A stretch of DNA of 45,893 nucleotides from Clostridiaceae bacterium. GTDB taxonomy: Bacteria; Bacillota; Clostridia; Saccharofermentanales; Saccharofermentanaceae. A model generated the notes under the pieces. That model was not told the DNA's origin. It saw only the letters and a program-made list of their open reading frames with translations, and ran no database searches. Shown piece after piece: positions 1 through 45,893 of this stretch; the stretch's first letter is position 1, and each line of letters opens with the position of its first letter. The translations under genes and the position numbers were made by a program. The stretch spans positions 1 to 45,893 of the forward strand of contig JAAYCT010000040.1 in NCBI GenBank assembly GCA_012729635.1. The letters are read 5' to 3'.

Positions 1-36
1 CGGTCTTTGTATCGTTGAGGCAGGGTTTGTTTGCAT
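1..36 (-). CDS. Possible start of a downstream gene, cut by the window edge
   Basis: Reading the minus strand, an ATG at 36-34 is preceded by AAAGAGG with only three bases between, and the frame stays open to the window edge for 12 codons (starting M-Q-T-N-P-A). It lies about 90 bases downstream of the amino acid permease gene on the same strand, where importers of this kind usually carry the ATPase gene. Twelve residues are too few to recognise a family, so an ABC ATPase is only a guess from position. Confidence 0.25.
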   Translation of the reverse strand, partial: MQTNPASTIQRP

Positions 37-124
37 TGTCCTCTTTTCTCGCGTCCGATTCGAAACTATTCAATTTTCTAGGTGCATATATGTAAATAGT
101 CTATTGACTAATTACCGCTGGACT

Positions 125-820
125 TTAAACCCGGTGGTCGCTGACACTCATTTTTTTCTCGAGCCGATTCGCGAAAAACGTCAGGATCGACGTCATCAGC
201 AAATAGAACCCGGCGGCGATCAAGAGCATTTCCATCACGCGGAAGTTCGATGAACCCATCTGCCGCGCATGAAGCAAAAGCTCGGGAACGGTGACCGCGC
301 TTGCCAGAGAAGAGTCCTTGAGCGCGATGATAAATTGGTTGCCTAAAGGCGGGATCGCCCGCTTGAAGGCTTGCGGAAGAATGATCCGTCGCATCACTTT
401 CCACGGGGTCATACCGAGGGATATTCCGGCTTCCTTTTGTCCGCGATCAATGCCTTGGATCGCGCCCCGGATAATCTCCGCGATATAGGCTCCGTTGTGA
501 ACGCCGAGCGCGATCGCCGCGGATGGGATGCTGTCCAAACGGATGATATGAACCAATCCGTTGTAGATCAGGAGCAACTGCAAAAGAAGCGGGGTGCCCC
601 GGATGATCGAGATATACAGCTTGGACACCGAGCTTATCGGCTTGAACTTCGAGATGCGCATCAATGCGAAGATGATTCCGAGAACCAGCCCGAGCAAGAT
701 TCCGAGAGACGTGATCAACAATGTATACAGCGCCGGTTTTCCGAACCCGGCAGTAATGCTCCCCCATTTGTCGAGCCATTCGATAAACGGGGAGGAAGAA
801 ATCGATAATTCGATCCACAT
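125..820 (-). CDS. Polar amino acid ABC transporter permease (HisM/GlnP type)
   Basis: Membrane permease of a polar amino acid importer, 231 residues, the usual length for the HisM/GlnP family. It has a hydrophobic segment near residues 25-50 and further segments to the C-terminus. The cytoplasmic EAA loop that docks on the ATPase is visible (KEAGISLGMTPWKV followed by RRIILPQA). The start at 820 was preferred over the in-frame ATG at 835 because AGGAGA sits six to seven bases before 820 and lies inside the longer reading. The gene follows the binding-protein gene by about 100 bases on the same strand and probably shares its transcript. The substrate (glutamine, cystine, arginine or other) cannot be told from the sequence. 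Confidence 0.9.
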   Translation of the reverse strand: MWIELSISSSPFIEWLDKWGSITAGFGKPALYTLLITSLGILLGLVLGIIFALMRISKFKPISSVSKLYISIIRGTPLLLQLLLIYNGLVHIIRLDSIPSAAIALGVHNGAYIAEIIRGAIQGIDRGQKEAGISLGMTPWKVMRRIILPQAFKRAIPPLGNQFIIALKDSSLASAVTVPELLLHARQMGSSNFRVMEMLLIAAGFYLLMTSILTFFANRLEKKMSVSDHRV

Positions 821-922
821 GGGTTTTCTCCTCATAAAAATTGAGTAGAAAAGGGCAACGTTTCCGTCGCCCTTTTCTCATGTCATCCAATAAAAACGCA
901 CAGAAATGATCAGGGAACGACA

Positions 923-1717
923 CTATTTGATTGTGATATCCGCTCCCTCGTGCCATTTTTCGCTGATCGCACGCAGACTTCCGTCCTTGTGCATCGCGTC
1001 CAATATTTTATTCAGCTCCGCGAGAAGCTCCGGATCGTTCTTGTTGACGGCAATCGCCATCTCTTCCAAACGGAGGATCTCTCCGCACAACTCAAGGTTT
1101 TCTCCGCCCGCGATTTCACGCATGGCGCCCAAAGCGACCAGTCGGTCGGTGATGACGCCGTCGATACGTCCGTTGATCAGGTCCATCAGGGTCGCGTTGT
1201 CGTCCTGATAGAGCTTAGCGGTTGCTCCGAGCGCCTCGGCGTCACCGACAAAGTTGGTGCCGGTCGCAACACCGATTTCCTTACCGGCCATCTGGCTCGG
1301 ATCGGTGATGCCGGAATCCGCGCGTACGATCAGCTGGGCTCCGGAATAATAGTACGGAGTCGTAAAGTTGACGACTTCCAGTCGTTCGTCGGTGATTGCC
1401 ATACTGCCGAGAATCCCGTCGAAGCGTCCGCTTCGAAGACCCTCAATCAAGCCGTCCCAGTCACTCGTTACATAATTGAGCTCGACGCCCATTCTCTTGG
1501 CGATCTCCGCTCCGGTATCGACGTCGAAGCCGACGACCGATCCGTCTTCACCGATGAAGTTGAACGGGGGATATCCGCCGCTTCCGACCACGGTCAATTT
1601 ACCTGCTTTTTTTACTCTCTCTAAACTGTCTTTTTCGCTGTTCGGGCCACAACCGGCCAAAACAAATGATGCCGTAATTACCAGCGCAATTACGGCAACC
1701 AGTACTCTAAATTTCAT
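923..1717 (-). CDS. Extracellular amino acid-binding lipoprotein (SBP family 3)
   Basis: Solute-binding protein that catches an amino acid outside the cell and passes it to the permease downstream. It is 264 residues long. The N-terminus has a lysine, a hydrophobic stretch and the lipobox LAGC, so it should be lipid-anchored. Family 3 features follow: GKLTVVGSGGYPPFNF, GFDVDTGAEIAKRMG, and the SDWDGLIEGLRSGRFDGILG region. The start at 1717 has AAGGAG eight bases upstream; a longer reading to 1744 has no comparable site and would spoil the signal peptide. A sigmaA-like promoter lies at 1778-1806. It heads the importer transcript. Ligand not assigned. Confidence 0.93.
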   Translation of the reverse strand: MKFRVLVAVIALVITASFVLAGCGPNSEKDSLERVKKAGKLTVVGSGGYPPFNFIGEDGSVVGFDVDTGAEIAKRMGVELNYVTSDWDGLIEGLRSGRFDGILGSMAITDERLEVVNFTTPYYYSGAQLIVRADSGITDPSQMAGKEIGVATGTNFVGDAEALGATAKLYQDDNATLMDLINGRIDGVITDRLVALGAMREIAGGENLELCGEILRLEEMAIAVNKNDPELLAELNKILDAMHKDGSLRAISEKWHEGADITIK

Positions 1718-1777
1718 CAAAAAACTCCTTTCATATCTCAGCACAATCCGTTATTCGCGTTTTTGTCTGACTAAAAT

Positions 1778-1806
1778 AGGGTACACGAAAAACGATCTCA
1801 CGTCAA
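1778..1806 (-). promoter_or_regulatory. Predicted promoter of the amino acid importer
   Basis: On the minus strand TTGACG (1806-1801) and TACCCT (1783-1778) are separated by exactly 17 bases and stand about 60 bases before the binding-protein start. The -10 box matches the consensus at only three positions. The rest of the 1745-2045 divergent region shows only a weak plus-strand candidate (TTGCGC at 1923, TAGAAT at 1947) for the next gene. Confidence 0.45.
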
Positions 1807-2045
1807 GAAAGCATCAAATTATAAAATATATACTGATGATTATTTATTCGATGATCCGTTCTGTTTTTCGGAAGAAAAACATTGCGGCGGGACCTCGATT
1901 TTTATCGCTTTTTCACGGAGCCTTGCGCTTTTGCCTCGGTGGCATATAGAATATACTCAGCATCCGGTCAATCCATAAAACGAAAGCCAATTTTTTCGAG
2001 ATTTTAGCGTAACACGCGACAGGAGAGCGGAGAAGGGGCCGAATC

Positions 2046-2582
2046 ATGTTGACGCAAACCGAACGACGGGACGTAAAAGAAAAGGTTTTTTCGATGCTGG
2101 ATCGAGCCGGGATCGCGATCACGGAGGCGGAAGCGGACGAAATGGAGATCGCGGAATACGGCATGGATCGTTGGGCCGAGATCGGGCTTCAAATTCTGGT
2201 ATATGTGAACACCGATCGATGTTGTGCCAAGGAACTGGTTCTGTTACCGAATCAGATCTGTCCCGAGCACCGTCATCCGCCGATGCCCGGAAGTCCCGGC
2301 AAAGAGGAGACCTTCCGGTGTCGTTACGGAGATGTCTTTTTGTATGTGCCCGGAGAGCGAACTCCCGACCCCAAGGGACGCGTTCCGGAGGATAAAGCAG
2401 CGTTTTTTACCGTTTGGCACGAGATCGTTCTTCGACCGGGCGAGCAATATACGCTGATGCCCGACACACTCCACTGGTTTCAGGCGGGTCCCGAAGGCGC
2501 GATTGTTTCCGAATTCTCGACCCAAAGCCACGATGAGACCGATGTCTTTACCGACCCGGAAATCATCCGGGTGCCGGAGTAG
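2046..2582 (+). CDS. D-lyxose ketol-isomerase-like cupin
   Basis: Cytoplasmic sugar isomerase of the D-lyxose isomerase family, 178 residues, the expected size for these single-domain cupins. Family knowledge: they interconvert D-lyxose and D-xylulose (and often D-mannose and D-fructose) with a bound divalent metal. The metal set is visible as H75-x-H77 in CPEHRHPP, glutamate at 87/88 in GKEETF and H143 in MPDTLHWF. The ATG at 2046 has a purine-rich AAGGGG about nine bases upstream. No other sugar genes stand next to it, so the pathway context is missing. The actual substrate is uncertain. Confidence 0.85.
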   Translation: MLTQTERRDVKEKVFSMLDRAGIAITEAEADEMEIAEYGMDRWAEIGLQILVYVNTDRCCAKELVLLPNQICPEHRHPPMPGSPGKEETFRCRYGDVFLYVPGERTPDPKGRVPEDKAAFFTVWHEIVLRPGEQYTLMPDTLHWFQAGPEGAIVSEFSTQSHDETDVFTDPEIIRVPE

Positions 2583-2756
2583 TAATAATCCATGCATCAG
2601 GCAGTCAAACGACTTCTGAGAATCCGGTCGTTCCCGAACCCTGCCTTTTGAGTGCTTTGTTTGGAAAATCCGTGCAGACCGAGCCTTTTTGCGGCGCAGA
2701 GACAAGACTTTTTATCCGCTTCTCGAAACTAGGTGAAACGCCCGACTCTTTCCCCG

Positions 2757-2785
2757 TTGACTTCCGCTTTTCGAGGTGCGATAAT
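2757..2785 (+). promoter_or_regulatory. Predicted promoter of the short leader ORF
   Basis: TTGACT (2757-2762) and GATAAT (2780-2785) are 17 bases apart, a good sigmaA-type match. It stands 39 bases before the short ORF at 2825 and its strong ribosome binding site. No other gene lies in 2583-2824. Confidence 0.5.
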
Positions 2786-2824
2786 CCAATTGAAATTCAT
2801 TGAAAAGGAGGTGAGAGGTACGGT

Positions 2825-3022
2825 ATGGCGATTCGTGAAGTTCCGGGCGATCGGTTTATAAAGTTCGAGCACGTGGTTCACGGCTTTGCGTATGATGTTA
2901 CGCGTACAAGGGCTCATTGCGCCCTTTTACCGGTGAAATGCGCCGGTTTTGAGTGCGCAAGGGATCATTCCGCCCTTTTTTCCCGCTTTTTAGGCCTCTC
3001 GCCGATCCGCATTCCCGCATGA
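2825..3022 (+). CDS. Short ORF, 65 codons, possible leader peptide
   Basis: A 65-residue reading frame with an AAGGAGGTGAGAGG ribosome binding region directly upstream and a sigmaA-like promoter at 2757. The first 28 or so residues look protein-like (starting MAIREVPGDRFIKFEH), but the second half runs through three short hairpins and reads as low-quality protein rich in Arg, Cys and His. No family is recognised. It ends just where the extended -10 promoter of the ABC-2 exporter operon begins. It could be a regulatory leader peptide for that operon, the remnant of a gene, or chance coding in a structured leader. Evidence for translation is the RBS and promoter only. Confidence 0.35.
   Translation: MAIREVPGDRFIKFEHVVHGFAYDVTRTRAHCALLPVKCAGFECARDHSALFSRFLGLSPIRIPA
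2908..2981 (+). terminator. Three tandem hairpins with T-tails
   Basis: Three short stem-loops follow each other: AAGGGC/GCCCTT (2908-2926), ACCGG/CCGGT (2929-2947) and AAGGG/CCCTT (2959-2977), each running into T residues; the last has six. The first and third are near copies of each other. Each alone is a weak terminator; together they look like an attenuation or termination region inside the short ORF. Confidence 0.45.
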
Positions 3023-3028
3023 TATAAT
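3020..3028 (+). promoter_or_regulatory. Extended -10 promoter of the ABC-2 exporter
   Basis: TGATATAAT, a perfect TGnTATAAT extended -10. No convincing -35 is present, which extended -10 promoters can do without. Transcription would begin about 3035, some 12 bases before an intrinsic terminator and 80 bases before the exporter start. Confidence 0.6.
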
Positions 3029-3046
3029 GCCTGAATTTGTGTGTTG

Positions 3047-3081
3047 CCCGGGGAGACGCCAAGCGGAACCCCGGGTTTTTT
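3047..3081 (+). terminator. Intrinsic terminator inside the exporter leader
   Basis: CCCGGGG (3047-3053) pairs perfectly with CCCCGGG (3069-3075) over a 15-base loop and is followed by six T. It sits between the promoter at 3020 and the ATG at 3115, so most transcripts should stop here unless terminator formation is prevented. It could also end the transcript from upstream, but its position after a strong promoter suggests attenuation. Confidence 0.65.
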
Positions 3082-3114
3082 ATGCCCGGATCAACATTTA
3101 GGAGCATAACACAT

Positions 3115-3882
3115 ATGTACAAGTATTACGTGACCGCGCGGATGTCCGCGCAAGAACAGACGAACGGCGGAATCCTCTATTCTCTGCCGACCGTTATTCT
3201 CAAAATATGCACGCTGATCCCGCTCCTTTTTCTGTGGAAGACGATCATGAACGCCGGCGCGAAGGTCGAAATGAGCCTTCCGCAGATGATGACGTATACG
3301 TTTTTGAGTTCGATTCTGTCGGATATGCTGGTCGTCAAGACGCCGGCAACGGGGTGGCTTTCGGAGGGCGTCCTGCTTCGGTTGTACGGACGGCCGTTTT
3401 CGGTTCTCGGTCAGCTGGTGGCACAGACCGCGGGCGGCTGGGTTCCGATGCTTTTGATGTACTCCGTGCCGGTGCTTTTTCTGGCGCCGCTTCTGGGCGT
3501 GCGGCTGATTCCGGCGTCCCCGGCGTTCTTCTTAAGCCTTCCGCTTTGCGTTTCGCTGGGGTTCGCGGTCGACTTTCTTTTCGCGTGCCTTTCGATCCGC
3601 ATACGAAACTTCAGTTGGCTGATCGACCGGGTTCGGGGGGCGATCGTCGTTATTCTTTCGGGAACGATTATTCCGATCCGCTTCCTGCCGTTCGGAATCG
3701 CGACGGTCATGAAGTATCAGCCGTTTGCCGCGCTGGGCGGCTCGCCGCTCAGTATTTTTGTCGGGGCTGGGGACGTCAGGGAAATCCTGATCCTACAGAT
3801 CGCATGGAACCTCGTTCTCTGGCCGGCGGCGCTTTTCGCGTTTCATAAATCGCAGGAACGGATGGTGAGCTATGGTGGATAA
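3115..3882 (+). CDS. ABC-2 type exporter permease (COG4587-like)
   Basis: Integral membrane subunit of a three-gene exporter, 255 residues with about six hydrophobic segments. It pairs with a second, different permease and an ATPase downstream; this set corresponds to the COG4587/COG3694/COG4586 group. From family knowledge a cyanobacterial set of this type was linked to methyl viologen export, so export of a toxic organic cation or drug is a fair but unproven reading. The ATG at 3115 was chosen because AGGAG lies ten bases upstream; the frame is open further upstream only through the leader terminator. The stop overlaps the next gene by 11 bases, indicating translational coupling. Confidence 0.8.
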   Translation: MYKYYVTARMSAQEQTNGGILYSLPTVILKICTLIPLLFLWKTIMNAGAKVEMSLPQMMTYTFLSSILSDMLVVKTPATGWLSEGVLLRLYGRPFSVLGQLVAQTAGGWVPMLLMYSVPVLFLAPLLGVRLIPASPAFFLSLPLCVSLGFAVDFLFACLSIRIRNFSWLIDRVRGAIVVILSGTIIPIRFLPFGIATVMKYQPFAALGGSPLSIFVGAGDVREILILQIAWNLVLWPAALFAFHKSQERMVSYGG

Positions 3883-4720
3883 ATTGACGATCCGGCGTAT
3901 TCTCGGCCTGTACGGGATCGCCGCAAAGATGGATCTTTTCTGGCTCCTTCGGGACACCAAGTATGCGCTTGCCGCGATCATTGCGGATCTCATCGCCAAT
4001 TTGGCGACGGTATCGTCCGTGTTTCTGATCTCGGTGCGCTTCGGCGGCATCGGCGGCATGAGCCCGGACGAGGTGTTGTTTATGATGGCGTACTCGACGA
4101 TGATCACCGGGATCTTCATCCTGTTCGGAGCGGCGAATAATTTTCACATCTCCAGGATCATCGGACGCGGCCAACTGGAGCACCTCTTCATTCAGCCGAT
4201 CCCGCTGAAGGCGCAATTGGCGACGATGGGATTTGCTCCGTTTACCGGTGCGATCAACTTTGTTGTCGGAATCGCGCTACTGGTCGTCGCGGCGATACGG
4301 CTCCGGATCCGGGTGACACCGTTGTGGACCATTCTTCTTGTTGCTTTTCTTCTCGCGACGATGGTGACGATCATCGCCCGGGCGTATCTGGTATCGACAC
4401 TGGCGTTCTACGCGCCCGTCGCGGCGGAGGAGATCTCGACCAAAGCGATCGAAGGGACGTGGCTTCTGAGCACCTTCCCGCTCTCGGGTATGCCGGCGTT
4501 TGTTCAGATCCCGCTTCTGACGATCCTGCCCGAAGGCCTGATGGCCTGGTTTCCGGCGCTGTGTCTGCTCGGACGCCCGCCCCTGGGTCTGGGCTCCTGT
4601 TACCCGATGCTTTATGCAATAATACTGGCGGTCTTTGCGGCCGCGATTTTTCGGAAAGGAATGAAATACTATGTTACAAGAGGATCGAACCGATATCTTC
4701 CGTACGGCTTCCGCCGTTAG
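3872..4720 (+). CDS. ABC-2 type exporter permease (COG3694/DUF990-like)
   Basis: Second membrane subunit of the exporter, 282 residues with six predicted hydrophobic segments. The region FGAANNFHISRIIGRGQLEH followed by LFIQPIPL is typical of the family: a cytoplasmic Arg/Gly loop before a conserved Pro-rich turn. It begins 11 bases before the previous permease ends and overlaps the ATPase start by 50 bases, so all three are made from one message in coupled fashion. Two unlike permeases with one ATPase suggest a heterodimeric membrane channel. Substrate unknown. Confidence 0.8.
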   Translation: MVDKLTIRRILGLYGIAAKMDLFWLLRDTKYALAAIIADLIANLATVSSVFLISVRFGGIGGMSPDEVLFMMAYSTMITGIFILFGAANNFHISRIIGRGQLEHLFIQPIPLKAQLATMGFAPFTGAINFVVGIALLVVAAIRLRIRVTPLWTILLVAFLLATMVTIIARAYLVSTLAFYAPVAAEEISTKAIEGTWLLSTFPLSGMPAFVQIPLLTILPEGLMAWFPALCLLGRPPLGLGSCYPMLYAIILAVFAAAIFRKGMKYYVTRGSNRYLPYGFRR

Positions 4721-5684
4721 TCTCCGCCATGTCACGAAGGAGTTCCTCCAGTGGCAGCGCGACAACACCGGAAAGGGCATGATCCGGAATTTATTGAAGC
4801 CCGAAAAGAAAACAATCACTGCGCTCGGGGATGTCTCCTTCGGGATCGAAAAAGGCGAGTTCGTCGCCTACGCCGGACCGAACGGTGCGGGAAAAAGCAC
4901 AACCATGAAGCTTTTATCCGGGATGCTTCTGCCGACCGCGGGCGACATCTCCGTCCTCGGTATGTCCCCGAAGAAGGAACGCCGCGCGCTGATGCACCGG
5001 CTCGGCGTGCTTTTCGGGAACCGGACCGAGTTGTGGTGGGACCATCCGGTCATCCGGAGCTTCGAATGGAAAAAGGTCGTCTGGAACATTCCGGAGGACG
5101 AGTACCGTAAAAATCTTCGGATCGTCACCGAGCTTCTCGATCTGAAGGATCTATTGAAGACCTTCACCCGCGAGCTCTCTTTAGGTCAGCGGATGCGCGC
5201 CGACCTGGCGATGCTCCTTCTGCACTCGCCGGAGCTGATTCTCCTCGACGAGCCGACGCTCGGGCTCGACGTCGTTGCCAAGCGCCGGATGATCGACTTT
5301 TTAAAGAGGATCAATCGCGAAAACGGCGTCACGGTCGTCGTCACGAGCCACGACATGGACGACTTAGAGGAGATGGCGCATCGCATCCTGATGATCTCCG
5401 GAGGTAAAATCGCCTACGACGGCGACTTTGACGGCCTTCGAAAAATCACGGGCAATCTGACCCGGGTCGTCATCACGATGCAAGACGAGTCCGTTCCGGA
5501 CCTCCGGAACTCCACGCTCCTTTCTTCGCAAAACGGCGTCCACGAATTTGAGACGGACCTCCGCGGCTCCTCGGTCAAGAAACTGATGAAATATCTTTCG
5601 GAAGTCGACGGTATCGCCGATGTCGAGATCAAAAAAGCCCCGATCGAACAGGTGATCGCACGGCTTTATGATGAGTGGAGGTAG
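4671..5684 (+). CDS. ABC-2 exporter ATP-binding protein (COG4586-like)
   Basis: ATPase that drives the two permeases upstream, 337 residues. Motifs in order: Walker A GPNGAGKST near residue 70, an ABC signature in the variant form LSLGQRMR, Walker B LILLDEPTLGLD and the switch histidine in TSHDMDD. The signature with LGQ in place of the usual SGGQ is typical of the COG4586 subgroup. A C-terminal extension of about 80 residues after the nucleotide-binding fold is also usual. The ATG at 4671 has AAAGGA upstream and lies inside the preceding permease gene. The transcript ends at the long hairpin at 5750. Confidence 0.88.
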   Translation: MLQEDRTDIFRTASAVSLRHVTKEFLQWQRDNTGKGMIRNLLKPEKKTITALGDVSFGIEKGEFVAYAGPNGAGKSTTMKLLSGMLLPTAGDISVLGMSPKKERRALMHRLGVLFGNRTELWWDHPVIRSFEWKKVVWNIPEDEYRKNLRIVTELLDLKDLLKTFTRELSLGQRMRADLAMLLLHSPELILLDEPTLGLDVVAKRRMIDFLKRINRENGVTVVVTSHDMDDLEEMAHRILMISGGKIAYDGDFDGLRKITGNLTRVVITMQDESVPDLRNSTLLSSQNGVHEFETDLRGSSVKKLMKYLSEVDGIADVEIKKAPIEQVIARLYDEWR

Positions 5685-5749
5685 AAATCCGAATCGCGAA
5701 CCGTAATCAATCGAATCGGATTATCGTTTAGCATGTCCAAGTCTTATGA

Positions 5750-5786
5750 AAATCGATCCGATCCGTAATCCGGATCGGATCGATTT
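5750..5786 (+). terminator. Perfect 16-bp stem hairpin, terminator of the exporter operon
   Basis: AAATCGATCCGATCCG (5750-5765) and its exact reverse complement (5771-5786) enclose a five-base loop. The stem contains four GATC sites. The T tract is part of the stem base (GATTT, then CTGTT), so it is a somewhat weak terminator in the plus direction; on the minus strand it ends in TTTTC, so it may work both ways. The rest of 5687-5932 shows no gene. Confidence 0.6.
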
Positions 5787-5932
5787 CTGTTAAAATGAAT
5801 TTACTTATATTTCATTTCAAGCGTATACGCATCGTTTTTTCGACGGATAAGACCGGTGCCTCGCAGACAAGGATAAACACACGAGCGTGAACACGACTCT
5901 TTTGAACGTTATAAATATTCATCAGAAAACTA

Positions 5933-5961
5933 TTGACGTACATATGAACGCGTGATATGAT
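5933..5961 (+). promoter_or_regulatory. Predicted promoter of the DUF1836-NfeD-flotillin genes
   Basis: TTGACG (5933-5938) and TATGAT (5956-5961) are exactly 17 bases apart; the -10 is preceded by TGA, giving a partial extended -10. It is among the best sigmaA-type promoters in the window and lies 31 bases before the DUF1836 start codon. Confidence 0.65.
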
Positions 5962-5992
5962 GTCTTCATGATGATTGAAAGGAGGGTAAGGA

Positions 5993-6547
5993 ATGATACC
6001 CGGAACGGTAATACCGGAGAGCGGAGAGCAAAGAATCCCGGGGGTTGGTTTTTTGAACGGAATCTTCGCCGCTACGTCCGTCTTGATGCTTTCGCAGGTG
6101 CGGGAAATGACGGGACTGGACACATCCGCTCTTCAAAATTGGGTAAAGCGAGGCTGGGTAAGTCCGCCCGTGAACAGAGGGTACAATATCGATCAGGTCG
6201 CGAGAATTCTGATTATCAACATGCTTCGGGATGCTTTTCAACTGGAGCAGATAGCGTTCCTTCTGTCTTACGTCAACGGCTCCGTTTTCGACCGATCCGA
6301 CGACATCATCCCGGAGTCTCAACTCTATGAGTACATCTGCCTTCTGATTTCCCGATATGATAAGCAAAGTGTCGGGGATGAAGAATCGCTCCAAGCGTGC
6401 ATCGATGAAGTGACGAAGAACTATGTCGAAACGATTCCCGGCGCACGTGATCGATTGAAGGCGGCTTTGAGGATCATCATTATGGCCGACCGGTGCATCA
6501 TAATTAAAAAAAGAGCGGAAGCGCTACTGGAAGGTCTAAGGAATTAG
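5993..6547 (+). CDS. DUF1836 family MerR-like DNA-binding protein
   Basis: Small probable regulator of 184 residues. A MerR-like helix-turn-helix is visible at about residues 38-75: a helix, then LQNWVKRGWVSPPVNRGYN and a following helix (IDQVARILIINMLRDAF), which fits the DUF1836 family of Firmicutes. The rest is helical, with no ligand-binding domain recognised. AGGAGGGTAAGGA directly precedes the ATG. It stands first in a plus-strand run with the NfeD-like and flotillin genes 40 bases downstream, so it may control them or itself; this is inferred from position only. Its targets are not known. Confidence 0.75.
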   Translation: MIPGTVIPESGEQRIPGVGFLNGIFAATSVLMLSQVREMTGLDTSALQNWVKRGWVSPPVNRGYNIDQVARILIINMLRDAFQLEQIAFLLSYVNGSVFDRSDDIIPESQLYEYICLLISRYDKQSVGDEESLQACIDEVTKNYVETIPGARDRLKAALRIIIMADRCIIIKKRAEALLEGLRN

Positions 6548-6559
6548 TTAATCATCACG

Positions 6560-6574
6560 GACCTCTCTGAGGTC
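6560..6574 (+). other. Small hairpin before the NfeD-like gene
   Basis: GACCTC and GAGGTC form a perfect 6-bp stem with a TCT loop just before the AAAGGAG ribosome binding site of the next gene. There is no T tract, so it is not a terminator; it could be a stability element or a processing site between the regulator and the membrane genes. Confidence 0.3.
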
Positions 6575-6586
6575 GGAAAGGAGAAA

Positions 6587-7198
6587 ATGATGTTTGATTG
6601 GTGGGAATCATTATCCGTCATCCAGAAAATCTTCGGATATATGGCGATTCCGGGAACCGTTATCATGATTGTTCAGACCGTTCTGGTGATTATCGGTATC
6701 GGCGACGGTGATGCGGACATGGATGCGGACATTGCGGACGGGGATGTTTCGGACGTTTCGGAAGGGCCGGACGGATTAGCGTTAGTCAGCATTCGCGGTG
6801 TCGTTGCATTCTTTGCCGTCGGCGGTTGGACCGGGATTTTGCTTGACGGAATGGGTTTGCACGTCGCGTTGACCATTCTTATTTCCGTCGTTGCCGGAGC
6901 GCTGGCGCTTCTGGCGGTCGGCTACATTCTCAGCGCCACGAGAAAGCTTCAGGATCGAGGGAACATTCAACTGGCAAATGCGGTCGGCAAGACCGCAAAG
7001 GTATACATTACCGTTCCCGAAAACGGGAAAAGCGGAAAGGTGAATCTGACGGTTCAGGGCCGCTTCTCCGAGTTCGATGCCGTTACCCATTCCGGGAAAA
7101 GGCTGGTACCGGGACAAAGCGTGCTCGTGACCGGTCTTGAGGGTGAAAACACACTCGTCGTTTCTTTGCCGGAAGACGAACCGGAAAAACAGTCGTAA
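6587..7198 (+). CDS. NfeD-like membrane protein, flotillin partner
   Basis: Membrane protein of 203 residues with three hydrophobic stretches (about 15-38, 65-90, 92-112) and a C-terminal domain of about 70 residues that looks like the OB-fold of the NfeD family (GKTAKVYITVPENGKSGKV and later GQSVLVTGLEGE). The loop after the first helix is strongly acidic (repeated DADMDADIADGD). NfeD proteins of this kind are typically encoded beside a flotillin, as in the Bacillus YuaF-FloT pair, and this one is 32 bases before such a gene. Two adjacent ATGs (6587 and 6590) could start it; AAAGGAG fits both. Role inferred: organising membrane microdomains with the flotillin. Confidence 0.8.
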   Translation: MMFDWWESLSVIQKIFGYMAIPGTVIMIVQTVLVIIGIGDGDADMDADIADGDVSDVSEGPDGLALVSIRGVVAFFAVGGWTGILLDGMGLHVALTILISVVAGALALLAVGYILSATRKLQDRGNIQLANAVGKTAKVYITVPENGKSGKVNLTVQGRFSEFDAVTHSGKRLVPGQSVLVTGLEGENTLVVSLPEDEPEKQS

Positions 7199-7230
7199 AC
7201 AAACAAGAATAGGAAGAGGAGGATTTATTT

Positions 7231-8673
7231 ATGCCCGGTGCAGGAACAATTCTGATTATTGTCATAGTTTTGGTTCTTATGTCCACGATCATGGTGGTGC
7301 TTTCCCGTTATCGCAAGTGTCCGTCGGACAAAATCATGGTCATTTACGGTAAAGTCGGGAGCAACGTTGACGGAACGAATCGGTCCGCACGCTGTATTCA
7401 CGGAGGAGCGGCGTTCATTTGGCCCGTTTTTCAGGCCTATCAATACATGGATCTGACGCCGATTTCCATCAGCGTCGATCTGACCAACGCTCTTTCGAGA
7501 CAAAATATCCGTATTGATGTCCCGTCCCGTTTTACCGTCGGTATCTCGACGGAGGAGGGGATTATGCAGAACGCTGCGGAGCGACTTCTCGGATTACCGC
7601 TCAATGCGATCCAGGATTTGGCGAAGGACATTATTTTCGGTCAGCTTCGTTTAATTATCGCGACGATGGACATCGAGGAAATTAACACCAACCGGGACAA
7701 GTTCCTGGAGGCGGTTTCCGAAAACGTTGAGACCGAGCTAAAAAAGATCGGCTTGCGCCTGATCAACGTCAACGTTACCGACATCAGTGACGAGTCCGGC
7801 TACATCATCGCTCTCGGTAAGGAAGCGGCCGCCATCGCAATCAACGACGCGAAGAAGTCGGTTGCGGAAGCGGATCGGGCCGGTGCGATCGGTGAAGCGA
7901 ACGCCAACATGGATCAAAGAATCAAGGTGTCCATGGCGAACTCTCAAGCGGTAAAGGGTGAAAACGAAGCGAAGGCCAATATCGCGGCTTCGGATGCAAT
8001 CCGTCGTGAACTGGAAGCCGAAGCGATGCGTAAAGCGGTTTCCGCCGAGAAGATTCAAGCGGCAAAGGCTGCACAGGATGCGTATTCCGCAGAACAATCC
8101 GCAGAGCTTGCCCGTGCACAGCGTGAAAAGGCAACTTTGGAAGCCGATATTGTTGTTAAGGCCGAAATCGATAAGCGGCAATTGGAAATTGCCGCCGAAG
8201 CCGAGGCAGAGCAGTCGCGTCGCAGAGCCCGAGGAGAAGCGGACGCGATTTTCTCCAAAATGGAAGCCGAGGCCCGAGGCCTTGAGGAAATTCTGACCAA
8301 ACAGGCGATCGGTTTCGCGAAGGTTGTCGAGGCCGCCGGCGGAAATCCCTCCGACGCAATCCGTCTGATCATTGCCGACAAGCTCGAAGATATCGTGCGC
8401 GTCCAGGTCGAAGCGATTAAGAACCTGAAGATCGATAAGATCACGGTTTGGGACAGCAACGGCGGAACGGCAAAGGACGGGAAGACCGCAACCGCGAATT
8501 TCCTTTCCGGTATCATGAAGAGCATTCCTCCGATGAATGAGATGTTTGACATGGCCGGCATGGAGCTTCCCGACTATCTCGGGAAAAACAAAGCCGTATT
8601 CGTCAAGCCCGACGAAGTCGAAGTGCCGGAAACGATTCCGGCTTCCGGGGAACCGACCGGCGAAAAAGAGTAA
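7231..8673 (+). CDS. Flotillin / SPFH-domain membrane protein
   Basis: Flotillin-like scaffold of 480 residues. Residues 5-25 form a single N-terminal membrane segment; the SPFH (band 7) domain follows to about 190. Then comes a long heptad-rich, Ala/Glu/Lys-rich helical region (about 195-370) with many EA and AE steps, typical of flotillin coiled coils, and a C-terminal tail ending in acidic and proline residues. Known role in Firmicutes: forms membrane foci that gather signalling and secretion proteins. GAGGAGGATTTATTT precedes the ATG. It is the third gene after the DUF1836 regulator and directly follows its NfeD partner. A GC-rich hairpin at 8701 ends the unit. Confidence 0.9.
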   Translation: MPGAGTILIIVIVLVLMSTIMVVLSRYRKCPSDKIMVIYGKVGSNVDGTNRSARCIHGGAAFIWPVFQAYQYMDLTPISISVDLTNALSRQNIRIDVPSRFTVGISTEEGIMQNAAERLLGLPLNAIQDLAKDIIFGQLRLIIATMDIEEINTNRDKFLEAVSENVETELKKIGLRLINVNVTDISDESGYIIALGKEAAAIAINDAKKSVAEADRAGAIGEANANMDQRIKVSMANSQAVKGENEAKANIAASDAIRRELEAEAMRKAVSAEKIQAAKAAQDAYSAEQSAELARAQREKATLEADIVVKAEIDKRQLEIAAEAEAEQSRRRARGEADAIFSKMEAEARGLEEILTKQAIGFAKVVEAAGGNPSDAIRLIIADKLEDIVRVQVEAIKNLKIDKITVWDSNGGTAKDGKTATANFLSGIMKSIPPMNEMFDMAGMELPDYLGKNKAVFVKPDEVEVPETIPASGEPTGEKE

Positions 8674-8700
8674 ATCGAATCGAACCGATAACGGAACAAG

Positions 8701-8726
8701 CCGCCGGGGGCAAACGCTCCCGGCGG
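8701..8726 (+). terminator. Hairpin terminator after the flotillin gene
   Basis: CCGCCGGG (8701-8708) pairs perfectly with CCCGGCGG (8719-8726) around a ten-base loop. The T-rich tail is poor (TACTTTCGG). It lies between the convergent flotillin gene and the minus-strand lipoprotein gene and may serve both. Confidence 0.6.
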
Positions 8727-8816
8727 TACTTTCGGTTATTGCGCGAGTCAACGGGAAAAGAAAGGATGAATAAGGTTAGAAGTGTACGTATAACGGATAA
8801 TACTTTGGAAATGATC

Positions 8817-11015
8817 TCAAGAAGCCCTTTCCGCGACATAAATTCCGACACGGCTTTGAAGTATGGCGGCGGTTTCTTCAGCGGTTTTTTCACCTACAAT
8901 GAAAGGGATCATTTCCTCATCGAAAATAATTTGAAGATACAGATCCGGAATATAGAAACCCTTTGCGGAATCAATGATTTGTTTGAATCCTGCTTCCCAA
9001 CTCTGATCGGTTGGGAACGGGCGGAGATAATCGGATTCATTGATTCCACCACGAGTGATTATCCCGGAATCCGTTTCTTGGGATCGTTGAGCCATAGTAC
9101 GAATTTGAGTATTCATTGCCGATCGGCTCACGGGAATGTCATCATTTGCAAATGCCGTGCTCAGGAATTGAACAGTGTCGCTCATCAAAAACTCAATAAA
9201 CTTATCGGCGCCATCGGGAAATATTGAATTTTCATATACGGCATACCCCATTGTCGCGGATACGATAGGCGGTTCCGGCCGACCTCGCGGATAACCCATA
9301 GCGGTGAAGTCGACGGCGCTCAGACGCGCACTGGTAATATAATCGACAAAGTTGTTTAAGGTTACAAATCGGAGCAGTTGTGACGGATTTGATTCATTGT
9401 TTTCGGGTTCAAATGTATTGAGTAAAGTCAAAAAATCCGGTGAATCCAAAGATGCCTTTCCGGCGGCGCGGTCGACAAAATATATCCGTGCCATCTCTGA
9501 AAAGCTATGGGAGTATTGATTACCTATAAGGGAAACATGAATCAAATCGGCATATTCCATAAGTCCGTCCAACGAGAAATCCTCAATCGCTTGAAAATGC
9601 TCGTTTTCGATCAAAAAACAGGAAACGTTGAAGAAAGGAGTCAGGTAGTATTGAGCCCCGTTCGCTTCGGGCGCCTTGACCGCGTTCAATAAATACTTCT
9701 TGGAGTCATTTCCTGTATACTGGTCAATTACCGGAGAAATATCTGCCAAAACATTTTTTTCGGCAAGCACTTCTAACTCGCCAATCGGTAAACAGAACAA
9801 ATCAGGCGGGTGATCTCCCAGCACATCAAGGATCATCTCTTTCCGGGATGACAGAAGCGAATCTCCGTCAATGACGTTCGTGTAACGATCATAATAGACG
9901 ACTTCGATACGGTAATCTGAATATGTCTGGTTAAAAAAGACTGCCAATGCCTCCATATCATAAGCAGAATCGTCAAATGCTGCCGCCAGACGAAGAATTT
10001 TGACTTGAGCATTTGGCTCCGTAAGAGATATGCGGAGCAGGCCGGATTCGTTGTCTGCAAATGAGTATGCACCGAGAAGTATAAATTCGCGCGAAGAAAG
10101 GACGCACATTCCTGTGTGTATGTCGAGATCCAGTCTTTGTTTTGATGTGGTTACCAGCGTAGTCAGTGTTGCGTTCTGTACGTTATACTCACTAATCTTG
10201 TCGTATGAGAGTAAAAACAGGCATTCATCGGGGCCTCCTCCCGAAATGATTCGTTCCGGAAGAAAACCGTCTTCGGGTAGAAACCGGAAAACCGTCTGTT
10301 GCTTCAAATCGTTAATCGAGAATTCATACAACGAACGTCCGCCATCTGAGTCTAATTTTAGTGCCATTATTTTCTGATCGGAAACACATGCAAAATCCAG
10401 AACTCCGGAGTTGTCGGCAGGTACTCTTTTTGTGTTGCCGCTTTCCGTGTCAAGCGTGAGAATAGAGTCATCAAGAAAGATAAGCACATTGGAGGTCATG
10501 TCACTTTCCACATCGATAACCGTTCGATCTGCCGCATCATCAAGCGTTCCGGAAAGTCTCAGTGTGCCGTCCGAAGCGATGATGTAGAAGTTCACGAGGG
10601 TCTGAAAGGATTCTTGGCTAAACATTGACGTCAAAAGACAAAGGCTGTTATTCGAGCATTGCGTTGCCGCGAGCGGTTCGCCTTTGATGTATTCCGGAAT
10701 GACAGTAGAAAAACGACCATCCAAGTCGATTGATGAAAGGTAAACGTTATCCTGAGCACTCCAGATAAGACGTATAATATCAGCATCAGAAAAAGCAGAA
10801 AGATATATGGCATTAAATGTTGAGCCAACGCGGGTGCCTTGCGTCTCCTCGACGTTCGCGATGAGCGTGTTGACCGTGGTAAGCATTTCAGTCGATGCAA
10901 ATAAGTCGCTATCGATGATCGTTCCTTCTGTCGGTTTCGAACAGGAGGGAATAGAGGAGATTACCAGCATTCCAACCAAAAGGAAGAGGATCAAATTACC
11001 CTTTCGATGTTTCAC
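8817..11015 (-). CDS. Large lipoprotein with C-terminal solute-binding-like domain
   Basis: Surface lipoprotein of 732 residues, last gene of an ABC transporter block. Residues 1-24 form a lipoprotein signal ending in SIPSC (Cys25). Residues about 50-350 consist of repeated short strand-like blocks (YLSSIDLDGRF, NFYIIASDGTLRLSG, ILTLDTESGNTKR) suggesting a beta-propeller. From about 360 the sequence resembles family 1 extracellular solute-binding proteins (EALAVFFNQTYSDYRIEVVY, PDLFCLPIGELEVLAEKN, GADKFIEFLMSD). The GTG start at 11015 has AAGGAG nine bases upstream and lies 20 bases inside the ATPase gene, so translation is coupled. Importer-type binding domains are unusual beside FtsX-type permeases. 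Specific function unknown. Confidence 0.75.
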   Translation of the reverse strand: MKHRKGNLILFLLVGMLVISSIPSCSKPTEGTIIDSDLFASTEMLTTVNTLIANVEETQGTRVGSTFNAIYLSAFSDADIIRLIWSAQDNVYLSSIDLDGRFSTVIPEYIKGEPLAATQCSNNSLCLLTSMFSQESFQTLVNFYIIASDGTLRLSGTLDDAADRTVIDVESDMTSNVLIFLDDSILTLDTESGNTKRVPADNSGVLDFACVSDQKIMALKLDSDGGRSLYEFSINDLKQQTVFRFLPEDGFLPERIISGGGPDECLFLLSYDKISEYNVQNATLTTLVTTSKQRLDLDIHTGMCVLSSREFILLGAYSFADNESGLLRISLTEPNAQVKILRLAAAFDDSAYDMEALAVFFNQTYSDYRIEVVYYDRYTNVIDGDSLLSSRKEMILDVLGDHPPDLFCLPIGELEVLAEKNVLADISPVIDQYTGNDSKKYLLNAVKAPEANGAQYYLTPFFNVSCFLIENEHFQAIEDFSLDGLMEYADLIHVSLIGNQYSHSFSEMARIYFVDRAAGKASLDSPDFLTLLNTFEPENNESNPSQLLRFVTLNNFVDYITSARLSAVDFTAMGYPRGRPEPPIVSATMGYAVYENSIFPDGADKFIEFLMSDTVQFLSTAFANDDIPVSRSAMNTQIRTMAQRSQETDSGIITRGGINESDYLRPFPTDQSWEAGFKQIIDSAKGFYIPDLYLQIIFDEEMIPFIVGEKTAEETAAILQSRVGIYVAERAS

Positions 11016-11700
11016 GTGATATTGCTCCTTCGGAAATGACTCCGTCCTCGATAAACAATTGACGATCCGCCAGTTCTGCGACTTGCGGGTCATGTGTCAC
11101 GACGACGACGGTTTTGCCTTCGTCATGTATTTTTTTAAGAAGTGACAGAGTTTCTTGCTTTGTTTTTCGATCCAACGCGCCGGTTGGCTCGTCTGCCAAA
11201 ATCAACTCGGGATCGTTGATCAGAGCCCTTGCGATAGCGACGCGTTGTTTTTGCCCTCCGGACATTTGGCTGACTTTGCGTTTTATCAGCTCCGAAATTC
11301 CAAGTTTTTCACAGATGGATCGGATACGCTCCCGTCTTTTTTTTCGAGGGACTTGGGAAAAAAAGAGCGGAAGTTCAATATTCTCATACGCCGTTCGATA
11401 GGGGATCAATGCAAAATCCTGCAGAACAAATCCGATTTTCTCGTTACGAAGTTTCGCTCTTTTCGAATCACTCATTTTGGAAGGAATCGGTTTTCCGAAG
11501 TAAATGCTACCGTCAGTCGGTTGGTCCAGAAACCCCATGATATGAAGAAGTGTTGACTTCCCGGAACCGGATACCCCCGTGATCGCGATCATTTCTCCTT
11601 TTTGTAGTTTGAGGTCCACTCCCCGAAGAGCCTCGACGTGCAGTTCCCTGCGGGGATGATATGTTTTGAGAATATTTTTTAATTCATAATACGCTGCCAT
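10996..11700 (-). CDS. ABC transporter ATPase, MacB/LolD type
   Basis: Nucleotide-binding subunit, 234 residues, of the MacB/LolD/FtsE class that powers FtsX-type permeases rather than importers. Motifs: Walker A GVSGSGKST near residue 42, Q-loop in FVLQDFALIP, signature MSGGQKQRVAIARAL, Walker B LILADEPTGALD, switch histidine VVTHDP. The ATG at 11700 was chosen, with AAAGGA nine bases before it; a TTG nine bases upstream is less likely. It lies five bases after the permease stop at 11706 and its end overlaps the lipoprotein start by 20 bases. From its neighbours it couples ATP hydrolysis to movement of the two FtsX-like subunits. Confidence 0.9.
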   Translation of the reverse strand: MAAYYELKNILKTYHPRRELHVEALRGVDLKLQKGEMIAITGVSGSGKSTLLHIMGFLDQPTDGSIYFGKPIPSKMSDSKRAKLRNEKIGFVLQDFALIPYRTAYENIELPLFFSQVPRKKRRERIRSICEKLGISELIKRKVSQMSGGQKQRVAIARALINDPELILADEPTGALDRKTKQETLSLLKKIHDEGKTVVVVTHDPQVAELADRQLFIEDGVISEGAISRETSKG

Positions 11701-11705
11701 GTGAA

Positions 11706-12893
11706 TCAATCCTTTCTGTATACATCGAGCGGCGATTGGCGAAGAGCGGATATATAGAACGGAAACGTTCCGGAAACGAGGAGAAAGATAAGAAGTCCGA
11801 AAGATATGAAAATATCGCTCAAGCTGATGTAGCTTGATAAAGTATCTCTGAAACCAAATCCGGATTGTAAAACAAAATGGAACACTCCGGAACTATAACC
11901 GAAAAGAAAAGCAATCAGCTTGGGGATCATGATCAGAACTAAACAGGATTTCCAGGGTAGTCCGGACAGATGATAGACCGCCAATTCTTTTCGCCCCATA
12001 ATCACTGAAAGATATGTTCCGGCAAGGAGAAAAGAGAAAGCCAGTAAGAACAAGGAAAGACCGGATATAACCAACTCCCGGAGTTGATCGTCATGATTCT
12101 TCCAATATTGAGAGACCATATCCTGCCCGATATGAACGTAATCTTTCGATTGAACCACATCGGAAATATTCTTTTTCAGTTGGAGGAGGTCTTCGTCGGA
12201 TTCCGGAGTGATAATTAGGTACTGGTTATAGTCTCCTTGTAAGGTCTTGCCGGAGATATCCAACAATCCGTATGCCCATCCCTTATCCGGTTGCACATCA
12301 AATAAATGACCGACATCCATATTGGGCATGCTTCTGTTGAAGGACAGGGTTCTGTCGTCTTGGAAAAAGCCGGAAACGGTTACCCGCACCGTCGGGTAAT
12401 CATCGGCGAAAAAATTATCGTAATTATAAAAAAACATCTCTATGGTGTCTCCGACGTCCAAATACTGCCGGTAATGAGGAGGAAGAAGCACATGATTGGG
12501 CTCTTCGGGCGAGGGATATTTCCCTTCGGACAAGGGGTATCGGACATTGTTGAGCTCGGGTGAATCCGAAATAATTAACCGAAACCATATTCCACCCTCG
12601 ATGGCTTCAAGCGTATTACAACTGATTGTGCCGACGTTCGCGACACCGGGAACCTTTCTGATTTCCGAAACTTCTGAAGGCATAGCGGATGTCGAGTCAG
12701 TCATCCGATAGCAATAAAACAAATCGTTTTCCAAACCGGCCTTTTGAAAAATGCGTATCGAGCGTGTGAAAGTATCGATCTCACGAGTGATGCCCAAAAC
12801 CGAGCCGGTGATAAAAAAGACAAAAACAATCAGAAGAATCACTTCAACCCAGTTCTTTCGGATTTGACGAAATATAAGTGTACTGTTGATCAT
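11706..12893 (-). CDS. FtsX/MacB-like ABC permease, second copy
   Basis: Membrane subunit of 395 residues with the topology of FtsX/MacB permeases: one transmembrane segment at about 15-40, a large extracellular domain of some 240 residues and three C-terminal segments (about 275-300, 325-345, 360-385). The region GRKELAVYHLSGLPWKS is the usual cytoplasmic loop between the second and third segments. The ATG at 12893 shares its A with the stop of the other permease gene (TGATG), with GGAGG just upstream, so the two are coupled. The extracellular domain is not the same as that of the partner permease. MacB-like transporters act on periplasmic or surface substrates; the substrate here is unknown. 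Confidence 0.8.
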   Translation of the reverse strand: MINSTLIFRQIRKNWVEVILLIVFVFFITGSVLGITREIDTFTRSIRIFQKAGLENDLFYCYRMTDSTSAMPSEVSEIRKVPGVANVGTISCNTLEAIEGGIWFRLIISDSPELNNVRYPLSEGKYPSPEEPNHVLLPPHYRQYLDVGDTIEMFFYNYDNFFADDYPTVRVTVSGFFQDDRTLSFNRSMPNMDVGHLFDVQPDKGWAYGLLDISGKTLQGDYNQYLIITPESDEDLLQLKKNISDVVQSKDYVHIGQDMVSQYWKNHDDQLRELVISGLSLFLLAFSFLLAGTYLSVIMGRKELAVYHLSGLPWKSCLVLIMIPKLIAFLFGYSSGVFHFVLQSGFGFRDTLSSYISLSDIFISFGLLIFLLVSGTFPFYISALRQSPLDVYRKD

Positions 12894-14065
12894 CAAATTT
12901 CCTCCGTCGCAATTATATCGGCGGATATCCGTCGAATGACAACCCAAAAACCCGCGCATACGGACAATGTTGCGAGATATATCCAAGAACTCGTAATGAT
13001 ATCTTGGGCAGTCAGCGTTTCCAGCCATCGATCAACAGGGGGAATCGATTTCAGAACAAAGAGAAGAGCGAGCCCAAGAGAAAAGGAGGATACTAAGGAA
13101 ACAAGATAAAGGGATACGGATTGCTTAATGGAATATGCTTGCGTCGCACCTACGATTCGAGCGATTCGAAATTCCGGCTGTCTTAAACGAACAAGGTAGG
13201 AAAAAACAGAGAAAATACCGACCGTGCAGAGAAATAATAAAAGAGCATTTTCGGACATTTTATGCTTATAGTTATCATCTACCCATTGTAACTTGCTGCG
13301 TTGATACGGTTTAACTATGTCTTGAACCGATAGATGATCGGCGGCGGTATCATAAAACAACCTCTCTTCTGTAGGTTCCAGCGTCTTATCAAATTGAATA
13401 ATCAACGTGTCATAAATCGGGGACACATCAAAAAAATGTGCATAAGCAACCACAGCGCCGGAATGGAAAACGTCTTCCGATTGCAGCTCGTTATACATTC
13501 CGATGATTCCGATCGGTTGATAAGGAGAAGAGTGGTTAATGGTTATATTCCCGATGATTTCAGTCGTTGGGTGGATATTAATGTCCGTAGTTTCATCATC
13601 TATTTGTTGTAGGATTATGTTCGTAAGATCTAAATCAAACGGATGCGAAAGGATGATCTCAAGTTCCGGGAAAGAAAAGTTCGCGGAGCCATATTCAAGC
13701 AATAAATTCTTCTCCCGAATTGGTAAATCCGGCCAGAAAGCCGCGACGCGGCCATTTATAGATTGGCCGGTTCTAAGACCAAAATCAGCGACGGAAGAAA
13801 CAACGATATAATCGGGAGAGAGATCATTTTCTGCAAGTGCTTGTGCGAAAGAATCAAAGCTTTTTTTATCGCATTCGTTTACACGAAATGTATAGCGCGA
13901 GAGGGAATATTCGGATTCTCGATCAATACTTCGTTTGAACTCGCTTTCCCGGTATTGAAGAAGTACGGAGGTAATAAAAAGCCCGGCTCCGGCAAGACAG
14001 AAGACCAAAAAAGTAATCCAGTATTGCTTGATAAATGAAAGGGTCGATTTAAAAGAATCAATCAT
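12893..14065 (-). CDS. FtsX/MacB-like ABC permease, first copy
   Basis: Membrane subunit of 390 residues, first of two permeases. One N-terminal membrane segment (about 12-36), an extracellular domain of some 220 residues and three C-terminal segments. The loop RLRQPEFRIARIVGATQAYS resembles the conserved FtsX loop that contacts the ATPase. GGAG lies seven bases before the ATG. It overlaps the next gene by one base (TGATG). With the second permease it probably forms a heterodimer. The gap to the secreted-protein gene upstream (14066-14234) contains no clear terminator, so both may be on one transcript; a TTGACA there lacks a well-placed -10. Confidence 0.78.
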   Translation of the reverse strand: MIDSFKSTLSFIKQYWITFLVFCLAGAGLFITSVLLQYRESEFKRSIDRESEYSLSRYTFRVNECDKKSFDSFAQALAENDLSPDYIVVSSVADFGLRTGQSINGRVAAFWPDLPIREKNLLLEYGSANFSFPELEIILSHPFDLDLTNIILQQIDDETTDINIHPTTEIIGNITINHSSPYQPIGIIGMYNELQSEDVFHSGAVVAYAHFFDVSPIYDTLIIQFDKTLEPTEERLFYDTAADHLSVQDIVKPYQRSKLQWVDDNYKHKMSENALLLFLCTVGIFSVFSYLVRLRQPEFRIARIVGATQAYSIKQSVSLYLVSLVSSFSLGLALLFVLKSIPPVDRWLETLTAQDIITSSWIYLATLSVCAGFWVVIRRISADIIATEEI

Positions 14066-14234
14066 ATCGGACTCCGTTTCAATATGGGATTGTGAGTGTA
14101 TGCGGACAATCCAATGTCAATTTAGTATAGCAAAAATCAATTTGGATTGATATTATGCACAACAATGCCGCTCACAATGAACCATGAACGGCACCGTTAT
14201 TGTTGCTTTTGATGATTTTGTGACGATCTATTCG

Positions 14235-14633
14235 TCATTCGTAATCGTTATTTGTAACGGTATAGGACCTGGTTATATTGCCTGTAAGTGTTCCGCTGAT
14301 CCCCATAATCCGAAATCCGTCATTGGCCGTGGCAAAGTGATAAGAGGTGTTTCCCGATGCTGTCAATTCGACTTTCTGATCGGGCCACCATAGCATGCTA
14401 CAAGTATAATAGTAAGGCTCGGGATTATTCTTTTTCTCGCCCTTTTCTACCTTGAGGGTGATTAATCTCTTTTTAACGAGACCGTTAACGTCGTAAAGGT
14501 TTGTATACGCTGACGATGATGTATTTTGGACTTTAACTTTGACATTCTTTGTATACTCTATTGCGAGTACCGATACGGCAGAGACCGACAGAATGACGCT
14601 GATTCCGACAAGTAAGGATAATAACTTTTTCAT
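14235..14633 (-). CDS. Small secreted protein of unknown function
   Basis: Protein of 132 residues with a clear signal peptide: MKKLLSLLVGISVILSVSA, then VSVLA and a likely cleavage before IEY. The mature part of about 108 residues is rich in Thr, Asn, Tyr and Lys and predicted to be mostly strands, without a family I recognise. One Cys and two adjacent Trp (SMLWWPDQKV) are present. GAGAGGT precedes the ATG. It is the first gene of a same-strand block with two FtsX-like permeases, an ATPase and a lipoprotein, and could be a secreted effector, bacteriocin-like protein or the sensed partner of that transporter. Its promoter contains a homopolymer run (see 14677). Confidence 0.7.
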   Translation of the reverse strand: MKKLLSLLVGISVILSVSAVSVLAIEYTKNVKVKVQNTSSSAYTNLYDVNGLVKKRLITLKVEKGEKKNNPEPYYYTCSMLWWPDQKVELTASGNTSYHFATANDGFRIMGISGTLTGNITRSYTVTNNDYE

Positions 14634-14676
14634 AATTCATACCTCTCATTTGCATGGTTTTATATCAGTTTCTTGA

Positions 14677-14703
14677 ATTGTAAAAAAAAAAAACAAAAGT
14701 CAA
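14677..14703 (-). promoter_or_regulatory. Promoter of the secreted protein with homopolymer spacer
   Basis: On the minus strand TTGACT (14703-14698) and TACAAT (14682-14677) are separated by 15 bases, two fewer than ideal. Eleven of those 15 bases belong to a run of T on this strand. The -10 box lies about 44 bases before the start codon. Slippage in the run would change the spacing directly. Confidence 0.55.
14682..14693 (+). repeat. Run of 12 A in a promoter spacer
   Basis: Twelve consecutive A on the plus strand, the last base of the -10 box plus most of the spacer of the secreted-protein promoter. A tract of this length is prone to slipped-strand mispairing. Confidence 0.9.
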
Positions 14704-14895
14704 GCATATCTTACTTCCAAGAAATTAATTGATTGTTGTGCTGCAATCTCAAGTTCGATAATATTGTGAATGATAAAAAATAAACAACAGGGTTGACGCC
14801 TCCTGAAGTATCGTCATCCATAACGATATTCAAAGTCGAATTGTTTGACTGATCGGGACGGCTGGATTATGTTCGGACACGAAGGAGCTTTACTG

Positions 14896-15465
14896 ATGGG
14901 CAAAAACCTATCCGACATGACCAACGAGGAACTCTGGCAACTCTTTCCGATCGAGCTGTGCGCGCACCGCGAAAATTGGGCGGATCAGTATGCCCGTGAG
15001 GAGGCACGCCTTCTTCCGGTCCTTTCCCCTCTGCACCTTGTGCGGATCAGTCACGTCGGAAGTACGGCGGTCGACGGCATTTGCGCCAAGCCGATTGTCG
15101 ATATTTTGGTCGAGCTGGAAAAACAAGGAGACATGGCCGCTGTTGAATCCGCGCTCATCCGAGCCGGCTATCGCGTGATGTCTCGCGAGCCCGGGCGGAT
15201 CTCCTTCAACCGGGGATACACGGAGGAAGGGTTCACGGACGAGGTGTTTCACCTTCACCTGCGCTTTTGCGGGGACAACGATGAGCTCTGTTTCCGGGAC
15301 CTCCTCCGGGATCGGCCGGATGTTGCGCATCAGTACGGGAAGTTGAAGAAGAGCCTGAAAAATAAGCATACTTATAACCGCGACGCGTATACGGACGGGA
15401 AGACGGAGTTTATACGGCGGTATACGGACGAGGCGAAGGAGATGTACCGGGGTAGGTACGATTAA
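14896..15465 (+). CDS. GrpB family (UPF0157) nucleotidyltransferase-fold protein
   Basis: Cytoplasmic protein of 189 residues in the GrpB/UPF0157 family, which has the nucleotidyltransferase fold. The core motif is visible: ISHVGSTAVDGICAKPIVDI, with the family GS...KP.(I/V)D pattern, and later FHLHLRF. The activity of the family is not firmly known. Length and order fit the family well. The ATG at 14896 was chosen because AAGGAG stands nine bases upstream; an in-frame start at 14845 lacks such a site. It appears to be transcribed alone. A TTGACG at about 14794 may be its -35, but the -10 is unclear. Confidence 0.82.
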   Translation: MGKNLSDMTNEELWQLFPIELCAHRENWADQYAREEARLLPVLSPLHLVRISHVGSTAVDGICAKPIVDILVELEKQGDMAAVESALIRAGYRVMSREPGRISFNRGYTEEGFTDEVFHLHLRFCGDNDELCFRDLLRDRPDVAHQYGKLKKSLKNKHTYNRDAYTDGKTEFIRRYTDEAKEMYRGRYD

Positions 15466-15624
15466 GTCAAAAGAAGGAAGGAAACAACGTGTCTTGTTGC
15501 ACGCTAAACGTTTCATTGACAATCGTCCTCTTCATATGCGAGGATAGAAAATTGTCGGATATGATGTAGTATCCTTCCGGAATCACGCCGCATCCGGGAC
15601 CTGACTTTTGCGAAAGGAACGGAA

Positions 15625-16974
15625 ATGAAAAAGAAAAAGGCGATCGTCGTCATCCTTTCTCTCATCGTACTCATCGTTTTATCGGCCGGAGCCTGTCTTC
15701 TGATCCACAGCCGTTACAACGGGGTATATGCCGTGGAGGGCTACGGACTGTGTATTCTCATGCAAAACGGATCGGTGAAGGTCTATGAAGTTACGGATGA
15801 TTATTATTCCGCCGAGCCGGGCTTCGACGGGCTTCTCCTGATCGACATGCTTTATTCCGGGCTCGGGAAAATGAAGCTCGTTCAAACCGATGAAGGTCTT
15901 CAGATGATCGATGTCGGCGCGCAGGTGACGTATCGACTTCTTCGAAAAGACGCGTTGTTTCTTAAAGATCGGACCGAGGTCAAAGAGGGGATGCCGGTCG
16001 AAGCCTTCGCGATGTTTTATCAGATGTACGACGAGAACTACGCCTTCGAATCGCTTTACGGGGCGGATCTTACCGCGAAGTACGAAGAACTGAAAAGTCG
16101 GGTTAACTTAAAAACGACGGACGCGGAGCTTTTCGAGCGAATGAAGGAACTCGTAACGGACCTTAAAGACGGGCACGTCGAGCTTACCTTTGGCGACGAG
16201 GTTTTTTGCGCGGCGGAATACCGGCCGGAGTGGATCACCGACAACGAGCAGTTGTCGCTTCTTTCGGGGGTCATTATCGGTCGATACGCGAAAAATTACA
16301 CCAAGTTCGACGATTGCCTGATTCGTTACGGAATGTTATCCGAAGATGTCGGACTGATTATCATCCACAACATGGGGACCGAATCCCTCGACAAGACCAA
16401 ATCCACCCGTGCGGCGATGGATCAAATCGTCAGGGAATTTAATGATGCGGGAATCTCCTCCGTCGTCATTGAGCTTCGCTTTAACGGAGGCGGCTTCGAC
16501 GAGGCGTCACTTCTGCTCGCGGGGTATTTCACCGAGAGTCCCTATCTTGCGTATCGGAAACAAGTTTACTGTAATGGAGTTTTCTCGGAGCCTCAGGACA
16601 TCTATGTAAAACCGGGCAAACTGTTTTTTGACGGGGATGTGTATGTTTTGACGAGCGGGTATACCATCAGTGCGGCGGAGACCTTCATTCGCGCGATGCT
16701 GGCAAATCCGAACGGACGGGTCACGGTTGTCGGCGAAAAGACGGCGGGTTTTTATTCGGACGCGTTGGAACGAAGCCTTCCGGGCGGGTATACGTATTCG
16801 CTCTCCAACGAGCGGTATCTTTCGCATACCGGCGAAATTCTGGAAGGAAAGGGTATCGAGCCGGATGTTCGGATTCCGGTCTGCGTCGATGCGGCAAGAG
16901 CGGGCAGAGACGACGCGCTCGACTATATTTTGAAAAGTACCGGTTCGATCGCGATCATTCGACGGGAAGAGTGA
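15625..16974 (+). CDS. S41 family serine peptidase, membrane-anchored
   Basis: Extracytoplasmic protease of 449 residues. The N-terminal KKKK followed by a hydrophobic segment (residues 6-27) acts as a membrane anchor or uncleaved signal. The C-terminal half is a tail-specific protease-like (S41) domain: ELRFNGGGFDEASLLLAGYF, then the nucleophile Ser349 in SGYTISAAE and Lys372 in VVGEKTAGF, 23 residues apart, much as in the CtpA Ser/Lys dyad. No PDZ domain is recognised between; residues 115-240 resemble the helical N-terminal part of tricorn-like S41 enzymes. AAAGGAACGG precedes the ATG. It seems to stand alone; its substrate is unknown. Confidence 0.85.
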   Translation: MKKKKAIVVILSLIVLIVLSAGACLLIHSRYNGVYAVEGYGLCILMQNGSVKVYEVTDDYYSAEPGFDGLLLIDMLYSGLGKMKLVQTDEGLQMIDVGAQVTYRLLRKDALFLKDRTEVKEGMPVEAFAMFYQMYDENYAFESLYGADLTAKYEELKSRVNLKTTDAELFERMKELVTDLKDGHVELTFGDEVFCAAEYRPEWITDNEQLSLLSGVIIGRYAKNYTKFDDCLIRYGMLSEDVGLIIIHNMGTESLDKTKSTRAAMDQIVREFNDAGISSVVIELRFNGGGFDEASLLLAGYFTESPYLAYRKQVYCNGVFSEPQDIYVKPGKLFFDGDVYVLTSGYTISAAETFIRAMLANPNGRVTVVGEKTAGFYSDALERSLPGGYTYSLSNERYLSHTGEILEGKGIEPDVRIPVCVDAARAGRDDALDYILKSTGSIAIIRREE

Positions 16975-17362
16975 AAAAGTTGCTCGCGGGCTCATCACCT
17001 ATTTCCGTGAAACATAGTATACGAGATATTCTGCAATAGGGCGGTGATACGTGCGAAATCTTGAGGAGAGAACCGGTTCGTCCGTAGTTTCGTCTTTTCG
17101 AGCCGATATCGACCGATAGACTTTCGTCAATCGCGCATTAATATGGATTAGGATGTGTTGCTAACACCAAGCGATCAGCAAAGCCACTGAACGATTTTTG
17201 AATATATGTTTTACGGAAATAGGTGAAGAGCCAGCTCGTACAGGGTGTTTTCTTTTTATTTTAAACGAGTATACTGAAGGTGCGGTGCAGATCTTCCCGC
17301 AAGAGAGGGCGATTACGACGCCATAGAATGAATCATCAAGAAGGTCGTATGAGGTCTCTTAT
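16975..17362 (+). other. Intergenic region without a recognisable gene
   Basis: Nearly 390 bases without a credible coding frame on either strand. A possible -10 (TATACT, 17270-17275) with no good -35 lies about 90 bases before the LysE-type gene. A short palindrome (GTGTT-GCT-AACAC) near 17157 is too small to interpret. No RNA gene recognised. Confidence 0.5.
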
Positions 17363-18004
17363 ATGAAAATGTTATTGAACGGTCTTTTGACCGGTTTATT
17401 CCTGCAACTGGCCGTCGGCCCGATTTTCTTCTTTATTTTGAGCATCGCCGTTGAATCCGACCTCTTCGTCGCGTGGGCAGCAGTAGCGGGAGTCGTTTTG
17501 GCGGACTACATCTATGTCGCGCTTTCGATACTGGGTATCGCCAAACTGATCGATCATCCGAAAGTGAAACGCGTCTTCGGAATCGTCAGCGCGTTTGTGA
17601 TCATCGCTTTCGGTGCGTATTTACTGTGGAGCGCGATACGGGGTGCGCAAGGCGCGATCGCTTCGGGAGATCGGACCGCGGCGGGTGCTTTTGTGAGCAG
17701 TTTTTTGCTGACGATCGGAAGCCCGTTGACGCTCTTTTTCTGGAGCAGTATTTTCGCGGTGAAAGCAATCGAAAAGAATTACAACAAGCGGGAGATCACG
17801 GTTTTCGGTATCGGCGCCGGTTTTTCGACCGTCATTTTTCTGGGGGCGACGGTGACGATTGTCTCCGTACTTCAAGCCTCACTGCCGGATGTTATTGTCT
17901 CGATCCTTAACTTCATCGTCGCGGCGGTGATGATCGGTTACGGGCTCATTCGACTGGTGAGAATTTTTTCCGGAGCGCCGGCACGAATCGCCGAGGGAAC
18001 GTAG
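17363..18004 (+). CDS. LysE/RhtB family amino acid exporter
   Basis: Inner-membrane exporter of 213 residues with six predicted transmembrane segments, the normal size for the LysE/RhtB superfamily. The N-terminal signature is present (GLFLQLAVGPIFFFILSIAV; members have a conserved Gly-Pro here) and the later TIGSPLTLFFWSSIF is the typical second Pro-containing segment. Such proteins export amino acids or related small molecules by proton exchange; the substrate cannot be predicted. GAGG lies nine bases before the ATG. It is monocistronic, followed by a separate promoter for the XRE regulator. Confidence 0.88.
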   Translation: MKMLLNGLLTGLFLQLAVGPIFFFILSIAVESDLFVAWAAVAGVVLADYIYVALSILGIAKLIDHPKVKRVFGIVSAFVIIAFGAYLLWSAIRGAQGAIASGDRTAAGAFVSSFLLTIGSPLTLFFWSSIFAVKAIEKNYNKREITVFGIGAGFSTVIFLGATVTIVSVLQASLPDVIVSILNFIVAAVMIGYGLIRLVRIFSGAPARIAEGT

Positions 18005-18070
18005 ATATATAAACATAACGGTGTCATCACTTCGCTTCATACCGTAAAAAGTGTCAACAACAAAAATGTG

Positions 18071-18098
18071 TTGGCGAAATCGACTTTTTTGATAAACT
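18071..18098 (+). promoter_or_regulatory. Predicted promoter of the XRE-type regulator
   Basis: TTGGCG (18071-18076) and TAAACT (18093-18098) are 16 bases apart, about 25 bases before the start codon. A moderate match to sigmaA consensus. Confidence 0.4.
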
Positions 18099-18122
18099 GA
18101 AGTGGAAAGGCAGGTGTCGTTT

Positions 18123-18491
18123 ATGTCTCTTTCCGACCAAATCAAGTCCGCCCGAACCGGGCTCGGTCTCACGCAGGAACAAGTTGCCCGTCGATTGGGA
18201 ATCACGCATCAGGCGGTATCGAACTGGGAAAACGGTCATTCCGTTCCGACTCCCGCCAATCTTACCGCGATTTCGGGGATTCTCGGTATCAGCGCATCGG
18301 ATCTGTCGACGCTGGCCGAGCAAGCCGTCACTTGGAAAACGGGGGGCGGAGCGGCACGTGCGCGAGCCAAATCGAGCGGAAACGTAAGCCCCGCCGCCGC
18401 ATCGCATACCTCTCCTTCTTCTGTCTCACGGGCGCCGGGCGACAGTTTGGTATCGACGATCATCGCTGCCATCAAAAGGAAATTTCTTTAG
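18123..18491 (+). CDS. XRE-family helix-turn-helix regulator
   Basis: Small DNA-binding protein of 122 residues. Residues 3-60 form a Cro/C1-type helix-turn-helix (LTQEQVARRLGITHQAVSNW, ENG and following helix). The rest (about 65-110) is low complexity, rich in Ala, Ser, Pro and Arg, ending in a short basic helix (IIAAIKRKFL). No ligand-binding or dimerisation domain is recognised. The ATG at 18123 was preferred over an upstream GTG at 18102 because AGGTG is well spaced and the domain begins here. Targets are unknown; the nitroreductase-like gene starts 36 bases downstream and could be co-transcribed. Confidence 0.8.
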   Translation: MSLSDQIKSARTGLGLTQEQVARRLGITHQAVSNWENGHSVPTPANLTAISGILGISASDLSTLAEQAVTWKTGGGAARARAKSSGNVSPAAASHTSPSSVSRAPGDSLVSTIIAAIKRKFL

Positions 18492-18527
18492 AAAACGGGT
18501 GAGATAAAACGGATGGAAGGATAAGCG

Positions 18528-19214
18528 GTGACTCGTATGGCAAAGATTATGGATGTTCATGAGGCGGTTCGAAGCCGCCACTCGGTCCGACAATATCTGG
18601 ATCGTCCGATTCCGGAGGATATACGTACGGAGCTTATCGCCGAGACGGAGCGCGTCAATCGGGAGGGAGCGCTGAACATTCAGATCTTTTTCGACGAACC
18701 GCGAGCCTTTGACAGTATTTTGGCCAAGTACGGACGTTTTTCCGGCGTCTCCGACTATATTGCTCTCGTCGGACAAAAAGCCGAGGATCTCGACGAAAAA
18801 ATCGGATACTTCGGAGAGCGGCTTGTCTTGTTGGCGCAGATGCTCGGCCTGAATACTTGTTGGGTCGCGGAGACGTACGGTAAGAAAAGATGCAGAGCAA
18901 AAATCGGACAGAACGAGAAACTCGTCTCGGTCATTGCGCTCGGTTACGGGGCGACCCCGGGCATTCCGCACAAATCCAAACCGATGAAAATTCTGTGTAA
19001 TGTCGAAAATGATATGCCGGAGTGGTTTGTCAAAGGAATGGAGGCGGCGATTCTGGCTCCGACCGCGATGAATCTACAGCGGTTTTTCATGGAGCGGATG
19101 GAGAATATTGTAATCGCGAAATCGACCGGTATCCGTTACGCACAAATTAATCTGGGGATTGTGAAATACCATTTTGAGATCGGAGCGGGAAAAGAAAATT
19201 TCTCATGGGGATAG
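18528..19214 (+). CDS. Nitroreductase-like protein (TM1586 type)
   Basis: Flavin-fold protein of 228 residues resembling the putative TM1586 nitroreductase family. Its start is the family hallmark EAVRSRHSVRQYLDRPIP, which includes the Arg-rich FMN-binding loop. A second half with MEAAILAPTAMNLQRFF resembles an internal copy of the fold, as these proteins are fused dimers. Role: an FMN-dependent reductase of unknown substrate. A GTG at 18528 has AAGGA well placed; the ATG nine bases later is an alternative. It follows the XRE-type gene closely. Confidence 0.8.
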   Translation: MTRMAKIMDVHEAVRSRHSVRQYLDRPIPEDIRTELIAETERVNREGALNIQIFFDEPRAFDSILAKYGRFSGVSDYIALVGQKAEDLDEKIGYFGERLVLLAQMLGLNTCWVAETYGKKRCRAKIGQNEKLVSVIALGYGATPGIPHKSKPMKILCNVENDMPEWFVKGMEAAILAPTAMNLQRFFMERMENIVIAKSTGIRYAQINLGIVKYHFEIGAGKENFSWG

Positions 19215-19330
19215 TCCGCGGGATCTGTCGATCTTGAATCCGCTTCGTGCCGGAGCCGGTTTTCCGTTCGAATTTTCATTTCAGATCCGATCCGTCCCGC
19301 CGGGTGACGGATCGAAAAAGGAGCAGGTTT

Positions 19331-19930
19331 GTGATTGAATCGATTTTGTTTGCCGTTTTGCAGGTAGGCCTGTTTTCAATGATTCCGCTGATCGTGTGGG
19401 GGATAACCGCGAGAAAAAAGGAAAACTTTTTCCGTTGGATCGGACTTATCAAGATTCGAACGGAAGCGCCGATACGGTTTGTTTTACTCTTCGGCGCTCT
19501 TTTTGCCGGCGTATGTCTGCTTTCCGCTTTTGCGGTTCCGCTGATCATCGGAGACAATGAAACCGCAGTATCCTCCTTTCAGGGCGGGGGTGTTTCCGCA
19601 ATCCCGGGGATCTTGATTCATTCGGTCATTCAAACCGGGCTTTCCGAGGAGATCCTTTTTCGCGGTTTCATCGGGAAGCGCCTGATATCACGTGTCGGAT
19701 TCGCGGCAGGCAATATCATTCAGGCCGGGCTATTCGGAATTATGCACGGGGTCTTGTTCTTTATTATGATCGGATGGGAGCGCGCGCTCGGGCTTGCCGT
19801 TCTGACCGGCGGAATCGGATGGATCCAAGGGTATCTCAACGAGAAGAAAGCGGGCGGATCCATCCTTCCGGGGTGGTTATTTCACGCGCTTACCAATATC
19901 GCTTCGGGACTCGGGGCGGCGTTCGGTTGA
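19331..19930 (+). CDS. CPBP family intramembrane metalloprotease
   Basis: Integral membrane protein of 199 residues of the CPBP (CAAX protease/bacteriocin-processing, Abi) family. Motifs: E106-E107 and R111 in SEEILFRGFIG, H139 in FGIMHG and a further His in FHALTN near 188. These form the glutamate/histidine catalytic site of the Rce1-like fold. Family roles include bacteriocin self-immunity and processing of membrane proteins, none of which can be assigned here. The GTG at 19331 was chosen because AAGGAG lies eight bases upstream; the frame is open further upstream without an RBS. It is followed by the DUF2161 gene 27 bases later. Confidence 0.87.
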   Translation: MIESILFAVLQVGLFSMIPLIVWGITARKKENFFRWIGLIKIRTEAPIRFVLLFGALFAGVCLLSAFAVPLIIGDNETAVSSFQGGGVSAIPGILIHSVIQTGLSEEILFRGFIGKRLISRVGFAAGNIIQAGLFGIMHGVLFFIMIGWERALGLAVLTGGIGWIQGYLNEKKAGGSILPGWLFHALTNIASGLGAAFG

Positions 19931-19957
19931 GCTGAATTCAAACGGAGTGTTTTTTCG

Positions 19958-20749
19958 ATGGAAATGATTCGCTATGAACGGGAGCTGTACGGTCCGGTGC
20001 GGGATTTTCTGATTCGACAGGGTTTTACGGTACGTGGTGAGGTCGGCTCCTGTGATGTTGCGGCGGCGCGGGGCGAGGAACTGATTGTGGTCGAGCTGAA
20101 GCGACACCTGTCCTTTGATCTCCTGGCACAGGCGGTCGAACGGCAGACCTATTCGGATTATGTCTATCTGGCAGTGCCGAAGTCTGTTGATTTTAAAGAG
20201 GATAAGGAATGGCGCGCAAAACTTCGCGTTTTGAAGCGTCTCGGGCTGGGTCTTCTTCTGGTCAGCAAAAATGAAAAAACCTATCTTGTCGAGGAGGCCC
20301 TGTTACCCGATTCGCCGGGCGGACTGCGGCGCGCAAAAAAGAAAAGGACATCCATTGTAAGAGAGCTTTCTGCCCGAAGAACGGACGGTAATATCGGCGG
20401 TACTCGAGGAGTCCCGCTGTTGACCGCGTATCGTGAGGCAGCGCTCAAACTGGCGGTACTGATTGATATGCACGGGCCGATGAAACCCAAGGAGCTTCGC
20501 GAAAAGGGCGGGCACGAGAAAAAGACCACGTCCATCCTGAACGCAAACTTCTACGGATGGTTTGAACGGGAAGAGGATGGCAGGTACGCGTTGACGACCG
20601 CCGGCAAAGATGCCCTTGCGACCTATGAGCGGGCCGTTTCGGTTTTTCGAATGGATCGAATCCCGGAGGAAAAGAGCACCCCGGTACAAACGGATGTCCC
20701 GAAGCAATCGCGGGCGAAAAAAAGAAAACCGGCGGATCGGATTACTTAA
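19958..20749 (+). CDS. DUF2161 putative PD-(D/E)XK phosphodiesterase
   Basis: Protein of 263 residues matching the DUF2161 (COG5482) family. An early nuclease core is visible: D33 in GSCDVAA and E46-x-K48 in LIVVELKRH, the PD-(D/E)XK pattern, within the first 110 residues. Residues about 155-215 look like a winged-helix domain (HGPMKPKELREKGGHEKKTT and YALTTAGKDAL), ending in a basic Pro/Lys-rich tail (QSRAKKRKP). Function is not known; the fold suggests nucleic acid cleavage or binding. It follows the CPBP protease gene and overlaps the opposite-strand GGDEF gene by eight bases at their 3' ends. Confidence 0.78.
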   Translation: MEMIRYERELYGPVRDFLIRQGFTVRGEVGSCDVAAARGEELIVVELKRHLSFDLLAQAVERQTYSDYVYLAVPKSVDFKEDKEWRAKLRVLKRLGLGLLLVSKNEKTYLVEEALLPDSPGGLRRAKKKRTSIVRELSARRTDGNIGGTRGVPLLTAYREAALKLAVLIDMHGPMKPKELREKGGHEKKTTSILNANFYGWFEREEDGRYALTTAGKDALATYERAVSVFRMDRIPEEKSTPVQTDVPKQSRAKKRKPADRIT

Positions 20750-22376
20750 AGAGGTCGAAGAATTTTGCATCGTCGACGACCATATGATGAATGATCACTT
20801 TTTCCATTAGAAAACAATAGAACGCCGTCGGGTGAACGCGTTGCTGGTTTCGAAGATCGCGCCAGAAACGCATTTGCTTTCGCAGGTCGTCGTGAAGCGC
20901 GGAATGCTCCTTGAGCTTTTCATAGCGACTTTGTTTTAATATGAATTCTTCGGAGCGGAAGTGTTGATCCATATCGATCATTAACTCGTTGATCGCTTCC
21001 TGTTCTTTGATTCGTTGCTTGGTCTCATAGTATTCAATCAACCGGTTGCCCGTATCCAGTAAGGATCGGTGTTGCTCGTCGATCCGGACATTTCCGCTGG
21101 CCCATTCCTTTTTCCAGACATACTTGCAGGACTGGACATCGCAAGCTCGGGATTCCGAGCTCCCGCACGTTCGGTTTCTGCCCATGTTTTTCGCAAGATA
21201 CAAAGAGGTGTCGGTACGGATAAACCATTCTTCAAACGGCTCATCCCGCTCAAGCGCGGCTACCCCGAAGCTCGCGGTTACCTCACCCGCAACTTTATGC
21301 GGCGTCAATTCAAGCTTCCTTCGAATTTTTTCCGCCGCGAAAAGCGCTCCCTTTTCGGGGGTGTCGAGCATGATGACGACAAACTCCTCTCCACCGAGCC
21401 GGGCGGGAAAATCCGTCTGGCGCAGATTTTCTTTCAGGATGGTGGCGACATGCTTGAGGACCTGATCGCCGACCGGGTGTCCCCAATGATCGTTGATTTT
21501 TTTAAAAAAATCGATGTCCATGATCATCATGGATACCGGGAAGTAACGACGTTTGAATTTTCGGATGATGTCCGCCGCGTGGACGTCGAACGCCTGTCGG
21601 CTGAAAAGGCCGGTCATCGAATCGCGCGAGGCGGAATCCTGAAGCTTATCGGAAAGAAGTGTGCTTTCGGAGATGTCCCGGGCGGACGCGAATATCATAC
21701 CCCGGTCATTTTCGGCGCTCCATCTCAGACTTCGATACACGCCGTCCTTTCCACGAAAACGATTGGTGAAAAACGGAACATCCATCCCCGCATTTAACTG
21801 GTTGATCATCAGATGTGTCGTACCGACGTCGCCGGGGTGGAGAAAGGAGAAGAAACTTTGTGTTTCAAGATCGCTTGCGTTATAGCCGAGTGTTCGGACC
21901 AGCTCGCCGTTAATCTTAACCAATCGTGCGTCCGGCGAAATGACACAAAGTAAATCCAAGTTAACCTTCAGGAGGGCCTGTATATCCAACTCCAGCATTC
22001 TTTCCCGCGTAATATTTTCGTAAACGACCCCAAGAAACGTATCGTCGACCCGGAAAATCCGTGCGCGGTAACTTTGATGCGACAAACTGAAGTCATGCTC
22101 GGTCACTTCCCGTGAACCGCTGAGATACACCCGCTCCATTTCTGCTTTAAGCAGGTCCGCAGTATTCGGGTTGCCAAACAAACGATCGAAAATCTCCGGA
22201 CCGTTTCGAAACTTTTGTTCCGGAGCAATATCCGTAAAAAACGCCTTTTCAAAAGAATCGTTATAGGAAACGGTTTCGAGTATCAGGCGCCCGGTATCCT
22301 CGTCCGTTTTATATCGATGGATCGAAAAAGGGACGGGGCAAACCATAAAGGAGTCAAAGGTCAGGGATTCATTCAT
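20742..22376 (-). CDS. PAS-GGDEF-hemerythrin diguanylate cyclase
   Basis: Signalling protein of 544 residues without membrane segments. Layout: a divergent PAS-like region (1-125), a PAS domain (about 130-245), a GGDEF domain (250-405) and a bacteriohemerythrin domain (425-540). The catalytic site is GGEEF at 328-332, and the product-inhibition site R319-x-x-D322 lies exactly five residues before it, so it should make cyclic di-GMP and be feedback-controlled. Hemerythrin ligands are complete: H436 in IDEQH, H472, E476, H491, H495, H530/531 and D535. A di-iron O2-binding sensor is therefore likely. The ATG at 22376 has GGAGG seven bases upstream. Divergent from the metallo-hydrolase gene across a palindrome at 22440. 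Confidence 0.93.
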   Translation of the reverse strand: MNESLTFDSFMVCPVPFSIHRYKTDEDTGRLILETVSYNDSFEKAFFTDIAPEQKFRNGPEIFDRLFGNPNTADLLKAEMERVYLSGSREVTEHDFSLSHQSYRARIFRVDDTFLGVVYENITRERMLELDIQALLKVNLDLLCVISPDARLVKINGELVRTLGYNASDLETQSFFSFLHPGDVGTTHLMINQLNAGMDVPFFTNRFRGKDGVYRSLRWSAENDRGMIFASARDISESTLLSDKLQDSASRDSMTGLFSRQAFDVHAADIIRKFKRRYFPVSMMIMDIDFFKKINDHWGHPVGDQVLKHVATILKENLRQTDFPARLGGEEFVVIMLDTPEKGALFAAEKIRRKLELTPHKVAGEVTASFGVAALERDEPFEEWFIRTDTSLYLAKNMGRNRTCGSSESRACDVQSCKYVWKKEWASGNVRIDEQHRSLLDTGNRLIEYYETKQRIKEQEAINELMIDMDQHFRSEEFILKQSRYEKLKEHSALHDDLRKQMRFWRDLRNQQRVHPTAFYCFLMEKVIIHHMVVDDAKFFDLFK

Positions 22377-22419
22377 GGGTGCTTCCTCCGGGACCGATGC
22401 AAAACCGCACGACATTCTC

Positions 22420-22448
22420 ATTATACCTTGATATTCTTGAAAATAAAA
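22420..22448 (-). promoter_or_regulatory. Predicted promoter of the GGDEF-hemerythrin gene
   Basis: On the minus strand a perfect TATAAT (22425-22420) lies 44 bases before the start codon; the -35 position, 17 bases further up (22448-22443), reads TTTTAT and falls inside the palindrome. A weak -35 at an operator-like palindrome suggests regulated use. Confidence 0.5.
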
Positions 22449-22459
22449 CGTTTTATTTT
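22440..22459. promoter_or_regulatory. Perfect 20-bp AT-rich palindrome between divergent genes
   Basis: AAAATAAAAC followed at once by its exact reverse complement GTTTTATTTT. It covers the -35 region of the minus-strand GGDEF-hemerythrin promoter and abuts the -35 region of the plus-strand promoter. An operator for a dimeric regulator is the likeliest reading; the factor is unknown. Confidence 0.5.
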
Positions 22460-22479
22460 ATCTCGTCAAAAAAATCCGG

Positions 22480-22488
22480 TGATATAAT
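22480..22488 (+). promoter_or_regulatory. Extended -10 promoter of the metallo-hydrolase gene
   Basis: TGATATAAT, a perfect extended -10, 31 bases before the hydrolase start; no good -35. The upstream edge meets the palindrome at 22440-22459. Confidence 0.55.
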
Positions 22489-22519
22489 GAAATCGAATCG
22501 GAAGGGAGGCGATCGAATC

Positions 22520-23122
22520 ATGGAAATACTATATCAGGGACACGGAAGTCTTCGATTTTCGACCGACGCGGGAACCGTCGTTTATCTTGATCCCTGCGCG
22601 GGCGACGGATACGATATTCCGGCAGATCTGATTCTCGTAACGCATGCGCACGGCGATCATTCGATGGTACATAAGCCGGCGCGAAAAGAAAAATGTGTTG
22701 AAATTTTCGGTGCGGACATGATCGACGGAAAAGAGTATCGATCCGTTCAAATTCTGGATGTATCGATTGAGGCCGTACCCGCGTACAATCGAAATCATCG
22801 GAGAAGCGAATGCGTCGGGTACCTGGTATTTGCGGACAGCGTCGGGTGCTACTTTGCCGGTGACACCGACAAAATTCCCGAGATGGCGGCGCTTCGCGAA
22901 CGAAATCTCGACTATGCATTTTTCCCCGCGGACGGCTTTTACAATATGGATGCTGCCGAAGCGGCCGAATGCGCCGAAACGGTCGGCGCGAAGCACTCGA
23001 CCCCGATCCACACGGTTCCCTACCACGGCGCGCCGAACGAACTTTTCAGCGAGGAGAAGGCGGAAGGGTTTCGACCAAAGGGGAGGCTGATTCTCCGGCC
23101 CGGAGAGTCAATAACGACATAA
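22520..23122 (+). CDS. Metallo-beta-lactamase fold hydrolase (UlaG-like)
   Basis: Cytoplasmic metal-dependent hydrolase of 200 residues. The motif H42-x-H44-x-D46-H47 in THAHGDHS binds two metals; a second ligand region is FAGDTDKIPEM near 115 and the last His comes in THAxx-type order as PIHTVPYHG. Length and the GHGSLRF start fit the small UlaG-like/UPF0173-type subgroup. Substrate unknown. The ATG at 22520 with GGGAGG ten bases upstream was chosen over an in-frame ATG at 22487 that lies in the promoter itself. It diverges from the GGDEF-hemerythrin gene and may share its control element. Confidence 0.85.
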   Translation: MEILYQGHGSLRFSTDAGTVVYLDPCAGDGYDIPADLILVTHAHGDHSMVHKPARKEKCVEIFGADMIDGKEYRSVQILDVSIEAVPAYNRNHRRSECVGYLVFADSVGCYFAGDTDKIPEMAALRERNLDYAFFPADGFYNMDAAEAAECAETVGAKHSTPIHTVPYHGAPNELFSEEKAEGFRPKGRLILRPGESITT

Positions 23123-23126
23123 AGGA

Positions 23127-24419
23127 TCATTTTACCGGATCAACCGAAGAACATTTTTCGATGATTCGATTCCAGATCCGGTCTCCGGTATCGGGGTCAA
23201 AACAGTTTTGATCGTAAATCATATTCATGAAAAGTTTGCCGCAACAGGTCAGTGCGCCGATGACGCGTTCTCCGCGTGTCGCACTGAAGGTCGGGCCGAA
23301 GAATTCCTTTACACAGAGGTCGCCGTATCGATCCGCCATTTTGACGCGACCGAGATTGGAAAATGAAAAATCGTACGGATCCGGCGTGTGCGCCTCTCGA
23401 TTGGCGTAAAACTCCTCCGGGTCCCGGACCCCTTCCAAAAGATAAGTCATGAAGTTGTAGTAGCCGGCAAGCGGATTCAGACTCTCGATCTTTTCGTGCA
23501 GTTTCGCTCCGATCTCCCGCGCGATCTCTTCGGTCGGTCGACCGGGCGGGCAGTCGGCCTGCGCGGTAATCAGTCCGTTAAACAGACCGAAGGTGCGCTC
23601 CGATCCTTCGCGAAGCTGGGAGCGGAAATTAATCGGGCTTTGAATCGTACGAAGGTACCCCTCGGACGGACCGAATTCCTCAGCAAAACATTGAAGAATC
23701 ATTGCACCGATAAAGGAGTGAACCGTCGTCTTGCAGGTCGCGGCTGCGGCAATCAAGGCTTCCGTCTCGCTTTTCGAAAAACCGTGCAAGTGAATCCGGA
23801 ACGGAGGGACCGGAAACGCTTCGGGTTGAATATCCTTTGGTGTATATCTCGTATAGTCTTTGTTATCCTTAAATTTCGGAGGATCCATGGCCAGAATTTT
23901 CTCCATGTTTTCCTGCGATATCATCTTGTGAAGCATCGGTGCCCAGTCGTTTTCCCCGGGAGCGATGGCCGGCAAATCGGGATTTCCCAAATGCTCCATC
24001 AGCCGCTCGAGAAAAATGACCGCACCGACGCCGTCGACCACCGCATGCTGAAAAACGGCAATGAACTGATTCTCTTTTTCGTTCTGAAGGAGGGCGAAAC
24101 GCACCATCGGTCCCTCTTCGTTTTGGAAGGGCTCGCGAAGAAGAAGAATCAATTCCTCCTCCGGATCTCCGGAAAAGGAGGGCTTGACGAGCAAGGGATA
24201 TTCGGGCACATTTTCGGTCGTAATCCACTGGGTGCGATCGGAAAGCTTTTCAATGCGCACGGCGCTTAAGGGAAATTCGATCCGGTTTTTTTGCAAAGCG
24301 GCGCGCAGACGAGCTTCGGTCAGCGGTCCTTCCAGACCCATTCGAAACGCAAAAAACATGGGTCCGAGCTTGCTGTAATAAAACATAACGCGCTCATAAG
24401 AAGTGGTTTCTCGTCTCAT
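23127..24419 (-). CDS. Stand-alone condensation-domain acyltransferase
   Basis: Protein of 430 residues in the condensation/alcohol-acyltransferase superfamily (as in NRPS condensation domains and PapA-type acyltransferases). The active-site motif HHxxxDG appears as Q-H-A-V-V-D-G with the second, catalytic His125 and D129-G130 kept; the first His is Gln. The second half carries DFSFSNLGRV, equivalent to the DFGWG-like structural motif. No carrier protein or adenylation domain is nearby. Its ATG overlaps the MATE gene stop by four bases (ATGA), so the two are coupled. A role in acylating an alcohol or amine whose product the MATE protein exports is plausible but inferred. Confidence 0.8.
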   Translation of the reverse strand: MRRETTSYERVMFYYSKLGPMFFAFRMGLEGPLTEARLRAALQKNRIEFPLSAVRIEKLSDRTQWITTENVPEYPLLVKPSFSGDPEEELILLLREPFQNEEGPMVRFALLQNEKENQFIAVFQHAVVDGVGAVIFLERLMEHLGNPDLPAIAPGENDWAPMLHKMISQENMEKILAMDPPKFKDNKDYTRYTPKDIQPEAFPVPPFRIHLHGFSKSETEALIAAAATCKTTVHSFIGAMILQCFAEEFGPSEGYLRTIQSPINFRSQLREGSERTFGLFNGLITAQADCPPGRPTEEIAREIGAKLHEKIESLNPLAGYYNFMTYLLEGVRDPEEFYANREAHTPDPYDFSFSNLGRVKMADRYGDLCVKEFFGPTFSATRGERVIGALTCCGKLFMNMIYDQNCFDPDTGDRIWNRIIEKCSSVDPVK

Positions 24420-25798
24420 TCGGATACCTCCGCAATCTTCTTTGTCTTTCCGACAAGATTATGCATCCATCGTCCGGAGCGGAATCGAATAAACCCGATG
24501 ATCATTTTGGTAAACTCCTCAATTGTGACACAGGCGGCGATCAGATGTACGGGCAGATGAAAAACAATGCCGGCGATTAACGCAATCGGAACGCCGATCA
24601 GCCAAACCCCGCCGACATCGACGATCATGCTGAACAGTGTGTCGCCGCCCGCCGTGAATATGCCCATGTGAAACATAATATTACAGGACTTCGCCCACAT
24701 CGCCGCAGCCATCACAAGAAGAATCGATGCAACATAGAAGCGTTCGGTTTCCGTTAGTTCCGTGTAAATGGAGGCGATCGGTAATCGAATAAGGATCAGC
24801 GTTGCGGAAACGACAACGGAAATCCCGAGATTGATGAGGATGAAATTGCGCGCGAATTTCCTTGCGGTCGTTTCTTCGCCCGCTCCGATGCGATTGCCGA
24901 CCATGATGGAGCAGGCACTGCCCATTCCCGTGAAGAAAATCAGACAGAGTCGCTCAATGGATCCCGCAACCTGAAATGCGGCCAGAAAGGACGTGTCCAA
25001 ATGACCGTAAATAACCGAGAACATGTTGTACCCGGCCGCCCAACCGACATTTTTAAGAACGACCGGGAATACGCGTTTCATATATTTTTTAAAGGCTTCC
25101 AATCGATACGAGAACAAATCGGAGAATCGAATCGCAGACGGAAGTTTTCGCGCGTATGTGATCGATAGAATAATCGTCAATTCCACGGATCGTGCGATAA
25201 CGGTAGCCAGAGCGGCACCCGCCTCGCCCATTGCCGGAGCGCCGAAATGTCCGAAAATCAAAACATAATTCAGCACCGTGTTGAGAATGACGCCCGTGAA
25301 ACTTGCAATCATCGGATAGATCACGTTCTCCGTGCTCCGAAGGACGACGGTGTAATTGATTCCCAACGCGGTCATCAAAAAGGTTACGGAAATAATGCGC
25401 AGATATCGAACACCGGGAGCGATGACCAGAGGATCGGAAGTAAAAAAACGAATCGCGATTCCGGGACTCAGGAAAGAGAACAAGGCAAAAAGGATTGCGA
25501 CGCCCAGCGTCAGACTCAATCCGATTCCCATGACCGAGCGAATGCTTTTTACGTCTCGTTGTCCCCAATACTGCGCGGTGAAAATCGCCGAGCCGCTCGC
25601 TAAGCCGAAGATCAGCATATTGTATACGAAAAAGAAATTGTTAGCGCTTCCTACACCCGCCAAATATGCACTGCCCAGTTTTCCGATCATAAAAACATCG
25701 ATAAAGCCGAGCGATGCGGCAAGAATGTTTTGAAGCAGTATCGGTGTCGCAATCGCGAGCAAACGCGTGATGAACGTTTTTTTATCTTCGTATAACAT
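24416..25798 (-). CDS. MATE family multidrug/metabolite exporter
   Basis: Membrane antiporter of 460 residues with about twelve transmembrane segments, the standard MATE layout. Typical elements are the first helix (LLAIATPILLQNILAASLGF), the MIGKLGSAYLAGVG loop and the repeated second half starting near residue 240. The start at 25798 has GGAGAG nine bases upstream; the longer frame to 25819 has no RBS. MATE proteins exchange cations (Na+ or H+) for drugs or cell products. Its message runs directly into the condensation-type acyltransferase gene with a four-base overlap, suggesting that it exports what that enzyme makes, or protects from it. Confidence 0.92.
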   Translation of the reverse strand: MLYEDKKTFITRLLAIATPILLQNILAASLGFIDVFMIGKLGSAYLAGVGSANNFFFVYNMLIFGLASGSAIFTAQYWGQRDVKSIRSVMGIGLSLTLGVAILFALFSFLSPGIAIRFFTSDPLVIAPGVRYLRIISVTFLMTALGINYTVVLRSTENVIYPMIASFTGVILNTVLNYVLIFGHFGAPAMGEAGAALATVIARSVELTIILSITYARKLPSAIRFSDLFSYRLEAFKKYMKRVFPVVLKNVGWAAGYNMFSVIYGHLDTSFLAAFQVAGSIERLCLIFFTGMGSACSIMVGNRIGAGEETTARKFARNFILINLGISVVVSATLILIRLPIASIYTELTETERFYVASILLVMAAAMWAKSCNIMFHMGIFTAGGDTLFSMIVDVGGVWLIGVPIALIAGIVFHLPVHLIAACVTIEEFTKMIIGFIRFRSGRWMHNLVGKTKKIAEVSE

Positions 25799-26002
25799 TG
25801 GATGCTCTCCGGTCCACATGAATACTGAGAGGGATTATACGCTTTTTCAAAGAAGGAGACAACCGGAGGAAAAAAGAAGCCTCAAAGGGACTTTGCTTCG
25901 AAATTTACGGAGCGAATGGGAAGTCTCGTATCTGTGCCGCGAAAAGGATTACTTAACTCGGATTTTTTGTGTTTGAAAATGAAAAAAAAGAAGGGGCATC
26001 CC

Positions 26003-26032
26003 TTGAATCCATGATTTATCGAGTGCTATAAT
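26003..26032 (+). promoter_or_regulatory. Promoter of the DUF1846 gene
   Basis: TTGAAT (26003-26008) and a perfect TATAAT (26027-26032) are 18 bases apart, and TGC directly before the -10 makes it an extended -10. One of the strongest promoters in the window. The predicted transcript starts about 26039 and meets a terminator hairpin within about 15 bases. The rest of 25799-26002 has no gene. Confidence 0.7.
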
Positions 26033-26052
26033 CGTAAAGAGCCATCAAAAAC

Positions 26053-26094
26053 AGACGGGCGTCTCGTTAAAAAATCGGAGACGCCCGTCTTTTT
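26053..26094 (+). terminator. Intrinsic terminator in the DUF1846 leader
   Basis: AGACGGGCGTCTC (26053-26065) pairs perfectly with GAGACGCCCGTCT (26078-26090) around a 12-base A-rich loop and is followed by a run of T. It lies between a strong promoter and the gene start, in a region where both neighbouring genes point away, so it cannot be an ordinary end-of-gene terminator. On the minus strand the stem is also followed by a T run. Confidence 0.75.
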
Positions 26095-26121
26095 ATGAGG
26101 GCACGGAAGGAGCATTCAAAA

Positions 26122-27606
26122 ATGGATCAAGCGGGGTTTGATAATGAGAAATACGTACGACTTCAGTCTCAGAATATTCGGGACAGGATCGACTGTTTCG
26201 GAGGGAAGCTGTATCTGGAATTCGGCGGAAAGCTTTTCGACGATTATCACGCCTCCCGGGTGCTTCCGGGTTTTGAGCCGGACAGCAAGGTGAAAATGCT
26301 CCTGGAGCTTAAAGATGAAGCGGAAATCGTGCTGGTCATCAGTGCGGACGCGATCGAGAAAAACAAACGACGCGGCGATCTTGGAATTACCTATGACCAG
26401 GAAATTCTGCGCTTGATTGATGCATTCACGGGTATCGGCCTTTTTGTCGGAAGTGTCGTCATCACTCATTATACGGCCCAGCCGTCCGCCGAGCAGTTTG
26501 AAAAGCGTCTCGGTCGCCTTGGAGTTCGCGTTTATCGACATTACCCCATTCCGGGGTATCCGTCCAACACAGCCGCAATTGTCAGCGAAGAAGGCTACGG
26601 TAAAAATGAATATATTCAAACGAGTCGGTCCTTGATCGTCGTGACCGCTCCGGGACCCGGTTCCGGCAAGATGGCGACCTGTCTGTCTCAGCTTTATCAC
26701 GAACACAAGCGCGGAGTCAATGCCGGTTACGCGAAGTTTGAAACGTTTCCGATCTGGAATCTGCCTTTGCAGCACCCGGTGAATATCGCGTACGAAGCGG
26801 CGACCGCCGATTTAAACGATATCAATATGATCGATCCGTATCATTTGGAAGCGTATGGAAAAACGACCGTCAACTACAATCGCGACGTGGAGATTTATCC
26901 GGTCGTGCACGCGATTTTCGAACGCATTTTCGGAAAATCTCCGTACAAGAGTCCGACGGACATGGGCGTAAATATGGCCGGGATGTGCATCACCGATGAC
27001 GAGAAATGCTGTAAGGCCTCCCGTTTGGAGATCATACGCCGTTTCTACCAGACCAAATGCTCCGTCCGTCAGGGTCTGGCCGATGTCGCCGAGGTATCAA
27101 AAATTGAGCTTTTGATGAATAAGATCGGGATTCAATCATCCGAGCGACCGGCAATCGGGGCGGCACTCGATCGTGCGGATAAAACCGAGGGTCCGGCGGT
27201 GGCGATCGAGCTTACCGACGGAAGGATTATCACCGGAAAGACCACGCCGCTTCTCGGTGCTTCCGCAGCGGTATTGCTCAATACACTGAAAGAGCTGGCC
27301 GGAATCCGGCATGACATCCCGTTGATCTCTCCGATTATTATCGAACCGATTCAGGACTTGAAGATCCGGCATATGGGGAATCATAATCCCCGTCTGCACA
27401 CGGACGAGATTCTGATTGCGCTGGCGATCTGCGCGGCGACCAATCCGATGGCGGCCCGGGCGATGGAACAGCTCGAGAAGCTTCGCGGTTGCGATGCGCA
27501 TTCGACGACGATCCTGTCGCATGTCGATGACAATGTTTTCATGAAGCTCGGAGTGACCATTACCTGCGAGCCGGAGTACCAGACGAAGAAGCTCTATCAC
27601 CCGTAA
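26122..27606 (+). CDS. DUF1846 / UPF0371 family protein
   Basis: Cytoplasmic protein of 494 residues matching the DUF1846 (COG4868, UPF0371) family of Firmicutes in length and content. A loop resembling a phosphate-binding loop is visible (VTAPGPGSGKMATCLSQLYH, about residues 180-200); the N-terminal 170 residues look like an alpha/beta domain. Structures exist for the family but no activity is well established. The ATG at 26122 has AAGGAG nine bases upstream; an in-frame ATG at 26095 overlaps the leader terminator. It is monocistronic and convergent with the radical SAM gene. Confidence 0.85.
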   Translation: MDQAGFDNEKYVRLQSQNIRDRIDCFGGKLYLEFGGKLFDDYHASRVLPGFEPDSKVKMLLELKDEAEIVLVISADAIEKNKRRGDLGITYDQEILRLIDAFTGIGLFVGSVVITHYTAQPSAEQFEKRLGRLGVRVYRHYPIPGYPSNTAAIVSEEGYGKNEYIQTSRSLIVVTAPGPGSGKMATCLSQLYHEHKRGVNAGYAKFETFPIWNLPLQHPVNIAYEAATADLNDINMIDPYHLEAYGKTTVNYNRDVEIYPVVHAIFERIFGKSPYKSPTDMGVNMAGMCITDDEKCCKASRLEIIRRFYQTKCSVRQGLADVAEVSKIELLMNKIGIQSSERPAIGAALDRADKTEGPAVAIELTDGRIITGKTTPLLGASAAVLLNTLKELAGIRHDIPLISPIIIEPIQDLKIRHMGNHNPRLHTDEILIALAICAATNPMAARAMEQLEKLRGCDAHSTTILSHVDDNVFMKLGVTITCEPEYQTKKLYHP

Positions 27607-27645
27607 GAGCCCCGTTTTCTTACCCGTCCGGGAACGGAGACGACA

Positions 27646-28761
27646 TCACTTCCGAATCTTATCTTCGATGTAGGAAAGAAGCGGAAACATGTCATTATAC
27701 TGTTTCTGGATAAAGATCGCGGAGCGCTTCCGGTACAGTTCCTCGGCCAGGGCATCCGCGATCGGCATAAGGATCCGCTCATGCGCGCAAAGGACCGGCG
27801 AGGCTTTTCTGAAGTCTCCGGTCGACTGCTTGTTCAGGCAGGCGCAGTGATGATTGCATCGGTTTTGAATGACACAGCCGGCACATTCATCTTTTTCTTC
27901 CTCGTTGAGCCGGTAAAGGCTCCATCTTTTCTCTTCGTCGATTCCGCTCCAAACGTCGCCGATCGAAAAATGCGGTTCTCCGACAAACTGAACACACGGG
28001 TAAATATTCCCGTCCGGACCGACGGAGAGTTGCTTTTTCCCGAGTTCGCAACGCTCGGTACAGTAGTTCTCACCGAGCAAGTGAGAAGAGATCTTCACCT
28101 CGAACGGCGAGAGATAAAACTTTTCCTCCAGAAGCGTTTTCTCCTTATAAAAAGCCGCCAGTTTCTTGTATTGCTTCTTCAGTTCGGCAAGCGTCTTTTC
28201 GTCCCACGCGCCGGCATAGTTCATCGAGCAAATCAGATACCGGAAACCGAGCGAAAAAAGATATCCGACGCTTTCAGCGTAGTACCGGACCGTATTCGGG
28301 GATACCGTCATCAGGACCGGAGCGTAGGGCCGGGAGGCAAGAAGCGCTTTTGCCCGTTGCTCCGTTATTTCAAACGTTGACTCGCCGGAGTGTGTCACTC
28401 GATTGGCGTCGTGGGCCGCTCGGATCCCGTCGAAGGAAAGAGCGATAAACACTTCGTGCTCGAGAGAATATCGTAGAAATGAATCATCCATTAAGAGCCC
28501 GTTGGTCGTGATCTTATAGTGGAATCGGTTTTGCCTTTTCTGATCGAGGGCTTCACCGTACGCGACGGCATCCGTGATCAGATCACGGAAAAGAAGCGGC
28601 TCTCCGCCGAAGAAAATGATCCCGCAATTGGATTTGGACCGGGCGGCCAAATCCATCGCCGCGTGGGTAATCGCGGGTGTCATCGTTTGCGGCGACTGCT
28701 TCACGTAACAGTATTTACAGGAGAGATTGCAGGATTCCGTCAAATGGAGTGTGTAATGCAT
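27646..28761 (-). CDS. Radical SAM/SPASM maturase-like enzyme
   Basis: Enzyme of 371 residues with an N-terminal radical SAM domain: C11-x3-C15-x2-C18 in ESCNLSCKYCYV holds the first iron-sulfur cluster, followed by FFGGEPLLF, the usual GGEP motif that binds SAM. The C-terminal part is SPASM-like with additional Cys clusters (CELGKKQLSVGPDGNIYPC and CAGCVIQNRCNHHCAC), which in this group bind auxiliary clusters. Such enzymes modify peptides or proteins (RiPP maturases, sulfatase maturases) or other substrates. Its ATG overlaps the stop of the lipoprotein gene by one base (TGATG), so the two are coupled. No small precursor peptide is seen nearby. Confidence 0.88.
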   Translation of the reverse strand: MHYTLHLTESCNLSCKYCYVKQSPQTMTPAITHAAMDLAARSKSNCGIIFFGGEPLLFRDLITDAVAYGEALDQKRQNRFHYKITTNGLLMDDSFLRYSLEHEVFIALSFDGIRAAHDANRVTHSGESTFEITEQRAKALLASRPYAPVLMTVSPNTVRYYAESVGYLFSLGFRYLICSMNYAGAWDEKTLAELKKQYKKLAAFYKEKTLLEEKFYLSPFEVKISSHLLGENYCTERCELGKKQLSVGPDGNIYPCVQFVGEPHFSIGDVWSGIDEEKRWSLYRLNEEEKDECAGCVIQNRCNHHCACLNKQSTGDFRKASPVLCAHERILMPIADALAEELYRKRSAIFIQKQYNDMFPLLSYIEDKIRK

Positions 28762-29552
28762 CAGATGATCCCTTCCGCGGCGAGCCAGTCCAGGAAGTCC
28801 CGGACCTGTGCGCGAAGGTCTTCCTCAATGCGTTCCTTTTGCTCCGATTCATACTGCTCAAAGTACTTCTCAATCGTCCCGGAATCGGCTTCCCGGTCGA
28901 TATGGAATGCGCTTGGATCCGAACCCGGATCATAGAACACCGCGGTATTTTCCACGACTTCGGATAAGCGCTCCGCGGTCCCCTTCATGTCATAAGTGTT
29001 GACGGAGCACCAGTAATCGGTTTCTTTCGCCCAGTCATTAATATCACTTTCGGAAACGTACTCGAAACCGATCTCCAGATCCGAATCGTAGCCGTCGAGC
29101 TCGAGTGAACCATTCCATGTTTCGTATTCGTCATCACCGGAGAAAAGATTAGTGGCGGGGAAATGCATTCCCCTGATCGTCTTTGGTTCATCGAACCGGA
29201 CGCCCTTGGCCACGGCTTCTTCTTTGATGATTTGAATGGCTTCTTCTTCGGAAAGGTAAACCGCGGGAGCGACCATAATACAGCCGTAAGAACCCCGGCC
29301 TTCCCCGTGCGCGAAAAAGGGGACGGAAACCCTGAGATCGTCATCATCATCTTCATCTTCGCGGGTATCTTTCGAGCACCCGAATAAACCGGTCGAAAAC
29401 GTTAACGAAACAGCAACGCAAAGGGCAGGCATGGCCCGCCATCTCTTCGGTAACGCATGAAGAATCAGGGGGTTTGTGCGGACGGCTTCTTTCGTTGGAT
29501 ATTTCGGAGTTCCATAAAGGATAACGGGCTCCACTTTCAACTTGCTTATCAT
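28761..29552 (-). CDS. Lipoprotein-like protein coupled to a radical SAM enzyme
   Basis: Protein of 263 residues, family not recognised. Residues about 45-62 are hydrophobic and end in a lipobox-like STGLFGC; a stretch of Asp/Glu follows (DEDDDDD), then a compact domain with GEGRGSYGCIMVAPAVYLSE near 80-100, further Glu-rich helices and a C-terminal helix. The 40-residue basic part before the hydrophobic stretch is long for a lipoprotein signal. The ATG at 29552 has GGAAAGG six bases upstream; the frame is open further upstream to 29741 and overlaps the asparaginase gene. The one-base overlap with the radical SAM gene suggests it is that enzyme's substrate or partner. The lone Cys in GSYGC is a candidate modification site. 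Confidence 0.65.
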   Translation of the reverse strand: MISKLKVEPVILYGTPKYPTKEAVRTNPLILHALPKRWRAMPALCVAVSLTFSTGLFGCSKDTREDEDDDDDLRVSVPFFAHGEGRGSYGCIMVAPAVYLSEEEAIQIIKEEAVAKGVRFDEPKTIRGMHFPATNLFSGDDEYETWNGSLELDGYDSDLEIGFEYVSESDINDWAKETDYWCSVNTYDMKGTAERLSEVVENTAVFYDPGSDPSAFHIDREADSGTIEKYFEQYESEQKERIEEDLRAQVRDFLDWLAAEGII

Positions 29553-29674
29553 TTTGCGCCTTTCCAAGGTCAGCGGATCGTTTTCAAACCATCGTACAAA
29601 AGGGTACCACCGCTTTGCCTTTCTATACTTATCCAATAGACGATTCAGAAGGCGGCAGTGTTTCAGAAGCGGGT

Positions 29675-30682
29675 CTATAAGTTCTTCAGAAACTGATCCG
29701 GGTCCATCCCGAGCCAGGTGCAGAGCATAAGGATCGCCCACGCGGTCTCGAAAGGCATGTCGGGAATCGGCGTGATCCCGGCCTCACGGAGTGCCCGGGA
29801 GGTCGGGTAGAGCGGCTTTTCGGTATCGCAAGGACCGAGAAAAATCCGCTTCCCCTTGCTGTCGCATGCTCTTTTCAGGAAAAGAAGCGAGTACGGGTTA
29901 TCCTCGGAAAGCGCATTCGCGGTCCCCGAGTGGTACGGCTGAACCAGGACATATCGAAACGAAGGCATTCCGACCTGATAGAGCTCATAGCCGTTACAAC
30001 AGGCGGCGGGGACACAAAGCACGGTCCGCTCCGTCGGAAGGGAAGAGAGCTTCTTCATTTTTGAGAGGGCGGAGGCGGACGGAAAGACCGGCGGTTCGGT
30101 GAAATCAGGATTCGGTACGAATGCCCCGCGAACTATTTTTCCCGCGAAGAGATTCCGGAAACTCGAAAAATCGTCCGTACGGACATCGGCGCTTTGGACA
30201 TATCCGGCGTGATGAACGTATATTTTCCCGTCCGATGTCTTTCCGACGACATAAACGCCTTTTTCCGCGGAAGAGACAAGAGCCAACGCGGCTTTGAAAT
30301 TAGCCCGCGCATCACTGTTCGGGTCATCCGGCGGGCGCTTGCTCCCGAAAAGCACGACGGGAACGGTGTATTTGGAGAACAGAAGGTTCGCCAGCTGAGC
30401 GGTATAAGCCATCGTATCGGTTCCGTGCGCAATCAGGATTCCGCAGTGCTTGGTCGGCGAAAATGCTTTGCCGATCGAACCGAAGAGCACGCGGTACATC
30501 TCCGGCGTGATGTTTTCCGAAAGGACGTTGATCGGCTCGATGATGTCAAATGAAAAACTCTTCTTTCGTGCGTTTTCAAGCAGTGTGTACGGAGCGGTGC
30601 CGAGTTCGAGTGCCTTCTTGTGAATGCGGGACGAGATCGTTCCGCCCGTAAAGACCATGAGGATCTTCATTTGTTTATCCAT
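29675..30682 (-). CDS. L-asparaginase-like amidohydrolase
   Basis: Cytoplasmic enzyme of 335 residues of the bacterial asparaginase fold that hydrolyses asparagine (and sometimes glutamine) to the acid and ammonia. Catalytic features are complete: FTGGTI with Thr15, and HGTDTM with Thr88-Asp89; the SKRPPDDPNSDARANF loop is also typical. No signal peptide, so type I-like. AAGGAGG lies 11 bases before the ATG. It follows the FFTR-like reductase gene by 87 bases and precedes the lipoprotein-radical SAM pair by 122 bases, all on the minus strand, so a loose operon is possible. The same fold occurs in archaeal GatD, but the extra N-terminal domain of GatD is absent. Confidence 0.88.
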   Translation of the reverse strand: MDKQMKILMVFTGGTISSRIHKKALELGTAPYTLLENARKKSFSFDIIEPINVLSENITPEMYRVLFGSIGKAFSPTKHCGILIAHGTDTMAYTAQLANLLFSKYTVPVVLFGSKRPPDDPNSDARANFKAALALVSSAEKGVYVVGKTSDGKIYVHHAGYVQSADVRTDDFSSFRNLFAGKIVRGAFVPNPDFTEPPVFPSASALSKMKKLSSLPTERTVLCVPAACCNGYELYQVGMPSFRYVLVQPYHSGTANALSEDNPYSLLFLKRACDSKGKRIFLGPCDTEKPLYPTSRALREAGITPIPDMPFETAWAILMLCTWLGMDPDQFLKNL

Positions 30683-30769
30683 TTCCTTCGTTCCCTCCTT
30701 CTTTTACGACGATTGCCATCCAGATGAATCGGTCGGTTCTGTCGGAGTTATTCATTATTGTCCGTTTGA

Positions 30770-31750
30770 TTATTCGCTCTTGTCCCTTTCCGATCGCTCC
30801 TCTCGTGCAAGAAACGAGTCGGCCGAAAGAGCGGCGATCAGACCTTCTCCGAGTGCCTTCGCGATTTGTAAGGGCTTGCCGGTGCAGTCGCCGGCGGCAA
30901 AAATACCCGGAACCGAGGATTCCTGTTCTTTACTCACGAGTATATATCCGCCCTGTGTTTCCATGCCGGGCACCAGTGAATCGGGAGCGATGGAGGCTCT
31001 CAGGATGAAGATTCCGTCCGTCGGATAGGTTTTCCGGTCGGCGATCAACGCGGTGACGATATTCTCCCCCGCTATCTCGAAGGTTGCGGCGGGAATAATA
31101 CGTTCAAACGAGTCTTTCGGAAGAATGTCCGCCCATTTCTTTAGATCCGGTGCGGAGGCAAAAAAGAGCACCTTACAGCCGATCTTCGCGAGATGCTCCG
31201 CTTCCTCCACGGCATCCGGGGCCTTGGCGATCACCGCGGTTGTTTTGCCCCGATAGAGCATCCCGTCGCAGGTTGCGCAATAACTGACTCCGCGACCGAG
31301 AAACGGCACCTCTCCCGGAAACGGTTGGAAGGTCGACGCACCGACGGTGAGAATGACGGAACGTGCCGTCATCATCCTGTTTCCATATGCGATTTGAAAA
31401 AGCGAGGTATTGTCTTCGGTCGGAAAAGGTACGATTAATTGGACCTGACCCCGGATTTCGACGACGCCCATCGAAAGCGCGTGGGATCGGAACGAATCCA
31501 GAATTTCAGCACCGCTTTTCCCGGGCATTCCGGGCATGTTTTCTACGATTGCGGCTTTATATAGATAGCTGTCGCGGTAATCGCCCGAAATGATGACCGC
31601 GGTTCTTCCCCGGTTTACGGCGTTGATCGCGGCGGAATATCCGGCCGGACCCGATCCGACGATCAGGACGTCGACCGGTTCGGATGCGTACCGTTCCGAA
31701 GCCTCCTCGGGCGTCAGGTGCAAAGCGGTATGTGGCTTCTCTTGATTCAT
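30770..31750 (-). CDS. Thioredoxin reductase-like flavoprotein lacking NADPH motifs (FFTR-like)
   Basis: Flavoprotein of 326 residues in the thioredoxin reductase fold. The FAD site is intact (VGSGPAG at 31-37 and the C-terminal GIFAAGDCTG) and the redox pair C158-A-T-C161 is present. In the second domain, however, the NADPH motif GGGxxA reads A-K-A-P-D-A and the HRRxxxR phosphate-binding motif reads F-A-S-A-P-D. Enzymes lacking both motifs are known from clostridia as ferredoxin-dependent flavin thioredoxin reductases (FFTR), which do not use pyridine nucleotides. It is therefore probably reduced by ferredoxin or another donor. GAGAGGT precedes the ATG. Divergent from the exonuclease gene. 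Confidence 0.82.
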   Translation of the reverse strand: MNQEKPHTALHLTPEEASERYASEPVDVLIVGSGPAGYSAAINAVNRGRTAVIISGDYRDSYLYKAAIVENMPGMPGKSGAEILDSFRSHALSMGVVEIRGQVQLIVPFPTEDNTSLFQIAYGNRMMTARSVILTVGASTFQPFPGEVPFLGRGVSYCATCDGMLYRGKTTAVIAKAPDAVEEAEHLAKIGCKVLFFASAPDLKKWADILPKDSFERIIPAATFEIAGENIVTALIADRKTYPTDGIFILRASIAPDSLVPGMETQGGYILVSKEQESSVPGIFAAGDCTGKPLQIAKALGEGLIAALSADSFLAREERSERDKSE

Positions 31751-31783
31751 TCGGAATACCTCTCAAAGCAGAAGGACTTCTTT

Positions 31784-31792
31784 GATATAATG
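31784..31792 (+). promoter_or_regulatory. Extended -10 promoter of the exonuclease gene
   Basis: TGATATAAT, a perfect extended -10, about 40 bases before the start codon; no good -35. An A-rich tract follows, and a small hairpin (AGCAT/ATGCT) lies close to the ribosome binding site. Confidence 0.55.
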
Positions 31793-31833
31793 AAAACAAA
31801 AAAAACAGCATTTGTCGATGCTATGAGGTGCAT

Positions 31834-32598
31834 ATGAAGCTGATCAGCTGGAATGTGAACGGAATCCGGGCGGTTGCCAACAAAGGCTTTCTCGACAGCT
31901 TTCGATCGTTCGACGCGGACATCGTCTGTCTTCAGGAAACGAAGGCGACCCCGGATCAATATCCGAAGGAAATCGCGGAAATTCCGGGGTATCATGGTTA
32001 TTTTCATGCGGCGGAGCGGAAGGGGTACTCCGGAACGGCTCTTTTTTCGAGAAGCAAACCGATTTCCGTCTCGTTCGGACTCGGAGACGATCGGTTTGAT
32101 CATGAGGGACGCACGATTTGCGCCGATTTCGGTGAATTTGTCTTGTTCAACATCTATTTCCCGAACGGAGGCCAGGGGCCGGAGCGGCTGGCGTTCAAAC
32201 TGGATTTTTACGATTGTTTTTTGGAAAAAGTCAGCCGATTGACCGATGAAGGGCGACAGGTCATCGTTTGCGGAGATGTGAATACGGCGCATCGGGAGAT
32301 TGATCTTTCCAATCCCGCGGCCAATTCCAAAATCTCCGGATTTCTTCCGGAGGAGCGCGCATACATCGACACGTTTATCGATAAAGGATTGGTGGATACA
32401 TTCCGAATGCTCTACCCGGACGCGACGGAAAAATATACCTGGTGGTCCTATAAGACCTTTGCCCGGGACCGAAACGTCGGCTGGAGAATCGATTACTTTT
32501 TCACCGATGAAATATTGGCGGAAAGGGTTGCGGATTCCGGGATGATTTCGGACGTTTTCGGGTCGGATCACTGTCCGATTTTTCTCGCCCTGATCTAA
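31834..32598 (+). CDS. exoA: Exodeoxyribonuclease III / AP endonuclease
   Basis: DNA repair enzyme of 254 residues that cuts at abasic sites and removes 3' blocking groups. All signatures of the ExoIII/APE1 family are present: ISWNVNGIRA at the start, the metal-binding glutamate in LQETKA near 35, NIYFPNGGQG, GDVNTAH with the catalytic Asp and Asn, and the closing GSDHCPI with the catalytic Asp-His. Length is standard. The ATG at 31834 with GAGG just upstream was chosen; a GTG two codons earlier lies within the ribosome binding site. It has its own promoter and a weak terminator at 32604. Confidence 0.95.
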   Translation: MKLISWNVNGIRAVANKGFLDSFRSFDADIVCLQETKATPDQYPKEIAEIPGYHGYFHAAERKGYSGTALFSRSKPISVSFGLGDDRFDHEGRTICADFGEFVLFNIYFPNGGQGPERLAFKLDFYDCFLEKVSRLTDEGRQVIVCGDVNTAHREIDLSNPAANSKISGFLPEERAYIDTFIDKGLVDTFRMLYPDATEKYTWWSYKTFARDRNVGWRIDYFFTDEILAERVADSGMISDVFGSDHCPIFLALI

Positions 32599-32603
32599 TC
32601 GGA

Positions 32604-32628
32604 CGAGCGGCTCGGCTCGCCTGTTTTT
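32604..32628 (+). terminator. Weak terminator after the exonuclease gene
   Basis: CGAGC (32604-32608) and GCTCG (32615-32619) form a short stem over a six-base loop, followed by CCTG and five T (32624-32628). The stem is short and separated from the T run by four bases. Confidence 0.4.
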
Positions 32629-32677
32629 CTTTGCCTAGGATTTGCCGCGCCTGTCGGGCGTCATACCGGGCCTGATA

Positions 32678-32686
32678 TGCTATAAT
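32678..32686 (+). promoter_or_regulatory. Extended -10 promoter of the PpiC lipoprotein
   Basis: TGCTATAAT, a perfect extended -10, 45 bases before the start codon; no clear -35. AAAGGAG stands close to the start. Confidence 0.6.
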
Positions 32687-32731
32687 GCCACTATCCGACT
32701 TATCATCGAAAAGAAGATCAAAGGAGAATAT

Positions 32732-33862
32732 ATGAACGCCTATTTCGGAAAACAAAAACCCGTCCGGCTGATTGTGGTTTTACTCGCGTTAATATCTCTG
32801 ACCGCATTCGGTTGCGATAAGAATAAACAGGAAACATCGGTCACGACCGGAGCGTCAACGTCTCAGAACACGATCGAAACGACTTCCTTACCGGAGTTTG
32901 CGGCGCAGCCGAAAACACTGGAAGAAATGTATGAGCCTCAGTTGCTTGCGATCCTGAACCGGTCGTATAAAATCGGCGATAGAACGATATCCGCGGGAGA
33001 GTATAACTACTTCTGTGTTTCCGCTTTTCAGGAGATGTCGACATATGCTCAGTATGGTTATTATCCCGCAACCGACGCCGGCACGCTGAATCTTTCGGCT
33101 ACGTGTGATTTGACCGAAAACGGAGCGGGTACATGGGAGGATTATCTGGTCGAATATGTGCTTGACGATATCCGGTCCAACTACATTCTTTGCGAGCTGG
33201 CGAAAGAAAAAGGATTTTCGATTTCGGATGAAACGGCCGCAAATATTGATGCTTCCATGGCAGACATTATTCTTCAGGCCGAGTCATACGGATTGACCGG
33301 AGACAGCTTTATCGAGCAGTATTGCGGAGACCAAATGACGGTTGAGCGTTTTCGACAGATTATTGAGTCCTACTATCTTGCGGAAATGTTCTCCACGGAT
33401 TTCTTGGAGAACTATGAATTTTCGGAGGATGAATTGAGGCTTCCGACGGTTCGCCACATTCTTTACGGTGCTCCGAGGAACGGCCTGCGTGAGGAGGATG
33501 CTTCCGAAGAAGAGATTGCCGAAGCACTTGCCAAGGCAGAGGAAACCATTTCGTTGATAAACGGTTATGAGGACATGGTACTGATCGGAGATCAGCATAC
33601 CCGGGACGAAACGGCATTGGAATCGGCCGAGTACACGGTGTCAAGAGGAGAGATGGTCAAGGAGTTCGAGGAATGGTGTTTTGATCCGGCTCGGGAAATC
33701 GGCGACAAAGAGATTGTTCGCACGGACTTCGGTTTTCATGTGATGTACTTCGTGGGAACCAAGGAAGCCGATGAAGACCAGAAGGCTGTGATTGCCCGAA
33801 ATGCTCTCGGTGACATGATCAAGCAAATGGCCGAAGATGAGCGCTTTATGTTTTCAGAGTAA
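32732..33862 (+). CDS. PpiC-type peptidyl-prolyl isomerase lipoprotein (PrsA-like)
   Basis: Surface lipoprotein of 376 residues. The signal peptide ends in LTAFGC (Cys28) and is followed by a Ser/Thr-rich linker. A helical SurA/PrsA-like chaperone part runs from about 55 to 235. The parvulin domain follows at about 238-355: TVRHILYGAP at its start, a helix with an Ala/Glu run, and IVRTDFGFHVMYFVG at its end, which is the usual closing strand. Such proteins help exported proteins fold outside the membrane. The ATG at 32732 has AAAGGAG five bases upstream; the longer reading lies in the promoter. Followed by the alcohol dehydrogenase gene 62 bases later. Confidence 0.88.
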   Translation: MNAYFGKQKPVRLIVVLLALISLTAFGCDKNKQETSVTTGASTSQNTIETTSLPEFAAQPKTLEEMYEPQLLAILNRSYKIGDRTISAGEYNYFCVSAFQEMSTYAQYGYYPATDAGTLNLSATCDLTENGAGTWEDYLVEYVLDDIRSNYILCELAKEKGFSISDETAANIDASMADIILQAESYGLTGDSFIEQYCGDQMTVERFRQIIESYYLAEMFSTDFLENYEFSEDELRLPTVRHILYGAPRNGLREEDASEEEIAEALAKAEETISLINGYEDMVLIGDQHTRDETALESAEYTVSRGEMVKEFEEWCFDPAREIGDKEIVRTDFGFHVMYFVGTKEADEDQKAVIARNALGDMIKQMAEDERFMFSE

Positions 33863-33924
33863 ACGCCGACGGAACAGAAGGAAGAATGGACTACAGCGGT
33901 CGTATATGCATAAGGAGGAGCAAA

Positions 33925-35100
33925 GTGGATAATTTTCAGTTTTTCAGCCCGACCCGGTTTATTTTCGGCAAAGATACCGAAAATCAGGCAGGGACTCTTT
34001 GTAAAGAATTCGGCGCGAGCAAGGTTTTTATTCATTTCGGCGGCGGCTCCGTCGTTCGTTCGGGACTTCTGGATCGCGTTAAAAAGTCGCTGAGTGAGGC
34101 GGAGCTCGATTTCGTCCAGCTCGGCGGAGTGAAGCCGAATCCGGAGGATACGCTGGTTTACGAAGGAATCAAACTCTGCAAACAGGAAAACATCGATTTT
34201 ATTTTGGCCGTCGGCGGCGGCTCCGTCATCGATTCAGCCAAGGCGATCGGAATGGGGTTGTGCTACGACGGGGATTTTTGGGATTTCTACTCCGGTGCGG
34301 CGGTCCCCGAAAAAACGATACCCGTCGCAACCGTTTTAACGATTTCTGCGGCCGGCTCGGAAGGATCCGAAAGCTCGGTGATCACCAAGACGGACGGGAT
34401 GTATAAAAGAGGTTGTTCCAACGACGTCATCCGACCCGTATTTTCGATTCTTAATCCTGCTTTGACGCAAACATTGCCCGTTTATCAGACCGCGGCCGGA
34501 GCGGCGGACATCATGGCGCATATTTTTGAGCGGTATTTTACAAACACGAAGAATGTTGAGACGACGGACCGCCTCTGCGAGGGCCTCCTTTTGTCGATGC
34601 TGCGGGAGCTTCCCAAGGTTCTTGAAGACCCGGACGATTACGATGCCCGTGCGAATATCATGTGGGCCGGAACGGTGGCGCACAATAATATCATCGGTGT
34701 CGGGCGCAAACAGGATTGGAGCAGTCACGATCTGGAGCATGAGCTTTCCGCGCTTTACGGAGTGACCCACGGCGCGGGGTTGGCCGTGGTGTTCCCGGCA
34801 TGGATGAAGTACACGATGAATCATGATGTGATGCGTTTTGCGCAGCTTGCGGTGCGCGTTTTCGGTTGCGAGATGGATTTTTTCCATCCCGAACGGACCG
34901 CAAGAAAAGGAATCGCGAGACTGGAGCAATTCTGGCGTGCTTGCGGTCTTCCGATCCGCATGGAAGAAATCGGCGGAAAAAAAGACGACATTCCGTATCT
35001 TGTCGGGCATCTTGAGTTAAACGGGGGAACCCTCGGAAGCTTTGTACCGATCGGTGAAGCGGAGGCCGCTGAAATCTACGGAATGATGTTTGAAAAATAA
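33925..35100 (+). CDS. Iron-containing alcohol dehydrogenase (BdhA/YqhD-like)
   Basis: Cytoplasmic oxidoreductase of 391 residues that reduces aldehydes to alcohols, probably with NADPH. The family start (FSPTRFIFGKDTE), the nucleotide loop AVGGGSVIDSAKAIG near residue 95 and the metal-binding Asp and His residues in GAADIMAHIFERYF and THGAGLAVVFPAWM are all present. It resembles the butanol dehydrogenase/YqhD subgroup. The GTG at 33925 was chosen because AAGGAGGAG lies five bases before it; an ATG at 33886 has no RBS. The strong hairpin at 35144 ends the unit. It fits a fermentative anaerobe. Confidence 0.92.
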   Translation: MDNFQFFSPTRFIFGKDTENQAGTLCKEFGASKVFIHFGGGSVVRSGLLDRVKKSLSEAELDFVQLGGVKPNPEDTLVYEGIKLCKQENIDFILAVGGGSVIDSAKAIGMGLCYDGDFWDFYSGAAVPEKTIPVATVLTISAAGSEGSESSVITKTDGMYKRGCSNDVIRPVFSILNPALTQTLPVYQTAAGAADIMAHIFERYFTNTKNVETTDRLCEGLLLSMLRELPKVLEDPDDYDARANIMWAGTVAHNNIIGVGRKQDWSSHDLEHELSALYGVTHGAGLAVVFPAWMKYTMNHDVMRFAQLAVRVFGCEMDFFHPERTARKGIARLEQFWRACGLPIRMEEIGGKKDDIPYLVGHLELNGGTLGSFVPIGEAEAAEIYGMMFEK

Positions 35101-35143
35101 CGGCGAAAGACAAGCCGAGTGAGTTTTTAGAATCGTTGAAAGA

Positions 35144-35187
35144 CCGCCCGGGAAAGGATGAACGAGTCCTTTTCCGGGCGGCTTTTT
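35144..35187 (+). terminator. Strong intrinsic terminator before the gat genes
   Basis: A 15-base left arm CCGCCCGGGAAAGGA (35144-35158) pairs with TCCTTTTCCGGGCGG (35167-35181), with one G-T pair, around an eight-base loop. Five T follow after a single C. It separates the alcohol dehydrogenase transcript from the gatCAB region. Confidence 0.85.
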
Positions 35188-35188
35188 C

Positions 35189-35217
35189 TTGCGTTCGCCG
35201 AATGTCCGTGATAAAAT
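35189..35217 (+). promoter_or_regulatory. Predicted promoter of the double gatCAB operon
   Basis: TTGCGT (35189-35194) and TAAAAT (35212-35217) lie 17 bases apart, with TGA directly before the -10. It begins immediately after the terminator and stands 63 bases before the first gatC start. No other good promoter was seen between here and 41847, so it may drive all six gat genes. Confidence 0.6.
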
Positions 35218-35280
35218 TTCTAGGTTACGGAGATTGGTTTTTCGGGCGATGTTTTATCGGTCGGTTCGGAGGGATCAAGC

Positions 35281-35568
35281 GTGAGATTTACACCGGAAGT
35301 GCTTTTGGATTTAGAAGAGCAAAGCAAAATCAGGCTGTCGGATGAGCGGCGTGAAAAAGTCGCATCGGAGATGGAGGCGTTTCTGGAGTGTGTCGATGCG
35401 ATGAAAAAAACGGACACGGAAGGCATGGAGCCGCTGTACCACATTTTCCCGACAACCAATGTTTTTCGCGAGGATGAGGTCACGAATACGAATCGGAGAG
35501 AAGAGCTTCTTGAAAATGCGCCGGATCAAAAGGACGGATATTTTAAAGTTCCGGTAACCTTGGAATAA
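35281..35568 (+). CDS. gatC: Aspartyl/glutamyl-tRNA amidotransferase subunit C, copy 1
   Basis: Small subunit of 95 residues that wraps around GatA and GatB and stabilises the transamidosome. The family pattern is clear: an N-terminal helix with EEQSKIRLSDER, a middle helix, MEPLYHIFPTTNVFREDEV and the closing Gly-Tyr-Phe-Lys-Val-Pro. It is only distantly similar to the second GatC (copy at 38498) in its first helix. The GTG at 35281 has GGAGG eight bases upstream. It heads the first gatC-gatA-gatB set. Since GatA of this set lacks its catalytic triad, this GatC belongs to an unusual complex, or can also pair with the second set. Confidence 0.9.
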   Translation: MRFTPEVLLDLEEQSKIRLSDERREKVASEMEAFLECVDAMKKTDTEGMEPLYHIFPTTNVFREDEVTNTNRREELLENAPDQKDGYFKVPVTLE

Positions 35569-35600
35569 AGCGTTCCCGGCCCGGGAAAGGGAATAACCAG

Positions 35601-37055
35601 ATGAGTATCAGCAGACAAAACGTCGAAACCGCCCGGAAGACGGGACAGGAATTTCGAAGCGGAGCCGTTCCAATTTCGGAACATATCGAAAAAACGATTT
35701 CCGGGATCCAAAAAGAGGAGCCCCGTAACCATTGTTTCGTTACGCTTTTCGAGGAACAGGCACACAAAGCGGCAATCAGAGTGGCGCAAAAGCTCCGTTC
35801 AAAAGAAGATTGCTCTTTATTGGCGGGCGTACCCGTCGGTGTTGATGATACGATGATGACCCGGGGAAGGCGTACGACTTGCGGCTCCGGAACACTGGAA
35901 CATTTTATTCCGACCTTTTCGGCGACCGCGGTTCAGAAACTGGAAGACGCCGGTATGATTATTGTCGGAAAACTCAATACCGATGAGTTCTCAATGGGAT
36001 CCTTGACGCAGACTTCATTTTTCGGTCCGACGAGCCATCCCGCGGATGAGACACGGGTTGCGGGCGCGGCGGCCGCCGCCGTAGCCTCCGGGGTGATTTC
36101 CTGTGCGTTGGCGTCGGATACCGGCGGGGCTCTGAGGCAGGCGAGCGCGGGATGCGGCGTTTGCGGAATCCGTCCGACTTACGGAGCGGTTTCCAGACTG
36201 GGTCTGGCCGCTTTTGCTTCGTCGATGGATCAAATCGGCCCGATCGCTTCGGATATCCGGGATTGTGCCGAAATTCTGAATATCATCTCGGGGAAGGATC
36301 CTTGCGATTCGACCTCCGTTGAAATCGATAAAATCGACCTTTCCCGAATTGACTCGTTCTCGCTTTCCGGTCTTCGCATCGGGATTCCCTCCGTGTTTTT
36401 CGAGTCGGATACGGATCCTTTCGTGAAAGCGTCTTTTCATGAGGCGCTCGACGCGCTTCGGTCGGAAGGAGCGGTAACGGAAACGTTTTCTTTGAAAGGT
36501 CTCGACCAGGCTGTCGCGGCATACGCGGTAATATCCTGTGCGGAAGCCTCCGCAAATCTTTCAAGGATTGACGGAATCAAGTACGGTTTTCGTGCACCGG
36601 AGGCGAAGACTCTTTCGGAGGTGTATGAGAGGACAAGAAGCGTCGGATTCGGATCGGACGCGCAAAAAAGAATCATGCTCGGCAACTATTTTTTGTCGGC
36701 CGAGCGATATGAAGAATATTATCTCCGGGCTCTTCGCGTAAAGGCTCTGATTGCCAAAGGCTTCGCATCGGCATTTAGACGCTACGATGTGATCCTTTCC
36801 CCGGTATCCCCTTCTCTTGCGCCGAAAAAGGAACCTTACGATACGCTTTCGATGTTTGAGGAGGATTTTTTTACGGTTCCTGCTTCTCTGGCGGGACTTC
36901 CCGCCGCTTCCGTCCCCTGCGGGAAAAATCCCGACGGCCTGTCCGTCGGTCTTCAGATGATCGGGCCGCATTTTTCGGAAGCGAAAATTGTCGGCGCGGC
37001 CGACGCGTTTCTGCGCATTGGCGGGGGCCAAAAAACGCAAGGGGGGCAAAAGTAA
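35601..37055 (+). CDS. gatA: GatA-like protein, copy 1, without its amidase triad
   Basis: Full-length GatA homologue of 484 residues (usual about 485). In active GatA the amidase signature uses Lys, cis-Ser and Ser to release ammonia from glutamine. Here the Lys of AIKDN is Asp82 (G-V-D-D-T), the Gly/Ser loop GGSSGG is replaced by an alanine stretch (VAGAAAAAVA, 152-161) with a four-residue deletion, and the nucleophile Ser of SDTGGS is Ala176 (SDTGGALRQ). All other blocks are well kept: TTCGSGTLEHFIP, GKLNTDEFSMGS, SSMDQIGPIASD, RIMLGNYFLS and GLPAASVPCG. There is no frameshift or stop. So it looks like a conserved pseudoenzyme, not a decaying gene. It lies between gatC1 and gatB1 with short gaps. 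Possible roles: scaffold, ammonia from another source, or regulation. Confidence 0.92.
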   Translation: MSISRQNVETARKTGQEFRSGAVPISEHIEKTISGIQKEEPRNHCFVTLFEEQAHKAAIRVAQKLRSKEDCSLLAGVPVGVDDTMMTRGRRTTCGSGTLEHFIPTFSATAVQKLEDAGMIIVGKLNTDEFSMGSLTQTSFFGPTSHPADETRVAGAAAAAVASGVISCALASDTGGALRQASAGCGVCGIRPTYGAVSRLGLAAFASSMDQIGPIASDIRDCAEILNIISGKDPCDSTSVEIDKIDLSRIDSFSLSGLRIGIPSVFFESDTDPFVKASFHEALDALRSEGAVTETFSLKGLDQAVAAYAVISCAEASANLSRIDGIKYGFRAPEAKTLSEVYERTRSVGFGSDAQKRIMLGNYFLSAERYEEYYLRALRVKALIAKGFASAFRRYDVILSPVSPSLAPKKEPYDTLSMFEEDFFTVPASLAGLPAASVPCGKNPDGLSVGLQMIGPHFSEAKIVGAADAFLRIGGGQKTQGGQK

Positions 37056-37058
37056 CGT

Positions 37059-38501
37059 ATGGCAAATTTTGAGACGGTCATGGGCATAGAGGTCCATGTC
37101 GAGCTGTCGACAAAATCCAAGATATTCTGCGGCTGTTCCGCGCGCTTCGGCGATGAGGCGAACGCACATGTCTGCGAGGGCTGTGCCGGGATGCCCGGGA
37201 CGTTGCCTACACTGAATCGTCGCGTCGTCGAATACGCGGTTCGAGCCGGTCTCGCGCTTAACTGCGAGATTTCACGCTTCAGCCGTTTTGACCGAAAGAG
37301 TTATTTCTATCCCGACCTCCCGGCTTCATACCAGGTTACACAGCTGTACCATCCCATCTGCAAAAACGGACATCTGGATATCGTGGCGGACGGAAAAACG
37401 AAACGCATCGGAATTAATCGCATTCATATTGAGGAGGATGCGGGGAAATTGGTGCATGATGACTGGGATGACTGTTCGCTCGTTGATTACAACCGATGCA
37501 GTGTTCCTCTGATTGAAATTGTTTCCGAGCCGGATTTTCGCTCGGCGGACGAAGTGGTTGCCTACCTTGAGAAACTGAAGGCTACACTGCAGTATCTCGG
37601 CGTTTCCGATTGTAAAATGCAGGAGGGGTCCATGCGGGCGGACATCAATCTGTCGGTACGACCGGTCGGAAGTGAGAAATTCGGGGTCCGAACCGAGATG
37701 AAGAATATGGCTTCGCTTAAATCGATTGCCCGGGCAATCGCCGGAGAAACCCGCCGTCATATCGATGCCATTGAGTCCGGTGAAACGCTGATTCAGGAAA
37801 CGAGAAGATGGGATGACAACAAAGGCTTTTCATTTGCGATGCGGAACAAGGAGAATGCGAAGGACTACAAATATTTTCCGGATCCGAACCTGATGCCGGT
37901 CATTGTGGAGGAAGAATATATCCGGGAGATCCGCGCGTCCCTTCCCGAGCTTCCGGAGGAAAAGAAGGCGCGGTATATCCGCGAATTCGGACTTCCCGAG
38001 TACGATGCGGACATATTGACGGGGTCAAGATACCTGGTCGCCGTATTTGAGCGCGCGGCGGACATTTGCAAAAATCCGAAGGAAGCCTCAAACTGGGTGA
38101 TGACCGAGCTTTTGAAATTACTGAACGACGCGCAGATGCAGCCGGAGGATATGAAGTTTTCTCCGGATTCACTCGGCACGATTCTAAATATGCTGACCGA
38201 AGGGAAAATTAACCGGGCTGTCGCCAAAAAGACCTTTGCCGAGGTATTCGAGTCGGATGTCGATCCCGTGGATTATGTGCGGAAGAACGGACTGATGCAA
38301 GTTTCGGACACCGGATCGATTGAGCCCGTAATCCGTGAGGTGTTGGACGCAAACCGGAAAGCGGTTTCGGAATATCTGGCGGGTAATGAAAAGAGCATTC
38401 AATTCCTGATCGGTCAGTCGATGAAGGCACTGCGAGGGAAGGGAGATCCTCAGGTGGTTCGGGATTTGTTAATCAAAGGCCTGGACGAGAGAAAGGGATG
38501 A
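37059..38501 (+). CDS. gatB: Aspartyl/glutamyl-tRNA amidotransferase subunit B, copy 1
   Basis: Kinase/transferase subunit of 480 residues that phosphorylates the Asp or Glu on misacylated tRNA and amidates it. Unlike its GatA partner it keeps the active-site motifs: GIEVHVEL (Glu and His metal ligands), the C-x-C and C-x-x-C zinc-type pairs (IFCGCS and CEGCAGMPGTLP), FYPDLPASYQ, the Glu-Glu-Asp of HIEEDAGKLVHD and the VRTEMKNMASL block. The tail domain with YqeY-like helices is complete. The gene starts three bases after gatA1 and its stop overlaps the second gatC by four bases (ATGA). So this GatB appears active although its GatA is not. Confidence 0.94.
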   Translation: MANFETVMGIEVHVELSTKSKIFCGCSARFGDEANAHVCEGCAGMPGTLPTLNRRVVEYAVRAGLALNCEISRFSRFDRKSYFYPDLPASYQVTQLYHPICKNGHLDIVADGKTKRIGINRIHIEEDAGKLVHDDWDDCSLVDYNRCSVPLIEIVSEPDFRSADEVVAYLEKLKATLQYLGVSDCKMQEGSMRADINLSVRPVGSEKFGVRTEMKNMASLKSIARAIAGETRRHIDAIESGETLIQETRRWDDNKGFSFAMRNKENAKDYKYFPDPNLMPVIVEEEYIREIRASLPELPEEKKARYIREFGLPEYDADILTGSRYLVAVFERAADICKNPKEASNWVMTELLKLLNDAQMQPEDMKFSPDSLGTILNMLTEGKINRAVAKKTFAEVFESDVDPVDYVRKNGLMQVSDTGSIEPVIREVLDANRKAVSEYLAGNEKSIQFLIGQSMKALRGKGDPQVVRDLLIKGLDERKG

Positions 38502-38827
38502 TACGGATGACCGACATTCATGAAGCTCCGCCGGAGCCCGCATCGATCGGCGCGGAACAAATCGAGTATCTGGAGCAATTGGCACGGATCCGGCTTTCCG
38601 GAGAAGAGAAGGAGCGGACCGCTCGCGATCTTTCGAAAATACTCGATTACATCGAAATGTTGGGCGAGCTTGATACGGAAGGAGTCGATCCTTTGTCGCA
38701 TCCCGTAACGACGGAGCCTGTTTTTCGAGAGGACAAGGCGGTCAACGACGACCGCAGGGACGCGATGTTGCGAAATGCCCCCGAACACAAGGACGGATGC
38801 TTCAAGGTGCCAAAGACGGTTGAGTAG
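38498..38827 (+). CDS. gatC: Aspartyl/glutamyl-tRNA amidotransferase subunit C, copy 2
   Basis: GatC of 109 residues, first gene of the second, normal set. Compared with the first copy it has an N-terminal extension rich in Pro and Ala before the conserved IEYLEQLARIRLSGEEKE helix. The central LGELDTEGVDPLSHPV and terminal GCFKVPKTVE match the family well. Its ATG overlaps the gatB1 stop (ATGA), which ties the two sets into one translated unit; an ATG nine bases later is an alternative start. Downstream, gatA2 begins 99 bases after its stop, the largest gap among the six genes. Confidence 0.9.
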   Translation: MIRMTDIHEAPPEPASIGAEQIEYLEQLARIRLSGEEKERTARDLSKILDYIEMLGELDTEGVDPLSHPVTTEPVFREDKAVNDDRRDAMLRNAPEHKDGCFKVPKTVE

Positions 38828-38926
38828 CATCCCCTTTCCAATGGATTGTCGAAAAGAACGGCTTTCGGAAAAAATCCGGAAGATCCGAGCGATACACCGA
38901 GCAAAACAAACGAGGCCGAAAACCGT

Positions 38927-40411
38927 ATGAAAGACGAGAACATTTTAAACATGACCGCACTGGAAGTCGCCCGGGCGATTCGAAGCGGTGATATAACGAG
39001 TCCGCAGGCGACGGAAGCCGTTCTTTCCGCAATCGAGGAAAAGGACGGTGAACTCAACGGCTATATTCGTGTGTTCGGCGATCGGGCGATCGCTCGCGCC
39101 TCCGAGGTGCAGAAGCAGATAGAGCGCGGAGCGCTGGACTACCCGTTGGCCGGTGTACCCTATGCGATTAAGGACAATATCTGTACCGAGGGCATACCGA
39201 CCACATGCGGGTCCAAAATGCTCGAAAATTTTATCCCTCCTTACTCCGCGACCGTTGTTCATGATCTGGAGAGGGCCGGAGCGGTATCGGTCGGAAAACT
39301 GAATCTGGATGAGTTTTGCATGGGATCCACCTCGGAAACCTCCTTTTTCGGACCGGTGAAGAATCCCTGGGACACAACCCGCGTTCCGGGCGGATCCTCC
39401 GGAGGAGCCGCGGCGTCCGTCGCGGCCCGTATGTCCTTTTATGCGTACGGCTCCGACACGGGCGGTTCGATTCGTCAACCGTGCTCCTACTGCGGAGTTT
39501 CCGGAATCAAGCCGACATACGGGAGCGTTTCCCGATTCGGGCTGATTGCGTACGCGTCCTCATTGGATCAAATCGGTCCGATCGGACGCGATATGTTGGA
39601 CTGTGCCGCGGCACTGAATCAAATCATCGGCAAGGACCCCGCGGATCAAACGACGATTGACACCGTACCGATCGATCTTTCCGCGGCATCGGAATTTTCG
39701 GGGAAGGGTCTTCGAATCGGAGTCCCGGAGGATTTTTTCGCGGAGGGCATCGATCCGGAGGTCGAGGCCGCCGTTCGCAAGGCAGTACATGTTTTTTCCG
39801 AACTCGGTGCATCGGTTACGTCCTTCCGACTTCCGATCGCACGATACGCCATACCGACTTATTATATTATCGCGTGCGCGGAAGCGTGTTCGAACCTTTC
39901 GCGTTATGACGGAATCAAATACGGCTATCGCTCCCAAAACGCGAAAAGTCTTTCCGATATTTACGTGATGAGCCGAAGCGAAGGTTTCGGACTCGAAGTA
40001 AAACGAAGAATCATGCTCGGAAACTACGTTCTTTCAAGCGGGTTCTACGACGCATATTACAAAAAAGCGCTTCAATCCAAGGCGTTGATTCGAAAAGCGT
40101 TCGACGAGGCTTTTGTGAAATACGATCTCATCCTCGGTCCGACGGCACCCTCGACGGCACCTCGAATCGGAGAGAGCCTTTCGGATCCGCTGAGGATGTA
40201 CCTGAGTGATGTCTACACCGTTCTTCCGAATATCGTCGGACTGCCGTCGGCGTCAATCCCTTGCGGGTTTGATCGAAATAACATGCCGGTCGGTTTGCAG
40301 ATGATCGGACCGTACCGCAGCGAGCAAACCATGGTCGGAGCCGCTTGTCTTTTTCAGCGCTCCACCGCGTATCATCTGCGTTTTCCGGAGAAAAGGGGTG
40401 AGGACGCATGA
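38927..40411 (+). CDS. gatA: Glutamyl-tRNA amidotransferase subunit A, copy 2, active type
   Basis: Glutaminase subunit of 494 residues which frees ammonia for GatB. The amidase triad is complete: Lys82 in YAIKDNICTEG, cis-Ser157 in VPGGSSGG and the nucleophile Ser181 in SDTGGSIRQP. The spacing between them (75 and 99 residues from Lys) equals that of known GatA enzymes. Other blocks (TTCGSKMLENFIPP, SSLDQIGPIGRD, RIMLGNYVLSSGFYDAYY, GLPSASIPCG) are standard. The ATG at 38927 matches the usual N-terminus; a TTG at 38846 would add 27 residues that resemble no family member. It ends overlapping gatB2 by four bases (ATGA). This copy can serve as glutaminase for either GatB. Confidence 0.95.
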   Translation: MKDENILNMTALEVARAIRSGDITSPQATEAVLSAIEEKDGELNGYIRVFGDRAIARASEVQKQIERGALDYPLAGVPYAIKDNICTEGIPTTCGSKMLENFIPPYSATVVHDLERAGAVSVGKLNLDEFCMGSTSETSFFGPVKNPWDTTRVPGGSSGGAAASVAARMSFYAYGSDTGGSIRQPCSYCGVSGIKPTYGSVSRFGLIAYASSLDQIGPIGRDMLDCAAALNQIIGKDPADQTTIDTVPIDLSAASEFSGKGLRIGVPEDFFAEGIDPEVEAAVRKAVHVFSELGASVTSFRLPIARYAIPTYYIIACAEACSNLSRYDGIKYGYRSQNAKSLSDIYVMSRSEGFGLEVKRRIMLGNYVLSSGFYDAYYKKALQSKALIRKAFDEAFVKYDLILGPTAPSTAPRIGESLSDPLRMYLSDVYTVLPNIVGLPSASIPCGFDRNNMPVGLQMIGPYRSEQTMVGAACLFQRSTAYHLRFPEKRGEDA

Positions 40412-41847
40412 TCGAATATGAAGCGGTCATCGGACTGGAGGTCCATGTCGAGCTTTCAACCGAGTCGAAAATATTCTGTGCGTGTCCGACCGCTTTCGGC
40501 GGAGCGCCGAATACGCATGTCTGCGCGATTTGCTCCGGGATGCCCGGAACGCTTCCCGCACTGAACCGGGAGGTCCTTCGTTACGCGATTCGCGCAGGAT
40601 TGGCGACGAACTGCGAGATTACCCGAGACGGGAAGTTTGACCGGAAAAACTATTTTTACCCGGATCTTCCGAAAGCGTATCAGATTTCCCAGCTGTACCT
40701 TCCCGTTTGCCGGAACGGGCGGATCGAAATCGGTGAAGGAAAAAACAAAAAAACAATCGGGATCCATGAGATGCACATCGAAGAGGATGCCGGAAAACTG
40801 GTGCACGATCCCGAAGGCAACTGCACCCTCGTGGACTATAACCGCTGCGGCATCCCGTTGATTGAGATTGTCAGCAAGCCCGATTTCCGATCGGCCGACG
40901 AGGTTACCGATTATCTGGAACGACTGAAAACGACGCTTCAATATATCGGCGTGTCCGACTGCAAAATGCAGGAGGGATCGATGCGTGCGGACATCAACCT
41001 GTCCGTCCGTCCGGTCGGCCGGGAAGAACTCGGAACCCGAACCGAGATGAAAAACATGGCATCACTCAAGGCGATATCCCGCGCAATCGAGGCGGAAACG
41101 AAACGCCAGATCAGCCGGATATCGGCCGGAAAACCGATTAAACAGCAGACGCGTCGATGGGACGATGATAAGGGCGTTTCCTTTTCGATGCGAAGCAAGG
41201 AAGACGCACACGACTACAAGTATTTCCCGGAGCCGGATCTTCTTCCGCTTCGTGTGAGCGACGGGATGATCGAAGAAATCCGCCGTGAGATTCCCGAATT
41301 GCGCGAGGCGCGAAGGGCGCGGTATATAAAAGAGCTCGGGCTTCCGGAATACGATGCCGACATCCTTACGTCATCGTTTCCCCTGGTGCGTATCTTTGAG
41401 CGGACGGCCGGGATTTGCGGAAACGCGAAGGAAGCGTCCAACTGGATTATGACCGATCTTCTGAAGCTTTTGAAGGACGAGCAGGTTGCGCCGGAGGACA
41501 TGCATTTTCCGGAGGATTCGCTCGGGAAGATTATTCGTATGACCTCGGAAGGCGTGATTAATCGATCGGTCGGTCGAAGAGTGCTCACCGAGCTGTTCGG
41601 ATCCGATACCGATCCGATTACGTATGTGAAGGATAACGGGCTGGCCATGGTTTCGGATCAGTCGGTAATCGAAACGGCGGTCGACCGCGCGATCCGCGAA
41701 AACGAAAAGGCGGTCGCCGACTACCTTTGCGGAAACCCGAAGAGTCTTCAGTTCCTGATCGGACAAGCGATGCGTCATCTTCGCGGAAAGGGCGATCCTC
41801 AATCTGTTCAGAAGATCCTTTTCGAGCATCTCGAAAAGCGTCGTTGA
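40408..41847 (+). CDS. gatB: Aspartyl/glutamyl-tRNA amidotransferase subunit B, copy 2
   Basis: GatB of 479 residues, close homologue of the copy at 37059, with motifs intact: VIGLEVHVEL, IFCACP and CAICSGMPGTLP, FYPDLPKAYQ, MHIEEDAGKLVHD and RTEMKNMASL. Long blocks are identical between the two copies (for example GVSDCKMQEGSMRADINLSV), so they arose by duplication and remain under constraint. Middle and tail domain are complete. Coupled to gatA2 by a four-base overlap. Together with gatC2 and gatA2 it should form a standard amidotransferase that makes Gln-tRNA and/or Asn-tRNA. Confidence 0.95.
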   Translation: MIEYEAVIGLEVHVELSTESKIFCACPTAFGGAPNTHVCAICSGMPGTLPALNREVLRYAIRAGLATNCEITRDGKFDRKNYFYPDLPKAYQISQLYLPVCRNGRIEIGEGKNKKTIGIHEMHIEEDAGKLVHDPEGNCTLVDYNRCGIPLIEIVSKPDFRSADEVTDYLERLKTTLQYIGVSDCKMQEGSMRADINLSVRPVGREELGTRTEMKNMASLKAISRAIEAETKRQISRISAGKPIKQQTRRWDDDKGVSFSMRSKEDAHDYKYFPEPDLLPLRVSDGMIEEIRREIPELREARRARYIKELGLPEYDADILTSSFPLVRIFERTAGICGNAKEASNWIMTDLLKLLKDEQVAPEDMHFPEDSLGKIIRMTSEGVINRSVGRRVLTELFGSDTDPITYVKDNGLAMVSDQSVIETAVDRAIRENEKAVADYLCGNPKSLQFLIGQAMRHLRGKGDPQSVQKILFEHLEKRR

Positions 41848-41947
41848 TTCAACAACGTTCCCGATCCGAAGTGCGCTCGAGCCCGTTTTCCGGCCCACCG
41901 GGAGTATCCTCGGAAACGCCTTCCGATACCTTCCCTTCCGGTTGTTC

Positions 41948-41976
41948 TTGTTAAAGAAAGAGAAATCTGATATATT
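41948..41976 (+). promoter_or_regulatory. Predicted promoter of the CNNM/CorC-type gene
   Basis: TTGTTA (41948-41953) and TATATT (41971-41976) are 17 bases apart, and TGA before the -10 gives a partial extended -10. It lies 115 bases before the GTG start, so there is a leader of about 105 bases without a clear terminator. Confidence 0.5.
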
Positions 41977-42090
41977 CTCATCTGTGAGGAGCGGGTGAGA
42001 CAAAGGTCAAGCTGCGCCCCCGAAGTGATGAAGCGGTGCAATGAAATACCGCGGACCGGGAATTTTACCCAAGAAAGGACAGGAATCACG

Positions 42091-43452
42091 GTGCCCGACG
42101 ACGATATAGGCCGAATTATTGTCGACCTGATCATTGTTTTTATTTTTGTTTTAATCAATGCATTCTTTTCCGCTACGGAAATGGCCGTAATTACCCTCAA
42201 CGACAACAAAATACGAAAAATGTCCGAGGAGGGACACCGAGGAGCCCGTCGTGTTCTCCGTTTTATAGAGAATCCGGGATCGTTTCTGGCGACCATTCAG
42301 GTCGGTGTCACCTTGGCCGGTTTTCTTTCGTCCGCATTCGCCGCGGATAAATTTACCGACCTGTTACACAAAACCCTCGATCCGACCGGCCGATACGAGT
42401 CCATCCTTCGCCCGGGCAGCATGGTGGTCATCACCATCATTCTGTCCTATTTTTCATTGGTATTGGGTGAATTGGTCCCGAAGCGCGTTGCACAGAAATA
42501 CCCCGACCGGGTCGCTTTCTTTTCCGCATCCATTGTGAAAGCCTTTGGTGTTTTGATGAAGCCTTTCGTTAAGTTACTTACGTTTTCGACCAACGGGGTT
42601 CTTCGAATGATGAGGATCGATCCGAACGCGAACGACCGAAACGTCACGGAAGAAGAAATTCGGATGATGGTCGATGTCGGCAGTGAGTCCGGTTCCATCG
42701 AAGACGAAGAAAAGCAGATGATCAAGAATGTCTTTGAATTTAACGACAAGGAAGCGTCCGAGATTATGACGCACCGAAGGAAAATCGTATCGCTGTCGAT
42801 TGAGGCGGATATTGATGAGGTGATGACCATCGCGGCGAACGAGCAGTTCACGCGTATACCGGTTTACCGGGAAACCATCGATGATATCGTCGGCATCCTG
42901 CATATCAAGGATCTTCTCAGCTTCTCTTCCTGCCCGGATCGCAGGGGTGATTTTTCGCTCGAAAAACTGATCCGCCGCCCGCTCGTCGTACATGAGAATA
43001 AAAAGATATCTTCCTTATTCCATGAGATGAAAAAGGGCGGGATGCAGATGGCGGTGATTGTCGACGAGTACGGCGGCACAATGGGGATTGCTACGATTGA
43101 AGACGTGATCGAAGAAATTGTAGGAAATATCACGGACGAGTTTGACAAGGAAGAACAGGAGCTTGTGCTTCTTCCGGACGGTGACTACCTGGTATCGGGT
43201 GACATGACGCTCAATGATCTGGAGAACGCGATTGATATCGATTTACCCGACGAAGACTACGATACGATCGCCGGTCTTGCGATTCAGCTCTTGGATCGAA
43301 TCCCGGCCGACGGAGAGACCCCGGAGGTACAGTATAAGAATTTGATGATCCGGGTCGAACAGGTTCAGGACAAATGGATATCAAAACTTCGTCTCCGAAT
43401 TCTTCCGGAGGAAGAGCGGAACGAAGATGAGGAGGAGCAAGACAATGACTGA
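42091..43452 (+). CDS. CNNM/CorC-type membrane protein with CBS domains
   Basis: Membrane protein of 453 residues (HlyC/CorC family). A DUF21/CNNM transmembrane domain (about residues 5-190, with the first segment IIVDLIIVFIFVLINAFFSA and the ATEMA motif) is followed by two CBS domains (about 215-335, with EIMTHRRKI and PRPLVV-like blocks) and a C-terminal CorC_HlyC domain (about 350-435). Relatives move Mg2+ or other divalent cations, with ATP binding to the CBS pair. The GTG at 42091 has CAGGA seven bases upstream. The last residues are very acidic. It overlaps the HAD phosphatase gene by eight bases. Confidence 0.9.
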   Translation: MPDDDIGRIIVDLIIVFIFVLINAFFSATEMAVITLNDNKIRKMSEEGHRGARRVLRFIENPGSFLATIQVGVTLAGFLSSAFAADKFTDLLHKTLDPTGRYESILRPGSMVVITIILSYFSLVLGELVPKRVAQKYPDRVAFFSASIVKAFGVLMKPFVKLLTFSTNGVLRMMRIDPNANDRNVTEEEIRMMVDVGSESGSIEDEEKQMIKNVFEFNDKEASEIMTHRRKIVSLSIEADIDEVMTIAANEQFTRIPVYRETIDDIVGILHIKDLLSFSSCPDRRGDFSLEKLIRRPLVVHENKKISSLFHEMKKGGMQMAVIVDEYGGTMGIATIEDVIEEIVGNITDEFDKEEQELVLLPDGDYLVSGDMTLNDLENAIDIDLPDEDYDTIAGLAIQLLDRIPADGETPEVQYKNLMIRVEQVQDKWISKLRLRILPEEERNEDEEEQDND

Positions 43453-44131
43453 CCCCTGTGCCGCGAGCTTCGGCCGTCCCCTGAAGTATGACGCAATATT
43501 TTACGACTTTGACGGAACGCTCGTCGACACCATTCCCTTGATTGTCAAGTGCTTTCATATCGCATTCGAGGAAGTCGTCGGAACGCGCAAGGACGAGAAG
43601 GAAATTCTATCTACGATCGGCCTGCCGCTCTGGACCGCGTTTCGCGATTATGACGAAGAAACGCAGAAGAAACTTCACGAAGCATATATTCGGGCGAATG
43701 AGAAATATATCGGGACGGATGTCCGGCTTTTCCCCGGTGTCCTTGAGGGCCTGAAAGCGGTTTCCGAACTCGGCGTGACGCAGTGTGTGGTCACGTCCAA
43801 GCGCCGGGAATCCGCATTGTTTACGATGCATCAATTCCATCTCGAAAACTACTTCTCATTATTGGTTTCCCGGGAGGATACCGCAGAACACAAGCCGTCA
43901 CCTGCCCCGATTCACTTCGCGTGCGAGCGGTTGGGTCTTATTGATCCGACTCGTATCCTTTTTGTCGGCGACAGTGTCCATGACCTGATATGTGCGGAAA
44001 ATGCCGGAGTCGATTCCGCCGCGGTCGATTGGACGTATATGCCGAAGGAAGATTTACGCGCATTGTCCCCGAAATTTTGGCTGGACAATCTTTCCGAGCT
44101 TTCTTGCATTCTGGTCGGTCGGGAATTATAA
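43445..44131 (+). CDS. HAD-superfamily phosphatase (PpaX/Gph-like)
   Basis: Cytoplasmic phosphatase of 228 residues. HAD motifs: the nucleophile Asp in FYDFDGTLVDT, a Thr/Ser in CVVTSKRR, Lys in EHKPSPAP and the metal-binding Asp in FVGDSVHDLICAENAG. A cap of the helical C1 type lies between the first two. This fits pyrophosphatase PpaX or phosphoglycolate phosphatase; the exact substrate is open. The ATG at 43445 has GGAGGAG seven bases upstream and overlaps the stop of the CBS gene by eight bases, so the two are translated together. Confidence 0.88.
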   Translation: MTDPCAASFGRPLKYDAIFYDFDGTLVDTIPLIVKCFHIAFEEVVGTRKDEKEILSTIGLPLWTAFRDYDEETQKKLHEAYIRANEKYIGTDVRLFPGVLEGLKAVSELGVTQCVVTSKRRESALFTMHQFHLENYFSLLVSREDTAEHKPSPAPIHFACERLGLIDPTRILFVGDSVHDLICAENAGVDSAAVDWTYMPKEDLRALSPKFWLDNLSELSCILVGREL

Positions 44132-44178
44132 TGGGCGTGCTGTGCCAAAAATATTAAGACAATAAAGGACGTTGAATA

Positions 44179-45750
44179 ATGGATAACAACAAAAAAGCTC
44201 CCGCAAAAAAGACGAAAAAGGTGATCAAGCCGATCGTCGCTGCCTCTGCACTCAAAAGGCTTCTGACGATTGTCATTGTTCTTGTATTATTAATTGCCGT
44301 CGGCGGCTTTTTTGCTTTCAGGGCAGGCGTTCCCGCGATGGTGCTGACCGGTGCGGAATTCGAAGTCACATCGGAAAACGGCGATTCCCGGGTGCTCGAA
44401 CGCGTGAAAGTCAATGAGTTGAATTTTCAATTTGCCAATATGCTCAATCAATTGGCCCAATATGGACAGATCGATCCGGAAGCGGATCTCGATTCAAAAA
44501 TCAGTATCGGTGATACCGAAAAGACGATTCGCGAGTACGCATACGAATTAACCTGTCAAACCATGATTCGATCCATCCAGATCGGAAAAGAAGCAAAAAA
44601 GGATAAGACGTTTAAGGCGGAGGGCGTCGAGAGATCGGTGAATCTTTCCGTTGAGCAATTACGGGAAAACGTTGATTTCTATTCGAGCATGCACGGGCAG
44701 GTGATTACGCCCGACGAGTATCTTTCAAACATTTACGGACCGGGAACGACCGTTTCGGCCTATGCGAAATTTTTAGAGCGTCAGATGATCGTGGACGAGT
44801 ATCTTCAATATTTGGAGCAATTCGTATTTGCACCTTCCGCCGAGGAAATGAGTTCCGTTACCGAAGAGACGGCTCCCGATGCGGCGCTTGTAACGTTCCG
44901 TTTCTACTCGTTCTTTGCCGATTATGCCGATGACGCCACGGAGGAAGTAAAGACGGCCGCGCTGAACGAAGCGAAGAACAAGGCCAATGTCCTCATTACG
45001 CGCGTAACGGATGAACAAAGCTTTCGTGACGTGAGTGAGGATATGGCGATTGAAGCCGATAAGCCAAACTTTGCGGACGGACAAGATCCGACTCTGGCAA
45101 AAGATATGTCCTACGATTCAATCAGCCAATATGTCAATCCGGAAATGGCGGAATACCTGTATTCAGAGGACCGTGCCGAGGGGGACAAAACGGTCATTGA
45201 AACGGAAAGGGGTGCGATGGCCGTTTATTTCGTGTCAAGAAGCATGGATACCCATCCGTCGATCTCCTATCGCGAAATTCGGTTGAATTATACCATGGAT
45301 TATGACGCCGAAGGAAAAGCGACTCCGAACAATAAAGAAGAAATCAACGCAAAGGCTGAGAAAATCATAGGAATGATCACCGACGATCAAAGCGTTTTCT
45401 CTCTTGCCAAGCGTTATTCCGACGATTATGCCGGCACGGTCAACGGCGGACTCGTGACGGATTATGATCCCGACTCCGCTTTTACCGAAGAAACCGTCTC
45501 CGAATATGACCGTTCGTTGCTTTCGTGGCTGACTATGCCCGAACGTAAGGCGGGAGACACGGTGATTTTGGAAAGCGCGGATTCCGCTCGTATCATCTAT
45601 TTCGTCGACAGTATTCCTGCTTGGAAAGCGAATCTTCGCAGAAAGACAATCAATGAAAAATACAGTGAATGGCTGAAAGGCCTGGAAGCCGAGGGAGAAG
45701 TCACATATACCATAAAATACGGAAATATCGAGCTTGCTTCGGCCCGGTAA
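44179..45750 (+). CDS. Membrane-anchored PpiC-like foldase
   Basis: Protein of 523 residues with a basic Lys-rich start, one membrane segment (about 28-48) and a large extracytoplasmic part. Two regions resemble degenerate PpiC (parvulin) modules: one from about 230 to 360, ending in AMAVYFVSRSMD, and one from about 365 to 490 with SLAKRYSDDYAGTVNGGLVT and ending in ARIIYFVDS. A helical SurA-like part lies before them. This is similar in plan to the PpiC lipoprotein at 32732 but anchored by a helix. Probable function: folding aid for exported proteins; the catalytic state of the modules is uncertain. AAAGGACG lies ten bases before the ATG. Transcribed after the HAD gene with a 47-base gap. 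Confidence 0.8.
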   Translation: MDNNKKAPAKKTKKVIKPIVAASALKRLLTIVIVLVLLIAVGGFFAFRAGVPAMVLTGAEFEVTSENGDSRVLERVKVNELNFQFANMLNQLAQYGQIDPEADLDSKISIGDTEKTIREYAYELTCQTMIRSIQIGKEAKKDKTFKAEGVERSVNLSVEQLRENVDFYSSMHGQVITPDEYLSNIYGPGTTVSAYAKFLERQMIVDEYLQYLEQFVFAPSAEEMSSVTEETAPDAALVTFRFYSFFADYADDATEEVKTAALNEAKNKANVLITRVTDEQSFRDVSEDMAIEADKPNFADGQDPTLAKDMSYDSISQYVNPEMAEYLYSEDRAEGDKTVIETERGAMAVYFVSRSMDTHPSISYREIRLNYTMDYDAEGKATPNNKEEINAKAEKIIGMITDDQSVFSLAKRYSDDYAGTVNGGLVTDYDPDSAFTEETVSEYDRSLLSWLTMPERKAGDTVILESADSARIIYFVDSIPAWKANLRRKTINEKYSEWLKGLEAEGEVTYTIKYGNIELASAR

Positions 45751-45807
45751 GAAATATCCCTGCGGAACGGTGAATTGTAAAATGAAGTGACGCAAAAGAA
45801 ATAAAGA

Positions 45808-45891
45808 TGTCCCACGAGGACGATCTCACATACAATGTTAAGTGACCAAACCAAACACGCAGGAGGCATCCCGTGGGACACGAACATTGTA
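45808..45891. repeat. Interleaved inverted repeats around a start codon
   Basis: TGTCCCACG (45808-45816) is the exact reverse complement of CGTGGGACA (45872-45880), and TACAATGTT (45831-45839) is the exact complement of AACATTGTA (45883-45891). Their order A-B-A'-B' fits an H-type pseudoknot. The right arms contain the GTG start and first codons of the gene at 45873; the ribosome binding site AGGAGG (45861-45866) falls in the loop between. This may be the end of a mobile element or a translation control structure. Confidence 0.6.
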
Positions 45892-45893
45892 AC
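45873..45893 (+). CDS. Start of a gene cut by the window edge
   Basis: GTG at 45873 has AGGAGG six bases upstream and stays open to the edge, giving M-G-H-E-H-C-N. Seven residues are too few to recognise a family. The surrounding inverted repeats are suggestive of a transposase gene at the left end of an insertion sequence, but this is inference. Confidence 0.4.

What the first reader, a model, noticed from the sequence alone, without database searches (positions are those of the whole stretch)
8817..14633. FtsX-type ABC system with a propeller plus solute-binding lipoprotein and a small secreted protein
Two unlike FtsX/MacB permeases and a MacB-type ATPase are tightly coupled (one-base and 20-base overlaps) to a 732-residue lipoprotein whose N-terminal half looks like a beta-propeller and C-terminal half like an importer binding protein. 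A signal-peptide protein of unknown family heads the block. Solute-binding domains normally serve importers of another type, so this mix may be a mechanotransmission or peptide-sensing system, or a toxin and self-protection unit.
Basis: partly seen in the sequence, partly recalled or inferred. Interest (0 to 1): 0.75.

Follow-up and report, generated by a model that had tools for sequence, protein, structure and literature searches.

The report
Secreted toxin-like protein with ABC self-protection
In a little-studied family of anaerobic clostridia, a fast-changing secreted protein is encoded next to a membrane pump and a surface receptor that very likely shield the producer from it, which looks like a new layout of a bacteriocin and its immunity genes.

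Summary
The five genes are real and as described: a Sec-type secreted protein (SEC, 132 aa), two 4-TM FtsX-type permeases (PA, PB), a MacB/LolD-type ATPase, and a 732-aa lipoprotein (LP) with a beta-propeller N-half and an SBP family 1 C-half. This is a recurrent cassette: four copies in this genome, 32 complete permease/ATPase units read in the bacterial family. Of these, 24 have an intact SEC, 3 a broken one, 5 none; small signal-peptide ORFs are 12 of 329 background ORFs. SEC is hypervariable: at one orthologous locus permeases and LP are 94-98% identical but mature SEC 51% (dN/dS about 1.0 against 0.09-0.16). Where SEC is broken or lost the transporter stays intact. Cassette LPs form their own clade. 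Some loci sit beside agr-type quorum-sensing genes. Best reading: a secreted bacteriocin-like toxin with a type VII ABC plus receptor-lipoprotein immunity unit, organised like lactococcin 972/streptococcin B. SEC, permeases and ATPase fail the Lcn972 family models, and the propeller-SBP lipoprotein is new to that layout.

The parts
14235..14633 (-). SEC: small Sec-secreted protein (132 aa, ~108 aa mature), proposed bacteriocin-like toxin
   Evidence: signal peptide; no Pfam/NCBIfam family; a homologous or analogous gene heads the other cassettes
14159..14200 (-). 18-bp stem-loop in the SEC-PA gap; proposed attenuator or mRNA stabiliser that lets SEC be made in excess of the rest
   Evidence: region MFE -35.3 kcal/mol, z -2.7; strong stems also in the SEC-permease gaps of L033, L029, L080, L082; no run of T follows, so not a classic terminator
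12893..14065 (-). PA: FtsX/MacB-type half permease (390 aa, 1 TM + ~235 aa extracellular + 3 TM)
   Evidence: Pfam FtsX 31.7 bits against cut-off 25.5; topology; paralogs
11706..12893 (-). PB: second, dissimilar FtsX-type half permease (395 aa)
   Evidence: profile hits YtrF, MacB, LolF; topology; one-base overlap with PA
10996..11700 (-). ATP: MacB/LolD/FtsE-type ABC ATPase (234 aa), Walker A, signature and H-loop intact
8817..11015 (-). LP: 732-aa lipoprotein, beta-propeller N-half and SBP family 1 C-half; proposed toxin-binding surface receptor of the immunity pump
   Evidence: lipobox IPSC; propeller; SBP; cassette-specific clade

Best explanation
A bacteriocin-like operon. SEC is exported by the Sec pathway (inferred from its signal peptide), so it needs no dedicated exporter, and acts outside the cell on competing, probably closely related, bacteria. 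PA, PB and the ATPase form a heterodimeric type VII (FtsX/MacB/LolCDE-like) ABC complex that does mechanical work on the outer face of the membrane. The lipoprotein LP, anchored outside, binds SEC or the SEC-target complex, and the pump uses ATP to pull it off the membrane or the cell-wall precursor. Together they give self-immunity, functionally like NisI plus NisFEG or like the presumed immunity pair of lactococcin 972. Shown here: gene anatomy, recurrence, adjacency, hypervariability of SEC, retention of the transporter without SEC, and the dedicated LP clade. Inferred: secretion, toxicity, target, and the capture-and-expel step.
For: Adjacency: 24 of 32 permease/ATPase units in the family have an intact small signal-peptide gene directly upstream on the same strand, against 12 of 329 other ORFs. 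Conversely, a SEC-subfamily profile over 115 genomes found 9 matches; 8 are beside such a transporter and the ninth is a signal-peptide-only match on an unrelated lipoprotein. Hypervariability: L091 against L132, upstream gene 96%, permeases 95-98%, LP 94%, mature SEC 51%, with dN/dS about 1.0 against 0.09-0.16. Immunity-only loci: SEC truncated (L087), stopped (L077), frameshifted (L137) or gone (L078) with the transporter intact. Quorum sensing: AgrB, GHKL kinase and LytTR regulator directly upstream in L080, AgrB with similar genes in L082, GHKL+LytTR beside L085. CPBP/Rce1-like gene between two cassettes. Stem-loops after SEC in five cassettes. Precedent: lactococcin 972/streptococcin B operons are a Sec-secreted beta-sandwich bacteriocin followed by membrane and ATPase genes (PMC11796350, PMC4055356).
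Against: No antibacterial activity or immunity is shown. SEC has no recognisable toxin domain and no convincing Pfam/NCBIfam match among 18 members. dN/dS near 1 also fits relaxed constraint or allelic replacement, and two other ortholog pairs have near-identical SEC. The genomes are mostly draft MAGs, so single-base breaks of SEC may be errors. The own genome has no AgrB. LP is absent in 8 of 32 units, so it is not essential to every version.
Confidence: 0.62

Rival explanations
1. Peptide-sensing relay: SEC is a secreted signal or ligand, LP is its receptor and the FtsX-type pair transmits binding mechanically (as FtsEX or BceAB do), with no killing.
For: Type VII ABC complexes are established mechanotransmitters (abstracts); LP is an SBP-type receptor; some cassettes lie beside two-component genes.
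Against: The quorum-sensing neighbours carry their own AgrB/kinase set, so a second sensor is not needed. A signal should be conserved with its receptor, yet SEC diverges far faster than LP and the permeases. No kinase sits beside the window copy.
Confidence: 0.14
2. Export or release machine: the LolCDE-like pair extracts SEC (or another lipoprotein) from the membrane and hands it to LP, so the cassette is a secretion/release device for SEC.
For: The ATPases score nearly as well to LolD and MacB as to TIGR03608; the NCBI name for TIGR03608 is putative bacteriocin export.
Against: SEC has a signal peptide and no lipobox or membrane anchor, so Sec should suffice. The transporter persists where SEC is broken or lost. 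Streptococcin B is secreted without BlpAB or ComAB (PMC11796350).
Confidence: 0.1
3. Resistance module against foreign antimicrobial peptides (BceAB/YtrEF-like) in which SEC is a secreted decoy or accessory factor rather than a toxin.
For: The PB profile's best solved relative is YtrF, whose operon responds to lipid II-cycle inhibitors (PMC12772383).
Against: SEC heads the operon and is separated by a stem-loop, as for a highly expressed product; its hypervariability and loss pattern fit a toxin better than a decoy. A decoy could also be hypervariable, so this is not excluded.
Confidence: 0.09

Closest known systems
Lactococcin 972 / streptococcin B operon (lcn972-orf2-orf3, scbABC)
   Same: small Sec-secreted protein first, then membrane protein(s) and a related ABC ATPase; quorum-sensing control of some copies; toxin-less loci with retained downstream genes occur in both
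   Different: SEC, permeases and ATPase do not pass the Lcn972 models PF09683/TIGR01653, TIGR01654/PF07242 and TIGR03608; two half permeases instead of one large membrane protein (from memory); adds a propeller-SBP lipoprotein
Nisin immunity NisI + NisFEG
   Same: producer-side surface lipoprotein plus ABC complex next to the antimicrobial gene
   Different: from general knowledge: NisFEG is not FtsX-type, NisI is not an SBP, and nisin is a modified lantibiotic with its own exporter (one search lists the literature)
LolCDE / MacB / FtsEX / BceAB / YtrEF type VII ABC systems
   Same: permease topology and ATPase class
   Different: none of these is known to me to pair with an SBP-fold lipoprotein or with a hypervariable secreted protein gene
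Carbohydrate SBPs (CbpC, YesO, Lmo0181) and the other propeller-SBP lipoproteins of the same bacteria
   Same: C-half fold family of LP; whole architecture shared with relatives
   Different: those relatives serve importers or stand alone; cassette LPs form a separate clade

Membership tests
Lactococcin 972 bacteriocin system | secreted protein matches PF09683/TIGR01653 | tested here: not met
   neither model listed at E<=1 for 18 SEC members
Lactococcin 972 bacteriocin system | membrane protein matches TIGR01654 / PF07242 | tested here: not met
   no match for window PA/PB in NCBIfam or Pfam; none for 22 PB members in Pfam
Lactococcin 972 bacteriocin system | ATPase passes the TIGR03608 cut-off | tested here: not met
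   222.5 bits against 254.85; 206-220 in nine relatives, though often the best or second-best model
Lactococcin 972 bacteriocin system | gene order secreted protein, membrane protein(s), ATPase | tested here: met
Lactococcin 972 bacteriocin system | beta-sandwich fold and lipid II binding of the secreted protein | not testable with these tools
Type VII ABC (FtsX/MacB superfamily) | half permease with 1 TM, large extracellular domain, 3 TM and FtsX C-terminal domain | tested here: met
   topology; PF02687 for PA and for 7 of 22 PB members; profile hits YtrF, MacB, LolF
SBP family 1 lipoprotein | lipobox and SBP_bac_1/8 domain | tested here: met
   lipobox; CbpC E=2e-14; SBP_bac_1 in 12 of 18 members, though window LP alone is 21 bits, below the 26-bit cut-off
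Bacteriocin operon (functional class) | secreted product inhibits relatives and neighbours confer immunity | not tested
   needs experiments

The most novel reading that the evidence does not exclude
A new family of hypervariable, Sec-secreted protein toxins in clostridia (likely Saccharofermentanaceae) whose immunity comes from a type VII ABC heterodimer fed by a propeller-SBP receptor lipoprotein: a pairing of an SBP with a mechanotransmission ABC complex, used to capture and expel a protein toxin.
Probability: 0.5. Interest if true: 0.75.

Novelty: new variant of a known kind. Interest (0 to 1): 0.62.

Why it matters
Immunity to Lcn972-type secreted bacteriocins has no experimental explanation (PMC11796350 states data are lacking). 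This cassette gives natural variants, including broken-toxin loci and hypervariable toxin alleles with nearly constant pumps, that make the immunity question directly testable. It would also be the first case known to me of an SBP-fold lipoprotein working with an FtsX-type pump.

Tried and rejected
Phage or plasmid origin: no PB match in 50,697 phage or 72,556 plasmid records and none in IMG/VR; no LP match in IMG/VR. Known antiphage defence: only ATPase-domain matches in PADLOC. Known solved relative of SEC: the best hits of the 18-member profile cover mainly the signal-peptide end and look like chance, and the 5-member profile hit nothing. pBL1 (lcn972) was not in the plasmid collection under AF242367, so no direct alignment with Lcn972 genes was made. 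Broader spread: full-length relatives (E<=1e-18) appeared in only four genomes outside the family among 391 class-level genomes; one of these (L126) keeps SEC-PA-PB-ATP without LP.

Full report
Observation. The five minus-strand genes exist as described. Order on the coding strand: SEC (14235-14633), PA (12893-14065), PB (11706-12893), ATPase (10996-11700), LP (8817-11015, GTG start behind AAGGAG). PA/PB overlap by one base and ATPase/LP by 20 bases. PA and PB each have one N-terminal TM, about 235 extracellular residues and three C-terminal TMs. PA passes Pfam FtsX. PB is recognised through its relatives, 7 of 22 alignment members hitting FtsX, and by its profile, which hits YtrF, MacB and LolF structures. 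The ATPase is closest to MacB, TIGR03608 and LolD models. LP carries a lipobox. Its N-half profile hits WD40, PQQ, NHL and TolB propellers (the best E-values are inflated by repeats), and its C-half is SBP family 1 (CbpC, E=2e-14).

Recurrence. The same five-gene order is found on contig 25 of the same genome, with an LP of 421 aa that has no propeller, and twice on contig 35, where one PB copy is split into two frames. Orthologous units lie in other genomes of the family. In the titled collection the best copy (L075) is a 'Clostridiaceae bacterium' MAG. The family is probably Saccharofermentanaceae, which is my inference and was not tested. Some units have PB before PA, some have ATPase and PB or LP swapped, and 8 of 32 lack LP. 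Full-length relatives outside the family are rare (4 of 391 class-level genomes), but one of them (L126) has SEC-PA-PB-ATPase.

Is the secreted gene part of the unit? In 32 units of the family with both permeases and the ATPase, 24 have an intact small signal-peptide gene directly upstream on the same strand, 3 have a broken one (L077 internal stop, L087 truncated, L137 frameshift) and 5 have none. Some of the 24 are near-identical orthologs (for example L095/L138 and L089/L131), so they are not all independent. In the rest of those loci 12 of 329 selected ORFs are small with a signal peptide. A SEC-subfamily profile over 115 genomes gave 9 matches; 8 are beside such a transporter and the ninth is a signal-peptide match on an unrelated lipoprotein. 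L151 is a divergent cassette reached through its SEC.

How SEC evolves. At one orthologous locus (L091 against L132) the upstream gene is 96% identical, permeases 95-98%, LP 94%, but mature SEC 51%, with conserved ends. dN/dS is about 1.0 for mature SEC against 0.09-0.16 for the neighbours. In the pair L080/L082 it is 0.57 against 0.05-0.18. This fits diversifying selection or allele replacement, as for many bacteriocins; relaxed constraint is not excluded. Two other pairs (L089/L131, L095/L138) have near-identical SEC, so the pattern is locus-specific.

The lipoprotein. Propeller-SBP lipoproteins of about 800 aa are abundant in this family of bacteria, often alone or beside carbohydrate-type permeases (the permease naming is by eye). 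The 24 cassette LPs form one clade apart from the 17 others (local support 0.995). LP distances track PA, PB and ATPase distances (Mantel r 0.71-0.78, 0 of 2000 permutations). LP is therefore a dedicated component that travels with the pump.

Regulation and extras. L080 carries AgrB, a GHKL kinase and a LytTR regulator directly upstream of SEC. L082 has AgrB plus two genes of matching size and start. L085 has GHKL and LytTR next to its unit. The own genome has no AgrB. A strong stem-loop lies between SEC and the permease gene in all five cassettes folded, suggesting that SEC is made in excess.

Mechanism and comparison. Lcn972-type operons pair a Sec-secreted beta-sandwich bacteriocin with a membrane protein and an ATPase presumed to give immunity, without experimental proof. 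The present cassette has the same logic but fails the Lcn972 models for SEC, membrane protein and ATPase, so it is not filed as a member. I propose that SEC kills or inhibits relatives and that LP plus the type VII ABC pair captures and expels SEC at the producer's surface. Toxicity, target and immunity are inferred. Rivals are a sensing relay, a release machine for SEC, and a general peptide-resistance pump with a decoy.

Limits. Genomes are mostly draft MAGs, so single-base breaks of SEC could be errors; the truncation in L087 and the absence in L078 are less easily explained that way. The signal-peptide test was a simple in-house rule.

Noticed in passing
L134:7454-9360, L135:7680-9273, L092:3555-4247: Three cassettes are preceded by an XRE-type regulator (by eye) with a C-terminal TM and, in two of them, a ~205-aa secreted protein (shortened to 78 aa in L092); possibly another regulatory or toxin component.
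   Followed up: partly
L029:9559-10320: A CPBP/Rce1-like (PF02517) membrane protein gene lies between the two tandem cassettes on contig 35; this family includes bacteriocin self-immunity proteins.
   Followed up: partly
L029:13361-14583: PB of one contig-35 cassette is split into two overlapping frames; real pseudogene or assembly error.
   Followed up: no
L004:194-6179: Downstream of the contig-25 cassette: a LytTR-like regulator, MacB-type ATPase, 821-aa double FtsX permease and a signal-peptide M13 peptidase (M13 by Pfam, the rest by eye).
   Followed up: partly
window 6587-8673: NfeD-like and flotillin-like genes (by eye) on the + strand, convergent with LP.
   Followed up: no
L078:3940-4600: The region where SEC would lie is filled by several imperfect repeats (units near GAGTAGG...CCTACTCAATC).
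   Followed up: no

Follow-up and report, generated by a model that had tools for sequence, protein, structure and literature searches.

Gene content of the locus

The window, i.e., the whole stretch of 45,893 nucleotides that was analysed, lies on contig 39 of a Clostridia-type genome of 2.15 Mb that is 96.65% complete (G000). On its plus strand two sets of GatCAB genes form one unit in the order gatC1-gatA1-gatB1-gatC2-gatA2-gatB2. The features concerned are as follows (identities are to the corresponding genes of G005, an independent genome from the window's genus).

35281..35568, plus strand: gatC1 (TIGR00135 84.5 bits, cut-off 47.1; 63% identity)
35601..37055, plus strand: gatA1, glutaminase-dead GatA of 484 aa (TIGR00132 450 bits; triad lost; AF2 model)
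35844..35846, plus strand: Asp82 codon GAT replacing the catalytic Lys of GatA1 (alignment with intact GatAs)
36057..36062, plus strand: place where the cis-Ser loop of gatA1 lacks 4 residues, between Val153 and Ala154 (alignment)
36129..36131, plus strand: Ala177 codon GCT replacing the nucleophilic Ser of GatA1 (alignment)
37059..38501, plus strand: gatB1, kinase/amidotransferase subunit in which no Mg/ATP residue is lost (NF004012 630 bits; 82% identity)
37323..37325, plus strand: gatB1 Ala89, Lys in intact GatB (residue comparison)
37500..37502, plus strand: gatB1 Ser148, Gly in intact GatB (residue comparison)
37758..37760, plus strand: gatB1 His234 where intact GatB has Gln, the convergent change that marks the GatB partners of dead GatA
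38498..38827, plus strand: gatC2, its ATG overlapping the gatB1 stop (ATGA)
38927..40411, plus strand: gatA2, intact GatA with Lys82, Ser158 and Ser181 (TIGR00132 573.6 bits)
40408..41847, plus strand: gatB2, GatB of the intact complex with Lys89, Gly148 and Gln234 (residue comparison)

At the dead locus gatC, gatA and gatB are all present together; the first-pass annotation had placed gatA1 between a good gatC and a good gatB. On the minus strand, the region 27646-32571 encodes a PapB-like radical SAM/SPASM peptide maturase, two proteins that match no family, and asparaginase-like and thioredoxin-reductase-like proteins, and may be a modified-peptide cluster; an asparaginase homologue lies upstream in G005 too (L050).

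Loss of the catalytic triad in GatA1

The losses were read from the alignment of GatA1 with GatA2 of the window, to which it is 47% identical, and with solved GatAs. The catalytic Lys is Asp82, the nucleophilic Ser is Ala177, and the PGGSS-G of the cis-Ser loop is shortened to an Ala-rich AG, with four residues absent before Ala154 (window position 36059/36060), so that the Lys-cisSer-Ser triad that marks GatA is missing at all three places. The first-pass annotation had described the same losses; Asp82 and the alanine stretch with four residues deleted were confirmed, and the Ser to Ala replacement is true as well, only its number, given as 176, was off by one. GatA1 scores 450 bits against the curated TIGR00132 cut-off of 481.1. 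As the NCBI GatA model places the window protein just below its cut-off, there is a risk that annotation will call such proteins ordinary GatAs or generic amidases.

The 484-codon frame is open throughout, as had been stated, and of the 108 columns conserved at 95% or more across 83 intact GatAs, the dead copies of the window and of G005 both keep 77, which bears out the claim that the other family blocks are well conserved. According to the AF2 model (pLDDT 84.6; TM 0.92 to S. aureus GatA, 2df4_A), the predicted structure is a confident amidase-signature GatA fold, and in the phylogeny GatA1 branches from within the intact GatAs of its own family.

Conservation within the genus

The three triad sites are D/T/A in G005, and the loop deletion and the gene order are shared with the window (ADH-gatC1-gatA1-gatB1-gatC2-gatA2-gatB2-hlyC, split across two contigs); since this is a separate genome of the genus, the losses are not an assembly error. 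In other genera (G001, G003) a single intact gatCAB stands between equivalent neighbours. The intact triad in close relatives that the first-pass annotation had named as evidence against its reading was thus not seen in G005, and the recurrence it had proposed to look for, together with synteny to a second gatCAB, was; the losses recur also in other gut Clostridia. Between G000 and G005 the dN/dS is 0.205 for gatA1, 0.05 for gatB1, 0.074 for gatA2 and 0.089 for gatB2, rough values, as dS is near 2 (saturated); that of gatA1 is far from the value near 1 proposed as a sign of decay, and the constraint on it is relaxed yet clear.

One may ask if gatA1 is a duplicate en route to a pseudogene. Its dN/dS is approximately 3–4 times that of gatA2 and gatB1 and its branches are long, but its reading frame is intact in two species between which 43% of its residues differ, the same residues are lost in at least four lineages and the partner GatB changes convergently, which makes decay very unlikely. 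The earlier judgement that the gene is selected, not decayed, therefore stands on recurrence within the clade and, beyond it, in three or more further lineages, on a dN/dS of about 0.2 (with dS saturated), on the kept GatB and on its convergent change.

In a third genome of the genus (G006) the contigs stop short of gatA, and the two gatB copies, each similar to gatB2, form two gatB2-hlyC loci on separate contigs (L152, L153); it is probably a mixed assembly. Divergent, short GatAs with an intact triad occupy the usual gatB-hlyC place elsewhere in the window's family (L054, L056, L057 and L058, in G047, G087, G058 and G090).

Recurrence of dead GatA

Triad-less GatAs fall into four groups: (a) the window type (G000, G005); (b) the forms of G115 and G116, both termite-gut genomes; (c) a large clade found in the family to which G116 belongs and also in G002, a member of the window's family; and (d) those of four f2 genomes. 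Group (c) includes two forms: one of 400 residues lacks the N-terminus and has the motifs VDDTILVK and D-NGAPRRAA, and the other, of 445 residues, retains the Ser. Asp has replaced the Lys in (a), in the 400-residue form of (c) and in one of the two members of (b). A GatA tree with the catalytic columns omitted forces at least three origins of dead GatA; it rejects monophyly of window and termite forms (p 8e-5) and does not reject the union of window and clade (c) (p 0.23). The GatB tree separates the latter two and forces at least four origins, with starred support, and a single origin was rejected on these grounds.

The equivalents of S. aureus Tyr309, Arg358 and Asp425, the Gln-binding residues (an assignment supported for the Arg and the Asp), are also lost in most dead lineages, which indicates that glutamine is no longer bound there; the window form retains the Arg and the Asp. 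A full-length gatA of another genome (L187, G274) keeps the Lys and the cis-Ser and has Ala at the nucleophile and at a nearby Asp, and possibly represents an early stage of loss or a sequence error. In a very divergent gatA-gatB pair (L227, G301:C80) most active-site residues are missing in both subunits. The plasmid collection contained ordinary GatA only and no dead form.

In approximately 15 of the genomes examined, mostly draft MAGs, dead GatA is the sole GatA match (G115, G116, G264, G253, G270, G334, G322, G199, G315, G245, G285, G311 and the four f2 genomes, which are 89–96% complete). At least five dead-only genomes have GlnRS and no AsnRS match (G264, G199, G315, G311, G153), though in draft MAGs the lack of an intact GatA or AsnRS may reflect gaps in the assembly, and completeness figures cover f1 and f2. 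If these assemblies are complete, there is a strong, albeit not final, case that the dead complex makes Asn-tRNA in them. An amidase of G116, with a homologue in G115, was considered as a hidden intact GatA and dismissed, since it scores far better as other amidases. Intact GatA coexists with the dead one in the window genome and nine others.

Asparagine decoding and operon context

In groups (c) and (d) the dead gene lies within an AspRS-gatC-gatA-gatB operon, and AspRS-GatC fusions of approximately 700–730 aa are common in dead operons; many fusion proteins of this size were noted in gut Clostridia (L209-L219, L148-L151). The AspRS of these operons has RDHGG (His) in (c) and Met at the specificity site in (d). 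His in place of Leu in the RD-H-G-G motif (position 31) is presumably the mark of bacterial non-discriminating AspRS. G000 encodes, besides GluRS, GlnRS and LysRS, AspRS1 with RDLGG and AspRS2 with RDHGG; the latter is encoded elsewhere in the genome and is read, by its motif, as the non-discriminating type. AspRS2 of G000 and G005 (L122, G000:C24; L124, G005:C80) are 96–97% identical, compared with 76% for AspRS1 and 77% for GatA2, which suggests recent horizontal exchange of AspRS2 between the two species. A second AspRS was discarded as a specific mark of dead GatA, because AspRS2 is common in genus g4, where nearly all genomes have a single intact GatA.

A search for AsnRS in G000 (96.65% complete) gave no match and GlnRS is present, hence the genome needs GatCAB for Asn, not for Gln. 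Its tRNA-Asn (L165, 129-204) begins with T, and U1 pairs with A72, the pair that GatCAB requires (PMC4206432).

No conserved extra gene was found in the dead operons apart from asparaginase-family genes, which flank three of them at varying positions (L209 6297-7343, L214 6613-7659, L220 1519-2529) and could supply Asp and ammonia together. An asparaginase gene also lies in the window, 5 kb upstream of the dead set (29675-30682, minus strand). These neighbours, as well as the gatC2-gatB1 overlap, by which the dead and intact sets of the window are probably co-transcribed, would accord with a dead complex that borrows ammonia by contact from intact GatA2 or from an asparaginase or glutaminase, just as archaeal GatD, of asparaginase fold, feeds GatE. 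Such borrowing seems unlikely, as approximately 15 genomes have no intact GatA match and most dead operons have no asparaginase neighbour. Moreover, the neighbouring asparaginases score 74–104 bits against GatD cut-offs of 310–324; the system is not GatDE, and the partner of dead GatA is GatB.

Convergent changes in the partner GatB

The Mg/ATP residues named for GatFAB (PMC4027206) are kept in all GatBs compared. At residue 234, which corresponds to S. aureus Gln231, His is present in 25/25 partners of dead GatA, among which L070 was counted as belonging to G115, whose GatA is dead; it is found in 0/81 other GatBs, all 81 of which have Gln. Solved GatBs have Gln in four cases and Ile in one. 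On a GatB tree built without the scored sites His234 arises four times, exactly at the origins of dead GatA (4/4 independent pairs; sign test p 0.125, four pairs being too few to reach significance). The change tracks dead GatA and not Asp specificity, because GatB2 and the GatBs of G001 and G003 keep Gln234 in genomes that contain GlnRS. Ser148 and the loss of Lys89 accompany three of the four dead origins, and the f2 lineage retains Lys89 and Gly148. Glu121 of GatB was also tried as a mark of dead GatA and abandoned, as Arg occupies this position in S. aureus and in others whose GatA is intact.

The dead complex might instead bind Asp-tRNA(Asn) or AspRS and control flux or fidelity without amidation, a view to which the coexistence of intact GatA in ten genomes, the window's included, and the faster evolution of gatA1 relative to its neighbours lend something. 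But none of the ATP/Mg residues of GatB is lost and its rate of evolution is as low as that of GatB2, and genomes with dead GatA only, a non-discriminating-type AspRS and no AsnRS would be left with no Asn-tRNA, so a purely scaffolding or regulatory role is quite unlikely. The first-pass annotation had offered a scaffold through which GatB could use free ammonia, a regulator in competition with active GatA, or a part in a complex with a new job. The first fits best, since with dead GatA as the sole GatA in approximately 15 genomes nothing active is left to compete with; the competing regulator is disfavoured in general and possible for the window genome taken alone. It is highly improbable that a nucleophile other than ammonia captures the activated aspartyl-phosphate tRNA to give a new aminoacyl-tRNA: the donor site is gone and several GatB residues are changed, as such chemistry might have it, yet AsnRS-less genomes require Asn-tRNA(Asn) as the product and dead operons hold no conserved extra enzyme.

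A probable ammonia-fed amidotransferase

From the observed losses and their recurrence, the conserved complex and GatB active site, the convergent GatB change and the genomes without a match to intact GatA or AsnRS, we infer that gatC1-gatA1-gatB1 encodes a glutaminase-free, probably ammonia-fed Asp-tRNA(Asn) amidotransferase, to which we give a probability of about 0.6. Free ammonia most likely takes the place of glutamine, because the losses arose several times and the partner subunit changed alike each time. Asp-tRNA(Asn) would be made by a non-discriminating AspRS (AspRS2, encoded in the operon or fused to GatC in relatives), and its aspartyl side chain would be phosphorylated by GatB with ATP. 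GatA1 would be retained as a structural, tunnel-forming subunit unable to split glutamine, its triad loss predicting no glutamine-dependent amidation, and free ammonia, plentiful in gut contents, would reach GatB through or beside it to give Asn-tRNA(Asn). The recurrent GatB changes, His234 among them, may then be an adaptation to ammonia over glutamine. In the window genome, with its intact GatCAB2, the dead complex would provide a second, glutamine-sparing route, although its own role alongside the intact enzyme is less certain.

To our knowledge, all characterised GatCABs couple glutamine hydrolysis to amidation, and a literature search, with subscription journals mostly outside its reach, found no report of a dead GatA. 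The dead set shares with bacterial GatCAB the three subunits and their gene order, the fold, the kinase/amidotransferase residues of GatB, the AspRS partner and a tRNA-Asn with U1-A72, but differs in a GatA without Lys-cisSer-Ser and mostly without the glutamine pocket, and in a GatB with His234 and other recurrent changes. Unlike GatDE, in which a GatD subunit of asparaginase fold accompanies GatE, dead GatA is partnered by GatB. The joining of AspRS to GatC in many dead operons resembles the AspRS-GatC fusions (NF009460/PRK12820) and the Asn-transamidosome, while that family annotation implies nothing on dead GatA. AsnA, the ammonia-dependent asparagine synthetase, likewise converts aspartate and ammonia to asparagine; however, it acts on free Asp and is related to class II synthetases, not to GatCAB. 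Carbamoyl phosphate synthetase I retains a dead glutaminase part without the catalytic Cys. It derives from a glutamine-dependent amidotransferase and evolved to ammonia dependence (PMC6022934), as the dead GatCAB would have done, although its fold and reaction are unrelated and its ammonia dependence is proven. GatFAB also transamidates with NH4Cl in vitro, the glutaminase being bypassed, an activity that is improved in one GatF mutant (PMC4027206).

The chances are about even that these complexes form a convergent amidotransferase class without a glutamine donor, its GatB rewired (His234) for direct ammonia capture, on which Asn decoding in some gut Clostridia wholly depends. If the ammonia-fed reading is true, this natural glutaminase-less set would show how a channelled amidotransferase becomes ammonia-fed, the recurrent changes would point to the GatB residues that govern the capture of ammonia, and in part of the gut microbiota free ammonia would be a direct requirement for the incorporation of asparagine.
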